From: Pyrenula massariospora
Lineage: Eukaryota; Ascomycota; Eurotiomycetes; Pyrenulales; Pyrenulaceae
NCBI GenBank assembly: GCA_021030905.1
Contig: JAGFMI010000001.1
Span: forward strand, 186,001 to 250,000
Direction of reading: 5' to 3'
DNA: 64,000 nt
The translations under genes and the position numbers were made by a program. Position 1 is the first letter of the stretch, and the number at the start of each line of letters is the position of its first letter. Shown in pieces: positions 1 to 64,000 of the stretch. The notes under the pieces are model-generated. The model had not been told where the DNA came from and ran no database searches. It worked only from the letters and a program-made list of their open reading frames with translations.

Positions 1-2362
1 AAAAATAACCTTTTTTCTTATAGTGCGTATATTTTTAGTATTTACTATTTACTTTAGGACTATAATATAAATCTCTCTTCTTCAGTCCGTTAATTGAAAA
101 ATCCTTCTTTTAACTCCTCGAAATTTTTTTTATTCAATTCTTCGAAATTTTCTTACAATTTATACTTTTAAAGATATTATTATATGTCCATACTGTATTT
201 TTAATATAAGAGTTTATTTATATAAATATACCATAACAACTAAATATATTTATTATCGGCTCAATTTTTTTATTTTTCTTTATGCTAGGTTCGAGAATTG
301 CCAAAAAATAAATTCTAAATATATTTATCCTCTAAGTAGTCTTCATACGAATTAATAAAATAATAAATTTAAAATATTTCTATATATATTGTTTTTAAAT
401 GTATTTTTTAATATATAACTTATTCTATGTAAATTTTTATAATTTGATAGTATTAAGTATTCGATTTAAACACCGCCTTTAATATTAGTTGTTGCAACAT
501 AACTTTTTAAATTTATAATATTAATCTTTATACTATTCTTTACTTCTATTAATTTAAAATAATAAAAAAATATTATTGTCGTAAATACGCCGTATCGTTT
601 TAATATTTAAATATTAAATACTCATTCTTAACTTTTCTGACTTTGTACATAATTTTTTAAGATTAATAAATCTTACATTTATCCGATAGATATAACTTTT
701 AATTTTCTAATTAATATCCTTAAAGTTATTTTTGTTTAATAGTTTATATTTTTTAATTGAAAACTTTTACTTTTTTTAAAAAATAAATATTAACTTTTTT
801 ATCGCGTAAATAATATAAACATTTTTTATTTTTACACTTTTTTTATATTTTTATATACACCTTTTTGTAATGCGGCTTTTTAAATTTCTTTTTTATTATT
901 TAATAAAATATACATTCCTTATATATACATTTATTTTAATAAGTTTTTTTATAAAAAAAATTTTATTTATTAAAATATAGATTTTTTTTATATCGCTTTA
1001 AAATAATTAAATAGTATTCATTTTTAATATATATTTTTTATCTTTTATTATATTGTTTAAATAAATTAATTTTTTTTTTTATCTTTTTTAACTATATAGC
1101 CTCATCATCTTTTAATATTGTATAGTTATATAATAATAATTCTTTTTATATTTAAGTTTTTTTATCGGTGAACTAGTTTAATGTATTTTAATTTCCTTCT
1201 TTAGGGTCTATTTTATTTTTCATTTTTATTAACTTTTTAAATATTTACACAACCTCTAAAATATCTGCTTAATAAATTATATTAAATTTATATATTGATT
1301 TACTTTAACAGTTTTAAGCTATATAGTTTTTCTTTCTATATAAATAATAACTTTTAATTATATTTTTATTTATATCCTTTTTTTTTAGTGGTTTTCTTTC
1401 CACGTTATTAATTTATATTGTATTTAAATCAAAAATTTTTACTTCTTGCACATAAAAGCGTTTAAATTTTTAAAATGTTTTTTTAAATATTTATTAATAT
1501 TTTACATTGTGTCGATTATAGGATTGTTTTAATTTGTAATTTTTTAATTAATTATTTAGACGTATCGCCTTCTTTATTAGATTTTTTAATAAAAATAAAT
1601 TTATTTTTATTTATATAAGTTCGTTTTTAACGTTGTTCTTTAATTTAATTTTAAATATTATTATAAAAACTTTATCTTTTTATTTTAACTTTATAAAAAT
1701 CTTTTTAAAGCATTAAACATATTTTACCGTAAAATATATCTATTTTATTTATTATATAGTTTTATTAATATTTTTTTTAATATTTATTACTTTAAATATA
1801 TTTTTTATCTTTCTTTAAAAAATAATAAAATTTTTAAAGATTTTAATAGCAACGATTTTAAAATTGTTTAGATTTTTTCTTCTTTTAACTTTAACTAATA
1901 AGTAATTTTGCATCTATAGTTTAAACTATTTGTAAACTCTTTCTTAAAATAATTTTATTATAAATATAATATATTTATTAGTAGCGATTTTATTATTTTA
2001 AAATTTAAAATAAATTTAATATTAAGCAAATTAGTTGTTAAACTTTCAACAATTTTTATTATATTTATTGGATAAAAATTTTTTTACCTCTTTAATATCT
2101 GTAAGATTAGTTAAAGATTTTTCTTAATTTAAGTAAGTTATTTTTAAGATATTTAAAATATTACATAGATACTTTTAAGTTATTGAAAGGTATTTGCATA
2201 GATTAATTCTTAAAAAATAATTTAGAATTAAATCAAAAAAAAAATATTTATAAAGGGTTTACAAGGGTAGTTTAGTATTTTCATAATTAACTAAATATTT
2301 AGTTATTTAAATTAAATACGCCTTTGTATCTATAAGAAATATAAAATTAATCTCTATATATT
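1..2362 (-). mobile_element. Degraded, 5'-partial inverted copy of the Ty3/Gypsy element
   Basis: The reverse complement of this stretch aligns base by base with the start of the element at 2874-9628. Window position 1 matches about 5400 of that copy, and about 2161-2362 matches the inner part of its left LTR. Differences are overwhelmingly transitions and no usable reading frame remains. LTR similarity fades near 2362, so the outer part of this LTR is lost or unrecognisable. The copy continues beyond the left window edge. It is more AT-rich and looks older or more heavily mutated than its neighbour. It faces the intact copy head to head with about 0.5 kb between them. Confidence 0.8.
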
Positions 2363-2868
2363 TTTATCTAAAATTATACAGATAGCTCTTTTAAATTGTT
2401 ATTATTTCCGTTAACAACTTAAATTGCTATAATGAATTATTTGAAAAAAGTAAGGCGATTTCTTCGGGCGACTCTAATTATGTAACCAGAATTGCTCCGA
2501 TGCAACTATGTCGAAAGTACAAGTAGAGGTGTCTGGCGCTACGTTCGTAACATTCGATTCAATATAGGTAGATTATTGCTTCTCGCTATATAGATACGAT
2601 AGTTCGATGAGGTAATTAAAAGATTGTATAGATTGATGCTCGAGATGGGAAGGGATACGTTTTTAATAGTTAAATATTAAACGAAAGCGCCAGCGAGGGC
2701 TTAAAACTTCTAAGTCGTTTCGCTGTATAAAAATTCATTTTAGTTAGCGACGCGTTTTGGCTGGAACGCGTTTTGTTTTTGAAAGCTATCGCGTGGAGGT
2801 GTGAATCTAAGGCCCTCTAAATATACGGTATTAGGAGAATACCATTCAAGTTTCTCGAATGTATTGAT
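2363..2868. other. Unique spacer between the two inverted retroelement copies
   Basis: GC content rises from about 2450. There is no gene, no recognisable transposon motif and no long frame. Before the right-hand element inserted, this DNA was continuous with the sequence starting at 9634, as the shared TATAG shows. Confidence 0.5.
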
Positions 2869-2873
2869 TATAG
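2869..2873. repeat. Target-site duplication TATAG (left)
   Basis: Five bases, TATAG, lie directly before the TGTTG start of the left LTR. The same five bases follow the end of the right LTR at 9629-9633. Five-base duplications are usual for Ty3/Gypsy integrases. Confidence 0.9.
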
Positions 2874-3244
2874 TGTTGCGACCCCTCCCGGAGGAACTTT
2901 GAATGGTACTTGTACCATCCAATAAAGTGACATTAAAGATCACGTGACTGATAGCTTGTGTTATTAAAAAACAATAATTATGGTTAGCAGAAGCGATAGC
3001 CGCAGTTATTATTAACTTTAATATTTGGTTATCGATGTATGGTATATAGGAATTGGTTTCACCCCTTCTTTCTGGATGAGGGTGTATTTAACTCAAATAA
3101 TTAGACATTTAGTTAGTTACAAGAGTATTAAATTACCTTTGTGAACTTTTTATAAGTATTTTTTCCCTGACTTAACCCTAAGTTATCCCTTAAGAATCAA
3201 CCTATGCAAGTATTTTCCGGTAATTTAAAAATATCTATGTAACA
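2874..3244 (+). repeat. 5' LTR (371 bp)
   Basis: Begins TGTTGCGACC and ends TATGTAACA. It has exactly the same length as the right LTR, with no indel seen, and the differences noticed are C/T or G/A transitions. Confidence 0.92.
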
Positions 3245-4050
3245 CTTTGAATATTTTAAAAATAATTTACTTAAATTAAAAAGGATCTTCAACTAATTTT
3301 ATAGGTATTAAAGAGGTAAAAGGATTTTTGCCTAATAAGTACAATGGAAATTGCTGAAAATTTAACAACTGGTTGACCCAATGCTAAATTTATTTCGAGT
3401 TTTAGGGCAATAAAATTTTTATCAATAAATATGTTATGTTTGCAACGGGATTATTTTAAGGAAGAGTTTACAAATAGTTTAAACCACAAATGCGAAACTA
3501 CTTATTAATTAAAGTTAAAGGAGGAAAAAATTTAGACAACTTTGAAGTCGTTGCTGTTAAAGTTTTTAGAGATTTTATTATCTTTTAAGGAAAAATGAAG
3601 AAAGTATTTAAAGCAGCAAATATCAAAAAAAATGTTGACAGAGTTATACAGTAAATAAAGTAAATATATTTTGCGGTAAAATATGCTCAATGTTTTAAAG
3701 AAATTTTTATAAAGTTAAAATGAAAAGATGAAGTTTTTATGGCAATGTTTAAAACTGGATTAAAGAATAATGTTAAAGATGAATTTATATAAATAAAAGT
3801 AAGTTTATCCTTGTTGAAAAATTTAATAAAGGAAGTAATACATTTAAATAATTAGTTGAAAAATTGTAAATTGAAACAATTTTATGATTAACACAATGTA
3901 AAATGTTGATAAATATTTAAAGAAATTTTTCAAAGACCCGGCCACTCTTATATACAGAAAGTAGAAACCTTTAATTTAAATGTGATACAAATTAATAATG
4001 TGGAAAGAAAACCACCAAAAAAGAAAGGCATAAATAAGGAAATAGTTAAA

Positions 4051-4098
4051 AGCTGCTATTCATATAGAAAGAAAGGCCATATAGTTTAAAACTATTGA
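4051..4098 (+). pseudogene. Gag zinc knuckle remnant (CCHC)
   Basis: The frame reads C-Y-S-Y-R-K-K-G-H-I-V-stop-N-Y. This fits a CX2CX4HX4C knuckle in which the second and fourth Cys became Tyr (TGC to TAC) and one Arg/Trp codon became a stop. It marks the end of the dead gag region. Confidence 0.7.
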
Positions 4099-6420
4099 AA
4101 TAAACCGGTATACAAGTTTAATATGGTTTATTGAGCAAATATCTTAAAAATTGTGTAAACATTTAAAGAGTTAATAAAGATAAAGGATAAAACAGACCCT
4201 AAAGAAAGAGATTGAAGTACACCAAGCCAGTTTACCGATAAAGAAATTTAAATTTAAGAAGGGTTACTGCTACACAACTACACAGTATTAAAGGATGATG
4301 AGGTTATATAGTTAAAAAAGATAAAAAAAAAAGCCGATTTATTTAAACAACATAATAAAAGGTGGAAGATATATATTGAAAATGAACACTGTTTAATTAT
4401 CCCAAAATGATATAAAAAGGATCCATGTTTTAATAAACAAAACCTTTTCTATAAGGAAATTTATTGAAGTAAATATGTGTACAAGGAATGCACATTTCAT
4501 TAAACAGCAAAAGAAAAGTTTGAAAAACTGCGTTACAAAAAGGCGTATATAAAGATATAAAAAAAGTGTAAAGATAAAAAGTGTCTATATTATTTACGCG
4601 ATAAAAAAGTCAATATTTATTTTTCTGAAAAAATAAAAACTCTTAATTAAATAATATAAACCACTGAACAAAAATAACTTTAAGGATATTAATTAAAAGA
4701 TTGAAAGTTGTGTTTATTAAATAAATGTGAAATTTATCAGCCTTAGAAAATTATATATAGAGTTAGGAAGGTTAAGGATAAGTATCTAACCACTAAATAA
4801 TAAAACAATACGGTATACCTACAGTAGTAATATTTTTTTGTTATTTTAAATCAATAAAAATAAAGAATAGTATAAAAATTGACATTATGAATTTAAAAAG
4901 TTATGTTACAATAGCTGATGCTGGAAGTGGCATTTAAATTAAATGTTTGGTACTACCAGATCATGAAAATTTACACAGAACAAGCAATGTATTAAAAGGC
5001 GCATTTAAAAATGAAATATGTAAATATACTTTAAATTTATTGTTTTATTAATTTGTGTGAAAATCATTTGGAGGATAAATATATGCAGAATCTATTTTCT
5101 GACAATTTGTGAATTTAACATAAAGAAAAATAAAAAAATTGAACTAATGATAAGTGTATCCAGTTGTTTTAGTATATTTATGTGAATAAATTTTTTTGCC
5201 AGTAATACAGCGCAGACATATAGCAATATTTTTAAAAACACGGATTGTGGAAAAAGTTTAAAGAATTGGATGAAGAAAACTTCAAAAAAGCAAAAAATGG
5301 ATCTTCCGATTAACAAATCGGAGAGGAGAGGTTTACATTATGGCTTTAAAACAATTAACAAATACCGAAAGTGTATGCACCATATGGAAAAAGATTATTT
5401 TTTAAGGACAAAGGATGAAAGCCTTAATTAATTTTGAAGCTACAGCAAATTTAATATTTTAAAGGTGTATAGACAAGTTAAAAATTTTGACAAAAGAAAA
5501 GATTAAAATATATAATATATTAATTGTTAAAGGAGACAATTTAAAAGTGCAAAAGATATTAATTGAGATAAAACCATTACAATATAAAATGAATAGTTAT
5601 ATTAAAATAATATATTTAAATGTTATGACAATGACAATTAATTAAATAATTTTTAATATGTTATAGTTACAAAAACATAATTTGAATATTAATTAGTGAA
5701 CAAAAAAGTTTAAATTAAAAAAGTGTGGTTGTATAACCATGCAAAAATCTGTGTAATGCTGTAATATATTAGTGAATAAAAAAGGTAATAAGGGAACACT
5801 TCAAAAAGTTCCCCTTTTGAAACTAAATAACTTTGTAAAATGAAGGTTGATTCCTTTTAACAACTTAAAAAAATAAAGTTGTGATAAAGATGAAGTATTA
5901 AAAAAACATGTAATTTTAATAATATTTTAAAAATATGCTGTGTGAAGTAAATTATTTAAAAAAAAAGTAAATACAAATACATTACTAAAACATTAATTAT
6001 AAAATTATGAAATTAAATTATAACCAAAAAAGGAATTTATATTTAAACCTATATATAAATTATTTAAAAAAGAATTTAATGTTTTACAAGACTATATATA
6101 AAACAACCTAAAAAAGGGATTTATTAAAAAATTTGAATTACTTGTAGGCTTATTTATCCTATTTGTACTAAAAGGATAAAATAAAAAGTTGCAACTATAT
6201 ATAGACTATTAAAAATTTAACAAAATTATTGTTAAAAATAGGTATTTATTGTTCAATATTATAAAAATAAGAAATAGATTGTAGAGCGCAAAGTATTTTA
6301 TTAAATTGAACTAATAAAGAGTTTATAATTTTATATATATAAAAAAAGAAGAAGAGTAAAAAACAACTTTCAAAATAAAATATAGACATTATAAGTACTG
6401 AATAATATTATTCGGATTTA

Positions 6421-6900
6421 TAAATATATTAATTATTTGTCAAATGTTGATGAACAATTTATTAAAATCCTTTTTAGACAATTTTATTATCACCTATTTG
6501 GATGACATTTTTATTTATTTTAAAAATTTCAAAATATATAAAGAATAAATCAAATAGATTTTTTAAAAATTAGTTGGCGCAAGGCTGCAATTAAAATTTG
6601 AGAAATGCAAATTTCACAAAACCGAAGTTGAATTTTTAAAATATATTGTAAAAAAGGACGGTATATATATTAGCCCTGAGAAAAGTAAGGTTATTAAAAA
6701 ATGGTCAAAATTAACAATAGTAATTAAAGTACAGGCTTTCCTAAGATTCTGCAACTTTAATTGACAGTTTATCGAAAAATATTTTCACAAGGTAGAACCA
6801 TTAATTAAATTGGTTAAAAAGAACTACAGATATAAATGGAGTTCAAAACAACAAAAAGTATTTAATCAATTGGTACAATTTTATGCAGAAATTTCGGTAC
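6421..6900 (+). pseudogene. Reverse transcriptase remnant (Ty3/Gypsy)
   Basis: YLDD, the catalytic motif, is coded at 6495-6506 and followed by IFIY. Downstream the frame keeps KFEKCKFHKTEVEFL, then I-S-P-E-K and an FLRFCNF-stop-QFI stretch equivalent to the family's FLGFANFYRRFI thumb segment. A KWS run near 6836 begins the RNase H side. A stop replaces Tyr or Trp within the thumb motif. The protein cannot be made. Confidence 0.85.
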
Positions 6901-7559
6901 TGATTATATTTAAGGCAAATTAATCAGGCTAAATGAAAATAAATATATTAAATTTAATTATAAGAGCTTGTTTTATATAATTATAAAATGGAAAATAATA
7001 TTTAATAATATATTATTTAAAGAAATTAATTTCAGTAAAACAGAATTATAATATTTATAATAAAAAATTGTTAATGATAATGACAACACTTAAATATTAA
7101 TAAATATATACAGAAAGTGTTTCAAAGTTAAACATCTTCATAAACTATAAAAATTTGGCCACATTTATAACTACAAAATAATTAAATAAAAGGTAGGTTC
7201 AATAATCAAAACTTTTAAAACAGTATAAATTTAAAATATATTATTAACCAAATAAAAAAAATAAATAAATAGACACATTTAACCGAAAAAAAGATTATAT
7301 GATAAAAAAGATCATTAAACAAACCATACTGAAAAAAAATTCAAATAAAAGCTTTAACCCAAATTAGGTTATCAACATTGCTATATAGAAGTATAACAAA
7401 AAATAAAAACTACAAAGTAATAAGAAAGTAAAGTTTATAGTTTTAAAAGAGTTAGTAAAAAATATCATACAACAACACCACAATTTATTTATATATAAAT
7501 ATTTAAGAATCAATAACACTATTAAACTAATATAAAGAATTTACCAAATGTTGAAACTA

Positions 7560-7970
7560 AAACAACGGGTTAAAGATTACATTAAAAAATGTACATTGTG
7601 TTAGAAAAACAAAATTAGCAAATCCCTTTATATATTAGTAATAGTATAAAAAAGATTTATGAAACTATGAAAAAATATTGGGATTAATTTTATTACTAAG
7701 CTACCATTATTAAATAAATATAATTTAATTATTATGATAATAAATAAATACACTAAATATGCAATCTTTAAACTATTTAAAGAAAACTATACCGCACCAC
7801 AAATAATAAAAATTATTATAAATTTAATGATACAGTATTTTGAATTTCTGATACAGATTATATTTAACAAAAATAAATTATTTATATCTCAATATTGGAG
7901 GACGGTGATATTAAAATTAAAAATTAAACTGAAAATGTTTATAACATTTTATCCACAAATAAATAAGTAA
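7560..7970 (+). pseudogene. Integrase remnant (zinc finger end and catalytic core)
   Basis: CTLC at 7590-7601 is the CC half of the HHCC finger. A GINFITKLP stretch near 7690 corresponds to the family's MDFITGLP with the first catalytic Asp changed to Asn (GAT to AAT). The frame at 7734-7970 reads INKYTKYAIF and then IIFNKNKLFIS, where IISDRG.LFTS is expected, so the second catalytic Asp is also Asn. It ends in FYPQ, matching YHPQTDGQ. The integrase is catalytically dead. Confidence 0.85.
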
Positions 7971-8499
7971 ATAAAAAGAATCAACTAAATATTAAAAAAC
8001 TGATTACATTATTACCTTTTTATAAATATGGATAATTAAAATAAGCAATTACTAATAGCACAATTATATTATAATAATAGGAGAAGTAATACAACCGGAC
8101 ATTCTCTTTACAAAATAAACTTTAGAAGATATTTATATCTTTTGGAAAATTTATTGCAAAAAGAAACCATTAAAATAGCAATACAAAGAATTCAGCAAAT
8201 TTAGTAAAAACTTTATTAAGAACATAGAGAAAAATAAATAAAGAGTTTTCAGCTGAAGAAGGGGGATAGGGTTTATCTCTCTACAAAGAATCTAAAGACC
8301 CTGCGGCCTAATAAAAAAATGGATTATAAATAGATTAGACCCTTTAAAATTAAATAAAATAAGGAACCAGCAATTTATAAATTGGAGTTATTAAACAATG
8401 TTTAAATACATTCTGTATTTAATATTAAACTTTTGAAACTAGTATACTCCGAAACTCCAATTTAAAAAATATTCCGTTATAAAATTTAAAAAAAAAATA

Positions 8500-8630
8500 T
8501 ATATGAAGTGGAACAAATATTGATAAATAAAGGTTAAAACTATCTCATTAAGTGGAAAGATTACCTTACCTTTAAAAATATATAGGAACCGATATTCCAC
8601 TTCATTAATTATTGGCTGTTGTTGCAGTGT
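8500..8630 (+). pseudogene. Chromodomain remnant
   Basis: The plus frame reads YEVEQILINKG, one stop, then YLIKWKDY, and KNI-stop-EP where chromodomains have N-T-W-E-P. The pattern E-V-E-x-I-L, Y-L-I-K-W-K and W-E-P is diagnostic of the chromodomain at the C-terminus of chromoviral integrases, which targets insertion to heterochromatin. Two stops come from G-to-A change. Confidence 0.85.
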
Positions 8631-9242
8631 TACCATTTTTAATAAAAAAAAAAATATTTACAGTGACCGGCTCCGCTAAAAGTTTGTTAATATTTTGTAA
8701 AAACATTTAAACAAAATCTTCGAAGGCTGATTATTGATTGAAAAAGTTTATTTATTTTTCACTATTATAATCTTCAGCCTTTACCCATTTTTAAACTTCT
8801 GCATCCAATTCCTTCGCTAAGCACATTGCTTTGATGTCCATTTGATGCTTGGTTAATGTTAAAGTTTTTTAAAGATGTTTTAGGCGCGCGCGATGCTTCA
8901 TTATTTAAATTATAGTTTACTTTTCTCGTTGTTCTTTTTGGACAATTTTTATTTTAGTTGAGTTGTAAATATAATTTAAGACCTTTTACAACACAGCAAT
9001 GTAGAATTTATTGTTTTAAATACACTCAGCGCAGCATACAAATTTAAAAAATGTTATAATACAGTTGAAGTGGTTACAGTAACAAAATTAATAAAAAAAA
9101 ATTGTTAAATAATCAATTAATAAAATAACGCAGTGAAAGCGGAAAAATTAAAAAATTGAAAAAGAAAACATTTTAAAAAATAAAATAAATGAAAAACATT
9201 CTATTTATGTACAATATAAATAATCTTTAAAATGAAAATCTA

Positions 9243-9257
9243 TAAAAGAGAGGTGGA
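9243..9257 (+). other. Polypurine tract of the retroelement
   Basis: A purine-rich run (AAAAGAGAGGTGGA) ends directly at the TG of the right LTR. This is the place and composition of the plus-strand primer of LTR retrotransposons. Confidence 0.7.
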
Positions 9258-9628
9258 TGTTGCGGCCCCTCCTAAAGGAACTTTAAACAATATTTGTACC
9301 ATTCAATAAAGTAACATCAAAGATCACATAATTGATAGTTTATACTATCAAAAAACAACAACTATAATTAGCAGAAGTAATAACTACAGTTATTATTAAC
9401 TTTAATATTTAATTATCGATGTATAGTATATAGGAATTGGTTTTATTTCTTCTTTTTGGATGAAGGTATATTTAACTCAAATAATTAAACACCTAGTTAA
9501 TTATGAAAATATTGAACTACCTTTGTGAACCTTTCACAAGTATTTCTTTCCTGACTTAACCCTAAGTTATCCCTTAAGAACCAACCTACGCAAGTATCTT
9601 CCGGTAACCCAGAAGTATCTACGTAACA
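9258..9628 (+). repeat. 3' LTR (371 bp)
   Basis: Begins TGTTGCGGCC and ends TACGTAACA. Same length as the 5' LTR with many transition differences scattered over both strands. Confidence 0.92.
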
Positions 9629-9633
9629 TATAG
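9629..9633. repeat. Target-site duplication TATAG (right)
   Basis: TATAG follows the last base of the right LTR and matches 2869-2873 exactly. Confidence 0.9.
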
Positions 9634-11002
9634 GTAGGAGATCCAATATCAACACTGTGAAAATATCCATGAAAGGCTAAGAAGTACCAGAGCTCTGGCT
9701 AAAATCTGATCTATTCGAAAAACGCCATTATTGTTGGCAAATTTTTGCGGTTCTGTGACGAAAAGTTCGAAAGCGGCCACGAAACTCTTCTTAACGAGCC
9801 CAAATCTACTTTTGCTTACATACTATTCTTCGCGCAGATTGCGGTCCCGTCGCCTTAGGCAAATGTTGGGGACACATTTGCAAAAGCCCGCAAATTATGG
9901 TATTAGAATTGTGGAACAACGCTGAATTTATAAGGAAAGGCGGTTTGTCAAGTCTGATTCCATTGATTCCAAGTGCTTTCACAGCTTGAAATAGATTCTA
10001 AACTAATCTAACCGAATTGGGTTAGCCCCAAAGCGCTTCTTGGCGCATACAGAAACGGTTGCATCGGTTCCCAGCAGAATTTCAGATAATGCTTGAATGT
10101 CACCACAGCTGTCCAATGTCAAGGGTACAATGTTGAGCGATACCTATTATATTTCATAATGTCAAATCCCGGCACTTTTGCCTAAAGTGAAGTAAAACTC
10201 GAAAGCAGCACGAGTTCATTACTGGAGATGAAAGCTCAACCCAGATCTGAAGTGCTCTCCTCCATCTTCTTATTGTATACACACTAAATCCAAATAAACT
10301 TTTCCCATCAAGCATTTGTTCTTCACAGGGCTGATAATATTTATTGCTTGTTCTTCGGTGGCTAACAAACACATCACTCTTCGTATGCGATATTTAATTA
10401 TTTCCGAGGTTCATACGACCTCAAAAGCAATCGGCGCTTTCACCAGGGGCCGAGCATAGGCTCGTGACCATAGTCAATTTCGGCAGAAGCTCAAACGCAG
10501 GAGTCACTGAGCGAATCATCACACATGGAGACTATATGGGGCCCTTGCCTTTTGAAAGAATCGGAAAGGTACTTTTAAGCAAACATCTGAGTTGGACAAT
10601 TCTAAAGACTTCGGAAAGTTAGGGTACGACGAAGACGCGACGTTAAAGGGAAGTGAAACTCCTGACTCCGATGTACAGAACCCTACTAAATCGGGTTCTC
10701 ACCGATTCATTCGTTGGGTGTCATTCACCCGCGTTATAACTTCCTGCTCACTTCTGCTTTGCCATCCCTACATTAAGAATGCTGAGAGGCTTACAAGACT
10801 AGGAGGAATGGTAGCTATTCCTGTTCAAACATGAGGAAGCAGTGATCTGATCCCTTTCAGTTCCTGGTTTCAATGGCATATACGAAGGAATTCTGAAGAT
10901 TCGCTTGAGGTCAGTCGACCAGGAGAACAACGATTAAATACTGTCCGAAATCTTTCAGTATAAAGTTTGAATATGAACCATACATTGAAGAACATGCGTG
11001 AC
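9634..11002. other. Gene-free accessory DNA
   Basis: Normal base composition returns here. Several frames of 60-80 codons exist, but none begins convincingly, shows a family motif or connects through splice sites. It contains the 3' flank of the NLR gene. If the NLR uses the donor-like GTAAGT at its stop codon, a short last exon could lie here. Confidence 0.5.
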
Positions 11003-13597
11003 TTACTTATCGGGAATGGTATCATCTTCTGACTCTGCTAGCCATTCTCCTAAATCTTCAATACGCCCTCGTGTGTTCGGGTGGTCCCTTCCTAGTGTTC
11101 GAAGAGATATTTCAACACATTTGCTCATAAGATCGACAGCTTCCATACTACGGTCTTGTTTTTTGTATGTATGTGCTAGGTCACTCTGGCCCGCTAAAGT
11201 GTTTGGATGTTCCTGCCCAAGTACTCGCAGACGGTTCTCTACTACCTGCTCCTGAAGTACCTCAGCCTCTTCCAAACGTCTTTGATAATAGTACGTTATC
11301 GCTAGGTTACCCTGGCTGATCCAGGTATCTGGATGTTTCTGACCGAGCACTCGCTTTCTCGCTTCCATTACCTCTATCTGAAGTGTCTCTGCTTCTTTTA
11401 ATCGTCCCTGTTCTCGATATGTTAATGCGAGATTATTCTGAGTATTTAAAGTATCTGGATGTTCCTGGCCGAGAACTCGCTTTCTCGCCTCTAATACCTG
11501 CACCTCGAGTGTCTCTGCTTCCTTTAATCGACCTTGGCTTTTATATGTCGATGCCAGATTATTCTGACTGATTAAGGTATTAGGGTGTTTTTCCCCAAGC
11601 ACTCGTTTTCTCGTCTCTATAACCTGCACCTCGAGTGTCTCTGCCTCTTTAAATCGATCTTGAGCCCAGTGTGTCGATGCCAGGTTATTCTGACTTAGTA
11701 AGGTAAAAGGATGTTCCTGCCCAAACACTCGCTCTCCCGCCTTTATTACCTGCATTTGGAGCTCCTCTGCTTCTTTCCATCGAGCTTGATTGAGGTAAGT
11801 CAATGCCAAGTTATTCTGGCTGAGTATGGTAACAGGATGTTCCTGGCCGAGCACTCGCAGATTCTTCTGTATTAACTGTACCTCGAGCTCCTCCGCGTCC
11901 TTCCAACGTCCTTGTAACTTGTATGCTGATGCAATCATTACCATACTTGCGAGGGTATCTTCATGCTCCAGTCCCAGTATTTGCTTCCGCGCCTCTAAGC
12001 TCTTTTGTGAAAATTCCTCTGTGTCAGGCCCATCCCCTCTATTAAATGCATACCATACTGCTCTGTATAGCAATGAAGCCCACTCTTCAAGTGATTCTCC
12101 ATTAGCTGGACGTAGAGTAGCTGCTGACCTGACATGGGCTATTAACTCTCGACATTTTGGCCAATTTTGGTATTCTCCTGTTTCGGGAAATGCAGTAAAA
12201 AGATTGTGAATAAACTGGCTCTTCCATTTCTCTAACTCTCCTTGGGCTTCTAACCATTCCCGGGTTGCGAACTGCACGAGTGCGTGCATTTCAAAGACGG
12301 GCGAGTTCGCATTGATTGAGATTAGTGCGTAGTCTCTAAGTGTGACCACGTCCTTCTCGAACGAATCATTCTGTCCGACTAACTCACCACTGCTAGGTCG
12401 ATCAACGTTTTCGTAGTTATACCTGTCTGAGTCCTCAAGACCGCCCCCTGAATCTTCCCGATTCCGGAGTAGAGCCTCCGGAATTCCTTGTCGGTCAAAA
12501 AAACTCATGAGCGACAAAAGATCGGCTGCCGATCGCCTTGTCTGACGAATATGTTGAAAAGATATCTGCCATGTGAGAATAATTGAATTTTTGGCTTCTG
12601 TATCTCTCCGCAGATATCCGCCATGCTGGTTCAATAAGTTCGTCTTGTCGCTGTCGCTTCGATGAAATTGCTGAACATATTTTTCTACGGAGAACCGTGG
12701 TTTCCTTTTCGAGATAAATGCAGCCGCTTGAACGATGGCAAGTGGTACAAACTCAAGCGTAGTAACAAGATCAACCAGACCTCCATCATCAGTCTCATCA
12801 TTCATTCTTGTCTTAAGAAGCTGTAATGACTCTGCCTCGTCCATTGGACCGACAGAGATGAGATCAAAATCTTCCACAAGCCCTTGTGCTGCACCTCGGT
12901 TCCGGCTTGTGATGAGAATCGATCCGTTCTGGCTCTCGGGAAGATAGACTTTAAGCGGTGGCTCGAAATTAGCGCTCTTTGGAGCCTGGAGCAGGAAATC
13001 TGCGTCATCAAGATTATCAAGGATCAGGATCCATTCCCTTTTATGATCGCGCAGCCAGTCATGCATAAGCTTAAATATATTGACTTCTGGCCTGTTCCGG
13101 CCAGGAATCTTGGCTTGATCTGCAAGGTCCCGGAAACTCTGTTCGAAGCGGTTTCTGTTGCTCGCATGTACCCACAAGACCCACTTATTCGGGAAACGAT
13201 CCCGAACTTGGTAGGAGTATTCGATGGCAAGTTGTGATTTTCTTTGTAGAAGTCAGCGGTCCTGAACTCCTGTGACTATTTTGTCAGGATACCCAACACC
13301 ACCCATCCCAACAAGCGCGACCCTCGATGCGGGTACTGAGCATTTCTTGTATATACGGTCGAGAAGTATTGGACGATTGACGAACAACGTGTCGCGGCGG
13401 AAAGGGACGGATGGGCGCGGGCTCGGTGGAGTCTCTGGTCGTTCTACGGATGAAAGATCAGTTACTCTCCATGTATTGTACGAAGCTACTTAAGATGGCT
13501 CACCAGGTGGGGGATGAAAATGGTTTGTCAATGGTCCACTGTTTTGTCCTATCTGGACGCCGGAATTGACACCATCAAAAAGTACGCTTGATGCCAT
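11003..13597 (-). CDS. NLR: RHIM/PP-like amyloid motif, NB-ARC, kinesin-light-chain-type TPRs
   Basis: Exons, in transcription order: 13597-13504, 13443-13293, 13241-11003; introns of 60 and 51 nt; 827 aa. Exon 1 codes 31 residues ending in a pseudo-palindrome, N-S-G-V-Q-I-G-Q-N-S-G (residues 11-21). A Pro-rich linker (TPPSPRPSVPFRRD) follows, then NB-ARC with P-loop GMGGVGKS (77-84, split by intron 2 in the last Gly codon), Walker B ILILDNLDD, an SILITSR sensor and a VPLAIVQAA stretch in the GLPL position. The C-terminal third is about seven TPRs of 42 residues (LGxEHPxTLxSQNNLA..). Known biology: fungal NLRs with such N-terminal motifs can pass an amyloid fold to a cell-death effector. The intron assignments restore both the linker and the P-loop, so I trust them. 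The end is less certain: the stop TAA lies in GATAAGTAAGT, which could be a splice donor to another exon. It acts as a cytosolic sensor by analogy; its ligand is unknown. Confidence 0.88.
11050..12010 (-). repeat. Tandem 126-bp TPR-coding repeats
   Basis: About seven head-to-tail units of 126 bp (42 codons) within the NLR. On the plus strand the text TGGATGTTCCTG or a near copy recurs about every 126 bases (around 11205, 11330, 11457, 11583, 11709, 11835 and 11960). Inner units are much more alike at DNA level than structure alone requires, which suggests recent duplication or gene conversion. Confidence 0.85.
13504..13597 (-). other. Exon coding the pseudo-palindromic amyloid-type motif
   Basis: The whole first exon of the NLR codes this motif and little else. 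Its core V-Q-I-G is the RHIM core (I/V-Q-I/V-G), flanked symmetrically by N-S-G on both sides. A separate exon would let the motif move between genes as a module. Confidence 0.7.
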
Positions 13598-14166
13598 GTT
13601 TATGTCCGCAGAGAATTATGTGGATGATAGAGGAGTCAAAAGCTCTGTCGCAGCGGAAAGCAAAAATTTCAACGGTCAATCGTACGAGGAACGAGGCTGA
13701 GATCTGCCTTGTTTGGAGCAGCTCACTTATTGTAGCACCCCGCCTCAGCCTCGTTATGTCTACAATGGAGAAGCTCTCATACAGCGCTGCTATAGGTCTA
13801 CACGTCTTTTAAAGAGCTGTCATGCCCTCAGAGCCTAAAAGCAGAAAACTTTTCTTTCTTCTTGGGGTAGTGGTCATTTCCAAGTGACTGAAACATGCGA
13901 TCTCTACGCGCTCAACAATCTATTGAGGGGCTGAGCATAGACAGCCGCACAAGCTGAAATCGGGTCATGTTTACTTTATCCAGATAGGAGTCGCACTTAG
14001 ACGCATCTTCATTACAGCACATAGCTTCTTGGACTAGGTGGTCGTTTTGGCTAACAGAACGCATGTTCGATCTGAGCTTTGAGGGGCTTGACAACTTAGT
14101 AACAGATTGCACGTTGACCAATTCGTTATTGGAAATGGGGCAACCGTGGGAGGCGTCGTGCCAAGT
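13598..14166. other. Upstream region of the NLR
   Basis: No convincing coding frame. It should hold the NLR promoter on the minus strand. I see no clear TATA box. Confidence 0.4.
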
Positions 14167-15069
14167 CTAGTAACGCGAAGAGGATCTCAGCAAGGCGAAT
14201 GACATGGTGTGCCTTCCTCGGTAGCTTATCTTGATGTCACGGACCTTGACCGAGACTTGGCGCCAAGCGTGTGAGATCCATGACGGGATCCCTGTCTTTT
14301 CAACATCATCGTCCAACCACTCTCTATGTACCCCCACAGATCCATCGAATTCTTGCTCAAATAAGCCCACCCCTTCAAGAAATGCTCGGAAATAGTCCTG
14401 AGGGTGGCAGCCGGGGAACTCGACCCGGCGAACTCTTGCAGGAGCTGGGACGGCATCCTCCTTGGTGTAGGGTGGTTGAAGATACGCATCTGCAGAAACA
14501 AACAATCTCGTGAATACAGCAACAATTGTTGCAAAGGCTCAGAGCAGCCAAGAACTCTGATGTGTTTCAATTCATCAAGGAAAGTGTACGACGAGATATA
14601 GGTGTGAGGCTTCTTGTGCGACATTGCTAGCCTTGTCCAGTAACTCATCCTACACAAGGAAAAGAGATCTGGCCCTGTTTCGGAATCCACATCTCCAGGA
14701 TATCAGCCACATGGTTGTTTTTTCGTCTGATAAGTTCATGACTGTAGCTTGTGATGTTGGGCACTGCCCTCGGCAGCCTGGTTCATTGGATGCTATTGTT
14801 ACTTGAGGAGGCAAGGGGCTCAGTGTCTTCTCTAACTTTCTACTTGAGGAGCAATTTCCGCCTCGTGCTGGTCCCGATTTGCCAGCGCTCATCAGCCGGC
14901 ACCCACTATCTGTGCTGGGGTGAAACTTGGGGTCGGCAATCCTTTTTGCTCCCCCTGTTGGAATTTCAAACACCATTTGTCCGCCTGGCCTGTACAGTAA
15001 GGAAACCAACTCAATATCTTCAATATTGGCCACGGTTGGGGAGAAAATCTTTCGATCTAGTCCTATCAC
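14167..15069 (-). pseudogene. Unrecognised gene, probably broken or with unresolved introns
   Basis: Three minus-strand pieces look coding: 15069-14650 (starts MIGLDRKIF, then ELVSLLYRPGGQMVFEIP), about 14690-14512 (SHKKPHTYISSYTFLDELKHIRVL) and 14489-14167 (AYLQPPYTKEDAVPAPARV, then HPQDYFRAFLEGVGLFEQEF). They lie in different frames. Between the last two, TTTGTTTCTGCAG at about 14490 is a plausible splice acceptor; the other junctions are not resolved. I do not recognise a family. It may be a living multi-exon gene or a decayed one. It lies upstream of the NLR in the same orientation, the position in which NLR partner genes are sometimes found, but I see no matching amyloid motif in it. Confidence 0.3.
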
Positions 15070-15324
15070 CGCCTCAGAGGGCTATCGTCTCTAACGTGGG
15101 CTCTTTTTTGCTCTATCCTGGATGAAGCAGTTCCCGAATGCAGCGCACGGCTTCTTCTTTTCATACTCCCGGACATGCTGCGAATTTCGTGCTTCATTCT
15201 CAAAGCAAATTTTGAGTTGTTAGTATCGAGCAGACGTTGAGTTTCCCAGGCTCCCAAGTTACGTTTCCAACATATTCTCTAGCGAAGATCTTTCGTACCA
15301 AAAGGACTAGGGATGATTGTGCCC

Positions 15325-15330
15325 TATAAA
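15325..15330 (+). promoter_or_regulatory. TATA box of the secreted-protein gene
   Basis: TATAAA within CCCTATAAAGCCC, 161 bases upstream of the ATG at 15491 and followed by a pyrimidine-rich stretch (CCCTCTACATCCTG...) suited to transcription start. Confidence 0.45.
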
Positions 15331-15490
15331 GCCCGCTATCAATCCCCTCTACATCCTGTCTATTTTCTCAAGGGTGAATGAGACTACCTACCGCCCCCCT
15401 GCCTGAAACTTTTATTAGTTGACCTTCTCTAATAACGTTTTAATCTCAACCCGTACTTTCCGGATCATCTCGATCGTAGTGTTTACTAGA

Positions 15491-16992
15491 ATGAGGACGA
15501 CGAAGTCCTGTTTCTTTGCTTTGTTACTTTTTCAGTACTTTGTCTCTGCGCAAGACACTAATTGCGGTAAAGCAGGATATGAACTCCCTTCCCCAGCTGA
15601 ATTGACAGCCATGTACAATGCTGTTCCTTCTGCACCAAAAGAACGTCAAGCTGATCCTCGCCACCCCCATGTTCCTCGAGATTTTTCTAAGCCGCAGAGA
15701 CCTCCGATGATTCAGCGTCTCAAAGATGGCACATGCAAAATTGCAATCGCCGTCTTCAGCGTCACTAAAGGAATACTCGAAGGTGAAGACCTTGCTGCCC
15801 AGCAACGAAATGCGCAAAAGACTAAAAGAGCCGATGGAACGCCCTGGCGCGAAGCCTTTGCTGATGCTTTCCCGATGGAACGCTTTCAAGTGCCTGGGAA
15901 CCAACAAGTGCAAAACCCTCAGGAGGTAGTACATGTGCTAGAACAACATGGGAATCCCCAGATCGCAAAGTAAGTATAGCATTCGAATCATCTGCCTCGA
16001 TTGGCTTCCTACTCACTTCTTTGTTCTATAGTGAAGTTGCCGCGTGTGGAGTTCTCCTTTTGGGCGCTCTCGGCATCTACTTGTACGAGCAGCGTGCCGA
16101 ACGGCGATGGAACTCTCCACCACCCGCCCCACCCGTACAAGACCGATTGCAAAGAATAATAGACGAGATTGATGTTATACTTGGTCCAGATCCAGGGCCG
16201 CTACCAGAAGATCGGCCAGCCCAGTGTCCTGCACAGGAAAATCCTTTCAGCCACCTAGTACCACCCGAGAAACGCGATTTTCCATACGACGACTATTGCG
16301 ATTTCGGCCGAAATGACCAGAAAGATGCTATCGTCGATGCAGTCATGCGCCACATCGGGCTTCCGCGCCTGTACTCTGCGCCACAAGCACGTGGCTTCGA
16401 AATGGCCATCTATCACCCCGGCTCGTTTCCCGAAGTTGATATCTATCAATCAGGCAACTATCGCGCCTTCTTGTGGGCCGACTACGGGAACCCACAAGAG
16501 CATACTTGCCAGAAATTCAAAGTGCCTAGCCCCCGCTCGGGACTGGTCGACAAATCTGACGTTGCTCCTGATCACGACCCCAAACAGCTCGCGGACCAGA
16601 CGTGTTTCGGGCCACAAGCACCCGGCGGAAACGTCACGCCGGATAATTGGGAGCTCCCGTACGCTGACATGGCAAAATCGTTGAACGGTGCGTGTACCAA
16701 CAACCCCGGAGGCATGCTTCCCGCCGGCAAGGATATCATCATCTCGCCTGTTGGTGCGGCTCCGGGATGGAAAGGCGGGTTCTCGAATACGTGCAACATC
16801 GACCTGCATTGCAACGATCTGTTTGGCTTAGCCGGCGATGGAGATGGCGGTACCTTCAAGAACCACGTAGACTCGTGTAAGAAAGCTGTCGGAGATTATT
16901 ATGGTGGGGTAGCTGCTCATGTTGTGAAAGATCCCGCTCACCCCAATGGAAGGGAGTGTGGGTATATCATCATGGAGCCTAATGCTTCGTAG
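15491..16992 (+). CDS. Secreted or membrane-anchored Cys-containing protein of unknown function
   Basis: Exons 15491-15969 and 16032-16992 with a 62-nt GTAAGT...TAG intron; 479 aa. The ATG at 15491 starts a clear signal peptide (residues 1-20, SCFFALLLFQYFVSA). A second hydrophobic stretch lies at about 162-178 (VAACGVLLLGALGIYLY), right after the intron, followed by Arg-rich EQRAERR. Dibasic KR at 112-113 and RR in the latter stretch could be Kex2 sites. The C-terminal half has spaced Cys residues and Gly-rich segments ending HPNGRECGYIIMEP. I do not recognise the family. The signal peptide, hydrophobic middle and Cys-containing C-terminal half with dibasic sites recall processed secreted precursors (effectors, killer-toxin-like preproteins), but that is shape only. 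A type I membrane protein is equally possible. Confidence 0.75.
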
Positions 16993-18443
16993 GTAGACGA
17001 TGCAGTATTTTTCGTAGTTTAAAGATTTTGGCTGCCTTGGCCGGACTAAGGCTAGCGTGTCATTTGGATGAAGTTGGACGTAGATATTCCAAGTGGCAGG
17101 TCCACTTTTCACTATGTTTGAAATTAATCCACTTTCTTTCCTTTTTCTGCTTGATAAACACCAGCTCAAGTCATGCTTATCTTCTAACAATCTCCGCATG
17201 TGATGAAACGCATTATCTTTTCCGAGAAAATGCACACGGAGTGGGCACCATAGCTGTTGAGGGTGAACCCTTCACTTCCTGCTGCTCTTCTAGTTGAACA
17301 TCCTCATTGTCCTATCGTAGATTTATCTTCCGCTTACAGCTAACTTTTTTTTCTCGAGCACATTGCCAATCTCATCGCTCTCTGTATTCTTAGTCATCAA
17401 GGATGCCTCATCTTCGGACATCTTCCGCTCCCCAAACACAGCCTTTTCAATCTCTACCACGAACACTACAATCCTTCCTGTGGCTTTCTCGGCTCGCTGC
17501 CGATTCCGAAACTAACTCTGCACTCAATTCAGAATCGTGCACCACCGATTTCGACTCTTAGTCTCTCGCGTTTTCCTGCTACATTTTACTTTCTCTCTAG
17601 CATCTGCGATGAGCCATCAGCTTGTGCTGGCCCTTGACCGGCTCGCAAGTGCTATGCTTCTTGGTATCAACTACTGCCTGGTGATCTGAGAATCTCTGTC
17701 TAAGGCCGGATCTCTGGGTTTTGGAATGAAGTCTGAGAGACATCGGACGAGCCGTGGTGGGCAGTATCAATTGAGACTGAGACGATCCTGGATGTACCCA
17801 CTTTGAAAGAAGAAATCAGGAGAAAAAACGAATTATGGCTGCTGGAAGGCACTGTCGCTGAGTGTCTCAGAGGAAACCCGGCGAACAAGATTTTACTCGA
17901 TCCATCATTTACATCGAAGAAGCATCGAGTAGGTAGCTGGGATGCAGAAAGACTTGCTCCGGAAGCGGCTTCAGTTGCCGTCATCGCCGCCTATGAACAT
18001 CTTTTCCGTTGTGAGAAGATATTGAAATATCAGGAGTTTGTGTCTCGACTTGGGGCTACAGCGATGGCGAATAATCTTCTTGTCGGCTTAAGTTGTGCCT
18101 TGACAATGTGGAGATGAAACTTCAGCTCACCCATATCGACCTCCTCGAACCCACCCTCTAAGACGTATAGAAAAGGCCACATTTCACAACGTGCTCGTGA
18201 AAAATTTGGCTTCCAGATTTCAAACGCAGATCACGTGAATGAAGAGAGTAGGAGACAAGATACGATTAAGCAGGTCAGACAAAATACAAGGTGAGATATG
18301 CCGTATTCATGACGGAGGTGAGGGTATCTTTGACTATGGAACTCCCCAAATGCATCCTGTCACTATGTCCAATTCCGTCCCAATACTCATGCACGAGCGC
18401 TTTGCATTACAAGATACCTCCGAAAGCAGCTTCAACCACACAG
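16993..18443. other. Intergenic, no clear gene
   Basis: A 104-codon plus frame at 17803-18117 (KEEIRRKNELWLLEGTVAEC.. to ALTMWR) has a fairly protein-like composition but no family motif and no homologous context. A 53-codon frame beginning ATG at 17402 is weaker. I cannot support either as a gene. Confidence 0.4.
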
Positions 18444-19436
18444 CTACTCCCGCTGTCGATCACCCTCTTGAATCATCCTCCACTCTCTCCTCACCAGCCA
18501 CCCCGCCGTCGCAAGCACACCACCCACCCCCGCGCCCATCCCCACCGTATTCCACAACCCAGTCGGATGCACCCACCCGACATTCCCCTCCAACGAACTA
18601 AACGCCAGCGCCACAAAATCAAAACTCCCATGCAACAACACCGACGGCCCCACCACCCTCCACCAACCCATCTCCACCCCATAGTAATCCCTCCGCACCG
18701 CCCTCAGCGCCGTCAACCCCGCCGCCAAAAGATGCCCAAACGACCCCAACACGCCCCGCTCAACCACCGTCAGCGCCAGCCTTGCCCAGGACTCCCGCTT
18801 CCCCTCGCAGGCTGCGTAGATGAAGCCGATGTACTCGACAATCCCGAACCCCAGCGCCCCCGCCACACCGTAGTCGACGTACGCCCGGTCGCGGCGCGGC
18901 TTCGGCTTCTGCTCAGCTCTCTGCGCACGCCGCCGCGCATACACGACGGGGAGGGCCTTGAGCGCCTCCTCCACGAGCCCCGCCATGACGAAGCAGAACG
19001 CCCCGTTGAACACCCAGTTCTGCCAACTCGCGGCGATCTCAGCGCGCCGCGAGAGTTCGGCGGCGCTCAGGCCGTCGGCGGTGGTGCGCGTGAACTCGGT
19101 CCAGAAGGCGTCCTTGAGGGGGCCGGAGCCGAGGATGAGCGGGCTGAGGACTTTAACCAGGGACAGCTGGATGAGGGCGACGGAGGCTACGCCGATGGTT
19201 GCCGTGGCGGTGAGGGTCCAGAGGAGGGGTTCGAGCTCGCCGCGGCGGGAGGGGGAGGCGGTGTTGAGGGCGGTCCATTTTTTGTAGAAGAAGGCGGTGG
19301 GGAGGAAGCTGAGGGGTGCGAGGAGGGCGGTTTTGGGGGAAGAGAGGGCTGTGAGGAGGATGGCGGATGGAGGGCCGATGTAGCAGAGGAGTCGGGCTGA
19401 GGTTGAGAGGGAGGTGTTTTGCGTGGGTTGAGACAT
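18444..19436 (-). CDS. PrsW-family intramembrane metalloprotease
   Basis: Single exon of 330 aa. About eight hydrophobic segments carry the PrsW/CAAX-like catalytic signature: an EE pair in AGLVEEALKALPVVYA, a GFGIVEYIGF helix, a His in GSFGHLLAAGL and the HGSFDF motif near the end (SVLLHGSFDFVAL). In bacteria PrsW cleaves membrane anti-sigma factors. Fungal members are of unknown substrate and probably sit in an internal membrane. The region is very GC-rich, so the opposite strand also lacks stops; the motifs and membrane pattern place the gene on the minus strand. No intron is needed. Confidence 0.85.
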   Translation of the reverse strand: MSQPTQNTSLSTSARLLCYIGPPSAILLTALSSPKTALLAPLSFLPTAFFYKKWTALNTASPSRRGELEPLLWTLTATATIGVASVALIQLSLVKVLSPLILGSGPLKDAFWTEFTRTTADGLSAAELSRRAEIAASWQNWVFNGAFCFVMAGLVEEALKALPVVYARRRAQRAEQKPKPRRDRAYVDYGVAGALGFGIVEYIGFIYAACEGKRESWARLALTVVERGVLGSFGHLLAAGLTALRAVRRDYYGVEMGWWRVVGPSVLLHGSFDFVALAFSSLEGNVGWVHPTGLWNTVGMGAGVGGVLATAGWLVRREWRMIQEGDRQRE

Positions 19437-20161
19437 TCTTTACTGAATCTGCGGCATTCTTTGTTATCGTGTGCTCGGCTTAATGAACAAGAATACTTTT
19501 ATTATTTTTGAAGTTGACGATGAGACTGTTTGGGGAAACAATTTGCGAGGCTCGGAATAGGCTAGTTCATTAGATTCAATGAGCGATCAAAGGCCTGTGC
19601 TAACCTTGTCGCGCATCTCACCTTGTGGGTCCTTCATTCGGGAACAAGCCGGGTCACATGGCGGAAGAATTTACAATCTAGAATGTAGATTCCAGTAGAT
19701 CCCAGTCATCGCAAGTGGGTGCGACTGAACGTTGAGCGTGAGGTTTGCCATTAGCTGTCAAGACAAAGTTCTACAAGGCTCTTGGCACCTGCCAAGATCT
19801 ACGGATTTTTTCTTCAAGGGGCATCGTTTACGAGCTGACTCCGTGTTTCTGACATAACAATTTGGCATAGTAATGCTGACTGTGATCATCAGAGGCAGCA
19901 TGAAAGATAGCAATTGGAGCCATCTTCAAAAGAGGTCGGCACCTTTCTGGAATTACGTGGAGCCGTCGTAGATTCTCTTTTCCGCAACGTTGTCTATTCT
20001 CTCAAGGTTCAAAGAGCTCGTGAAACGGTATATACGATACAGAATATTCCCTTAAATATGTACATGAACGAAGAATGGCCCATTCTATCTCCATGAAAAT
20101 CTTCTCCTGTCAGTAGAGTCGCTTTCCCAACAACTTCAATCATGAAAGTTTCTTGGCAGTA
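19437..20161. other. Intergenic between PrsW-like gene and xylanase
   Basis: Contains the PrsW promoter and the xylanase 3' end. No coding evidence. Confidence 0.5.
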
Positions 20162-21500
20162 CTATAAGCATTGAGAATAGTAGGCGTTGCTCACTGTGCA
20201 CGTGTAAGGAGCGGCGCAGACAGTCGGACCATTCCACCCAATGCCTCCACACTGCGCCCAATGAGCCGCTGTACTTGAGCTACTTGTAGCAGTGCTTGTG
20301 GCCGGTGCTGTCGTGGAGGCTTTAGTGGTCGTCGGTACTGCGCTCGTTGAAGTCGATCCACCGGTTGCCGTCCCGCCAAGTGCAGATAAAATGCCGTTGT
20401 AGGCGGGCTTCTTGTTCAAGTTTGCATCCCAGGGGAGTGCTGCTCCCTGCCCAGAGAAAGTGCTCGGGACCCAAGAGTATTTGTCAGTGTAGTCCCAAAT
20501 GGTGATACCCACACATCCTGTTACAGCCAAGCAGGCTTTGACCGTCGAAGCGTAGTCGGTACTTTGCTGCGCAAGAAGAGCGTCCGTAGAAGGCAGGGTC
20601 AGTCGTACGTCAAGCTCGGTAATGGCGACATCAACACCAAGAGCAGTGAAGGCATTCATGTTTGTTGTTTGCGAAGCTGTGGAAGGAGTAGAACCAACAA
20701 TAAAGTGAGATTGAAGGCCGACACCGTCGATCTTTGCTCCGTAAGCTTTAATCATTTTAACAATGTTCTGCGCTGCTGTGGATTTTGAACCTGGATTCTC
20801 AATGTTGTAGTCATTGTAGTAAAGTTTGGCGGAAGGATCGGCTGCAGCCGCCGTAGCAAAAGCGATTGGTATATAGGCTGGTCCGATGGTGTTGTAGAAA
20901 ACGTCGGCACGATAGGTACCATCATCATTCAGGGCCTCATTGACAACATCCCACGCATAGCAGGAGCCCTTGTAGTGAGTCACCTCATTCGTGATGTGAT
21001 TTTTCAAGGCCGCAATGAGTGTTGCGTTAGTCCAAGTGCCTGAGCTCACCCAAGAAGGAAGCTGGTTGTGCCAGACTAGATTATGGCAGCGTAGCTTTTG
21101 CCCGTTTTTCTTGGCAAGATCCCGGACCGCATCACCCTGCGTGTAAGTGAATGTATTCTGCGACGGCTCAATTGCATCCCATTCTGCAAGCCATAATTAA
21201 TCAGTAAGGCGCGTACAACAAAGCTAAAAATACTTTTTAAACATCACGAGATGTAGAAAAGAGACAAATGAGCTTACTCATCGAGTTCCCAGGCGTAGTC
21301 TGGCCGAAATCGGCCGTATTAGAAAGCTCGGCCACATAAGCGGTGTCAGTGAGTTCAGGGTTGTCTGTTGCGCTGCCAAAATAAAGTTTGCCTGCGGCCA
21401 CTGCAGCAGTATTCAGTCCAGAAGCAGCTCTAGCGACCGGAGAAGCTCCCACGCGATTCAAGGCGGCTAGGGCCGTGGCCAAGGAAACGAGGTAATGCAT
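20162..21500 (-). CDS. GH10 endo-1,4-beta-xylanase with CBM1
   Basis: Exons 21500-21278 and 21183-20162, intron 94 nt (GTAAGC...GCAG); 414 aa. Signal peptide [19 protein letters not shown], then the GH10 barrel: NSMKWDAIEPS (with the intron in the Lys codon), [14 protein letters not shown], acid/base Glu in [12 protein letters not shown] (about residue 155) and nucleophile Glu in ITELDVRL (about 264). A Ser/Thr-rich linker (about 45 residues) joins it to a C-terminal CBM1 with [10 protein letters not shown] and the four expected Cys, ending SQCL. It is secreted and hydrolyses the xylan backbone while anchored to cellulose. It is divergent from the SHMT gene with a 1.1-kb shared upstream region. 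The start at 21500 is chosen because it opens the signal peptide. Confidence 0.96.
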
Positions 21501-22610
21501 AACAATAATGTAAAGCGGTAGAGCACTGGTTGATAAGACAAGCTTGAACATTCACAGGCTTTCCAATAAGGCAGTCGTGATATGATACCAAGACCTTGGC
21601 TTTATAGCATTGATTCAAAGCAGTCTTCAAACAGAAACAAGCTTCTCGGTGTACGGCAAGCAATTTAGGCAGACGGATAAACAATAAGAGAGCAAATAGC
21701 CGGTAGATCAGGGTCTCGATTTTGCTGGCTTCAAAAACTTTCGTAGAGCGCGTATAAGAGGGACTGATGGCTTCATAGATTTGAGAGGAATAGAAGTAAC
21801 TGCGCGCAACGTAGGAAAGACCACGGAAAGAAAAACTCCCTCCACACATAGTCGACCAGGAGAGGAAAAGCGACATAACATAAGAAATACATTGCATTTG
21901 AATCGAGGAAAGTGGCGGCCTTGTCTAGCAAAGCCGCACGTCTGGAAATGAGGGTATGCGGCCCGTCGGCGATGTTGGCAATCTATCTCATGAAGCATGC
22001 GAAATTGCCGGACGGAGTTTCATTTCCCCATGAGCAGCGGCCGATCTTGAAACAACCAATGATCTTGTTTCAGTAAAGAGATAGCTCGGGAACGATATAG
22101 AAATAATCTAGCCTTGATCAGCGGATTTTGTAACAGATTAAGTGCGCGCTCCTTCTGTCAGATGTACAGATTTAGGCTGGGCTCGTTCTTGTAGAGATGT
22201 GATGGTACAAGGTGCGTCCGCTCGGACAGCATGCAAGGTACAGTATCATGCTCGTGGCATTTCCTTTACCATGTACTGTAGGGAGAAGAGCTTCGCTGTC
22301 ATCTCTGACAAGGCTCGAGAAGTTAAGAGCAGTTACAGTTGTTGAAATAGGAAGAAGATGGTGGAAGAAGATGCTCTCACCGCCATCGGCGAGTATTGCG
22401 GGGAGGGCGGAATCCGAAGGTCGGTGTAAAAGTCTCCCCCTCCAGCACACATCTTCGGCCATTTTCAGTTCTGGGACGCCCTTGACTTCCGGATAGGTCA
22501 TTTTGACTCTTTCAGTTCTCTCATCTCTTTCTACATTGTTGGGAGAATTTTCCTATCCCGTATTAAATTCTCTTTCATCAAATCGCTTCGTCAATTACCC
22601 CACCGCCATT
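21501..22610. promoter_or_regulatory. Divergent upstream region, xylanase (-) and SHMT (+)
   Basis: 1.1 kb without a supported gene, holding both promoters. I did not find a convincing cluster of XlnR-type sites. Confidence 0.5.
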
Positions 22611-24087
22611 ATGGGCTCCATTCCAATGGCGACCTACGCCCTCCCCTCCACTCACCAGGACCTTCTCGAGAAGTCTTTGGTCGAGACCGATCCTGAGATC
22701 GCAGAGATCATGAAAAAGGAAATACAGCGACAGCGAGAATCGATCGTGCTCATTGCCTCTGAGAACGTCACATCCCGCGCCGTTTTTGATGCTCTCGGCT
22801 CGCCAATGTCCAATAAATACTCCGAAGGGTATCCAGGAGCACGATACTATGGCGGAAACCAATGGATCGATGCAATTGAGCTTACATGCCAGAGTCGAGC
22901 CCTCAAAGCCTACCGCCTTGATCCGGAGAAGTGGGGAGTCAATGTACAATGTCTTAGTGGGAGCCCGGCAAATCTACAAGTCTATCAGGCAATAATGAGA
23001 CCGCATGACCGATTGATGGGCTTAGATCTACCACATGGTGGCCATTTGAGTCACGGATATCAGACACCGCAGAAGAAGTATGACCGAATAGTGTATTTGG
23101 TTGAACGTGGCTGATAGATTCAGGATCTCTGCGGTTTCCACCTACTTCGAAACCTTCCCATACCGCGTGAACCTCGAGACCGGCATCATAGACTATGACG
23201 TTCTCGAGCAAAATGCCCTTCTCTACCGTCCCAAGGTCATCGTGGCCGGCACATCCGCATATTGCCGCCTTATAGATTATGGCCGGATACGACAGATCGC
23301 TGACCTCTGCGGTGCATATCTCGTTGTGGACATGGCACACATCTCAGGTCTTATTGCTGCTGGTGTTATTCCTTCGCCCTTTGAACACGCCGATATTGTC
23401 ACAACCACAACTCACAAATCTCTTCGCGGTCCCCGCGGCGCGATGATATTCTATTGCAAAGGTGTTAGGAGTACTGACGTCAAGAGCGGAAAACAGACGC
23501 TGTACGATCTAGAAGGGCCCATCAACTTTTCCGTCTTCCCAGGGCATCAGGGTGGCCCGCACAATCACACAATCACAGCGCTTGCCGTAGCGCTAAAGCA
23601 GGCCACAACCCCTGAGTTCAAGCAATATCAAGAGCAGGTCATCAAGAACGCAAAGGCCCTTGAGAACGAATTCAAGAGCCTTGGATATAAGCTCGTCGCC
23701 GATGGCACCGACAGCCATATGGTCCTTCTTGACCTCCGGCCAAAGTCCCTCGATGGCGCCCGTGTTGAGGCAGTACTTGAACAAATCAACATCGCCTGCA
23801 ACAAGAACTCGATACCAGGTGACAAGTCAGCGCTGACACCATGCGGAATTCGGGTTGGGGCCCCAGCTATGACGAGCCGTGGCCTGGGTGAAAAGGATTT
23901 CGCCCGTATTGCCAAGTACATTGACACATCCATACAGCTTTGCAAGACTGTGCAAGCTGGGCTTCCGAAGGACGCGAACAAACTGAAGGACTTCAAGGCT
24001 AAGGTTGCCAGTGGCGAGGTCCCGGAAATCTCGGAATTGAAAAAGGAGATTGCGGACTGGGCAAGCTCCTTCCCGTTGCCCACATGA
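22611..24087 (+). CDS. Serine hydroxymethyltransferase, cytosolic
   Basis: Exons 22611-23077 and 23124-24087, intron 46 nt; 476 aa, the usual size of the cytosolic form. It converts serine and tetrahydrofolate to glycine and 5,10-methylene-tetrahydrofolate with PLP. Seen: [54 protein letters not shown] and the PLP-lysine motif [12 protein letters not shown] (about residue 254), then [13 protein letters not shown] in the form [15 protein letters not shown]. No mitochondrial leader precedes [16 protein letters not shown], so I call the cytosolic enzyme. The start is the first ATG in frame and has a good context (CCATTATGG). A second copy elsewhere would be expected for mitochondria. Confidence 0.97.
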
Positions 24088-24448
24088 GTCTAATTCATCT
24101 GTTACGAGTCATATGACGGCTGGCGTTTTATCGATATTCTCAACGTGTATAGAACCGAAAAAGCTGTTGGATTCAACATTGCAGGTCTTTGGGATTGGAG
24201 TCTGGGATTTGGCTGGCTGATGGTCTTCAACAACGACCAGACTTGGCGCAATTTATCTTGCGCTGCGAAGCGTTTGTCGCATTTGAATGTATGCAATATT
24301 TTGCAGGTATTGAGCCGGAAGGCCTGCCACAAATAAAGTACGCAATTTATCATTGCGAGTTGATAATGTTGATTAATGCCATCGATGAGTTGTCAAACTG
24401 TCCGATCCTTCGAGCTCCGCAAATATGCTTCAGGCCAGCTTCCTCTGT
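24088..24448. other. Convergent 3' region between SHMT and Med9
   Basis: No coding evidence. The two genes end towards each other here. Confidence 0.4.
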
Positions 24449-24835
24449 CTACTCTTCACCCCCACCCTTAGTTTTCTCAACCCCTTCCATTGCATTTTCG
24501 TCATCCCGGAGACCGTCATTCGCCCTAACTCCGAGACCCATTAAAAGCTTCTTTCTCCTCTCAACAACATCTTCCAATTCTCGGATCTCTTCCTCCTGCT
24601 CCTCAACAGTGCGATCAACGTCCGGCAGCGAATCAATCAAGGTTTTCGCTGCTTGGATCTTGGCTTTGAGCTTGGCAGCTTCCGTAGGGAGATCTTTCGG
24701 GTCGAGAGGAGAGGGAGCGTTGGGGAGGAGGCGGGCGAGGAGGGCATGGATCTGCGGGAGAAAAGAAAGGGCGGAAGGTGGAGGGAAGGGGGGGAGCGTG
24801 GTAGGCTGTGGGGACGCCGGCGCGGCGGAGGGCAT
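24449..24835 (-). CDS. Mediator complex subunit 9 (Med9-like)
   Basis: Single exon of 128 aa. Layout matches fungal Med9: a Pro-rich start (PTTLPPFPPPSALSFLP), the IHALLARLLP helix, a DPKDLPTEAAKLKAKIQAAK segment, then LPDVDRTVEEQEEEIRELE, a coiled-coil helix of the Mediator middle module. The C-terminal tail is Gly/Glu-rich and probably disordered. Med9 bridges RNA polymerase II and regulators in the nucleus. It lies head to head with the phosphoglycerate mutase gene 443 bases away. The identification rests on overall pattern of a short family, so it is good but not certain. Confidence 0.75.
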   Translation of the reverse strand: MPSAAPASPQPTTLPPFPPPSALSFLPQIHALLARLLPNAPSPLDPKDLPTEAAKLKAKIQAAKTLIDSLPDVDRTVEEQEEEIRELEDVVERRKKLLMGLGVRANDGLRDDENAMEGVEKTKGGGEE

Positions 24836-25278
24836 TGCGTCTCAGCGTCAGAGGATGTTCGTAAGAGGCATGAGCTGGTGTCAGGCTTGGTCTGCTTGCC
24901 CAGCTTTATCAGTCCTTAAATTCCGATGTCCGACGGAGCGAGTCGTCCCTCCGGCGGTGTTTTGCTAATCAGCAGCCGGAACATTTCGCGTCGTCGGCAA
25001 ACTTGCCTGGACTTTTTTCGCGGACATGACGTGGGTTGGGTGGGATGAAGCTCTTTTTGCAAAGCAAGCTCAGCTGCCCCACCAAAACAATCCTAACGGG
25101 TCTGAGGTAATCGGAAGACACACAGCTTCTCCTAACTGATGACTTAGAATATTCACATCTATTCTTCCTAGAGTAAACATAGACTGAAAGACGTCCGTTA
25201 TTCCCACCCATCACAATTACAATTGTCATTCTAGATCCATTTCTCGCTTCTCCCTCCGCAGTCATTCAGCCCCCAGTC
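24836..25278. promoter_or_regulatory. Divergent promoter region, Med9-like (-) and iPGM (+)
   Basis: 443 bases between two divergent housekeeping genes, pyrimidine-rich before the iPGM ATG. No specific site claimed. Confidence 0.45.
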
Positions 25279-26943
25279 ATGGTCCAAGTCGATCAGAAAG
25301 CGGTGCTGAGTATGGCCAATTGAAGATTAATAGTGTGCCTACTGACTCCAAATAGTCGTGATCGATGGCTGGGGCATTCCCAGCGCAACTTCACGACCAG
25401 ATGGCGACGCAATTGCCGCAGCCCAAACTCCAGTCATGGATAGCTTCAAGGCCCCCGACTCTAAGACCGCAGAAGGCTACACGGAGCTTGAGGCTTCTTC
25501 TCTCGCCGTTGGTCTACCAGAGGGACTCATGGGCAACTCGGAAGTTGGGCACTTGAACATTGGAGCAGGCAGGGTAGTCTGGCAGGACGTCGTACGAATC
25601 GATCAGACAATTAAAAAAGGCGAATTAAACAAAAACGAGAGGATACTAGCCAGCTGCAAGAGGGCGAAAGATACGAACGGAAGACTCCACTTTTTGGGAC
25701 TGATAAGTGACGGCGGTGTTCACAGCCACATCAATCACCTTTTTGCTTTGTTGAAGGTTGCGAAGGAAGCCGGCGTGCCAAAGGTGTTCATCCATTTCTT
25801 CGGTGATGGTCGAGACACAGATCCAAAAAGCGCAGCCGGTTACATGAAGCAATTACTGGAATTCACGAAAGAGCAAGGCATCGGCGAAGTTGCAACAGTC
25901 GTGGGGAGGTACTACATCATGGATCGGGATAAGAGATGGGACCGTGTCGAGATAGGGATGAAAGGCGTTGTCCTGGGGGAAGGAGAAGACTCTGATAACC
26001 CCGTGAAGACCATCGAAGAGCGATACGCAAAAGGCGAGAACGACGAGTTCCTAAAACCCATCATCGTTGGTGGCAAAGAGCGCCGAGTACAAGACAATGA
26101 TACCTTATTTTTCTTCAACTACCGCTCTGACCGCGTCCGCGAGGTCACTCAGCTACTCGGAGATCAGGATCGGTCCCCAAAACCAGACTTTCCTTACCCT
26201 AAGAATATCCAATTGACTACCATGACTCAGTATAAGACCGACTACACCTTCCCCATCGCATTTCCGCCTCAACGCATGAATGATGTCCTTGCAGAGTGGC
26301 TCGGCAAGCAAGGTCTTAAGCAATTCCACACCGCTGAGACCGAGAAATACGCACACGTTACATTTTTCTTCAATGGCGGCGTTGAAAAGCAGTTCCAGAA
26401 CGAAGACAGGGAGCTCATATCAAGTCCAAAGGTTGCAACGTACGATTTACAACCGGAAATGAGCGCACAAGGCGTAGCAGACAAGCTCTGCGAGGCAATC
26501 GGAGAGAAAAAGTACGAGTTTCTGATGAACAATTTTGCACCACCGGATATGGTTGGCCATACTGGCAAGTATAAGGCTGCCATCAAAGGAGTGGAGACTA
26601 CCGACAAGGCGATCGGAGATGTGTTTGAAAATTGCAAGAAGGAAGGTTATGTGCTGTTTGTGACTTCAGACCATGGGTAAGTCGATCCTTCTTCACCAAG
26701 GCAAGTCAGAATTGTTTCTAAAAGACCTATAGTAATGCCGAAGAAATGCTCAACGAATCCGGCGGTGAAAAGACCTCCCATACAACCAATAAAGTTCCGT
26801 TTGTGATGGCAAATGCACCGAAAGGATGGAGTCTCAAAAAGACAGATGGCGTGCTAGGAGACGTAGCTCCCACGGTCCTGGCGTGTATGGGTGTTGAACA
26901 ACCTGAAGACATGACTGGTACAAGTCTTCTGATCAAGGGTTGA
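25279..26943 (+). CDS. 2,3-bisphosphoglycerate-independent phosphoglycerate mutase
   Basis: Exons 25279-25309, 25356-26676 and 26733-26943 (introns 46 and 56 nt); 520 aa, the normal size. It interconverts 3- and 2-phosphoglycerate in glycolysis using two Mn ions. Seen: IVIDGWG (metal Asp; intron 1 splits the first Ile codon), GLMGNSEVGHLNIGAGR with the phospho-acceptor Ser (about residue 69), LISDGGVHSHINH, FFGDGRDTDP, YYIMDRDKRWDR, FNYRSDR, FNGGVEKQF, FAPPDMVGHTG, and SDHGNAEEM across intron 2, then HTTNKVPF. The 10-residue first exon is the only place that supplies the strand before IDGWG. Its 3' end faces the PKS. Confidence 0.97.
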
Positions 26944-27756
26944 GATGAAAAGTTGATATAGAATCGGTCTTTCCCTTTCAGTAGCGCTGTAACGTGGTTC
27001 TCAAGGTCGAAGTAGCTCGTTCTCACCTGATAGAGGGGTTTGGCGAGGAATGAGGCGACCTCCAGAATGTTCGGTAGCATGAGGAATAGATTTCATGATG
27101 AATGAGATTCAATGCTGTTTATGTCATTGGGATACCGTGTGCTCTAGGAATCCTTCAAGTGTATTATGCATGCAGTAGTCCCTGTTGCTTCTGCACGAAC
27201 ATGTCATCAACTGTTGGAAATCCAACTAAGCTAAAACGATGAAGTTCAATGACTAGTAGAGCATTTTCATGCTTTGACATTAGCAGGGTCCATCGTGTAC
27301 ATCATCAACGGAGCTTACGAAGCAGTCTCATTTTCATTGACTTCATTGAGGTGACAGGGAGACATGGACCAGATTATTATAAAGACTCACTATTCTGACT
27401 CATGAATCTACGCTTGCAAGTAGTCTTGCATTCGCATTTAGTACATCAAGGTTGCGGATATTCTGTCGCAGATCACAAGTTTGGATCAGGGGAACCATTG
27501 CTTGATGTGAATCTTGAAGTATCTAGATAAGAGATCTAATTAATGCTTAAAAACAATCCTTAGACAATTCATAATCGTGAGTCTTCAATCAAATCCCTTA
27601 ACGTGAGGTCCAAACGCCAGGGTTTCGAGATGTCTCCACCGAAACAAAAAAATAATCTTCAATCTCGGCTGGCTGACTGGCACAGCGCCAAAAGTCCCCA
27701 CGATACCTCCAACGCCATCGCTAAGCCACGAACGTTCACAAGCTAGGTAGACAACT
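26944..27756. other. Convergent intergenic region between iPGM and the PKS
   Basis: No gene seen. It marks the border between the conserved block and the biosynthetic gene. Confidence 0.5.
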
Positions 27757-30700
27757 CTACGCCTCCGCCCTCACAGCCTCGCTAACGCACTTGCTCTTCC
27801 CGACAATCTGCCTGACGAGCTGGCTGATCGGCACATTGCTCAGCAACTGGAACACGGAGATATCAGCCTGGATCTCCGTGAAGATCCAGCTCCGAATCTC
27901 CACCGCGAGCAGCGAGTCGACGCCGTACCGGCTAACCGGCTTGGTCGCCTCGATGTCCTCGATGTCGACCATCAGCGACTTGGCGATCTTCTTGACCAGC
28001 GCCACGCTCACGATCTCGGCCGCGGCGTCCATGCTCGTTGCCATGGCGAGGAGCGCCTGCACTTGTGAGGTGTCCTCGTCGGTCTCGAGCTGCACCTGGT
28101 GCGTGTCGACGGCCTTGAGGTGCGCGAACTTGCTGTCATTGAACCACCAGGGGATCTCGAAGCCGGCCAGATTCGCCATGCCGCCCGTGCCGAGGCCCGT
28201 GATGAGCTGCGCGGGCACGGGCGCGTGGCCGCGGAGCGACTCGTGCGTGATGGCCGCCTGCACCATGGCGTGCAGCTCCTTCTCGCGGATGGCGGCGAAG
28301 TTCCACTTGCTCGTGTTGGCCGCGACGTCTGAGTTCTGGCTCTCGGCCACGTAGCCGACGTCGAGGATCATGCCGAGGTCGATCGAGGAGGTGGGGAGGC
28401 CGTGGCGGTGGCGGTGGACCGCGAGGGCGTCCTCGAAGGCGTTGCCCGCCGCGTAGTTGCCTTGGCCGCGGGAGCCGGCGATGCCGGCGGAGGAGGAGAG
28501 GAAGACGAAGAAGTCCATGTCCTTGGGAAGTTGCTCGTGGAGGTTCCATGAGCCTTGCACCTTTGGACGGATGGCAGATGTGTATTGCTCGTGGGTCATG
28601 TTTTGGTAGATGGCGTCTTGAAGAACCATGGCAGCTTGCATCGCTCCTTTGATCGGTGGGAACCGCTTCTCAATCTTCTTTAGAGTGGTCTTCAGAGACT
28701 CTGCGTTTGTAATATCGCAAGCGTAAGCCGCAACATTGGCGCGGTCTTTCTTGAGCGTATTAAGGGTGATTTGAGCCTCTGGTTTGGCGTCACCGGAACG
28801 AGACAGGAAAACGATGTTTTGTGCGCCGTGCCGAACCATCCACTGTGCAAGGGATCGACCAAGGCCACCCAAGCCGCCACTGAGAAGATAGGTTGACTTA
28901 GAGTCAAAGCGAATAGGTTTGACTTCCTCTGGGATCGTGGGGACCATATCATCGTCATGAGCTTCAAGAACAATTTTGCCCATGTGCTTTCCTGTCTGCA
29001 TCAAGCGGAATGCATCTTCCAGCTCGCTGAATGGCATCGTGGTAGTGGGCTGGATTGGCTTGACAATACCCTCGTGAAGAAGGCGCATAACATCTTGGAA
29101 GACTTCCGCACACTTGAGGAGATCGTGGCGGATCAATCCTACGAGGTTGACGGACTGGAAGCTGACGTTACGAATGAAAGGAGCCATGTCCAGCCCTGTA
29201 TTAGAAACTGCAAAATGCTGTCAGTATTCGTAGTCATGGTAAGTTTTGATGAAGAAAAGCATACCGATATCTTTTTTGCCCATTTCGACAAAACGACCGA
29301 ACCAAGCAATGCACTGCCACGAACGACGCAATGCTTCCCCTGCGAGGGAGTTGAGCACAACATCAACACCCTTGTTATCAGTCATACGCATGACACCAGA
29401 GACGAAGCTTTCGTCACGGCTGTTGAAGATATAATTTTCGTCAATACCGAAGTGTTCAACGAGTAACTGCTTCTTCGCAGCCGATGAAACGGTAGCAAAC
29501 ACCTTAGCCCCGAGATGTTGAGCCAGGACAATGGCAGCTTGACCAACACCGCCGGCAGCACCATGGATGAGAACTGTCTCGCCCTTCTTGAGCCTGGCGA
29601 GGTCGAACATAGAATAGTAGGCAGTGCTATACACCAATGGTAACGATGCAGCAGTCGAAAGATCCAACTCTTGCGGTACAGGGACACACATGCATGATGG
29701 CGATCGAAGGTAGTTGCGGAAAGCACCGATAGCCCAAGTCATCACACGGTCCCCAACCTTGAAATTCTTGACTTCAGGACCGACCCGGGAGACGATACCG
29801 GCACAGTCGAGACCAATCGCTTTCTCTTCGATTTGGCCCATGGCGACCATGACATCCATGAAGTTAAGGCCAACATCCTTCACTTCGATTTCGACGTCGT
29901 CGGGATTCAGTGGGAGGTCATATCCAATGTCATCATTAAATCGGAACGTGTCGAGGCGGCCGTGAGTTCCAATTTGGAGTTCAAGAGGGCGGCCTTCTTG
30001 CTTGAAAGGCGCAAGTTCCGGCTTGGGTTGCAGCAGCTGTCTTGATAAGAGATTGTTCATTCCATTCTCCAGCAAGATTCTTTGAACGAAAATTCTGTCG
30101 TGGCGAATAGCGTATTCCCAATCTGGACGAGGCTGATCGATCGCCTTCTCCGACGAAGCCAAAATTTGGAGGAAGAAGTCCACATTGGAGCCGACAGCGA
30201 TGGACTGCCTAAAGTCAAAATCAAGGGTCGTCAAAGAAACAGAAGGATTTTCAGCACGAATGCAGCGAGCCATGCCTGTCATGAGGTTGGCTGTGGGATC
30301 CTCACTTTCGATATTAGCGCCACGGGTGATCCATACGGAGCTCTTGGCGGTCATGATAAGGTGCTTGAGGCTGTCCCAGTTTTCGGCATCAATCTCATGA
30401 AGCATATGTTTGCCACTGTCTGCTTCAAGAGTGAAAATGCAAGTCTTAGCAGAGACATCAAGCTTCGCTGCATCGTGCAATTTTATGATCTCGACTGTGG
30501 TACCACGGGTTTCGAGGGCTGTGATGATCCTCCGCGTAAATTCAGAGAGCTCTTCATTAGGGCTTTCAGGTTCAACAATGATAGCAGCTCCGGGGAGTCC
30601 CTCAGGAGGCTGAATGGAAGCTGTAGAGACCATGAGAGAATAGAAGTGATCCTTCTCATTCGGAATATCGCGGAGAGCAAGATCCAGACCACTAAAGCCG

Positions 30701-33700
30701 TTGCGGGTCAGTACTTCATTCCAGGTGCTCTCGGTCATTGTCGGGCCCCATTCACGGCCATCCTTCTCACCAGCCCACCAACCTTCAAAAGAGCCGACAA
30801 TCATGTGAACACGCAACAGAGGGTTGGTGATTTCGCTCAGGACTAATTTTCCCGTTGGCTTCATAAGTTTCTTGACGTTCTGAAGTGTCTGATCCATGGA
30901 GGGTGTTGCGTGTAAGACATTTGCGGCGACCACAAGGTCATATTCACCGGCTTTAAGCCCTTGGGATAACACATCTTCGCTGATATCGAGCTTCTGGAAC
31001 TTCATGTATGGAAGCCATGGTTTGAATTTCTCCTGAGCCTTTTCGAAGAAGCCAGTGCTGACGTCAGTGAAAGTGTATTGAGAGAACCGTGGGGAACCGC
31101 CGTTTCTACCCCCTAGAGCCTCAAGTACCGGCAAAGTTGCGCCTCCAGTGCCAGCGCCAATCTCGAGAATCTTCAAATCCGGACTCTTATGGCCAAGGAG
31201 GTCAACATATTGTGCGAGTTGGGCATAAGTCTGAGGCAGTCCGAGACCACTCTGATACCAATTGTGAAGGAGATTATCTTTCATCAGCGACTCGATGGCA
31301 AGCGTCTTGCCTCGGAGAATTGAAACCAGATTTTCGCCGTGGTGACAAAGAACTCTACCATCAGGGGAGTCGCTAGCTACACGCTCCAATAATTTGTTTT
31401 CGTCCTCAGGGGAGATGTTTAGCCAGTCTGGACCCATATGTGCAATGGTCCCTTCTGCGACGTCTAACAAAGTCTTCTCCATAAATTGGTAGAACTTGTA
31501 GAAATGGGGTTCGAAACTCTTTGCTTCTTCTTTTGGACATTCAGTCATTACTCGCTTCATGTAGATAAAGCTAGCATGTTCTAGCTCGGCGATCTTGGAG
31601 GAAGGCACATCGCCAAGTTTTGAGAGGGAGCTACTGCAAAGAGAGCGGAGGCCTTCGCTGTCCAGTTTCGAAAGGTCCTCTTGCCAATGAAAGTATGCAG
31701 CAAGCTTGCGCATATTGGCCGCTTGAGCGAAGCCAAGCTCACCATGTCGAAGAGCCGTACTCTTAACTCCGTCGAAAGTGACCACGGGCCTCTCCCATCT
31801 GTCATCAAAGACAATGAAGGATGCATGCGCGTTCTCAAAACCCTCATTGTGAATATTGGCGGTCCCATGAAGCATCTTTCCAGCGTCCCTCGGAATGTCG
31901 GCGGAGACGAAGAGACGTTCAATGGAAGTAGGAATTGGGGCCACCTTCAAATCTTCGTCGGCCTTTGTAGCTCCAGCGAGACCCATTTGGATGCAGCAGT
32001 CCAGTGTGCTAGGATGAATGACGTGCGGGAACTCGAATTGATGAGGCATCAGAGCCTTGGTGTCTGGTATGCGGAGCTCGCATCGCGACTTAAAGTCGCC
32101 TCTCTTGACCCCAACAAGGCTCTTGAACGGACCCGAAAAACCAAGACCAATCGTTGCCAAATTTTCATAATGAGTTGCTACATTGGCATCCTTGTAACAA
32201 GCAGCTTCGACTGCGCGGAACTTGCGTTGGTAGTCAACACGGGCGAGGTCTTCTTCATCTGCAAATACAACGCTTTTCTCGGCGCCATACTTAGCACGGA
32301 CCAAACCAGTGCAGTTAAGTTCCCAGGTCTCCTCCCGACGTGAGAATATTCTGAATTCGTCCCAGTTGCTAGCAAGATCCTGTGAGCCACTGCGCCATGG
32401 TCGAAGGGAGAGCATAGTTTCTGTCCCACTATCATCTGGAGGGATGACGATAGCTTTGCCAACAATAGCATCACGTATTTCATAGCCTTCGACCACACGG
32501 GTTTTATCAGCTTGCTGTGCACAAGCTTCAATAGCCATGACCATCATGCCAGCAGCAGGATACAAAATAGTACCCTGAACTTTGTGGTGCTCAACCCAGG
32601 GGATCTCATTTAGCTTCATGATGTTGCGGAAGAGCGGCTCAATGCTGTTGCCCTCAGGAATAATCGCTCCTAGTAGATCAGTTCTAGCATGATTGCGGAA
32701 TCGGTATTGTTTGCTGATGTTCGATTCACTCCAATACTTGTTATTATGATTCCAGGCAAAGGGAGGGATGTCAACCAAGAAGCCATCTCTGATGAGGCCT
32801 TGTTCGTCTTGATTGGCGATGTTGGTCTTGACGGGGAAACCGTATTGGAATAGTCTCCCTATGGCCTCGAGAGACGTTGCAGTCGCGTTTTTGCCGCGTT
32901 GAAGTGCAGAGTAACAAGCAACCTCTGCAAACTTTTTATCCTGAGCCTTCAAAATCTGCTTCAATGGGCCTTGGAGTGCTGAGTGAGGTCCCAATTCAAG
33001 TAGAACATCCACGTATGGTTTATTGGCGCGTCTCTTTCCACCAGAGTAATGAATCATTTTCTGGACAGCACCCACGAACTCAACCTGAGATACCATGTTT
33101 TGAACCCAATAAGATGCGTCAAGCTGAGGGCCGCCGATCAAATCTCCAGTGACGCTGGAGAACATTTTGACATCATCGTCGCCGTCCGAGGTCTTGATAT
33201 CATGAAGAGCTCGGTGGTAGAGATCAGCGATCACTCGCATATGAGGTGAATGATAAGCTGTTTCCACAATGAGGCGGCGGGCGAAGTGACCATCAGCTTT
33301 GAGGAAGTCCTCGAGTTGAGCAATGGCGGTGGAGTCACCGGAGACAGTCGTGCTTGAGGGGCTATTCTTGCAGGCGACTACCGCGTTGCCATTGGTGATC
33401 TTTTCGATGTAGGGCTGAACCTTTTCTGCATCGAGGCCTGTGGCTAGCATAGAACCATTGATACTAGGAGCTAGCCCACGAATATTGGCAGACAATCTCC
33501 CACGATGGAATGAAATGGCCCACGCCGCCTCTCGGGAAATGGCCCCTTTGGCGTAGGCGGCAGCTATCTCGCCACTGGAGTGACCTGCCACAGCTGAAGG
33601 CTTGATTCCCCAATATCGTAGAAGGTCAACCAGAGCGACTTGCAATGCAGTGCAAATCGGCTGGGAAAATGCAGGTGAGTTTATCCGTGACGACTTCTCA

Positions 33701-35755
33701 TCAGCGAAGAATTCTTTCATTAAGGACCACTCTGCACCAATCGAGACAAGGTAAGTACTTGCATCCTGCAGGGAGCGTTGGAACACATCATAGGCAGACA
33801 ACTCGCGACCCATAGCGTACCATTGTGCTCCCTGTCCTGTGAAGATGAAGCCGAGCTTGGCGGTCCTTGGTGCTCTCTTAGGTTTAATAGTGGAATCTGC
33901 GAAGGTTTCGCAGAGCTCCTTGCCGGAAAAGGCAACTGCAAAGGAACGCCAAGGGAAAACACTCCGCTTAGAAGCAAGAGTGCGGGCAAACTTAGACAGG
34001 AGTTTCTTCTCTGACTTTTCGCCAACCGTCTCAAGCTTCTCAACAAGATAATCCCGGTAGAGGGACGCAGTGCGCTCAATGCCAGACTGTTCATTGGACG
34101 AGTAAACAAATAGCTTTGCAGGCTCTGGCTGATCGTCGGGAAGGAAATTGCAACCGCTCATAGACAGCCAGCCAGCAGATTTCGTACCGAGAAAGGCTGG
34201 TTTTACATCCGCAGGGTCCATGTCGATACCGGAATCAATTGAAGAAGGGGATCCGACGGCAACGAGTGTGTTATGGTTCCCTTTGAGATGACGAGCTTTC
34301 AAATAATGGTAGGCATCATCAATGATGACGTGGGCGTTGGCGCCTCCATATCCGAAAGAGTTGATACTAATACGGCGAGGACCTTCCGATGGCCAAGGGG
34401 TCAATTTCTGAACGACTTTGAGATTCCAGTCTTCCATTGGAATCCGAGCATTTGGTTTGTTATACCAAAGATTCGGGGGAATCTCTCCCTTCTCGAGCGA
34501 TAGAACAGCTTTAGTCACTTGGGCAAGTCCAGACCCACCTTCCAAGTGACCAATATTTGTCTTGATACTACCTATGAGAAGCGGGTCACCTTGCGGTCTG
34601 GATTTGGCAAGGGTGGCAGAGAGGGCCGCAGTCTCCTGTGGATCACCAGCTTGAGTGCCAGTTCCATGAGCCTCGACATACTGAGTGCCTGAAAGAGGCA
34701 AACCCGCTTCTGCGTAGCATCTGCGGATCAATTCCTCCTGGGAAGTTGCTGAAGGCACGGTAATTCCTATGGTAACAATTAGTATTCAGTTTAGCAGGCT
34801 GGCTTGAGAGCTTTACCTGGAGTGTTGCCATCCTGATTGCTTGCAGTATTCCTGATGATGCCGCGAATGACATCGTTGTCTTTGATTGCCTGGTGAAGCG
34901 GTTTTAAGACAGCGAAAGAAGCACCCTCTCCACGAGCGTACCCATTCGCTTCCTCATCAAAAGAGTGGCATTTCGAGTCGGCACTCAAGAATCCAAGGGC
35001 AGTCATAGCGGTCATAACTCCGGGCACGAGCATGAAATTCACGCCACCAACAATTGCTGTCTTAGATTCCCCAACCCGAAGCGATTGGCAACCCAGATGT
35101 AGAGCAACAAGAGCAGAGGAACAGGCAGTATCAATACTAATACTTGGACCGTGGAGGTCGAAGAACCACGAAATACGGTTCGAAAGAATGGCGGTCCCGG
35201 TACCAGTTCCATAATAAAGAGGGAGATCCTCCTGGTCGGCCGCCATCATTTCGGAATAGTCTTTTGAGAAAGAGCCAACGTAAACCGAAGTGTCCGACCC
35301 AACCATGTCCTCCATGCGAAGACCAGCTAACAAAAATCAGCAGTTTGACCAAGATGGTTGTACACGTGCATACCGTTCTCCATGGCCTCGTAGGCACACT
35401 CAAGTGCCATACGTTGCTGCGGATCCATCGCTTTGGCCTCGTTAGGAGTGATAGAAAAGAAAGGAGCGTCAAATGCAGCAATGTCCCGGTCCATGTAATG
35501 GCCTCCACGAACATTGATTGCTCCAGATCGCTCATTGTAGGGGTGGTAGAAAGAGTCAATATTGAAGCGGTCTTTGGGGACCTCGGTCAAGGCACTTCTG
35601 CCTTTGGAGATCATGTCCCAAAGCTTCTCAGGGTTTGCCGCGTCTCTGGGGAATCTTCCGCCTAGGCCAATGATGGCGATCGGCATGACCGGTTCATCCC
35701 CCTTCATAGACCCGTCATAAGGACTGCTTGCGTGCTGGAGATTAGGACTAAACAT
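27757..35755 (-). CDS. Highly reducing iterative type I polyketide synthase, KS-AT-DH-MT-ER-KR-ACP
   Basis: Exons 35755-35374, 35326-34817, 34766-29265 and 29207-27757; introns 47, 50 and 57 nt; 2614 aa. Domains (approximate residues): KS 22-450 with DTACSSALVALH, EAHGTGTQ and KTNIGHLEG; AT from about 600 (FTGQGAQW; GHSSGE near 693); DH near 1023 (HKVQGTILYP; HPSTLDCCIQ); C-methyltransferase near 1500 (ILEIGAGTGGAT); ER about 1900-2140 (HGAAGGVGQAAI); KR near 2242 (SGGLGGLGRSLA; SSSAGIAG; GNYAAGN); ACP Ser near 2561 (GVDSLLAVE). All catalytic motifs look intact, so a methylated, fully reducible chain is expected from acetyl/malonyl-CoA and SAM. There is no C-terminal thioesterase, reductase or NRPS module, so release needs a partner in trans. 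No such partner is adjacent. The next gene upstream is 4 kb away. Product unknown. Confidence 0.96.
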
Positions 35756-38700
35756 TTTGGAGGTGTGACAAAATATCTAGGATAAGCCTAAAGAGGGATA
35801 GTCAATTAAGGATCCTAGGGTTGAAGGAAGGGCTTAGGCTGGGACGGTGTTGAAAGAGTGGTTTCGTTCTGGTCGTGAAGCACGTTGCAGCTAGAGAGAG
35901 ATCGCAGCCGGGAGGGACTGATTACATTATAAGAATAAGTGTCCCCCATAATGTTGTTAACGCCAGAGGCAAGTGCTCCGGCGTCATTCGCGAACAAGTT
36001 GAAAGGCTCCGCGCGGCGACTGTTTCGAAGTTACTGAGGCGGGAGACTTTCACACTGAGGGTGTTCTATTGTTAGCTTCGTGTAGCCTGCCCTGGCAGCT
36101 TAGTTAGGTACAAGGAGCGTCCATGCCCGGCCTGAGCCGAGCATAGCGAACTCTTGAGGAGATAAGATGAGCGAGGGGCTGAGCGGCGACATGCCAGCAC
36201 GGGACTGGTGAAAACTCGAAGTATCATCTTTGATAAGTCGTAGTGGCAGAGGCAGAGGCGATTTCGTGCGATGCAATTAGGGGGTAGAGGCTACAGGGCT
36301 CGGCGAGTTGATTTTTCAACGCATTCCAGTGGCAGTGGCAGTCTCGTCTCTTACTAGCGACAAGTGAGATATGCACGGCACGCTCATCCGTATTGAATGA
36401 GGTGCGGGAGCAAGATCGAGACAGGAGAGGAAGTGATCGAGCGGATTGCAATAGTCGATCGACGATGAGAGTTATCTCGAAAGACCGCGACGAGGCTATT
36501 CTAGCCATTTGCCTGGACTCTCATTGGCTAATATCTCAGCCTTGCGTCTTCCGACGTGTTGCGGCGACTTTACCAGTGAAGCGAAGAAAAGAGAGAGACG
36601 CTCATCAGTCGCATTTACGGCTTCGTTAAAAGCCTCATCTAGAGAAGATCAATTAGTCAAAGTGATCGTGCGGCCGTGTTCATGGAGGACTAATTTTGTA
36701 GAAACGCGACGCCCTCTAGACAAGGTTTTCGTGATGCACTGTACTTTTAGCACTGTCCTTGCTCCTTCATCTTGAGAGGACAACTCGTCTGTGGATCAGG
36801 GACTTATAGAACCCTGTCAATGATGCTATGTATCAACCTGTCCTGTCTTTGTCGATCCATGCAAGAAAACACAGCATTGGAATTGTTCCAAGCCGGCATA
36901 AAATGGACGGAGAAAGCCAAGATCTCCGTCTTATGCATTTACATCCTACAGTGATAGATCGGGAACTCTACTTTTAATTGAGAGATGGTCCAGCTTGACC
37001 TCATACATGTCCGCCTTAACACCTACAACAGTGCTGCAATTTATATGCAATCACAGTCTGATCCTGGTCCTTTTCTTTGACGGGCTGCTCCATGGATGAC
37101 GGAAAGCTGGAAGCACTGACTATTCGCTGTGCCCGCATCGTTCAGAGCTTCGAATAGATCAGTATCAGAATATTGATCATGCCTGAACATGATTTACTTT
37201 AGCCACTTTTGATTGATGAAAAGTTAGGAAGCACTTGCGAGAGATTTCAATTAACCTTTGGTTAGCGGAGGAGCCGTCGATTAAAACATTGAATTACTGA
37301 GGTTAGGATATGAATTCCTTGGTTATTCATAATAAAATTATGGTCGGCATGCTACGGCAAAGAGATCGTCTACGACTGAAAATATTCCTCTATACTATCG
37401 ACCTCACCCGCCAGCATATTATTTTAGTCATCATGCAGACCTACCAATACCCACTGATATTACCTGTTCCTTACCTACGCTCTCCTGACTTTCCATGCAG
37501 TGGAGTCTAAAAACCCTAATGATTACATTAAGTTTAGGTCTCCCCTTTCGTCTATCTTCGGCACCAATACGTCTGTACACGTAATGACACGCGCTGGCTA
37601 GGTCGGTGATGTTAATGAGCGTTGAATACGAGATTGCTTTGTTGCACTGCTCTTCCACATGCTAACGAAGATGGACCTTTAGACCAAGGTTGTTCGCTGC
37701 AAAAGCATCATTTCGTAATGTCGCCATCTCACTTACAGCTATCCTGCTAATCCGGTTCACGTTTCAGCAGCTCGTCCAACCGTGCCTGGAGTAGACCCGT
37801 TGCGCAAAAAGTCGCAGTTTGTGCGAGTCGTTGATTCTGTTCCCATATTTGCTTGTCCAAAATGGAGTACATGTCTCTTCTCGTCGGTAAAGCTGGCCAG
37901 TCTATTGCATGGGAGCTGCACCACTATTGATTTAGCTGCGTATTTTGTAGACTGTAGTAGTGGCACTCTCACTCCGCTCGTTATTGATGTCGTTCACAGT
38001 CATCGTCCTCGTTTTTTGCTAAAGTAGGTCGGTACTCAGCGATTAGTTAGTTAGAGGTTGGTGAATAATAGCCATTCTCTCTTTGGACGTGGATAACAAT
38101 ACGAGACGATATGTATCTCAGAATGTTCCGTACATCCTTGAAGCCTTGGACTAGAAAGGTGCTTAGTATCGTTAATGCATCAGCTTATACGGTGTAAATG
38201 CCTATAAGCGAAGTCGTACAATGTTGCACGTAATGGAAGGACCTACCTTCAAGAGTAACCCATATGGATGATTTAAAGATTCTTACCTATTGCCCGTGCT
38301 CGGTTTGAGCGTGTATCGGCTGGGGGTACCCTGCGGTTGCATGCCTTACAGGTTCGACCTACACTAAGTCGGATGCTAGGTTTGATTGTCAGAAAGCACC
38401 ATCTTCACCGTTTTGAATGGTTTCTTAGGTGGTGCAACGATATTTTGTCACAAGCACAACCACTTAAAAAGCATTGAAGAGGTAAGATAGTACTTTTTGT
38501 CGTCTGTGTCACGGAGATCAAAAGATTATGACTGAGAGAGAAGGATTGTTGAACATTTTCTTTTTTTTGAATTACCCGCCTTTCTATGACGTCGAAGATG
38601 GCGAGTTTTCGGCTGGTAGTGTCATGGGCGTTGAGACGATGGATGTCGCCAAGCGCACTACAATAAGCATAAATCGCGTGAAGGCAAACAAGAAACATCA

Positions 38701-39757
38701 ACAGTGGTTTTCAATTCTTCAACAACAGAGTCATAAGCCATAGTCTTTGCGGATTACGGTAAAAAAGCAAGCTGGGTTTCGCACACTTGTGTCAGGCCTA
38801 CGTGAGAGGCGTGTTCGAAGTCGCTCAGGCTAAGAATTGCATCTTTGAAAGGCAAAAGAGCCGAGGTCTGGACGTGCACGTTAAACAGCGACCAGAGAGT
38901 CGGAAATTCCCCGCTCGCGGAGCTGTAAAGGGGTCTCCGGTGTGATGTGCGAAAGAGCATCCGCATGAAGGATCCGGACGGGTAGCCCAAATGGGTTGTG
39001 CTGATTCCTGACCTCCGCTCCGCAAGTTGGTATAAGTAAGCGGCAAGCAGGAATGGCCAGCTCCTTCACGTGAAGGAAGGTGGAGACCCCGCCACCGCTC
39101 CTCCCAAGTCCCTGTCGGCGACAATTTGGAGTCTTCGGCATTCCGCTCAGGGCGACGTCACCCGGAAAGGCTAATCCAATGTCATCTGTCTCTCGCCAAG
39201 CCCACGGCGATTTTGAGCGCGACATGGCGATGCTGTTCTCTGACCTGCGCTCTCCAGCGACTATAAAAGGGCTTCGTGTTTGCTCTGTGCCTGTTGCTGG
39301 CTAATCTCTAGTCGCTCTAGTAAAGTCGAGAACGCATTGTTGTCACCTGTCGCGTGCTGAGCGTTGTGCAAGCTGGCTGCGGTGATATATCGACCTGTGC
39401 TGACCGTGCTCGTTGTTCTTATCGATTTCGATTTCGATTGAGGCACGGTTTCGAAGACAGTCAGGAATCTGCGGCTCTGTTGGAAGCAGTACTTAAAGGC
39501 GGCTGTGCCGCGCTCTTGGGGGCCGATCTATGCGCGGGGCGTCGCTCGATCGCAAAGCCACTGACTCGATGCTTGCGCCATCTTCGGCCACAACCTACCT
39601 ATCCATGACGCTTGCTTAGGCGTTCCCACAGCCCGGCATCCCAAACATAGGTAGGCGGCTTCAAAGACTTCATGGTCGTCCTTCGGCGCACTGAAGGGCT
39701 GCTCTCAGTCTGTCTCCTTCTTCCTCCAGCAACAAGGGAACCCGTGCTACCGCGAAT
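35756..39757. other. 4-kb gene-poor region upstream of the PKS
   Basis: Only frames under about 100 codons with no motif or splice support. The first few hundred bases must hold the PKS promoter on the minus strand. I do not see a clear paired CGG...CCG site that I would assign to a Zn2Cys6 regulator. The rest could be decayed gene or transposon DNA. Confidence 0.5.
39262..39268 (+). promoter_or_regulatory. Possible TATA box
   Basis: TATAAAA in GCGACTATAAAAGGGC, a strong match. It lies about 490 bases before the ATG of the four-helix protein, which would imply a long 5' leader or a leader intron. Confidence 0.3.
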
Positions 39758-40530
39758 ATGCCTGGACTTCAAACACTCGCAGTGCTGTGCCTTGTCTTCT
39801 GTTTTGCCCTATCAGTTACGGTTCTAGGATTGACGGCAAATTATCTCCACTACATCGACGGACCTGCGAAGGATACAATCTCAACGATAAGATACGAATC
39901 CGGGCAGAATAAATTTAGCCTCACTCCGGGATGCGTGAGGAAGGATAACTACTACATGATCTTAGCCAGTGGAATTGGAGGAACCATCGATTCGTTTTTG
40001 ATCATTGCCATGCTTCTGACCAAAAGCAGATACCGGAAGGTGAGCTAGCCTACCTAACCCCTCGAACAACTGGCGACCCTCCCGAAGGAGTCTAATTCAC
40101 GCCCCCATCTACTAATAGTGCCACTTAGGCGTCAGCCGCGATCACCAATATGCTCTTATACGTCGCCGTAGCCATCATCTCTGTCGGTCGCTCCCTTGCC
40201 GCAGCTGCCTGGTCATGGGCAGACTACAGTCGATACGATCCGTCCTTCGATCCTGCGGCCACTCCGACAGCTGCTGGTCAGCAATACCCAGCTGGCAGAG
40301 GCTGCTTCACTCCCGAAACGTACTTTGATCAGGTCTCAAAATACATACCAAATTCTAGTTCTGCAGCACACCTTCGATCCATCAGCCGCCAAATTGAAGC
40401 CACTCGGGCCCTGACTATCCCCCTCACCGTACTCTATACGTTCGCCCTTGTTGCCATTCTGGTAAATGACATAAAGAGAAAGAGGGATTTTCAGCCACCT
40501 AAAGAAGACAGGGTTGCACTGTCAGGATAG
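39758..40530 (+). CDS. Small four-helix membrane protein, unknown function
   Basis: Exons 39758-40039 and 40129-40530 with an 89-nt GTGAGC...TTAG intron; 227 aa. Four hydrophobic segments: LAVLCLVFCFALSVTVLGL near the start, YMILASGIGGTIDSFLIIAM, LLYVAVAIISVGRSLAAAAW and IPLTVLYTFALVAIL near the end, then a basic tail (NDIKRKRDF). One Cys lies in the first loop and one (GRGCFTPETYF) in the second. The layout is like fungal MARVEL/tetraspan-type proteins of the plasma membrane, but no signature allows a family call. The joined frame bridges the membrane segments smoothly, which supports the intron. Confidence 0.75.
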
Positions 40531-42646
40531 ATCCAACGGGTAGAAGCCATGTGGCTCCGCTGAAGTCGGACAGTGGTGAACGACACCGTGCAACCTTCAA
40601 ACGGTCTGCCTTGCGGCGTTGCCCGGCAGACGTACGAGGCTGCTTCTTGTACCGAGTAAGAATTGCCGTATCTTGCTGCTGCACCTGCAGTCCTGCACCG
40701 AACTTCTGACTTCCAAGCTCACGGTTCCTCGCTTATTCGATATCCAAAGGCTCTGAACTTTGCGTTGCTTCCACGACTTGCGCCGATAATGGCGGAACGG
40801 CTAAACCTAAGCAGAACTTTCTCGGTTTTCAGATTCCATTATCTTAGATTGGAAAGCGCCAGAATTTAAACTCAGACCTGCGGGTCATCGTCAGTGGCCC
40901 CCAAAGGCACGAATCTTTGGCTTGCAGCCACCCCAGCCAACCCTTCTCCTCAGGCGAGAAAAAGTCCTGGCAGCCGCCTTCTCTGCCGCTTCCTTCTCAC
41001 CCCGAAACAGCTCTGACGAGAACCACTTTGCCTTCACGCCGCTATCTAAAATGCGGGCAAGGATCGGCCCCACACCTCGCTTCAGGGGTTCAGTGGCCGT
41101 ATCTCGCGTATTACAGTACGCTTAAGCATCCTGGCAAATTACCTTAGTGCCGGGTATGAAGATCCACAAAGCCCCCATATTCATCGTACGCACGCACGCA
41201 TTGACCTGTCCAACGCCAGCCATGGCATTTTGCTTTTCCCACGTTGGTGTGCATCCAAGGACCTGATAATCCCGCACCTGCAGCCAATTACGAAATGTCG
41301 CCGGGGACCCACCTTCATAACACGGATGTCTGGGCATGTCATTGCCTTTACGACATAAAACATTAGAACCATTCCGACATTCTCGTCCTGGCAGTACCAT
41401 TCATCCTCATTACCTGGACCATGGCCTCGCTTGACTTCGGCCAAGGATCCCGAAGGACGAACGTCTTGGTGCGCAATCTCAGGCCGTGGACACGGCACAT
41501 AAGCTTCCCATATTCGTACTGCAAACCGACATATCCATGAGTATCCTGGAGGCTACCTGTCTAGGCAAGTTCTCCGCCCCACGATCCTCACCCGAAAGCG
41601 TAGGACCACACGATCAGGGCCGTAGGCATGGCCTTGCCACAGCTTATACGTGGATTCTTATCCCGTCGGACGTGAATGGTATCCCTTGGCTAATATCCGC
41701 CCGCCAAGCCGCATTCGGGTCATTTAGCGGAGGCCATCCTGGTCCGAGTTTTTCAGAGTCTACGATGTCCCCCCAGTTTTTCGATTCCATTGCGAACTTC
41801 CGAACCCTAAAGTTTTTCCAGATTCATGCCTCGGCTGTCAGCGTTCTCTCCACTTTCGATGATCATGGAGTTTTCAGATTTGGATGCTGATTCATGTAGC
41901 AAAAAATAACACATGCAAGATTGCTGGTGTGGGAGGACCCTGAGATGTTGGTGCTGCCAGAGTTTATATCAACTTCATGTCTTCCACGCAGGATTGCTTT
42001 TCCTGCTTGTTTGTGTTCAGTAATCATGGCCTGTCCTTGGCGTTTCACGTGTTCAGTATATGGTTGCGTCCGTCACGTGATGGCTGGAGTCTTGATCCTT
42101 GATACTGCGGCGATAGCCTTTTCACTGTTACTTTCAGCACCGAAGCTGATATGTGTTTGAATATTGAGTGGAAATGTTAGATTTCCCATGTATTCTATCC
42201 AATGTCTGGAGGGTTCTATGGGCAAGAGCAGCGAGGAGAGATCAGAGCAAGTGTAGACAAGAAATCTAATATAGTGTAACCAAAAACATGTCACAAATCT
42301 TGTGACCAGAATTTATCGGCGGACATAGTCCCATCGTCTAACAGGACAACTTCCAATCTTCCCGTCTCTCTAGAGATGCCCCGTCCAGGAACGCCTCGCT
42401 ATGCTTCGAGATGTCCAATCCCAGGAACGCCTCGCTTGCCCAGTCCCAGTGATGAATACACCTGTTCCTGCGTCGCGAGACGCTACTACCCTGCTGGAAG
42501 ATAGAATGCTACCTCCATCTTCCGATTCCAATCTCAACAAATCCCACTTCTAATAAAGTAACGCAAAGAACCACCAACCAGGCCGAATCAATGCAGCAAA
42601 GAGGAGGGGAGATGAGAAATAAAATGCTCCAAGGGGGTTTCACTTT
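40531..42646. other. Convergent intergenic region
   Basis: 2.1 kb between the four-helix gene and the regulator, both ending here. No supported gene. It contains a short direct repeat at 42385-42400 and 42421-42436. Confidence 0.45.
42385..42436. repeat. 16-bp direct repeat pair
   Basis: CCAGGAACGCCTCGCT occurs at 42385-42400 and again at 42421-42436, within related flanks (GATGCCCCGTC / GATGTCCAATC). It is downstream of the regulator gene. Confidence 0.7.
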
Positions 42647-44065
42647 TCAAAAAGCCCCCTTAATCCCCTCAACAAGGTGCTGCAAAAGCGCCCTAACCTC
42701 CGCAATCTCCCGCGAGCACTCCGTCCCTACGCCGACGCCGCCAGTGAAGCTCCGCTCGTCCCCCGCCTCGCACACCACGCGCTGCAGCTTCGCGAGGTGG
42801 AAGTCCATGGTCGTCAGGTGGATGGCGTTGGCCAGGGCGCCGCTGGCGTAGTGGTGTTTTGGGGGGGAGGGGATGCTGGGGTCGACGTCGAGGTTGATGG
42901 GGGAGACTTGGTCGGACGCGGAGGAGGGGGTGGGGGAGGGGTGGTGCGAGTACGGGCGGGAGCTGGGGGTTGCGGGGGAGGAGAGGGAGGTGGCGAGGGC
43001 GCGGTAGATGGTCAGGACCATGCTGATGGCGGTGCTGGTGAGCATGGTGGCGGGGTTGGAGTCTGAGGGGTGCTCGGAGATGGATGAGAGGGTGCTGGTG
43101 CTGGGGTGGGCTGAGGCGAGGACGGTGGGGACCACGTCGCAGAGGGTGGAGATGGTGGCGAAGAGGGTTTCGCGGCGGGTGTCGCTGGAGTGGGAGGGGG
43201 TGCTGGGCCAGGACTGGCCGTGCTCGAGGCGGAGGGAGTGGAGGATTTGGGAGAGCGTGCGGTAGGTGCTGGGAGAGGCTGCGTCTGGTTGAGTTGGAGG
43301 CGAGCCCCACGAGTTGGTGTTCGTGTGTGCGGTCTGGAGGCGGTGGAGACTGTGTGCCTGGGTGTAGGAAGGCGGTTTTTGAGGACTCAGCGTTGGGATC
43401 TTGCTAGAGTCGGGAAATTGGAAAGAGTTGCTCCTCGATTGGGGAGTTGGCATATTGAAGGAGTTGGTGGTAGCACTAGGATCAACGCTATAGCTGGTGT
43501 GATGAGAACGCTGAAGAGGTTCTGGAGCTGGACGCTGTATTTTGGCTGGAGAGCTTTGCTGTGGTATTGGATACGCGGTTGGTGTTGGCGACAGTGGCAA
43601 ACTCGATTGATCGAAATTAAAATCCAATGAAGTAGGTAGATTGCCTGCCTCCGCCCACTCGAATGCGCAATCGTTGGTGCCATCAAGCATTGGAATATCG
43701 TAGGTTGAAGGGCAAGTGTTGAACATATCAGAGGATGGGCTGCCCAGCTGCTGTGGCTGCTGAGTTGGTTCCTGCTGAGTCTCATGATGCTGCTGTGACT
43801 CTGGCTGTTCCTTTATTGTAGTCGCTCGAGCCGTAGGGACAGATTTTTTTCGTTTTTGCTTGCGGTCTTCGCGGCTGCTCCCCTTTCGGGGTCGGCCCAT
43901 TTCGTCTCGAGGAGAAAATATGCAAATACGGCCAGTGTTTTGACAATTGCTACACGCTCCAGGACCTGTAGCCGGGCAACGTATCTTCCTCGTATGGCAG
44001 GCGTCGCAAGCATCACGATGCTTTTGTAGCTGAGTCTGGGGCGCCTCCATGGTGGTAGTAGACAT
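42647..44065 (-). CDS. Zn2Cys6 transcription factor
   Basis: Single exon of 472 aa. The binuclear zinc cluster is at the N-terminus: six Cys at residues 20, 23, 30, 38, 41 and 48 (CDACHTRKIRC, CSNC, C), followed by SPRDEMGRPRK and a basic stretch (REDRKQKRKK), probably both DNA contact and nuclear localisation. A Gln-rich region (residues about 85-110) and long Ser/Pro/Thr-rich stretches follow. The C-terminal part (ATMLTSTAISMVLTIYRALA, and DFHLAKLQRVVCEAGDE) has helices like those of regulators from polyketide gene clusters of the AflR type. It is the only regulator in the window, 8 kb from the PKS, so it is a candidate pathway activator by location only. Its DNA is GC-rich in the C-terminal half. 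Confidence 0.9.
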   Translation of the reverse strand: MSTTTMEAPQTQLQKHRDACDACHTRKIRCPATGPGACSNCQNTGRICIFSPRDEMGRPRKGSSREDRKQKRKKSVPTARATTIKEQPESQQHHETQQEPTQQPQQLGSPSSDMFNTCPSTYDIPMLDGTNDCAFEWAEAGNLPTSLDFNFDQSSLPLSPTPTAYPIPQQSSPAKIQRPAPEPLQRSHHTSYSVDPSATTNSFNMPTPQSRSNSFQFPDSSKIPTLSPQKPPSYTQAHSLHRLQTAHTNTNSWGSPPTQPDAASPSTYRTLSQILHSLRLEHGQSWPSTPSHSSDTRRETLFATISTLCDVVPTVLASAHPSTSTLSSISEHPSDSNPATMLTSTAISMVLTIYRALATSLSSPATPSSRPYSHHPSPTPSSASDQVSPINLDVDPSIPSPPKHHYASGALANAIHLTTMDFHLAKLQRVVCEAGDERSFTGGVGVGTECSREIAEVRALLQHLVEGIKGAF

Positions 44066-45803
44066 TAGATTTTTATAACACTACTTTTCGAGAAAATGCC
44101 GGTGGGAGATATCTTCGCTGACGAGATGTTGCTGACCGAGTACACTCTTGGTTGACAAGAAGCGAGATGAAAATGAGCTTTACTAAAAAGATTAATTCGT
44201 TGAAGAACTAGTCCCTGTCCCCTTTGAAGGAGCTCAAGATAGATTTTCATATAACAGAAGCAGAGAATTTCTATTGACGGAAATGCACGTTGATCTTATA
44301 TGAGACGCGGGAGGCCTTGGGGCAAGGATAGCTGAGGGGAACGGTACAGCCTGCATACCTTTAGAGTGTGCATAAAGTTGTGTTGGTCCGGCTGGTAAGA
44401 AAAAATTGAATGTAACTTTTGCGTCTTTTTTCCTTCTTTGGGATCACACCAGATGCTCTACATTATTGGAGCGAATGAATCGAGATTCAAATCCCAGATC
44501 GAGATCGGCAAAAGGAGGTAGTAAAAGTTACACTGTGATATTTTGTGACGAACACACAGTGAATGGGGCTAGCTACCTCAATAATCAATGTACAGTCAGT
44601 CCGTACTGGAACCGTTTCGCAGCTCCACTTTCGGTGGTACTGTGCGCCAAGAGTTGCGAAACGTCTCCATTAAGCTGCTAAGACAAAAACTATAATTATG
44701 AGCTTTCCTGCGATGTTAAAATGTGACCGAATCAATTTCACCCGTATCTTAGTGTTAGGCTGAAGAGATAATATGTGTCGGCTGGCAGAACCCTTGGCCA
44801 CTGTGGAACCGCAAAATCAGCTCGTCTTTGGTCGTCACAACGGTTGATAGAAGCTAAGGCTGATAGGTACCCGTAAATACCGGTATACGCGTAGGATCGG
44901 AGGCGGCTTAAAGGTGTAGTCGCCTCGCTATCTGAGCCATCCTACTGGTAAAGCTGTAGCGGACTTTGGAGAATTTGCCATTCCGAATTCAGTGACTAAG
45001 CTATGGATATGTTGAGCGAGTCATCTCGGCAATGGGGCGAGGTACAGCGTGTGCCTCTGCCGAAAGCATGGATTAGAAAGTAACCGATGATAGTCGTCCT
45101 CCGACTCCCGTTCTTGTTTATGTGGGGCCTGAGCTCATCAAGCGGGCCGAGAGTCTTGGTCCATTAGTGTGTGGGTGTGTGTTCCTTTGTCTCTGTGTAT
45201 AGGGCTCCTCCTGGGCTCCCTCCCGGGCTCCCTCCCCTGGAGAGCTCCCCGGTCTAAGCTGCAGCTAGCCACACGCCAAAGGCGCTATGGTGATCCTTGC
45301 CAGAAATACGTAGCTTCCAGAACGAATACGGTTGCGTAATGTCGTACAAAGTGGTTTTGCTGGCCGCAAACAGGCAAGAGCACTGGCTCTTAGTGCCATG
45401 ACACTCTGTCAGCAGCATTGGCATTGCCATGTGGTGCAATTCAAATAAAAGATTCTTTTGAGTGGCCATATAAGTCGGATTAAAGCCGAGCTCTCGTGGT
45501 GGGTCCGCAAGTGGGGAGGGACTTCTGCTCTGATCTACCGGAAAGCGGGCATCAATGCATCATCCATGGAGAACTTTCTCAGGGTCTACACCTCCAGAAG
45601 GAGGGCTCAAGCGCTCCCATTTCCAGAGACCAAAAAAGCAATATCTGGTTGCCGGATTGGGAAGACCGACATGAGCTCGGTCAGCTCGGTCGTTTTGTGG
45701 GCTGAAGTACCCAAAAGCCACCAGCGTGGGTGTGGCCAAAGTGCACAATGTAAGCGTCATAGACTAAGCTTAAATTCAGATAAACAAATCACATTACGAG
45801 CTG
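44066..45803. other. Upstream region of the regulator; gene-free
   Basis: Holds the regulator promoter. No other supported gene. A short CTCC-rich run (GGGCTCCCTCCC repeated) lies near 45205-45240. Confidence 0.45.
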
Positions 45804-46415
45804 CTAGACTCTTTCCGCCCCAGTGCTGATGCTTATCTGGACTACCCCAGACACTTGGCGATGTCCCGCTCCACACTCGAGAACGCGCTCCATCAGCATG
45901 ACGAGATCCGCCACACCTCCACGCCTGAGAGCCCTGTCTTTCGGCCAACCAAGTAGCTGCGACTTATCGCGTGCGACGAAGGTGCGGTCGTATTCAAGAG
46001 AGTGAAACTGATTGGAAGAGCAAGTCGCGTTCAGCAGAGCCGCGAGCACCATTCGGGAGGTAAGTAGAGCTCTCGTTCGCGTCAGCAGCTGGCAGCACTT
46101 AGGCTCAAAAAATTGGTCAAGGCTGTACGTCTCACTGGCTTGGAAGAGCCCAATACTGGGTCCGTTCGGCTCGCGGGTCAAACCGAGTTTGTTTATCCTG
46201 GCCGCGTAAGGCAAGGATCCTGTCACCCACTTCGTCTTTTCAACTTCAAAATCTGTATCATCTGATCGAGGACCCTTGACCCAAAATCCAGGATTAGGTT
46301 TAGAAACCTTCAGCCTTGCATCTTGCGAATGGATGATATCAAGCGCTCTATTCATGCCTTCTAACCTCAGGAACCGTCGAAATAGTTCAAGAAACACGAA
46401 GATAGCTATTAACAT
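45804..46415 (-). CDS. Hypothetical protein, unrecognised
   Basis: An uninterrupted 203-aa frame from an ATG at 46415. It starts with a short hydrophobic stretch (LIAIFVFLELF) and has a protein-like middle (NPGFWVKGPRSDDTDFEVEK, WVTGSLPYAARINKLGLTREP). No family motif is recognised. Frames just upstream (46450-46834) also look weakly coding in other phases, so this may be the last piece of a longer, intron-containing or broken gene. Confidence 0.35.
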   Translation of the reverse strand: MLIAIFVFLELFRRFLRLEGMNRALDIIHSQDARLKVSKPNPGFWVKGPRSDDTDFEVEKTKWVTGSLPYAARINKLGLTREPNGPSIGLFQASETYSLDQFFEPKCCQLLTRTRALLTSRMVLAALLNATCSSNQFHSLEYDRTFVARDKSQLLGWPKDRALRRGGVADLVMLMERVLECGAGHRQVSGVVQISISTGAERV

Positions 46416-48460
46416 ATTCCGAACTATAGACCACGAACGTCACGGACTATCATAGCATACACATGTCGCCGAACGTATGGCTAAGGGAATCAGTCTTAGT
46501 TCCCAGCCTTGCGGGATCGGCCGTTCCAAATCCGCCACGAGGCCAAAGTCTAGAACCATTCCTGAACGGTGATAACGTCACATCCGTTACGGTCCCTGAA
46601 ATAGCACAAATCATCCGGTGCCGAGTATCCTTGCCTCGCACGGTCCACAGCTGCAAGGGCCACTTCCGTCAGGGCCCAAGGAATGGCTCCTCCCGCTCCA
46701 CGCTGTTTGCAACCTTCTTCTTGTGATGATCGCTTCAATTTTAGTATCTCCAGACACTGTCGCCACATGTTTCCTGCGGTCGAAATGTCCCCGACCACAA
46801 GCAGACCTACCTTGACCATCCTTGACCTTGTCACCCACGTGGACTCTCTTCTAACGTTGCCCCCACACTTACCCAGTCTTTCGTGTTGTCACACACCGTT
46901 CCATCAATCACCTGCAGCAAGTCCTGATGAGAATCCTAGCTTGCACTATACTGGTTTGATAGGGTACAACGGCGTGCGAATAAAATACCTTAAAGTTTGT
47001 GGAAAGACACTTTCTCGCCGCTTGGTATTTGTATATGGCTTCCAGCTAAATCTTTCTCACGGATCCTGATAAAAGAAAACCCTAGAAGCTCAACGACAGC
47101 ATGTTATTCTACTTGGAACCTTAGTTTGAAAGGATTTTCGGCGTCCGGAACGTGGTCACCGAGTTCGGGGATCTTGGAAAAAGAAAATTTGTTCTTTGAA
47201 ATTCCGGCCCCAATTGCAGCCCGGCCCTAAGTGATGACCATAGTCATCTCTTGAGGGACTCTAAAGCTCTTGCATTTTTGGGTCATACCTATAGCAAGGT
47301 AGCAGGGGATAGTTCCTCAAAAGCGGTAATAGGATCTACACGCTCCGTATGGATGGATCTCAGACGCGAACCGTGGCAAATTTACCCACTTTCCTCCGCA
47401 TGGATTTCCGGCAAAAGTCCATGGCTACCTACTCCTCGTTTCCCATCCACACGCTATTTGACGTCGACCCGCGTCTCACACAAACCACGCGAGCTTCACA
47501 CAACGCTGCTGAATGCTTACCCGGCGCCCCCACAAACAATTGCCAGCCGCATGGCGTTTTACGCTTACATCTCCGCTTTGTCATGTATCTTATCATCGAT
47601 GCACACGGCTACGCATGCCACTTCCACGCTCTGCTAGATCTTGCATTGTATTGTACATTTTAGGGAAGACGGCCGAGCACCTCGTCACGGAGCGACGATT
47701 CCTTCCACACCAGTTAGTCTCAAGCGAGATCTAACGGGAAAACAGGGCTATGGAAAAAGAAATCTCGGATGCTACGGGATTATCGTTACACAAAATGAGA
47801 TCTATATACTACAGCGGCAATAATAAATATCTCGTACTGGATCTTGCCGGACCCACAAATGCGGCCCGAGAGTGGTCGTCTTTCGTATTATAGCCCCCAA
47901 GCACGACGCTCAAAGCTCTACATACAGGCAGCCGCATCCACCAGTGTTTCAAACAAAAGTCCACTACCCCCTCCGTTAGGCAGGTCATGCGGCTCGCCCG
48001 AAGGCAAAAATTCATGACTCAAGGCCGTCCAGTCATCAAAAATACGAATCAACATACCTCCAAATGCTACATCATGATTACGGGACCAAATGCTAGACTA
48101 TCTCAAATGCCTCGCGGTCCGGAAATTCGTGACCGACCCCAACCTTCACAGGTTCGGCGACTTTTGCCTTGCGGTAATTGTTGTTACCGTACAGTTCAAC
48201 TGCCTTGCGCCCAGCAGATGGTAGGACTTTAGCTGTACGTAAAGTTGCGGCTGCTTATCTATCGACGCACACACTCTTCGGAATCGCCGCCACGACAACC
48301 GCTAAAGCCGATATGATGAAACCGAGAGCGATATGTGAACATTTATGGAGGCCACTGGAACGCCTTGCCGCATTGCCGTGACGGCAACCTCCTAATGCAG
48401 TATTCAGCTAAAGGCTGTCTTCTTGAACCGCTCTCGGACAATGTGTGTGATGCTTCGAGG
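46416..48460. other. Gene-poor region
   Basis: Possible coding remains on the minus strand around 46550-46834 (AGGAIPWALTEVALAAVDRA) with no resolvable gene. Nothing else supported. Confidence 0.4.
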
Positions 48461-49652
48461 CTAATGCAGTTTCTCAGCCGTTGACGGCGAGGCTGCCAAC
48501 TTGTTGAGATTGAACATGTTTGAGAAGATCGTATCCTGCTCGGACAGGTCAGCAACGCACAGTTCATTCCCCGAAAGCGCAACCACCACTTCAGCAACCA
48601 CGAGACATACGGAACTTTCGACACGGCACGGAGCTCGCCAAGATCCGCATTGGATAGCAGTAACAAGTAACCCGGTGCTTTCACGCAGATGGTTCTGAGA
48701 GCCGACGAAGGGTTCTTACGTACCATTGCGCCTCGCGGCAAAAAGCTGTCCATGGCCCAGACACTCCAGCAGCTTGTCCCTTCCCAGATCCAAGGTTTCG
48801 GCTTTGGCTTCAGTATGCTCCCAACCACGCTCTTAGCGAAGGCCTCTCCCGGCATGCTGTCTTCTTGGCTGTGACCGACCCTCCGTTGATAATCCTCGTT
48901 GATAGGGATGTACAGCGATCCTTCGGGGAGGGTGCGCTTTGTCCTTGCGAGATTTGATTGGACGCGGCCGGACATGACTGTCAGTACACGAACGCCGAAC
49001 GGAGCAAGCTCGACCCGGAGGGTGTTGGTGTAGGCATGTAGGGCTGCTTTGGAAGCATTGTAGGTGCTCCCGAAAGGGTATGGTCTAAGGCGCGTATGTA
49101 ATCAGTCGATATCCCCGATCAGGTGGACAAGAGAAAGGTAAGCTCTAGTAAGGGCACTCACATGATCGCGGCGCAACTTCCAATTTGCACAATGCTTCCC
49201 TTTGTCTTGATTAATAAGGGGGCGAATTCCTTGCAGATACGCATCACAGCAATGACATTGGTCTCGAACACGTCGCGAACATCGTCAAAGTCAACCTCCA
49301 ATGCTGGCACCGTGTAGTTCCGTCCAGCATTGTTGATGAGATAATCGAGTCGACCACCAGTCCGCTCGGAGACTGTCTGCTTGAGCTCGGAGACGCTCAA
49401 CGGATCAGTGACACCCAGTGGGAGCGCCTCGATCCCTTCAGACGTCAGTTTGGCAAGCGCATCTGGATTGCGGGCTGTGGCGAAGACGCGGAGGTTGTGT
49501 GAAGCGAACATGCGGGCTAGATGGTAGCCAATGCCACCTGGTGAACATCTGAAGCCAGGTTAGTCGGGGCTGGTAAGCTTCACTAGAGGATTTAGTCAGC
49601 CGTACCCTGTGATGAGAACGGTCTTACGAGTGTCAACCGTGGCGTCTCCCAT
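48461..49652 (-). CDS. SDR, AYR1-like (1-acyldihydroxyacetone-phosphate reductase type)
   Basis: Exons 49652-49606, 49548-49162, 49084-48724 and 48535-48461; introns 57, 77 and 188 nt; 289 aa. Cofactor motif TGCSPGGIG is rebuilt across intron 1; NNAG is at YLINNAGRNY and catalytic YNASK follows STYNASKAALHAY. The C-terminal part KPWIWEGTSCW..WAMDSFLPRGAM continues across the long last intron to DTIFSNMFNLNKL, the usual end of AYR1-like proteins. That match is why I reject reading straight on from GAM. AYR1 reduces acyl-DHAP with NADPH at lipid droplets/ER. Fungal paralogues also sit in secondary-metabolite clusters as ketoreductases, so its real substrate is open. Confidence 0.9.
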
Positions 49653-51844
49653 TTTGAAGCCGACTCTTGAACGAAGGTAAGCAAGAGTAAGGATAAGATA
49701 TAATCAACAAACCAGAGGCGATAAAATGTAATCAACAGAAGCTAAAAGAGAGAGAACGTATAGATATTCAAATTACGAATGATTTGAGAAGAGAAATTCC
49801 AGATTGCAGGTATCTTCTTGACAGACTGTAAGGGGACAGCACTATTTCTCGTGTGCGAAGATTTATCAAAAACTTTTCGGTGCGACCCGTAAACCTTGAA
49901 AACCATTTTTCGGATAGTAACTTGAGCCATGCGAATTTAGGAAGAGAGGCTTGCCATGTATCCGTCGATAATATCTTCTCCCTACATTCTTACTGATCTC
50001 GATCTCACGGTCTGAGGTGAGATACGCCCGTATCCATGTCTCCGGACAGAGCGAAGCTGAAGAATTCGCCCGCTGTCCAAAGTCGCCGCAGATGCCATCG
50101 GCGGCTTCTGGGGGATCTTACAAGGCGAGATGGCTTTGCAAAAATTGTGCGCCATCGTGATCAGGTAACGAGAACTTCTCAAGCCACAGGATTATTGGGA
50201 ATATTCTTAGAAAGTAAGCGAGTAACTCCTTGACCGCCTGTTGATGAGAAAGGTGTGGTTAAGCGCCAAGCATTCGGTGGAAAGGGGGGTTCAGCGGGAT
50301 CGTGGCGCCGAAGAGACATGACTGATGCTCCAAGTGAATGTCGCACAAACGATTCTTGTGCGACAGTAAGATTCTATCGAGAAATCAAAAGATTTATCAC
50401 GATGATGATCGAGTGAAGTTGATAGTCGCCGTGTTCGTGAGCGACAAGAAAGCACAGTTAGAATCATGTCGATGACTTTTGACGACACGAATATCTGCGC
50501 GTCAATTCGAGAAATGCGAGGCCGATGTACTAAGTTGCTACTGCAGCAGCCAAGAGACACAGAAAATTCACAGCAGCTATGAGCCTCTCCTCCATCGGAA
50601 AACTCTCATATCAATTCCCTTTATGAACAGAGGCCATAGAAATTCGGATCCAGATCACTGTAGGATACGCAGAAGCTGTCCATCTTTAGAACAAAAGGAT
50701 TCAATGGACACTCCGCTTGAGCATTTAATAAAAGTAGGATTACAATAAAAGAGCTTCAGACATGCCCGAGCTACAATACACAGCTTACAACGTGTTTGAA
50801 AACTCCTCACAGTCACCTGTGAAGAATCTACCAAACAACACACTATTCATCTTCCATCTTCATCAAAATGTATGACATGAATAGCCGTCAGAAGATAATC
50901 TGGAGTGCCTGCGCCTTTGGCATGCCTCATTAGTGCCACCTGTCCCAACATCGTACAAAGAATCGTCATGCAAAGTAAATTGACCTCGCCGCTACTAGTC
51001 TTGAACGTCACCAGACCGGCGCATGAAAAAGTGATGTCAGTCCCATCAACGATGAGTATAGTACTCGGTCTCTCCACGAAACTAAGCTGTCTTAGACACC
51101 AACAATCCTCTATATATCCTAACCAAACCCCCAGGAGCCCGAAACCGACCGTCGTTCTTGATATGAAAACACCAAAATCCTCCATATACCTTAATCAAAC
51201 CCCCCTTCCATCCCCCCTCACCACCAGACCCCTACTACTACACCCACAGCGTGCACCTCACGCACGACCGCTCCCTCTAGACCCTCCCCACCGGGCACCA
51301 CCCCCTCCCCCACATCCCCGCCACCAGCCAAGCCTGCCCTGCGACCTCGCCGCGCTCCTGAGACTCGCACACACCGAGCATACATCTTGCATGGATACGA
51401 TCTGCGCGGCCGCAGGGGGAGGGAGGCGGTGGGAGCTGGCCGGGGAGATGCAAGGCGTGGTATAGTGGTCTGCGGAGGGCGGGGAGATTGGGGGGGGGAG
51501 TGGTTGTTGGATGGGCAGTTGCTGCGGGTGAGGATTTTTGCGCCGGGATTGTAGGATGTTGGAGGGGTGGGGGATGGGCGAAGAGTGGGCTTTGTGGGCG
51601 CGTTATGGGGTTGATTTGGAGGGTAGGGGGGAAGGAGGTTTGAGATGGGGAAGACGGATTGAGGGAGTTGGTCTTTGTCGGTAGTTAAGTGTGTAGATTA
51701 GCCATCTTAGCGGAAAGGTTCTGGTACCTATCTGGTACCTAAAAGACGTACAGATTACAGATGCTTCCTGTCTTAGCCAGGGAAGCCCGGGGGAGAACAT
51801 TCTGCTTCACCGGCACCACAGATTTTGATTTCATAGTGATGACT
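49653..51844. other. Intergenic with low-complexity C-rich and G-rich stretches
   Basis: No gene supported. About 51195-51340 is strongly C-rich on the plus strand. About 51410-51660 is G-rich, including a run of nine or more G near 51490. Confidence 0.5.
51104..51204. repeat. Imperfect 29-bp direct repeat
   Basis: 51104-51132 and 51176-51204 match over 29 bases with four differences, all C/T transitions, ending in AAACCCCC. Confidence 0.7.
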
Positions 51845-53555
51845 TCACAGCTCCCACTTCCTCGCCTCTTCTCTCAACATCGCTGGGTGACCACAATCCT
51901 CGTCCCAATGCGGCTCCTCCTCCCAGTCCCTCGCAATCAACGCGGCCACATTTCTACCCACCAGACTGCTCGTTTCCATCGTGCTGATGAAGCTCTCTAT
52001 CCCACCCGTGTAGTAAAGCATGTGATCGTCGAGTTGGATGTTCTCAAACGTGACGCGCGGAAACTCGAAGGGATACGCTTCCCATGTCTTTGTGTGGAGC
52101 CAGGAGACGTGCTCTTCCGGTATCGAGCTCAAAGGGAGGTCGATTTCAGACGATGGGAGCGGGAAAGAGAGTAGATTTGAGAGGAAGGTGCTGTTCACTG
52201 GTTCCGGTGAGAAGATCTTGTACACGTAATGGTCCTGTATGCCGTCGCCGCTAGGTTTCGTACGTGGCACCAGTCCGAGAGTGCTAATGCTCCAGAATGA
52301 CGCCGGGCCTGCCGCTTGTGTGCTGTTTAGGGTCGGTGCTGACTTCACCTCAGGCGGCAGCGTGGTCAGAATCACTTCTGGGACATCGGAGACATCGGAT
52401 AGAGAGAAAAAGGAAGGCGAGAGACGATGTGGGGAGGCTAATAAGGTGACGTGAAGGCGCACGTAGGGAACTTTATCTGGTGGAGAGGGGAGCGGAGGAC
52501 TGAAGGATATGTTAGAAGAATGGAACGGGGCCGCAAGGATGACGGCGTCAAAGTTTTCCGACTGGAGCTCTAGGCTATGATCAGAAGAGTGTCGATACTC
52601 CACAGTATAAGTTCTATCATCGTGACGAGTAATGCCAGAGACAGTGGTGTTGAGGCGGAGATTGGCTCCCGAAGCACGCGCCATACGATCGAAAATCTGC
52701 CAATTGCCTCCTTTGACTGACATGGCTCCATCAGTAGCCATACAGACCATAGTCTCGAGGCCGTGGATAAGATTGAGGTTCTGGCCATAGTTGACTCGAG
52801 TGGCACTCTGGATGATCTCTGTCGCGAACTTGTGGCCAATCCATCTGGAATCCAGCACTTGTTCACCAGTTTGGGACGTGAAATCAACCAAGCCGAGATC
52901 TGAAACCTCTCGAGAAAGATCTCTAAACGGGAAATATGGCTTATCGTAGAGTTGGAGAAATTTTCCAACAGTGCTTTTCATCAAGCGCTGGGTCTGTATG
53001 GGTGCAACACCGTATTGCCAGATGAGCCTCGCCACATCCGTCCACCAGCTACTACCACGAGATTGTGTATACACGAACTCTTTTCCATTCCAGATCCCCA
53101 GGTCGAAATCTGAATGCTTCGGTCTTTCGCCAAAAGCCTCGTCGATTATTAGATTGAAACGTTCTGCCGCGGACACAAGATTTCGGTTTGCCTTCACGAA
53201 TATCGATGCGCCTAGCTCGATAGGATATATGGGATCATCAAATACGTTTACCGTGGTCGACCGGCCACCGATATAGGATGCTGATTCAAAAATACTAATG
53301 TTCAAGTTTTCGAAGGCATATTTGTCAAGGTAATAGGCGGTTGAAGTACCGGCAGAGCCGGCGCCTGTATAACGTGTTAGATCTGACACCTGGCTTAAGA
53401 TGAATGTACCTGCCTATAATTGCGACTCTTCTCGAAGTCTGATCAAGGGTGGATCCGAGCGGGGATATTGGCTGCTGGTCACCAAATGTGCACGAAACTG
53501 CGCGGAGAAAATTGCAAGTATAGAGGAGGCGAAGGATCGGAAATTTCACCATCAT
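51845..53555 (-). CDS. Prenylcysteine oxidase/lyase-like flavoprotein
   Basis: Exons 53555-53414 and 53364-51845; 553 aa. N-terminal signal sequence (MMVKFPILRLLYTCNFLRAVSC), then the FAD-binding fold: VAIIGAGSAGTSTAYYL and ESASYIGGRSTTVNV. The middle and C-terminal regions (YGQNLNLIHGLETMVCMATDGAMSVKGGNWQIF.. shortened here; HVSWLHTKTWEAYPFEFP) follow the prenylcysteine lyase pattern. The enzyme family cleaves the thioether of farnesyl/geranylgeranyl-cysteine using O2. The 49-nt intron has a GC donor (G|GCAGGT...ATACAG|GC); only this joint restores the GAGSAG motif in frame. The nearby GT donor GTACAT gives the wrong frame. It is divergent from the amidohydrolase with 638 bases between. It could be a housekeeping enzyme or a recruited oxidase of the cluster to its right. 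Confidence 0.9.
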
Positions 53556-54193
53556 TCCAGTGGCAAGATTGCTATATGATATCAGGTAGCATATCTGAGA
53601 GCTCCGGATGGAAAGTCAGTCACGTTGCGGCGTATTAGCAATGAAACTGTATACGTAACTGCGCCGTACGCTGGCGCATAAAAGTGGCGCCTGCTCACAT
53701 GCCTCTTAGATCTCACCTTTCAAGTTAAGAGCGTGTCCGAACTTGACATTCTGGTGCATATAGCTACCTAGGGCAGGGAGACCGTTGCTTCGGGGGTTTT
53801 ATCATTTATAAGTATGGATTTGTTGTTGGTTTTCTACGGGACAGCCAAAGCTCAAGCACTGGTGAAGGAGCTAACCTGAAGTAGCAACTCAGTTGAAGAC
53901 CCAGCTGTTCAACCAATGCTCAGGACGGAAACCTTTCATGTCCAGATTGCCTTGAAAGTCCAGCCTTCTTCCAGTAGCAGTGCACCGAGTCTTAGAGGAC
54001 CGTAAGTAGGCGTCTTACAGACCAAAAGAAGGTAAAATCAATTGGAGCGCGAACGACTGATCTCCGCGTTGCGTGTCTAAGTATGCTGCAACATCTTTCC
54101 CCCTTTATCTTGCTATCTTTGCTGCGATCACACTGAGACTGATGTCTTGATCGTGTCTCTGCGTTAACTGTCTTCTGGCCCTTGAAATCGACT
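53556..54193. promoter_or_regulatory. Divergent promoter, flavoprotein (-) and amidohydrolase (+)
   Basis: 638 bases shared by two divergent genes, which suggests co-regulation. No specific operator is claimed. Confidence 0.5.
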
Positions 54194-55528
54194 ATGGCCT
54201 CAGCCTCAGCTGTCAAACCCTGGCATCCCAAGTCCCCTCCTCCTGAACTCCAGCTCTATAACGCAAATATTGTTGATATTGAGAGGGGGACCATCGTCAA
54301 AGACCATTATATCTGCCTATATGATGGAAAGATCACCTCTATCAATCACAACGATGTACCTGTAAGACCTACCGAGACTGTGATTCCTGTGGACCTAAGA
54401 GGGGCCTACGTCCTCCCTGGCCTCATCGACTGCCATGTCCATCTCCTGGCCGGTCCAGGATCAAATTCCGTCAGCACTCTATTTTCAACGTATCCTTCCA
54501 CACTTCATCACCGCTCTGCCTACACCGCACGCTCTATACTCCACCGGGGCTTCACCACTGTCCGTGACACTGGAGGAGCAGACGCCGGCCTTAAGAACGC
54601 CATCGACGACCATCTCGTCCCCGGTCCCCGACTCTTTATCTCCGGGCAAGCACTTTCGCAAAGCGGCGGGCATGCAGATCTGCGACAGGTTTGGGAAGGG
54701 AGCGACTCCGTGTCCTGCTGCGGTGGCTCCCACTCGCCGACGCTAGGTAGACTCTGCGATGGCGTGCCCGAATGCGTGAAAGCCGCTCGCGAGGAACTGA
54801 GAAAAGGAGCCGATCTGCTTAAGATCATGGTTGGCGGAGGAGTCGCGTCGCCAACAGACCCGCTAGAAGGTCTGCAGTTCCTGCCGGAGGAGATTCGAGC
54901 TATTACCACAGCGGCCCAGCAACGAGGGACTTACGTGACTGCGCATGCTTACACAAACGAGGCTATCAGACATGCTGTTTCAAATGGAGTGGAGTGCATT
55001 GAGCATGGAAACTTCGTCGACAAGGCCACGGCAGAGTGGTGCAAGCAGCAGGGTCTCAGGGCCGTAACCCCTACTCTGGTAACATACCAGGCGATGGAGG
55101 AGCTTGAAGGCTTCCTTCCGCCAGATGGACAAGTTAAAAATCAAAAAGTCCTCAAGGCAGGTGTCGAAGCGCTGAAAATCTGGCGTGACGCGGGTGTAAT
55201 GGTTACTTATGGAACAGATCTTCTCTCTGGAATGCAAGAGCAACAGCTTCGCGAGTTTGCCATTAGAGGTCAGGCAATGGACCCAATTGAAATCCTGAGG
55301 TCAGCTACTATCAATGGGGCGAAGCTTTTGGGAATGGAAGGTAAAATTGGGGTGGTGAAGAAGGGAGCCTTTGCGGATCTATTGATACTGAGCGGGAATC
55401 CACTGGACGATCTGAAAGTGCTGGATTGGAAAAATCAGGAGAGTTGCTTAGCAGTGATGAAAGAGGGTAGAGTTGTGAGGAGTAGAATAGAAAAATTGGA
55501 AGTCGACGAGGTGTACAGGTCGAGTTAA
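54194..55528 (+). CDS. Metal-dependent amidohydrolase (imidazolonepropionase/Xaa-Pro dipeptidase/ochratoxinase-like)
   Basis: Single exon of 444 aa. TIM-barrel amidohydrolase with metal ligands visible: HxH in LPGLIDCHVHLL (H81, H83), Lys in ADLLKIMVGGG, His in YVTAHAYTNE, His in GVECIEHGNF and Asp in VTYGTDLL. The C-terminal beta-sandwich is marked by GVVKKGAFADLLILSGNPL. This subfamily contains bacterial and fungal carboxypeptidase-like enzymes, among them fungal ochratoxinase; which amide is cut cannot be read from motifs. No signal peptide, so cytosolic. The ATG at 54194 is the first in frame after a stop-free non-ATG lead. It could hydrolyse an amide or N-acyl group on a cluster metabolite or detoxify a foreign one. 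Confidence 0.9.
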   Translation: MASASAVKPWHPKSPPPELQLYNANIVDIERGTIVKDHYICLYDGKITSINHNDVPVRPTETVIPVDLRGAYVLPGLIDCHVHLLAGPGSNSVSTLFSTYPSTLHHRSAYTARSILHRGFTTVRDTGGADAGLKNAIDDHLVPGPRLFISGQALSQSGGHADLRQVWEGSDSVSCCGGSHSPTLGRLCDGVPECVKAAREELRKGADLLKIMVGGGVASPTDPLEGLQFLPEEIRAITTAAQQRGTYVTAHAYTNEAIRHAVSNGVECIEHGNFVDKATAEWCKQQGLRAVTPTLVTYQAMEELEGFLPPDGQVKNQKVLKAGVEALKIWRDAGVMVTYGTDLLSGMQEQQLREFAIRGQAMDPIEILRSATINGAKLLGMEGKIGVVKKGAFADLLILSGNPLDDLKVLDWKNQESCLAVMKEGRVVRSRIEKLEVDEVYRSS

Positions 55529-55632
55529 TGCCATCGGATTGACTGCCAATCTGTCGCATTCCGGAAATATAGGTCGTGACCATGAAGTCATCACGACTGA
55601 AATCAAAACTAACGCCCCGTCGTTCATAGTCG

Positions 55633-56571
55633 TTATTTCAGCCCGCCGCCAGCGACCAAGCTTTGTCCCGTGATATAGCCCGTCTTAGTATACATGGTCA
55701 CCACATTGGCAACCTCTTCAGGCTCTCCAAGCCTACCCATAGGAATACCACGAACAATATCTGGAATCCATTTTGCGCTAGGTATCATGAAAGTTTTTCC
55801 AATCATCGCTGGGGCTACGTCATTTACAGATATATTGTATTGCGCAAGCTTTGAAGAAAGGTTCCGCATCATGCCTGTCAAGCCTCCTTTCGAAGCTGCA
55901 TAATCTGAGGAAACATCAGCAGAAGTAAAGGGCTGGGCACTGTTACACCTACGACAGCCATTGATGCCCCCGCCGTAAGCAGCAATGGAGGATATGAATA
56001 TAATTCTACCCCATCTTTGGGCTTTCATTCCTTCTACCACCCCTTTGACGAGTAGGAAAGGTGCCCGAACATTGACAGCCTGAGTGTATTCAAATTGTTC
56101 AAGATCAATATCCCAGATATCCACAATACGCTTTCCGCTCCCGGCATTTGCAACGAGAATATCGACCGGTTGAGGGTGTTCGAGTGATATTTCTTTGAAG
56201 AGAGCTTTTATTTCTTCGGGGGATGAGAGGTCGACTCGATGTACGGAGATATGGATGTCTTGCTTGCAAATTGTCTTCAATTCTTCTACGAGACGGTCGA
56301 GAGGCTCGCGGTGAGTGGCATAGGTGAGTGCAAGATTCGCCCCTTCAGCGGCGAGCTGTCGGGCGCAGGCGCCGCCCTGTTGTCAAAGTTAATCGCACGG
56401 TCGGTGTCGGAGCGAAAGAGGATTGTATGGACTCACAATTCCTCCAGAAGCTCCTGTGACAAGCGCCAGGCGGCCCTTGACTCTTGAGTTTTCGTCGATA
56501 TCCATTGTGTAGCGGAATGGATATACCACGAGATCATACAGAGACCAGAACAGGAGACGGAGGAGGTACAT
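55633..56571 (-). CDS. Short-chain dehydrogenase/reductase, FabG-like, membrane-anchored
   Basis: Exons 56571-56437, 56376-55953 and 55904-55633; introns 60 and 48 nt; 276 aa. It starts with a hydrophobic stretch (YLLRLLFWSLYDLVVYPF), then TGASGGIG (ending at intron 1), GACARQLAAEGANLAL, LVANAGSG, FISSIAAYGGGINGC and catalytic HYAASKGGLTG formed across intron 2, then IGKTFMIP and a C-terminal ITGQSLVAGGGLK. A classical NAD(P)-dependent oxidoreductase. Intron 2 is 48 nt without a stop, so reading through adds 16 residues and still gives an open frame; the spliced form matches the family. It is convergent with the amidohydrolase, only 104 bases from its stop. Confidence 0.9.
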
Positions 56572-57403
56572 GCTAGGTAGAACATGGTCGCTTGTGGGGA
56601 GGTTGTGGGAGACGGACAACTTTACCTTGGGGACTTACCTCTGGACGGGGACATTGCTGCGATCATATACCGGCCCCTGACATCAGACCCTGAGGGGAAT
56701 GAGAGGATGCTCCGCAGCGGTGGCACAGATGCTGGATGTGTGACGGACGCGTGGTGTTGCACATGTGATAGGTGGTGAGGTATGATGCGAGGGTTGACGG
56801 CCCCCACGTGAAATCAGCAGCTCGGGGGCGGAAAACTCCCCGGCGATCCCTTTTCCGCGTGCCTTCCTCGCTTGCTTTTGCCTCGCGGCGACTTTGATTT
56901 CTCACATTTCCACGTCCTGCAACATATGCACGAATGTCTTCGCCTGGCGAAACCTTTACGAGATTTGAATAGTATGTACGAAGTAAGAAGTGTCGAGTTT
57001 GTAAGCTTCCTCGCAGCTGTTTCTCTAACTAATATCTCACATGGTCTCTTGTCCTTGTTGCGTCACAGCAGGCTCTCGCCACGCCTTTGGGGCTAAAACA
57101 GGTCGAAGGCTCCGAGAAACATGTGTCCGGTGGTTGTCTAAATCAGCTTACTGTAAGTCAGATAGGCTAAACTATTTTCGTTGGTTCACAACGATTTCTT
57201 ATTCGCTCGTACCTGCGTTTATCAGATTATGGCTGGCGTCACGCTCGACCATATCCGACTATCCCGTCATGATAGATCTATACATTGCCTAGCCTGTGGT
57301 GAAAATTGTATGTCCATTATTCTTTTCACACGTCAAGTAGCTCAAGGAGCGTCCAACACAGGCTTGGGGCAGACGGTGGCCGATTTTGGTCTCTTCAAGG
57401 GTT
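56572..57403. promoter_or_regulatory. Divergent upstream region, SDR (-) and FAD monooxygenase (+)
   Basis: 832 bases between two divergent genes. No convincing coding frame. It presumably carries both promoters. Confidence 0.45.
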
Positions 57404-58741
57404 ATGCTGAACATGGGAGAGAAGGCAATGGACGTGGTGATTGTTGGTGGCTCTATTGCTGGGCTTATGCACGGGATAATCCTCAAACGACTTGGTCACA
57501 ATGTACGCATCCTCGAGCAGAGCACCGCATCCATTCGCCATGGACATGCCGCCGGAATAAGGATCGCAGGAGAGGCGCAAGAATTCTTCAAGAAACATGA
57601 TCGTACAGCACAGCCAATATCTCTTCCCGTACAGGGGCTGCGGTTTCTTGATGAAAACGCCAACGTCAAGCGCCTCGTCAAGAGCCCGATGGAGAACACG
57701 AGCTGGAGTATGCTCTATTATCGCCTTCGAGCAAATTTCGACGGCTATACCAATCCTCAATACTGCCCTGAGGTGCCCGGATCCACGGAGAAGGAAGGCA
57801 GAGCCTCGTATGAGCTGGGCAAGAGAGTAACCGAAGTCGAGTATGTAGATGGGGTTGTTCGTCTGACCTACAAGAATTTGATCGAAGGCGAAGTCAGCTC
57901 GATCACGGCAAACCTGGTCATTGCAGCAGATGGCGCTAGCTCAGCTATCAGATCATTGGTCATGGCCGCTTCACAAGAACAAGAGTCCGGGAGTCCTTAC
58001 GCAGGATACGTGGCGTGGCGTGGCACTGTTCCAGAGAGCGAAGCAACCGAAGAGACGAGGAAACACTTCGACAACGCGATAACATTCTATACAATGAAGA
58101 AGAGTTATATTCTATGGTACTGTCACGCCTTTTGTTATCAATACCTTCTGACTGTTCGCAGCTACATAATTCCTGGTCAAGATGGCAGCCTAAAGCCGGG
58201 CGAGCGGCTCCTGAATTGGGTCTGGTACTTCAATCATCCGGCGGACTCTGAAGAATTTGACGAAATCATGACCGACAGTGATGGCCACCGCCATCGTAAT
58301 ACCCTTCCGGAAGGCAAAATGAATGAAAAGGTCTGGGCAAGACAAGTCTCACGTGCAAAAGACATGGTAAATGCGCCATTCTTCGAGCTCGTACAGAAGA
58401 CCAAAACCCCATTCATTTCCACTGTTCGGGATGCTATGACATCGAAAGCCGCGTTTTTCGATGGAAAGCTTTTGCTTGTTGGGGACGCTCTCACACTTTT
58501 CCGACCACACTGCGCATTGAGCGCGAATCAGGCAGCGTTGGATTGCCTCGCTCTGGAGAAGGCAATGAATCACCAAATCACTATTCAGCAATGGGAAAAA
58601 CAAGTTTTGGGCTATGGATCGAAAATACGCGCTCTCAGCACAGCCTTGGGTAATTGGTTCGTGGTCGGCGGATTTACGGCGTTGGGGAGCATTCTGAATT
58701 ACGTCTTAATAGTGCTCAAGCAGAAGCTGAAATTGGGCTAG
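57404..58741 (+). CDS. FAD-dependent aromatic-type monooxygenase
   Basis: Exons 57404-58116 and 58162-58741, intron 45 nt; 430 aa. Group A flavin monooxygenase layout: N-terminal GxGxxG-type motif in DVVIVGGSIAGLMHGI, the Arg-containing HGHAAGIRIAG region, DG motif VIAADGASSAIRS and GD motif LLLVGDALTLFRPH followed by CALSANQAALD. A C-terminal hydrophobic stretch (FTALGSILNYVLIVL) may anchor it. It uses NAD(P)H and O2 to hydroxylate an aromatic or enolic substrate. The intron is a multiple of three with no stop, so an unspliced read is also open; splicing gives SYILCYIIPGQDGSL, which fits the family. The start could also be one of the next in-frame ATGs (57413, 57428). Confidence 0.9.
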   Translation: MLNMGEKAMDVVIVGGSIAGLMHGIILKRLGHNVRILEQSTASIRHGHAAGIRIAGEAQEFFKKHDRTAQPISLPVQGLRFLDENANVKRLVKSPMENTSWSMLYYRLRANFDGYTNPQYCPEVPGSTEKEGRASYELGKRVTEVEYVDGVVRLTYKNLIEGEVSSITANLVIAADGASSAIRSLVMAASQEQESGSPYAGYVAWRGTVPESEATEETRKHFDNAITFYTMKKSYILWYCHAFCYQYLLTVRSYIIPGQDGSLKPGERLLNWVWYFNHPADSEEFDEIMTDSDGHRHRNTLPEGKMNEKVWARQVSRAKDMVNAPFFELVQKTKTPFISTVRDAMTSKAAFFDGKLLLVGDALTLFRPHCALSANQAALDCLALEKAMNHQITIQQWEKQVLGYGSKIRALSTALGNWFVVGGFTALGSILNYVLIVLKQKLKLG

Positions 58742-59634
58742 CACTAACAAGCGACGGCTGGTGTAGGTGAAGCGTCCAACTAGGATTTCGAGCTTAGCAT
58801 ATCGTGTAGAGCAAGGCGTTCGAGCGCACTTTTCGGCCGTATTCGTCGAACTACTCATCAAAGGGACTTCAATCCTTTGTGACGCTAATTGAAATCGATG
58901 TAGACCTCTGGACCTAGCTAGGGACTCATGACTCTCCTTAGGTGCTCAAGTATTTTTACAGCGGTTCGTGGAACGCCTATTGCCGGCCTGGTCCGTGAGT
59001 GGCTTTCATAAGTCTAAGCTCCAAACGCAAACACGCTAATCTGAGTTCGGTAAGCCTCAGGAAGTCCATTTCCTTCCAGTCGCGTTTCCATCTCTGCAAA
59101 ATCGCTTGAAGCCTGCTACACCGCATTACTCTGAAGCCTTCAATTCAGGGACACAATATTTATTTAGCATTCAAGAACTCATCTGATTACCTACAGAGCC
59201 TACTATGTCGTGCCATTGTTCCCGTGCAAGCTCTCAACCCAGGTTTGTGCCCGTCAATGATCGTAGCCAAAGTCGCCGAGCCAACGCTGCTGACAATCTT
59301 CGATCGCTTCCACGTGATGGATCGATAGAAACGACCCGCAAACCTCGAATCAATGGCCCTATTCATCATTAGTGGTGACGTATCTGAACATATCACCGAT
59401 ATATTTCACTGTGCCTGCAGGTGAGCGTGGGTCTGGCCGCTCTTGTTGGTCACACACTATCTCATGGCTTCCCTTTCCCAAAATGCATAAGCTGGTGGGA
59501 CAAGCGAAGAGATACTCCAGACGTAGATTTTTTCGGTTCAGGCGTTCAATTCGGTTAGCGCTCCGTCAAATGCAATCTGTTCTTGCTTATTGCGTCTTTC
59601 TTAATCTCGCTTGCTGAGGCAGGTACCTCAAAAC
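58742..59634. other. Intergenic, upstream of the MFS gene
   Basis: No gene supported. It should include the MFS promoter. Confidence 0.45.
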
Positions 59635-61855
59635 ATGGCCCTCAACATCGAGCAGTGGATAGACTATTTGACTCAGGTCTTCCAGACCGAAGACCACTCA
59701 CGTTATTCCTTGGAAAGCGGCAGCAGCAAATCACTCGTTTGGAGCGATTGGAACAAGAGTAGACCGTCTTCTCAGATTCTTATCGAAAGCAGCTCTCACG
59801 GGTCTCTCACTAGCGAAGACAAAAACTCTTGCTCACCGCTGTCGCCAGCTCCAGGGAAACGCATCAAGGAAAGAATGCCAGAAGAACTTCAGACGCCAGA
59901 AAAGCATGCTCGGAGGCGCGGAGGCAAAAATCAGGAGCCGTACCTACAAGCATGTCTACCGCCAGTAGACGGCTGGAGGCTGAAACTTTTAGTCACAGTG
60001 TATGTCGACCCCATGGTAGTTGACTTTCGGACATATTGGAGCTAACTTACTCTCCAGATTATGTCTTGGACTGCTCATGTCGTCCTTGGAAACGACCATC
60101 ATCGGGACTGCACTCATCTCCATTGGATCAGACCTAGGCGATTTTTCTAAAGCCACTTGGATCACGACGGCATATCTCATTACTTATACAGGCTTTCTAA
60201 TTATTTTTGCAAGATGCTCGGATATCTTTGGTCGACGATCTGCCTTTCTGGTGGCCCTCATCCTCTTCGTCGCCTTTTCCTTAGCTTGTGGCTTCTCTCA
60301 GACAATGGACCAGCTTATCATATTCAGGGCTTTCCAAGGCATTGGAGGCGGTGGCCTAAATATTTTAGCCTTAGGCGTTGCTACGGAAGTACCTGGCAAG
60401 GCTCGTGGCCCAATCAATGGACTACTCTCAGGGGTGTTTGCTATCTCTAGTGCGGTTGGCCCTTTGATCGGAGGCGCCATCAGCTCTAACACGAGCTGGC
60501 GATGGGTATTCCTGCTGAAGTGAGTATTCGAATGCCTAGGTCTGAGAATTGGACAATGCTAAATCAATTGTTCAGTGCACCACCTGGGGTTGTCCTTGTG
60601 ATTATTGCGTTTTTTACGTTTCCTAAAAACGAAACGCCCCTTGACCTAAGCCTACGAAGCGTCTCGACTCGGCTCGACTGGCCAGGCACTCTTCTCTCGT
60701 TGGGAGGCATCACCTCACTCATCTACGGCTTACAACAAGGTTCTACAGCTAAAGCCACCTTTACGTGGTCGAGCTGGCAGATCATTACTGCACTTACGGT
60801 TCAAGGGGTTTGTTGGGTGGGTTTTATCGGATGGGAAATCTACTTGACGAGGTTAGGGGATAGGACCCCAATGCTGGCGATCCTCCCTGCCCGTCTCTTT
60901 ACTAGGAGAGTCATTGGATCGGCCATGCTGTATGTCATTCCCTTGACCATAACACGGGCTCGTGCTGACACTCTTTAGCACGTCTTTTCTATCCGGAATT
61001 CCATTCTTCACAATCATCATCTTCCTTCCAGAAAGGTTTCAGTTAGAAAACGGTCTATCGCCGGTCGGCGCAGGAGTCCGCATGCTCGTCTACTTCGTTA
61101 TGTCATCCTGGGCGGCTGGAATGGGCGCATTCATCTGCGTTCTCAGAAATGTAATGTTTGAAGTTACAGTCTTTGCCGTTGCCATGCAAGTACTAGGCCT
61201 GGGCTTGATGTCAACGTTACCAATCAACGAAATTCCAGGCAAGCAATATGCTTTTCAAGTTATTCTCGGTCTCGGTTTCGGACTTACGCTCAGCGTGCTA
61301 CCTCTGATAGGCAGGACACAAGTTGGCCAAAATGACCATGGTATGTCCAATTACGCCCGTCTATGCTTCGCGTCTCGCCTCTAATACTGAATTATCTCTC
61401 CAGCTGTCAATATGGGTGCTATTACTCAAATGCGAATTCTCGGTGGTGTGATCGGCATTGGCATAGGAGACGTCATTCTGCAGAAGCAGGTTTACTCAAA
61501 ACTTATTACGATTCTAGATCAGCAGCAGGTTATGGCCCTACTCACTTCGGTTGATAACCTACGCACATTCGCACCTAAGCAGATCTATGCTGTCAAGAAG
61601 CTGTATAGTGAAGGGTTCAATTTTCAATTCCGGATCATGATGTACATTGCGGCTGCTTGCTTCATCGTTAGTCTAGGCACATTTGTACGACACCCGCTAC
61701 AAGTCAGAGAAATTGAGGCTCGGGAAGCAAAAGAAAAGGAAGATGCTGCGAAAGAAGCGAATGAGAAGGCAATAGCGGCTGCTGATGCCATGATTGGCGT
61801 TCCGCCTATGGCTCGAACGGAGAACGAATGGCCGCTAAGGAACGGGAATTCTTAA
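59635..61855 (+). CDS. MFS transporter, DHA2-like drug/metabolite exporter
   Basis: Five exons: 59635-59999, 60058-60519, 60576-60929, 60979-61340 and 61404-61855; introns 58, 56, 49 and 63 nt; 664 aa. A Ser-rich cytosolic tail of about 120 residues is followed by LCLGLLMSSLETTIIGTAL (the motif C-like DHA start), FARCSDIFGRRSAFLVAL (motif A), RAFQGIGGGGLNILAL (motif B) and GLLSGVFAISSAVGPLIGGAI (motif C). Further helices follow for a probable total of about 14, and it ends in a charged coiled tail (EAREAKEKEDAAKEANEKA). A plasma-membrane proton antiporter is expected, exporting a toxic or secreted small molecule. All five joints keep frame and family sequence. Between the monooxygenase and the P450 it fits a metabolite cluster. 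Confidence 0.93.
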
Positions 61856-62968
61856 GGCCCTAAAAAGACTTGGAGCAGACTCATGGCAGCAGGTCCAACC
61901 CATGAAATCTTTTGGAAGAGTGAGGGAGGCATTTTATTTGCCAACGCTTGTCGATTTATCCAGCGAGGCGCATTGTTGGAGCCTTGCATCGTTGCATAGA
62001 ATAGAAGTTTTCAGATGTGATCATACATCATCACAAGATCACGACTACATATCCAAGGCATATTATGAGAACAATAGTAATTTATTGGTGTGGCCTTGCG
62101 GACAATCGCGAACATATTTGACGTACGTAGAACAGACTTGAAAAGGCAGTATCTAAGCGCGAAATAATGTCGAACGAGTCTATAACTATCGTCTACGACG
62201 TCGTCCTCTCAGGAAACCTCTTAAGCACAACTGACGGAAATAATTCTATATGATGCGGTGCTGAAACTAACAGGAAGCTCTAAAAAAGCTAAGACCGGTG
62301 AGGCAGCACTCACAAAATCGGCAGGGTCAATCAATGCTTGGCAGTTTCGCAGGCGCATTGCCTACTAAAGTTACCTACCCATTTCCTTCAACCAAGTGTC
62401 CATCGCAATTAAGGTTTCTCACCTATTTCTGAAGATATGAGCCTTTGCGTATTTTCGTACACCTCATTCTCGACTACAGGGCACGAATCCGGTCTGGGGA
62501 TCTTGGATGGCATTTTGACGGCTACAAACCAAGATCCGGCGACTTTTGGCAGTGCTAGATGTCCCGCCTCAATAAGCCTCTACTTAGGCTCTCTGCTAGC
62601 ATAAGGCTCCGAGCTTTCGATCTTCCCGATCTATGCTACTTAGGATCTAGGCACAATGGCGGAAGCTGATGCTAATTCTGCCAACCGACCAAGCAAAAAA
62701 GTCCACCCCAGCAGTCTCGGCGATATAGGAGAGTAAGCGACCATTTTCCAGAGATTCTGCAGAGCAGTATCGATGGCTTCGATGGCGCTTAGTGAATCTA
62801 TCTTTGTATCTCGGCTCCTTGTTACTCTTGCCCTAGCTACAAGACAGAAGATTTTGCTCGAATCGCGATGCTCTTCTACCGTGACTTCCTTTTCACCCGC
62901 CAAAAGGCCGTTGTGTCGATAGGTGTTGTGTGCTTGTGTCCTTTCCAGCCCACGTTCATTCTTTCATC
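61856..62968. other. Intergenic between MFS and P450
   Basis: 1.1 kb with no supported gene; includes the P450 promoter. Confidence 0.45.
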
Positions 62969-64000
62969 ATGGCTTTGCTTGAGTTGCCTAATATTTCTCC
63001 AATTCCTATCATCAGCATCGGCTTCGTAGTTTACTTGTTTGGACTTTATACCTATAGGCTATATTTCCATCCGTTGGCTGGTTTTCCGGGACCAAAATTG
63101 GCTGCGATATCATTATGGTACGCCGGTAATATAGCTGAAGATCATATTGATTGCTTACCCGGGTTGTAGGTATGAGTGGTATTATGACTGCGCCAAACGA
63201 GGCCAGTATCTCTTCAAGATCAAGGAGCTGCATGAGCAATACGGACCGGTAGTCCGAATAAATCCATATGAGCTTCACTTCTCAGAGCCAGACTTCTTCA
63301 ACGAAATTTACAGCCAGACCGAAAAGCGCGATGCTTGGCATTGGCGGAAGAAAGGCTTCGGCATCGACGTTTCAACGTTAACTAGCCTTTCACATGAGTT
63401 GCATCGCAAAAGGCGCTCGGCGCTTAACCCTTTGTTCTCGAAGCAAAGAATCGCGAAATTGCAGCCCATGATACTCGAGCGTGTCGATGCGTTAATTAAG
63501 CGGATCAAGCAATTTGCCGCAGACGGAGGAGTCATTGACTTCAAGACCGCTTATGGAGCATTTACAGCAGGTGAGCGACTCATTTGATGACTTGAAAGGA
63601 CTAATAGACTAAATGCCACCGCTTTAGACGTCGCGACAGAATACTTTTTTGGCAAGAATCACCGTAAGATTGAGGCTCCCGACTTTGATTACCGGTTCCA
63701 CAACTCTGTTCAATCCGGTTTCAACAATATGTTGTGGATGAACCAATTCCCATGGTTCATGGATCTCATGACCACTGTCGCTCATTACACTCCCAGCTGG
63801 GTGCTTCTTACTCTCGCCTCCAAAGCTCAGATGACCTCGTTCATTGCTGTCCAGCGGGACATCACCATTCAAGTCCGCGAATCCCTTGCCAAGCCACCGC
63901 CAGCCGATGATGACCCTGAGGCTTACCACAGAACGATGTTCGACCAACTTCTATCATCCAAGCTTCCCGAATCCGAAAAGTCTTTCACCCGCCTCGTCCA
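62969..64000 (+). CDS. Cytochrome P450, N-terminal part (cut by window end)
   Basis: Exons 62969-63117, 63170-63570 and 63628 onwards; introns 52 and 57 nt. An N-terminal membrane anchor ([25 protein letters not shown]) is followed by the proline hinge [33 protein letters not shown], the [21 protein letters not shown]-helix and [11 protein letters not shown]. This is the start of fungal P450s often called trichodiene-oxygenase-like or benzoate-hydroxylase-like in secondary-metabolite clusters. The I-helix, ExxR and heme Cys loop lie beyond the window, so activity cannot be judged. ER-bound monooxygenase using a P450 reductase. Confidence 0.92.

Follow-up and report, generated by a model that had tools for sequence, protein, structure and literature searches.

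A gene on the minus strand of the window, by which we mean the whole stretch of 64,000 nucleotides of Pyrenula massariospora DNA analysed here, very probably encodes an NLR of the PNT1 type, with a PP motif, an NB-ARC domain and a TPR array. On sequence evidence the NLR probably acts through a PP-type relay, with a HeLo-domain protein encoded elsewhere in the genome among its targets. The window sits on contig C11, and the candidate target on contig C8, of an assembly of 37.8 Mb in 33 contigs. The two proteins form an added candidate receptor-executioner pair for the fungal PP/RHIM-like relay. Systems of this type are already known; less ordinary are that the partner is unlinked, and that it lies beside its own NACHT-type NLR, which has a weaker PP-like N-terminus.

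The NLR gene runs from 13597 to 11003 on the minus strand, in three exons that code 827 amino acids and a stop, with an intact reading frame free of internal stops through the NB-ARC and then the TPR region. Its features are the following:

13504..13597, minus strand: exon 1, 94 nt, made up of 31 codons and one further nucleotide, with the PP motif
13511..13579, minus strand: PP motif, residues 7-29, with the core NSGVQIGQNSG at 13535-13567
13444..13503, minus strand: intron 1, 60 nt, GTGAGC...CCGTAG, splitting codon 32 behind its first base; join kept in relatives
13293..13443, minus strand: exon 2, coding the Pro-rich linker and the first part of the NB-ARC domain, up to the P-loop
12647..13354, minus strand: NB-ARC domain, residues 62-280, split by intron 2, with the P-loop GMGGVGKS (PF00931, 34.3 bits, cut-off 23.5)
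13242..13292, minus strand: intron 2, 51 nt, GTATCC...CAAAG, with a GCTGAC branch-like site, inside the P-loop
11003..13241, minus strand: exon 3, remainder of the NB-ARC domain, DUF7779, TPR array and stop
12248..12544, minus strand: DUF7779, residues 315-413 (PF25000, 29.4 bits, cut-off 27)
11012..12019, minus strand: TPR array of 42-residue repeats, about residues 490-825

Exon 1 codes MASSVLFDGVNSGVQIGQNSGPLTNHFHPPP. Both introns have GT-AG ends, and their removal restores the frame and conserved sequence; the splice joins, placed by consensus and homology, give back ERPETPP and GMGGVGKSQLAIEY, stretches common to the listed relatives. The sequence-only reading of this DNA had proposed an exon of about 31 residues with NSGVQIGQNSG spliced to the NB-ARC region, and the intact three-exon model, with joins conserved in relatives, agrees with it. 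The unspliced long frame (11003-13252) does begin past the P-loop, as had also been claimed. The further suggestion, that a single-frame gene finder could miss the exon, is right about this late start, but exon 1 is included in the public gene models of most listed relatives. Several TPR families score above their Pfam cut-offs, and part of the array, 11323-11858, repeats a 126-nt unit in tandem with 77% matches.

The build is that of PNT1 in Podospora anserina, a PP-NB-ARC-TPR NLR (PMC12881547) whose ORF is interrupted once, by an intron of 54 bp at nt 95-148 (PMC7885112). NLRs of this type are recognised by an NB-ARC domain followed by TPR, which the window NLR has (PF00931 at 34.3 bits and the TPR families), and it also shows the exon 1 of 31 codons with an intron from nt 95 that is seen in Podospora PNT1. 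The order of PP motif, NB-ARC and TPR, the start of the first intron and the 31-residue first exon are thus shared with the published Podospora gene, whereas the second intron, in the P-loop, is not a feature of the one-intron PNT1 described there (PMC7885112). TPR number is reported to vary in Podospora pnt1 (PMC7885112).

The motif in exon 1 has a G-(hydrophobic)-Q-(hydrophobic)-G core, GVQIG, at residues 13-17. The Pfam family PF17046, termed "PP (misnamed SesB)" (PMC12261475), matches residues 11-24 at 20.0 bits in a scan of residues 1-65. The search with a PP model that had been suggested for this gene thus returned a match, but one below the cut-off of 23.2, which is a database threshold and lies outside the definition of a PNT1-type PP-motif NLR; PF17046 was not listed at E <= 0.001 when the whole protein was scanned. 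We built our own PP profile from 24 relatives, none of its rows coming from the P. massariospora genome. With this profile residues 7-29 score 31.2 bits within the whole protein, and residues 1-31 alone score 39.0 bits, the best shuffle giving 8.8 and none of 2000 shuffles reaching the real score. Wojciechowski and co-workers assigned 296 NLRs to the main PP class, NLR07, and located the majority of PP motifs at positions 5-9 (PMC9815663). The window motif, with its G-phi-Q-phi-G core and a profile match from residue 7, differs in nothing essential from that class as it is reported there (PMC9815663). By these matches the N-terminal motif is assigned to the known PP class. It is very improbable that the resemblance is due to chance or that the gene model is wrong and exon 1 lies outside the transcript: exon 1 is short and its splice sites are predicted, but the annotated N-termini of its relatives are of this kind, none of 2000 shuffles scores as high, and intron 1 begins at the ORF position at which the intron of the published PNT1 begins (PMC7885112).

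The gene had also been thought akin to RHIM proteins, and this part of the claim holds for the PP class and the VQIG core but does not extend to homology beyond the core. The RHIM of animal RIPK1 and RIPK3 has the core I/V-Q-I/V-G. Residues 14-17 of the window NLR, VQIG, have this form, and the core alone is alike. Searched against solved structures, our PP profile gave three matches (best E 0.25) and no RHIM among them, a weak test with so short a motif. The RHIM link is thus limited to the short G-phi-Q-phi-G core, and we do not class the window motif as a RHIM. Partial cross-seeding of the animal RHIM with Podospora PP has been published (PMC7885112).

A search with residues 1-330 of the window NLR found 2755 relatives, the closest 120 of which are listed. 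The PP motif is present in 114 of these 120, with scores higher than any that 2400 shuffled N-termini reached; the six under the threshold are P0090, P0097, P0109, P0110, P0114 and P0116. Among the listed relatives outside the profile, 90 of 96 also exceed the threshold, some being near-identical to profile rows. The sequence-only reading had named a lack of similar motifs in related NLRs as what would count against it; these relatives do have the motif, and the description of the gene as a PP-type amyloid-signalling NLR stands as the best reading. Residues N11, G13, Q15, G17 and G21 are 93-100% identical among the aligned listed relatives (116-118 of 120), and the residues between them vary. 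The core position occupied by I in the window NLR is Ala in 55 and Val in 42 of 116 aligned listed relatives. A regular expression run over all 120 found a hydrophobic core in 44, a QA or EA core in 55 and neither in 21; Ala-core relatives (among P0001-P0120) often read QAGIINGPV. PP and RHIM motifs have I or V at this position, and since 55 of the 120 listed relatives have Ala, conservation by itself is no proof of amyloid function. The motif starts within the first 25 residues, with no preceding effector domain, in 94 of the 99 listed relatives that have a core by regular expression. In one relative, P0008 of Cenococcum, it lies between a weak alpha/beta-hydrolase region (14.8 bits, under the cut-off) and the NB-ARC domain.

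A genome-wide search for a second protein with the motif had been suggested, and such a search leads to a HeLo-domain protein on C8 whose C-terminus carries the same motif. Run against all six frames of the genome, PF17046 gave three matches up to E 10:

C8:648662-648727: match in locus L012, 31.6 bits
C8:148497-148541: match at the C-terminus of the HeLo protein, 21.7 bits
Exon 1 of the window NLR: match at 17.8 bits

The HeLo protein (C8:147792-148571) is coded by one open frame of 260 aa. Its HeLo domain (PF14479) scores 117.9 bits over residues 8-193, the cut-off being 23.2, and its tail matches PF17046 over residues 236-250 at 22.0 bits, which is also under the 23.2 cut-off for that family. 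With our own PP profile the tail scores 29.5 bits, and no shuffle of 2000 does as well. The pairing with the NLR is reciprocal. In six-frame searches of the 37.8 Mb genome, the 31 residues of exon 1 returned only themselves and the C8 HeLo tail (57% over 21 residues, E 0.0475), and the tail in turn found nothing but its own sequence and the window exon (55% over 22 residues, E 0.026). Taken one by one, these E-values are weak, and both searches scored two candidates only and missed the L012 motif, which PF17046 ranks first, so the exclusivity of the NLR-HeLo pair is bounded by the reach of the search. Aligned with each other, the two motifs are identical at 12 of 21 positions (score 69, matched by none of 2000 shuffles). 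Published identities of PP motifs within the Podospora and Chaetomium clusters are 32-48%, and the alignment lengths may differ from ours (PMC7885112). The weight of the pairing comes from the reciprocity, the pairwise score against shuffles and the position of the match at the C-terminus of the HeLo protein.

Of the 20 reported PF14479 matches in the genome, this protein is the only one with a PP tail in its open frame; the count is a lower bound, and three of the 20 have in-frame stops. Another of the HeLo proteins, L029 (C10:484358-484912), has NTGAQLG between its HeLo domain and a DUF7580-like C-terminal region. A search for relatives of the C8 protein gave five at E <= 0.001. Three of these, P0121, P0122 and P0124 (from Pyrenula and two other sources), have by eye a PP-like tail with the core GLQQG, which is not hydrophobic, and score 2.8, 1.1 and 0.7 bits with our PP profile; P0123 stops short of the tail, and in P0125 the tail is broken. 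HeLo proteins that end in a single PP motif were mentioned already in 2015 (PMC4518210), and the C8 protein is of the same kind, with nothing essential seen to differ from what is said of them there. Like Podospora HELLP, the candidate partner combines a membrane-targeting helical domain with a C-terminal PP motif; unlike HELLP, which is described as HeLo-like (HELL), it has a HeLo domain (PF14479) and is encoded on another contig than the NLR (PMC7885112).

The two halves of the proposed pair exist elsewhere as one chain. Protein P0054 of Arthroderma has the order HeLo, PP, NB-ARC, TPR. It is 37% identical to the C8 HeLo effector over nearly the whole length of the latter, motif included, and 55% identical to the window NLR over the 330 residues searched. 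Its core, GFQVG, lies between the HeLo and NB-ARC domains; since this motif supplied 1 of the 24 rows from which the PP profile was built, its score with the profile does not count as independent evidence. The first 270 residues of P0054, used as a query, gave 11 proteins, P0054 included. Among them P0126 of Microsporum matches P0054 in the order of its parts and has a weaker motif (17.9 bits), and P0127 has neither the core nor a PP-profile match. P0128-P0130 combine the HeLo domain with WD40 repeats; their PP match reaches 20.4 bits in P0128 and about 3 bits in P0129 and P0130. P0131 runs from an NB-ARC part through TPR and an internal methionine to a HeLo domain and, at the C-terminus, a PP motif (24.5 bits with our profile, 32.2 bits with PF17046), and looks like two back-to-back genes read as one; P0132 resembles it, without a recognised motif. 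Another protein, P0134 of Xylaria multiplex, has a NACHT-ankyrin region followed by HeLo and a C-terminal HET-s repeat region, with a HET-S-type match before the NACHT domain, and could represent two neighbouring genes, for an NLR and an effector, annotated together. In the Arthroderma and Microsporum fusions the motif thus stands at the junction of the same two halves that are coded here by two unlinked genes. With fused, apparently tandem and unlinked versions in existence, the effect of splitting receptor from executioner is directly testable.

The fusions also bear on an alternative reading, in which the motif serves as a conserved linker of non-amyloid nature, or is the relic of a split HeLo-PP-NB-ARC-TPR fusion, and signalling has been lost. 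Its position between HeLo and NB-ARC in the fused relatives would fit this, as would the Ala core in almost half of the listed relatives. We consider this reading improbable, as the five key positions are 93-100% identical although no effector domain precedes the motif (94 of 99 listed relatives), and the separate HeLo protein retains a matching C-terminal copy. It also accords poorly with the closest paralogue found (about 40% identity) among eight NB-ARC loci compared, L014 (C22:1027000-1034500), which has a SesA domain (27.9 bits, cut-off 26.3) in that place ahead of NB-ARC-TPR, and no motif by eye or PF17046 match. L014 has an apparent intron at the same P-loop place as intron 2 of the window NLR.

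The reading of the motif as a live PP relay leaves the choice of partner, on which the neighbourhood of the C8 HeLo gene bears. About 530 bp away, a divergent gene encodes a NACHT-type NLR:

C8:147262-144298, minus strand: NACHT-type NLR, L013 1763-1, then L039, with its start at C8:147262 and the end of its second frame at C8:144298

Its exon 1 has a partial NPHP3_N match at 20.9 bits, under the cut-off of 24.8, and its long second frame begins GKSTLMKHL. The N-terminus of the predicted protein is identical to the C8 HeLo tail at 10 of 23 positions (score 54, reached by none of 2000 shuffles), and the two have in common an N-x-x-G spacing that is one residue longer. With our PP profile it scores 4.9 bits, which 29 of 2000 shuffles reach, and we call it only PP-like because of this poor score. 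L012 (C8:644500-652500) is a further PP-motif gene, on the minus strand from 4243 to about 3361. Its N-terminal PP motif, on an exon of 106 nt, scores 28.8 bits with PF17046 (over the cut-off), and aligned with the window motif it is identical at 12 of 30 positions (score 41, reached by 3 of 2000 shuffles). A GT-AG intron would link this exon to a helical region that is weakly PigL_N-like (18.4 bits, under the cut-off); a frame for a WW domain comes after it, in the same gene or a separate one.

These loci raise the main rival to our reading, in which the relay is real and the C8 HeLo protein is not the partner; the readings overlap in part. The window N-terminus would be a PP amyloid receptor motif directed to another protein, perhaps L012 or another effector, and the HeLo protein would serve the NACHT-type NLR only. 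The divergent layout at about 530 bp is a usual one for clusters, the longer spacing and the 10 of 23 shared residues point the same way, and L012 offers a PP protein with some likeness to the window motif. We nevertheless think this rather unlikely: the HeLo motif is closer to the window motif (69, 12 of 21) than to the NACHT N-terminus (54, 10 of 23), the window and L012 motifs reach 41 together, the window and HeLo motifs find each other when searched against the genome, and the NACHT N-terminus itself scores only 4.9 bits with the PP profile, as 29 of 2000 shuffles also do or better. As a tentative possibility, the HeLo-PP executioner may be a shared hub for the divergent NACHT-type NLR and the unlinked NB-ARC-TPR NLR of the window; two receptors of different build would then feed one amyloid relay. 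In plants, sensor NLRs feed a helper in a parallel way. The missed L012 motif and the poor scores of the tails of the effector's relatives hold the hub reading at this tentative level, and the main reading at probable. It has been proposed in a review that amyloid relays let several NLRs address one effector (PMC5485727), and with two receptors and one effector this idea becomes testable here.

From the parts of the window gene and the published Podospora work, in which residues 1-31 of PNT1 are prion-forming and activate the HeLo-like protein HELLP (PMC7885112), we infer the following mechanism. A ligand would bind the TPR array and the NB-ARC domain would oligomerise, gathering several of the 31-residue N-termini, which would nucleate a PP-type amyloid. 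The amyloid would template the matching C-terminal motif of the separate C8 HeLo-domain protein, and the freed HeLo domain would attack the plasma membrane, so that the hyphal compartment dies. The window NLR would in this way control cell death.

A PP motif common to an NLR and its effector or effectors is also the arrangement of PNT1, HELLP and SBP in Chaetomium globosum (PMC7885112, PMC5485727). The three Chaetomium genes are described as linked (PMC7885112, PMC5485727), whereas no effector domain was found in the 18 window ORFs scanned; the scan took in 16 of the 22 ORFs of at least 200 aa besides the NLR, plus two shorter upstream ORFs, and left out five that overlap larger ones and shorter frames, and genes of short exons could be missed. 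None of the 20 genome PF14479 matches falls in the window, and the candidate effector does not adjoin the NLR, the C8 HeLo gene being on a different contig. The partner is thus unlinked here, and both characterised systems, in Podospora and Chaetomium, are gene clusters. Non-adjacent NLR-effector pairs have been suspected from co-occurrence in a genome survey (PMC9815663). The scanned window ORFs code for metabolic enzymes, hydrolases, a polyketide synthase and a regulator, or fall in no family. They include a highly reducing polyketide synthase in two long frames (27757-34785, minus strand; KS, AT, DH, MT, ER, KR, ACP), a Zn2Cys6 regulator frame (42647-44080) and a GH10 xylanase with a CBM1 domain (20162-21196, minus strand).
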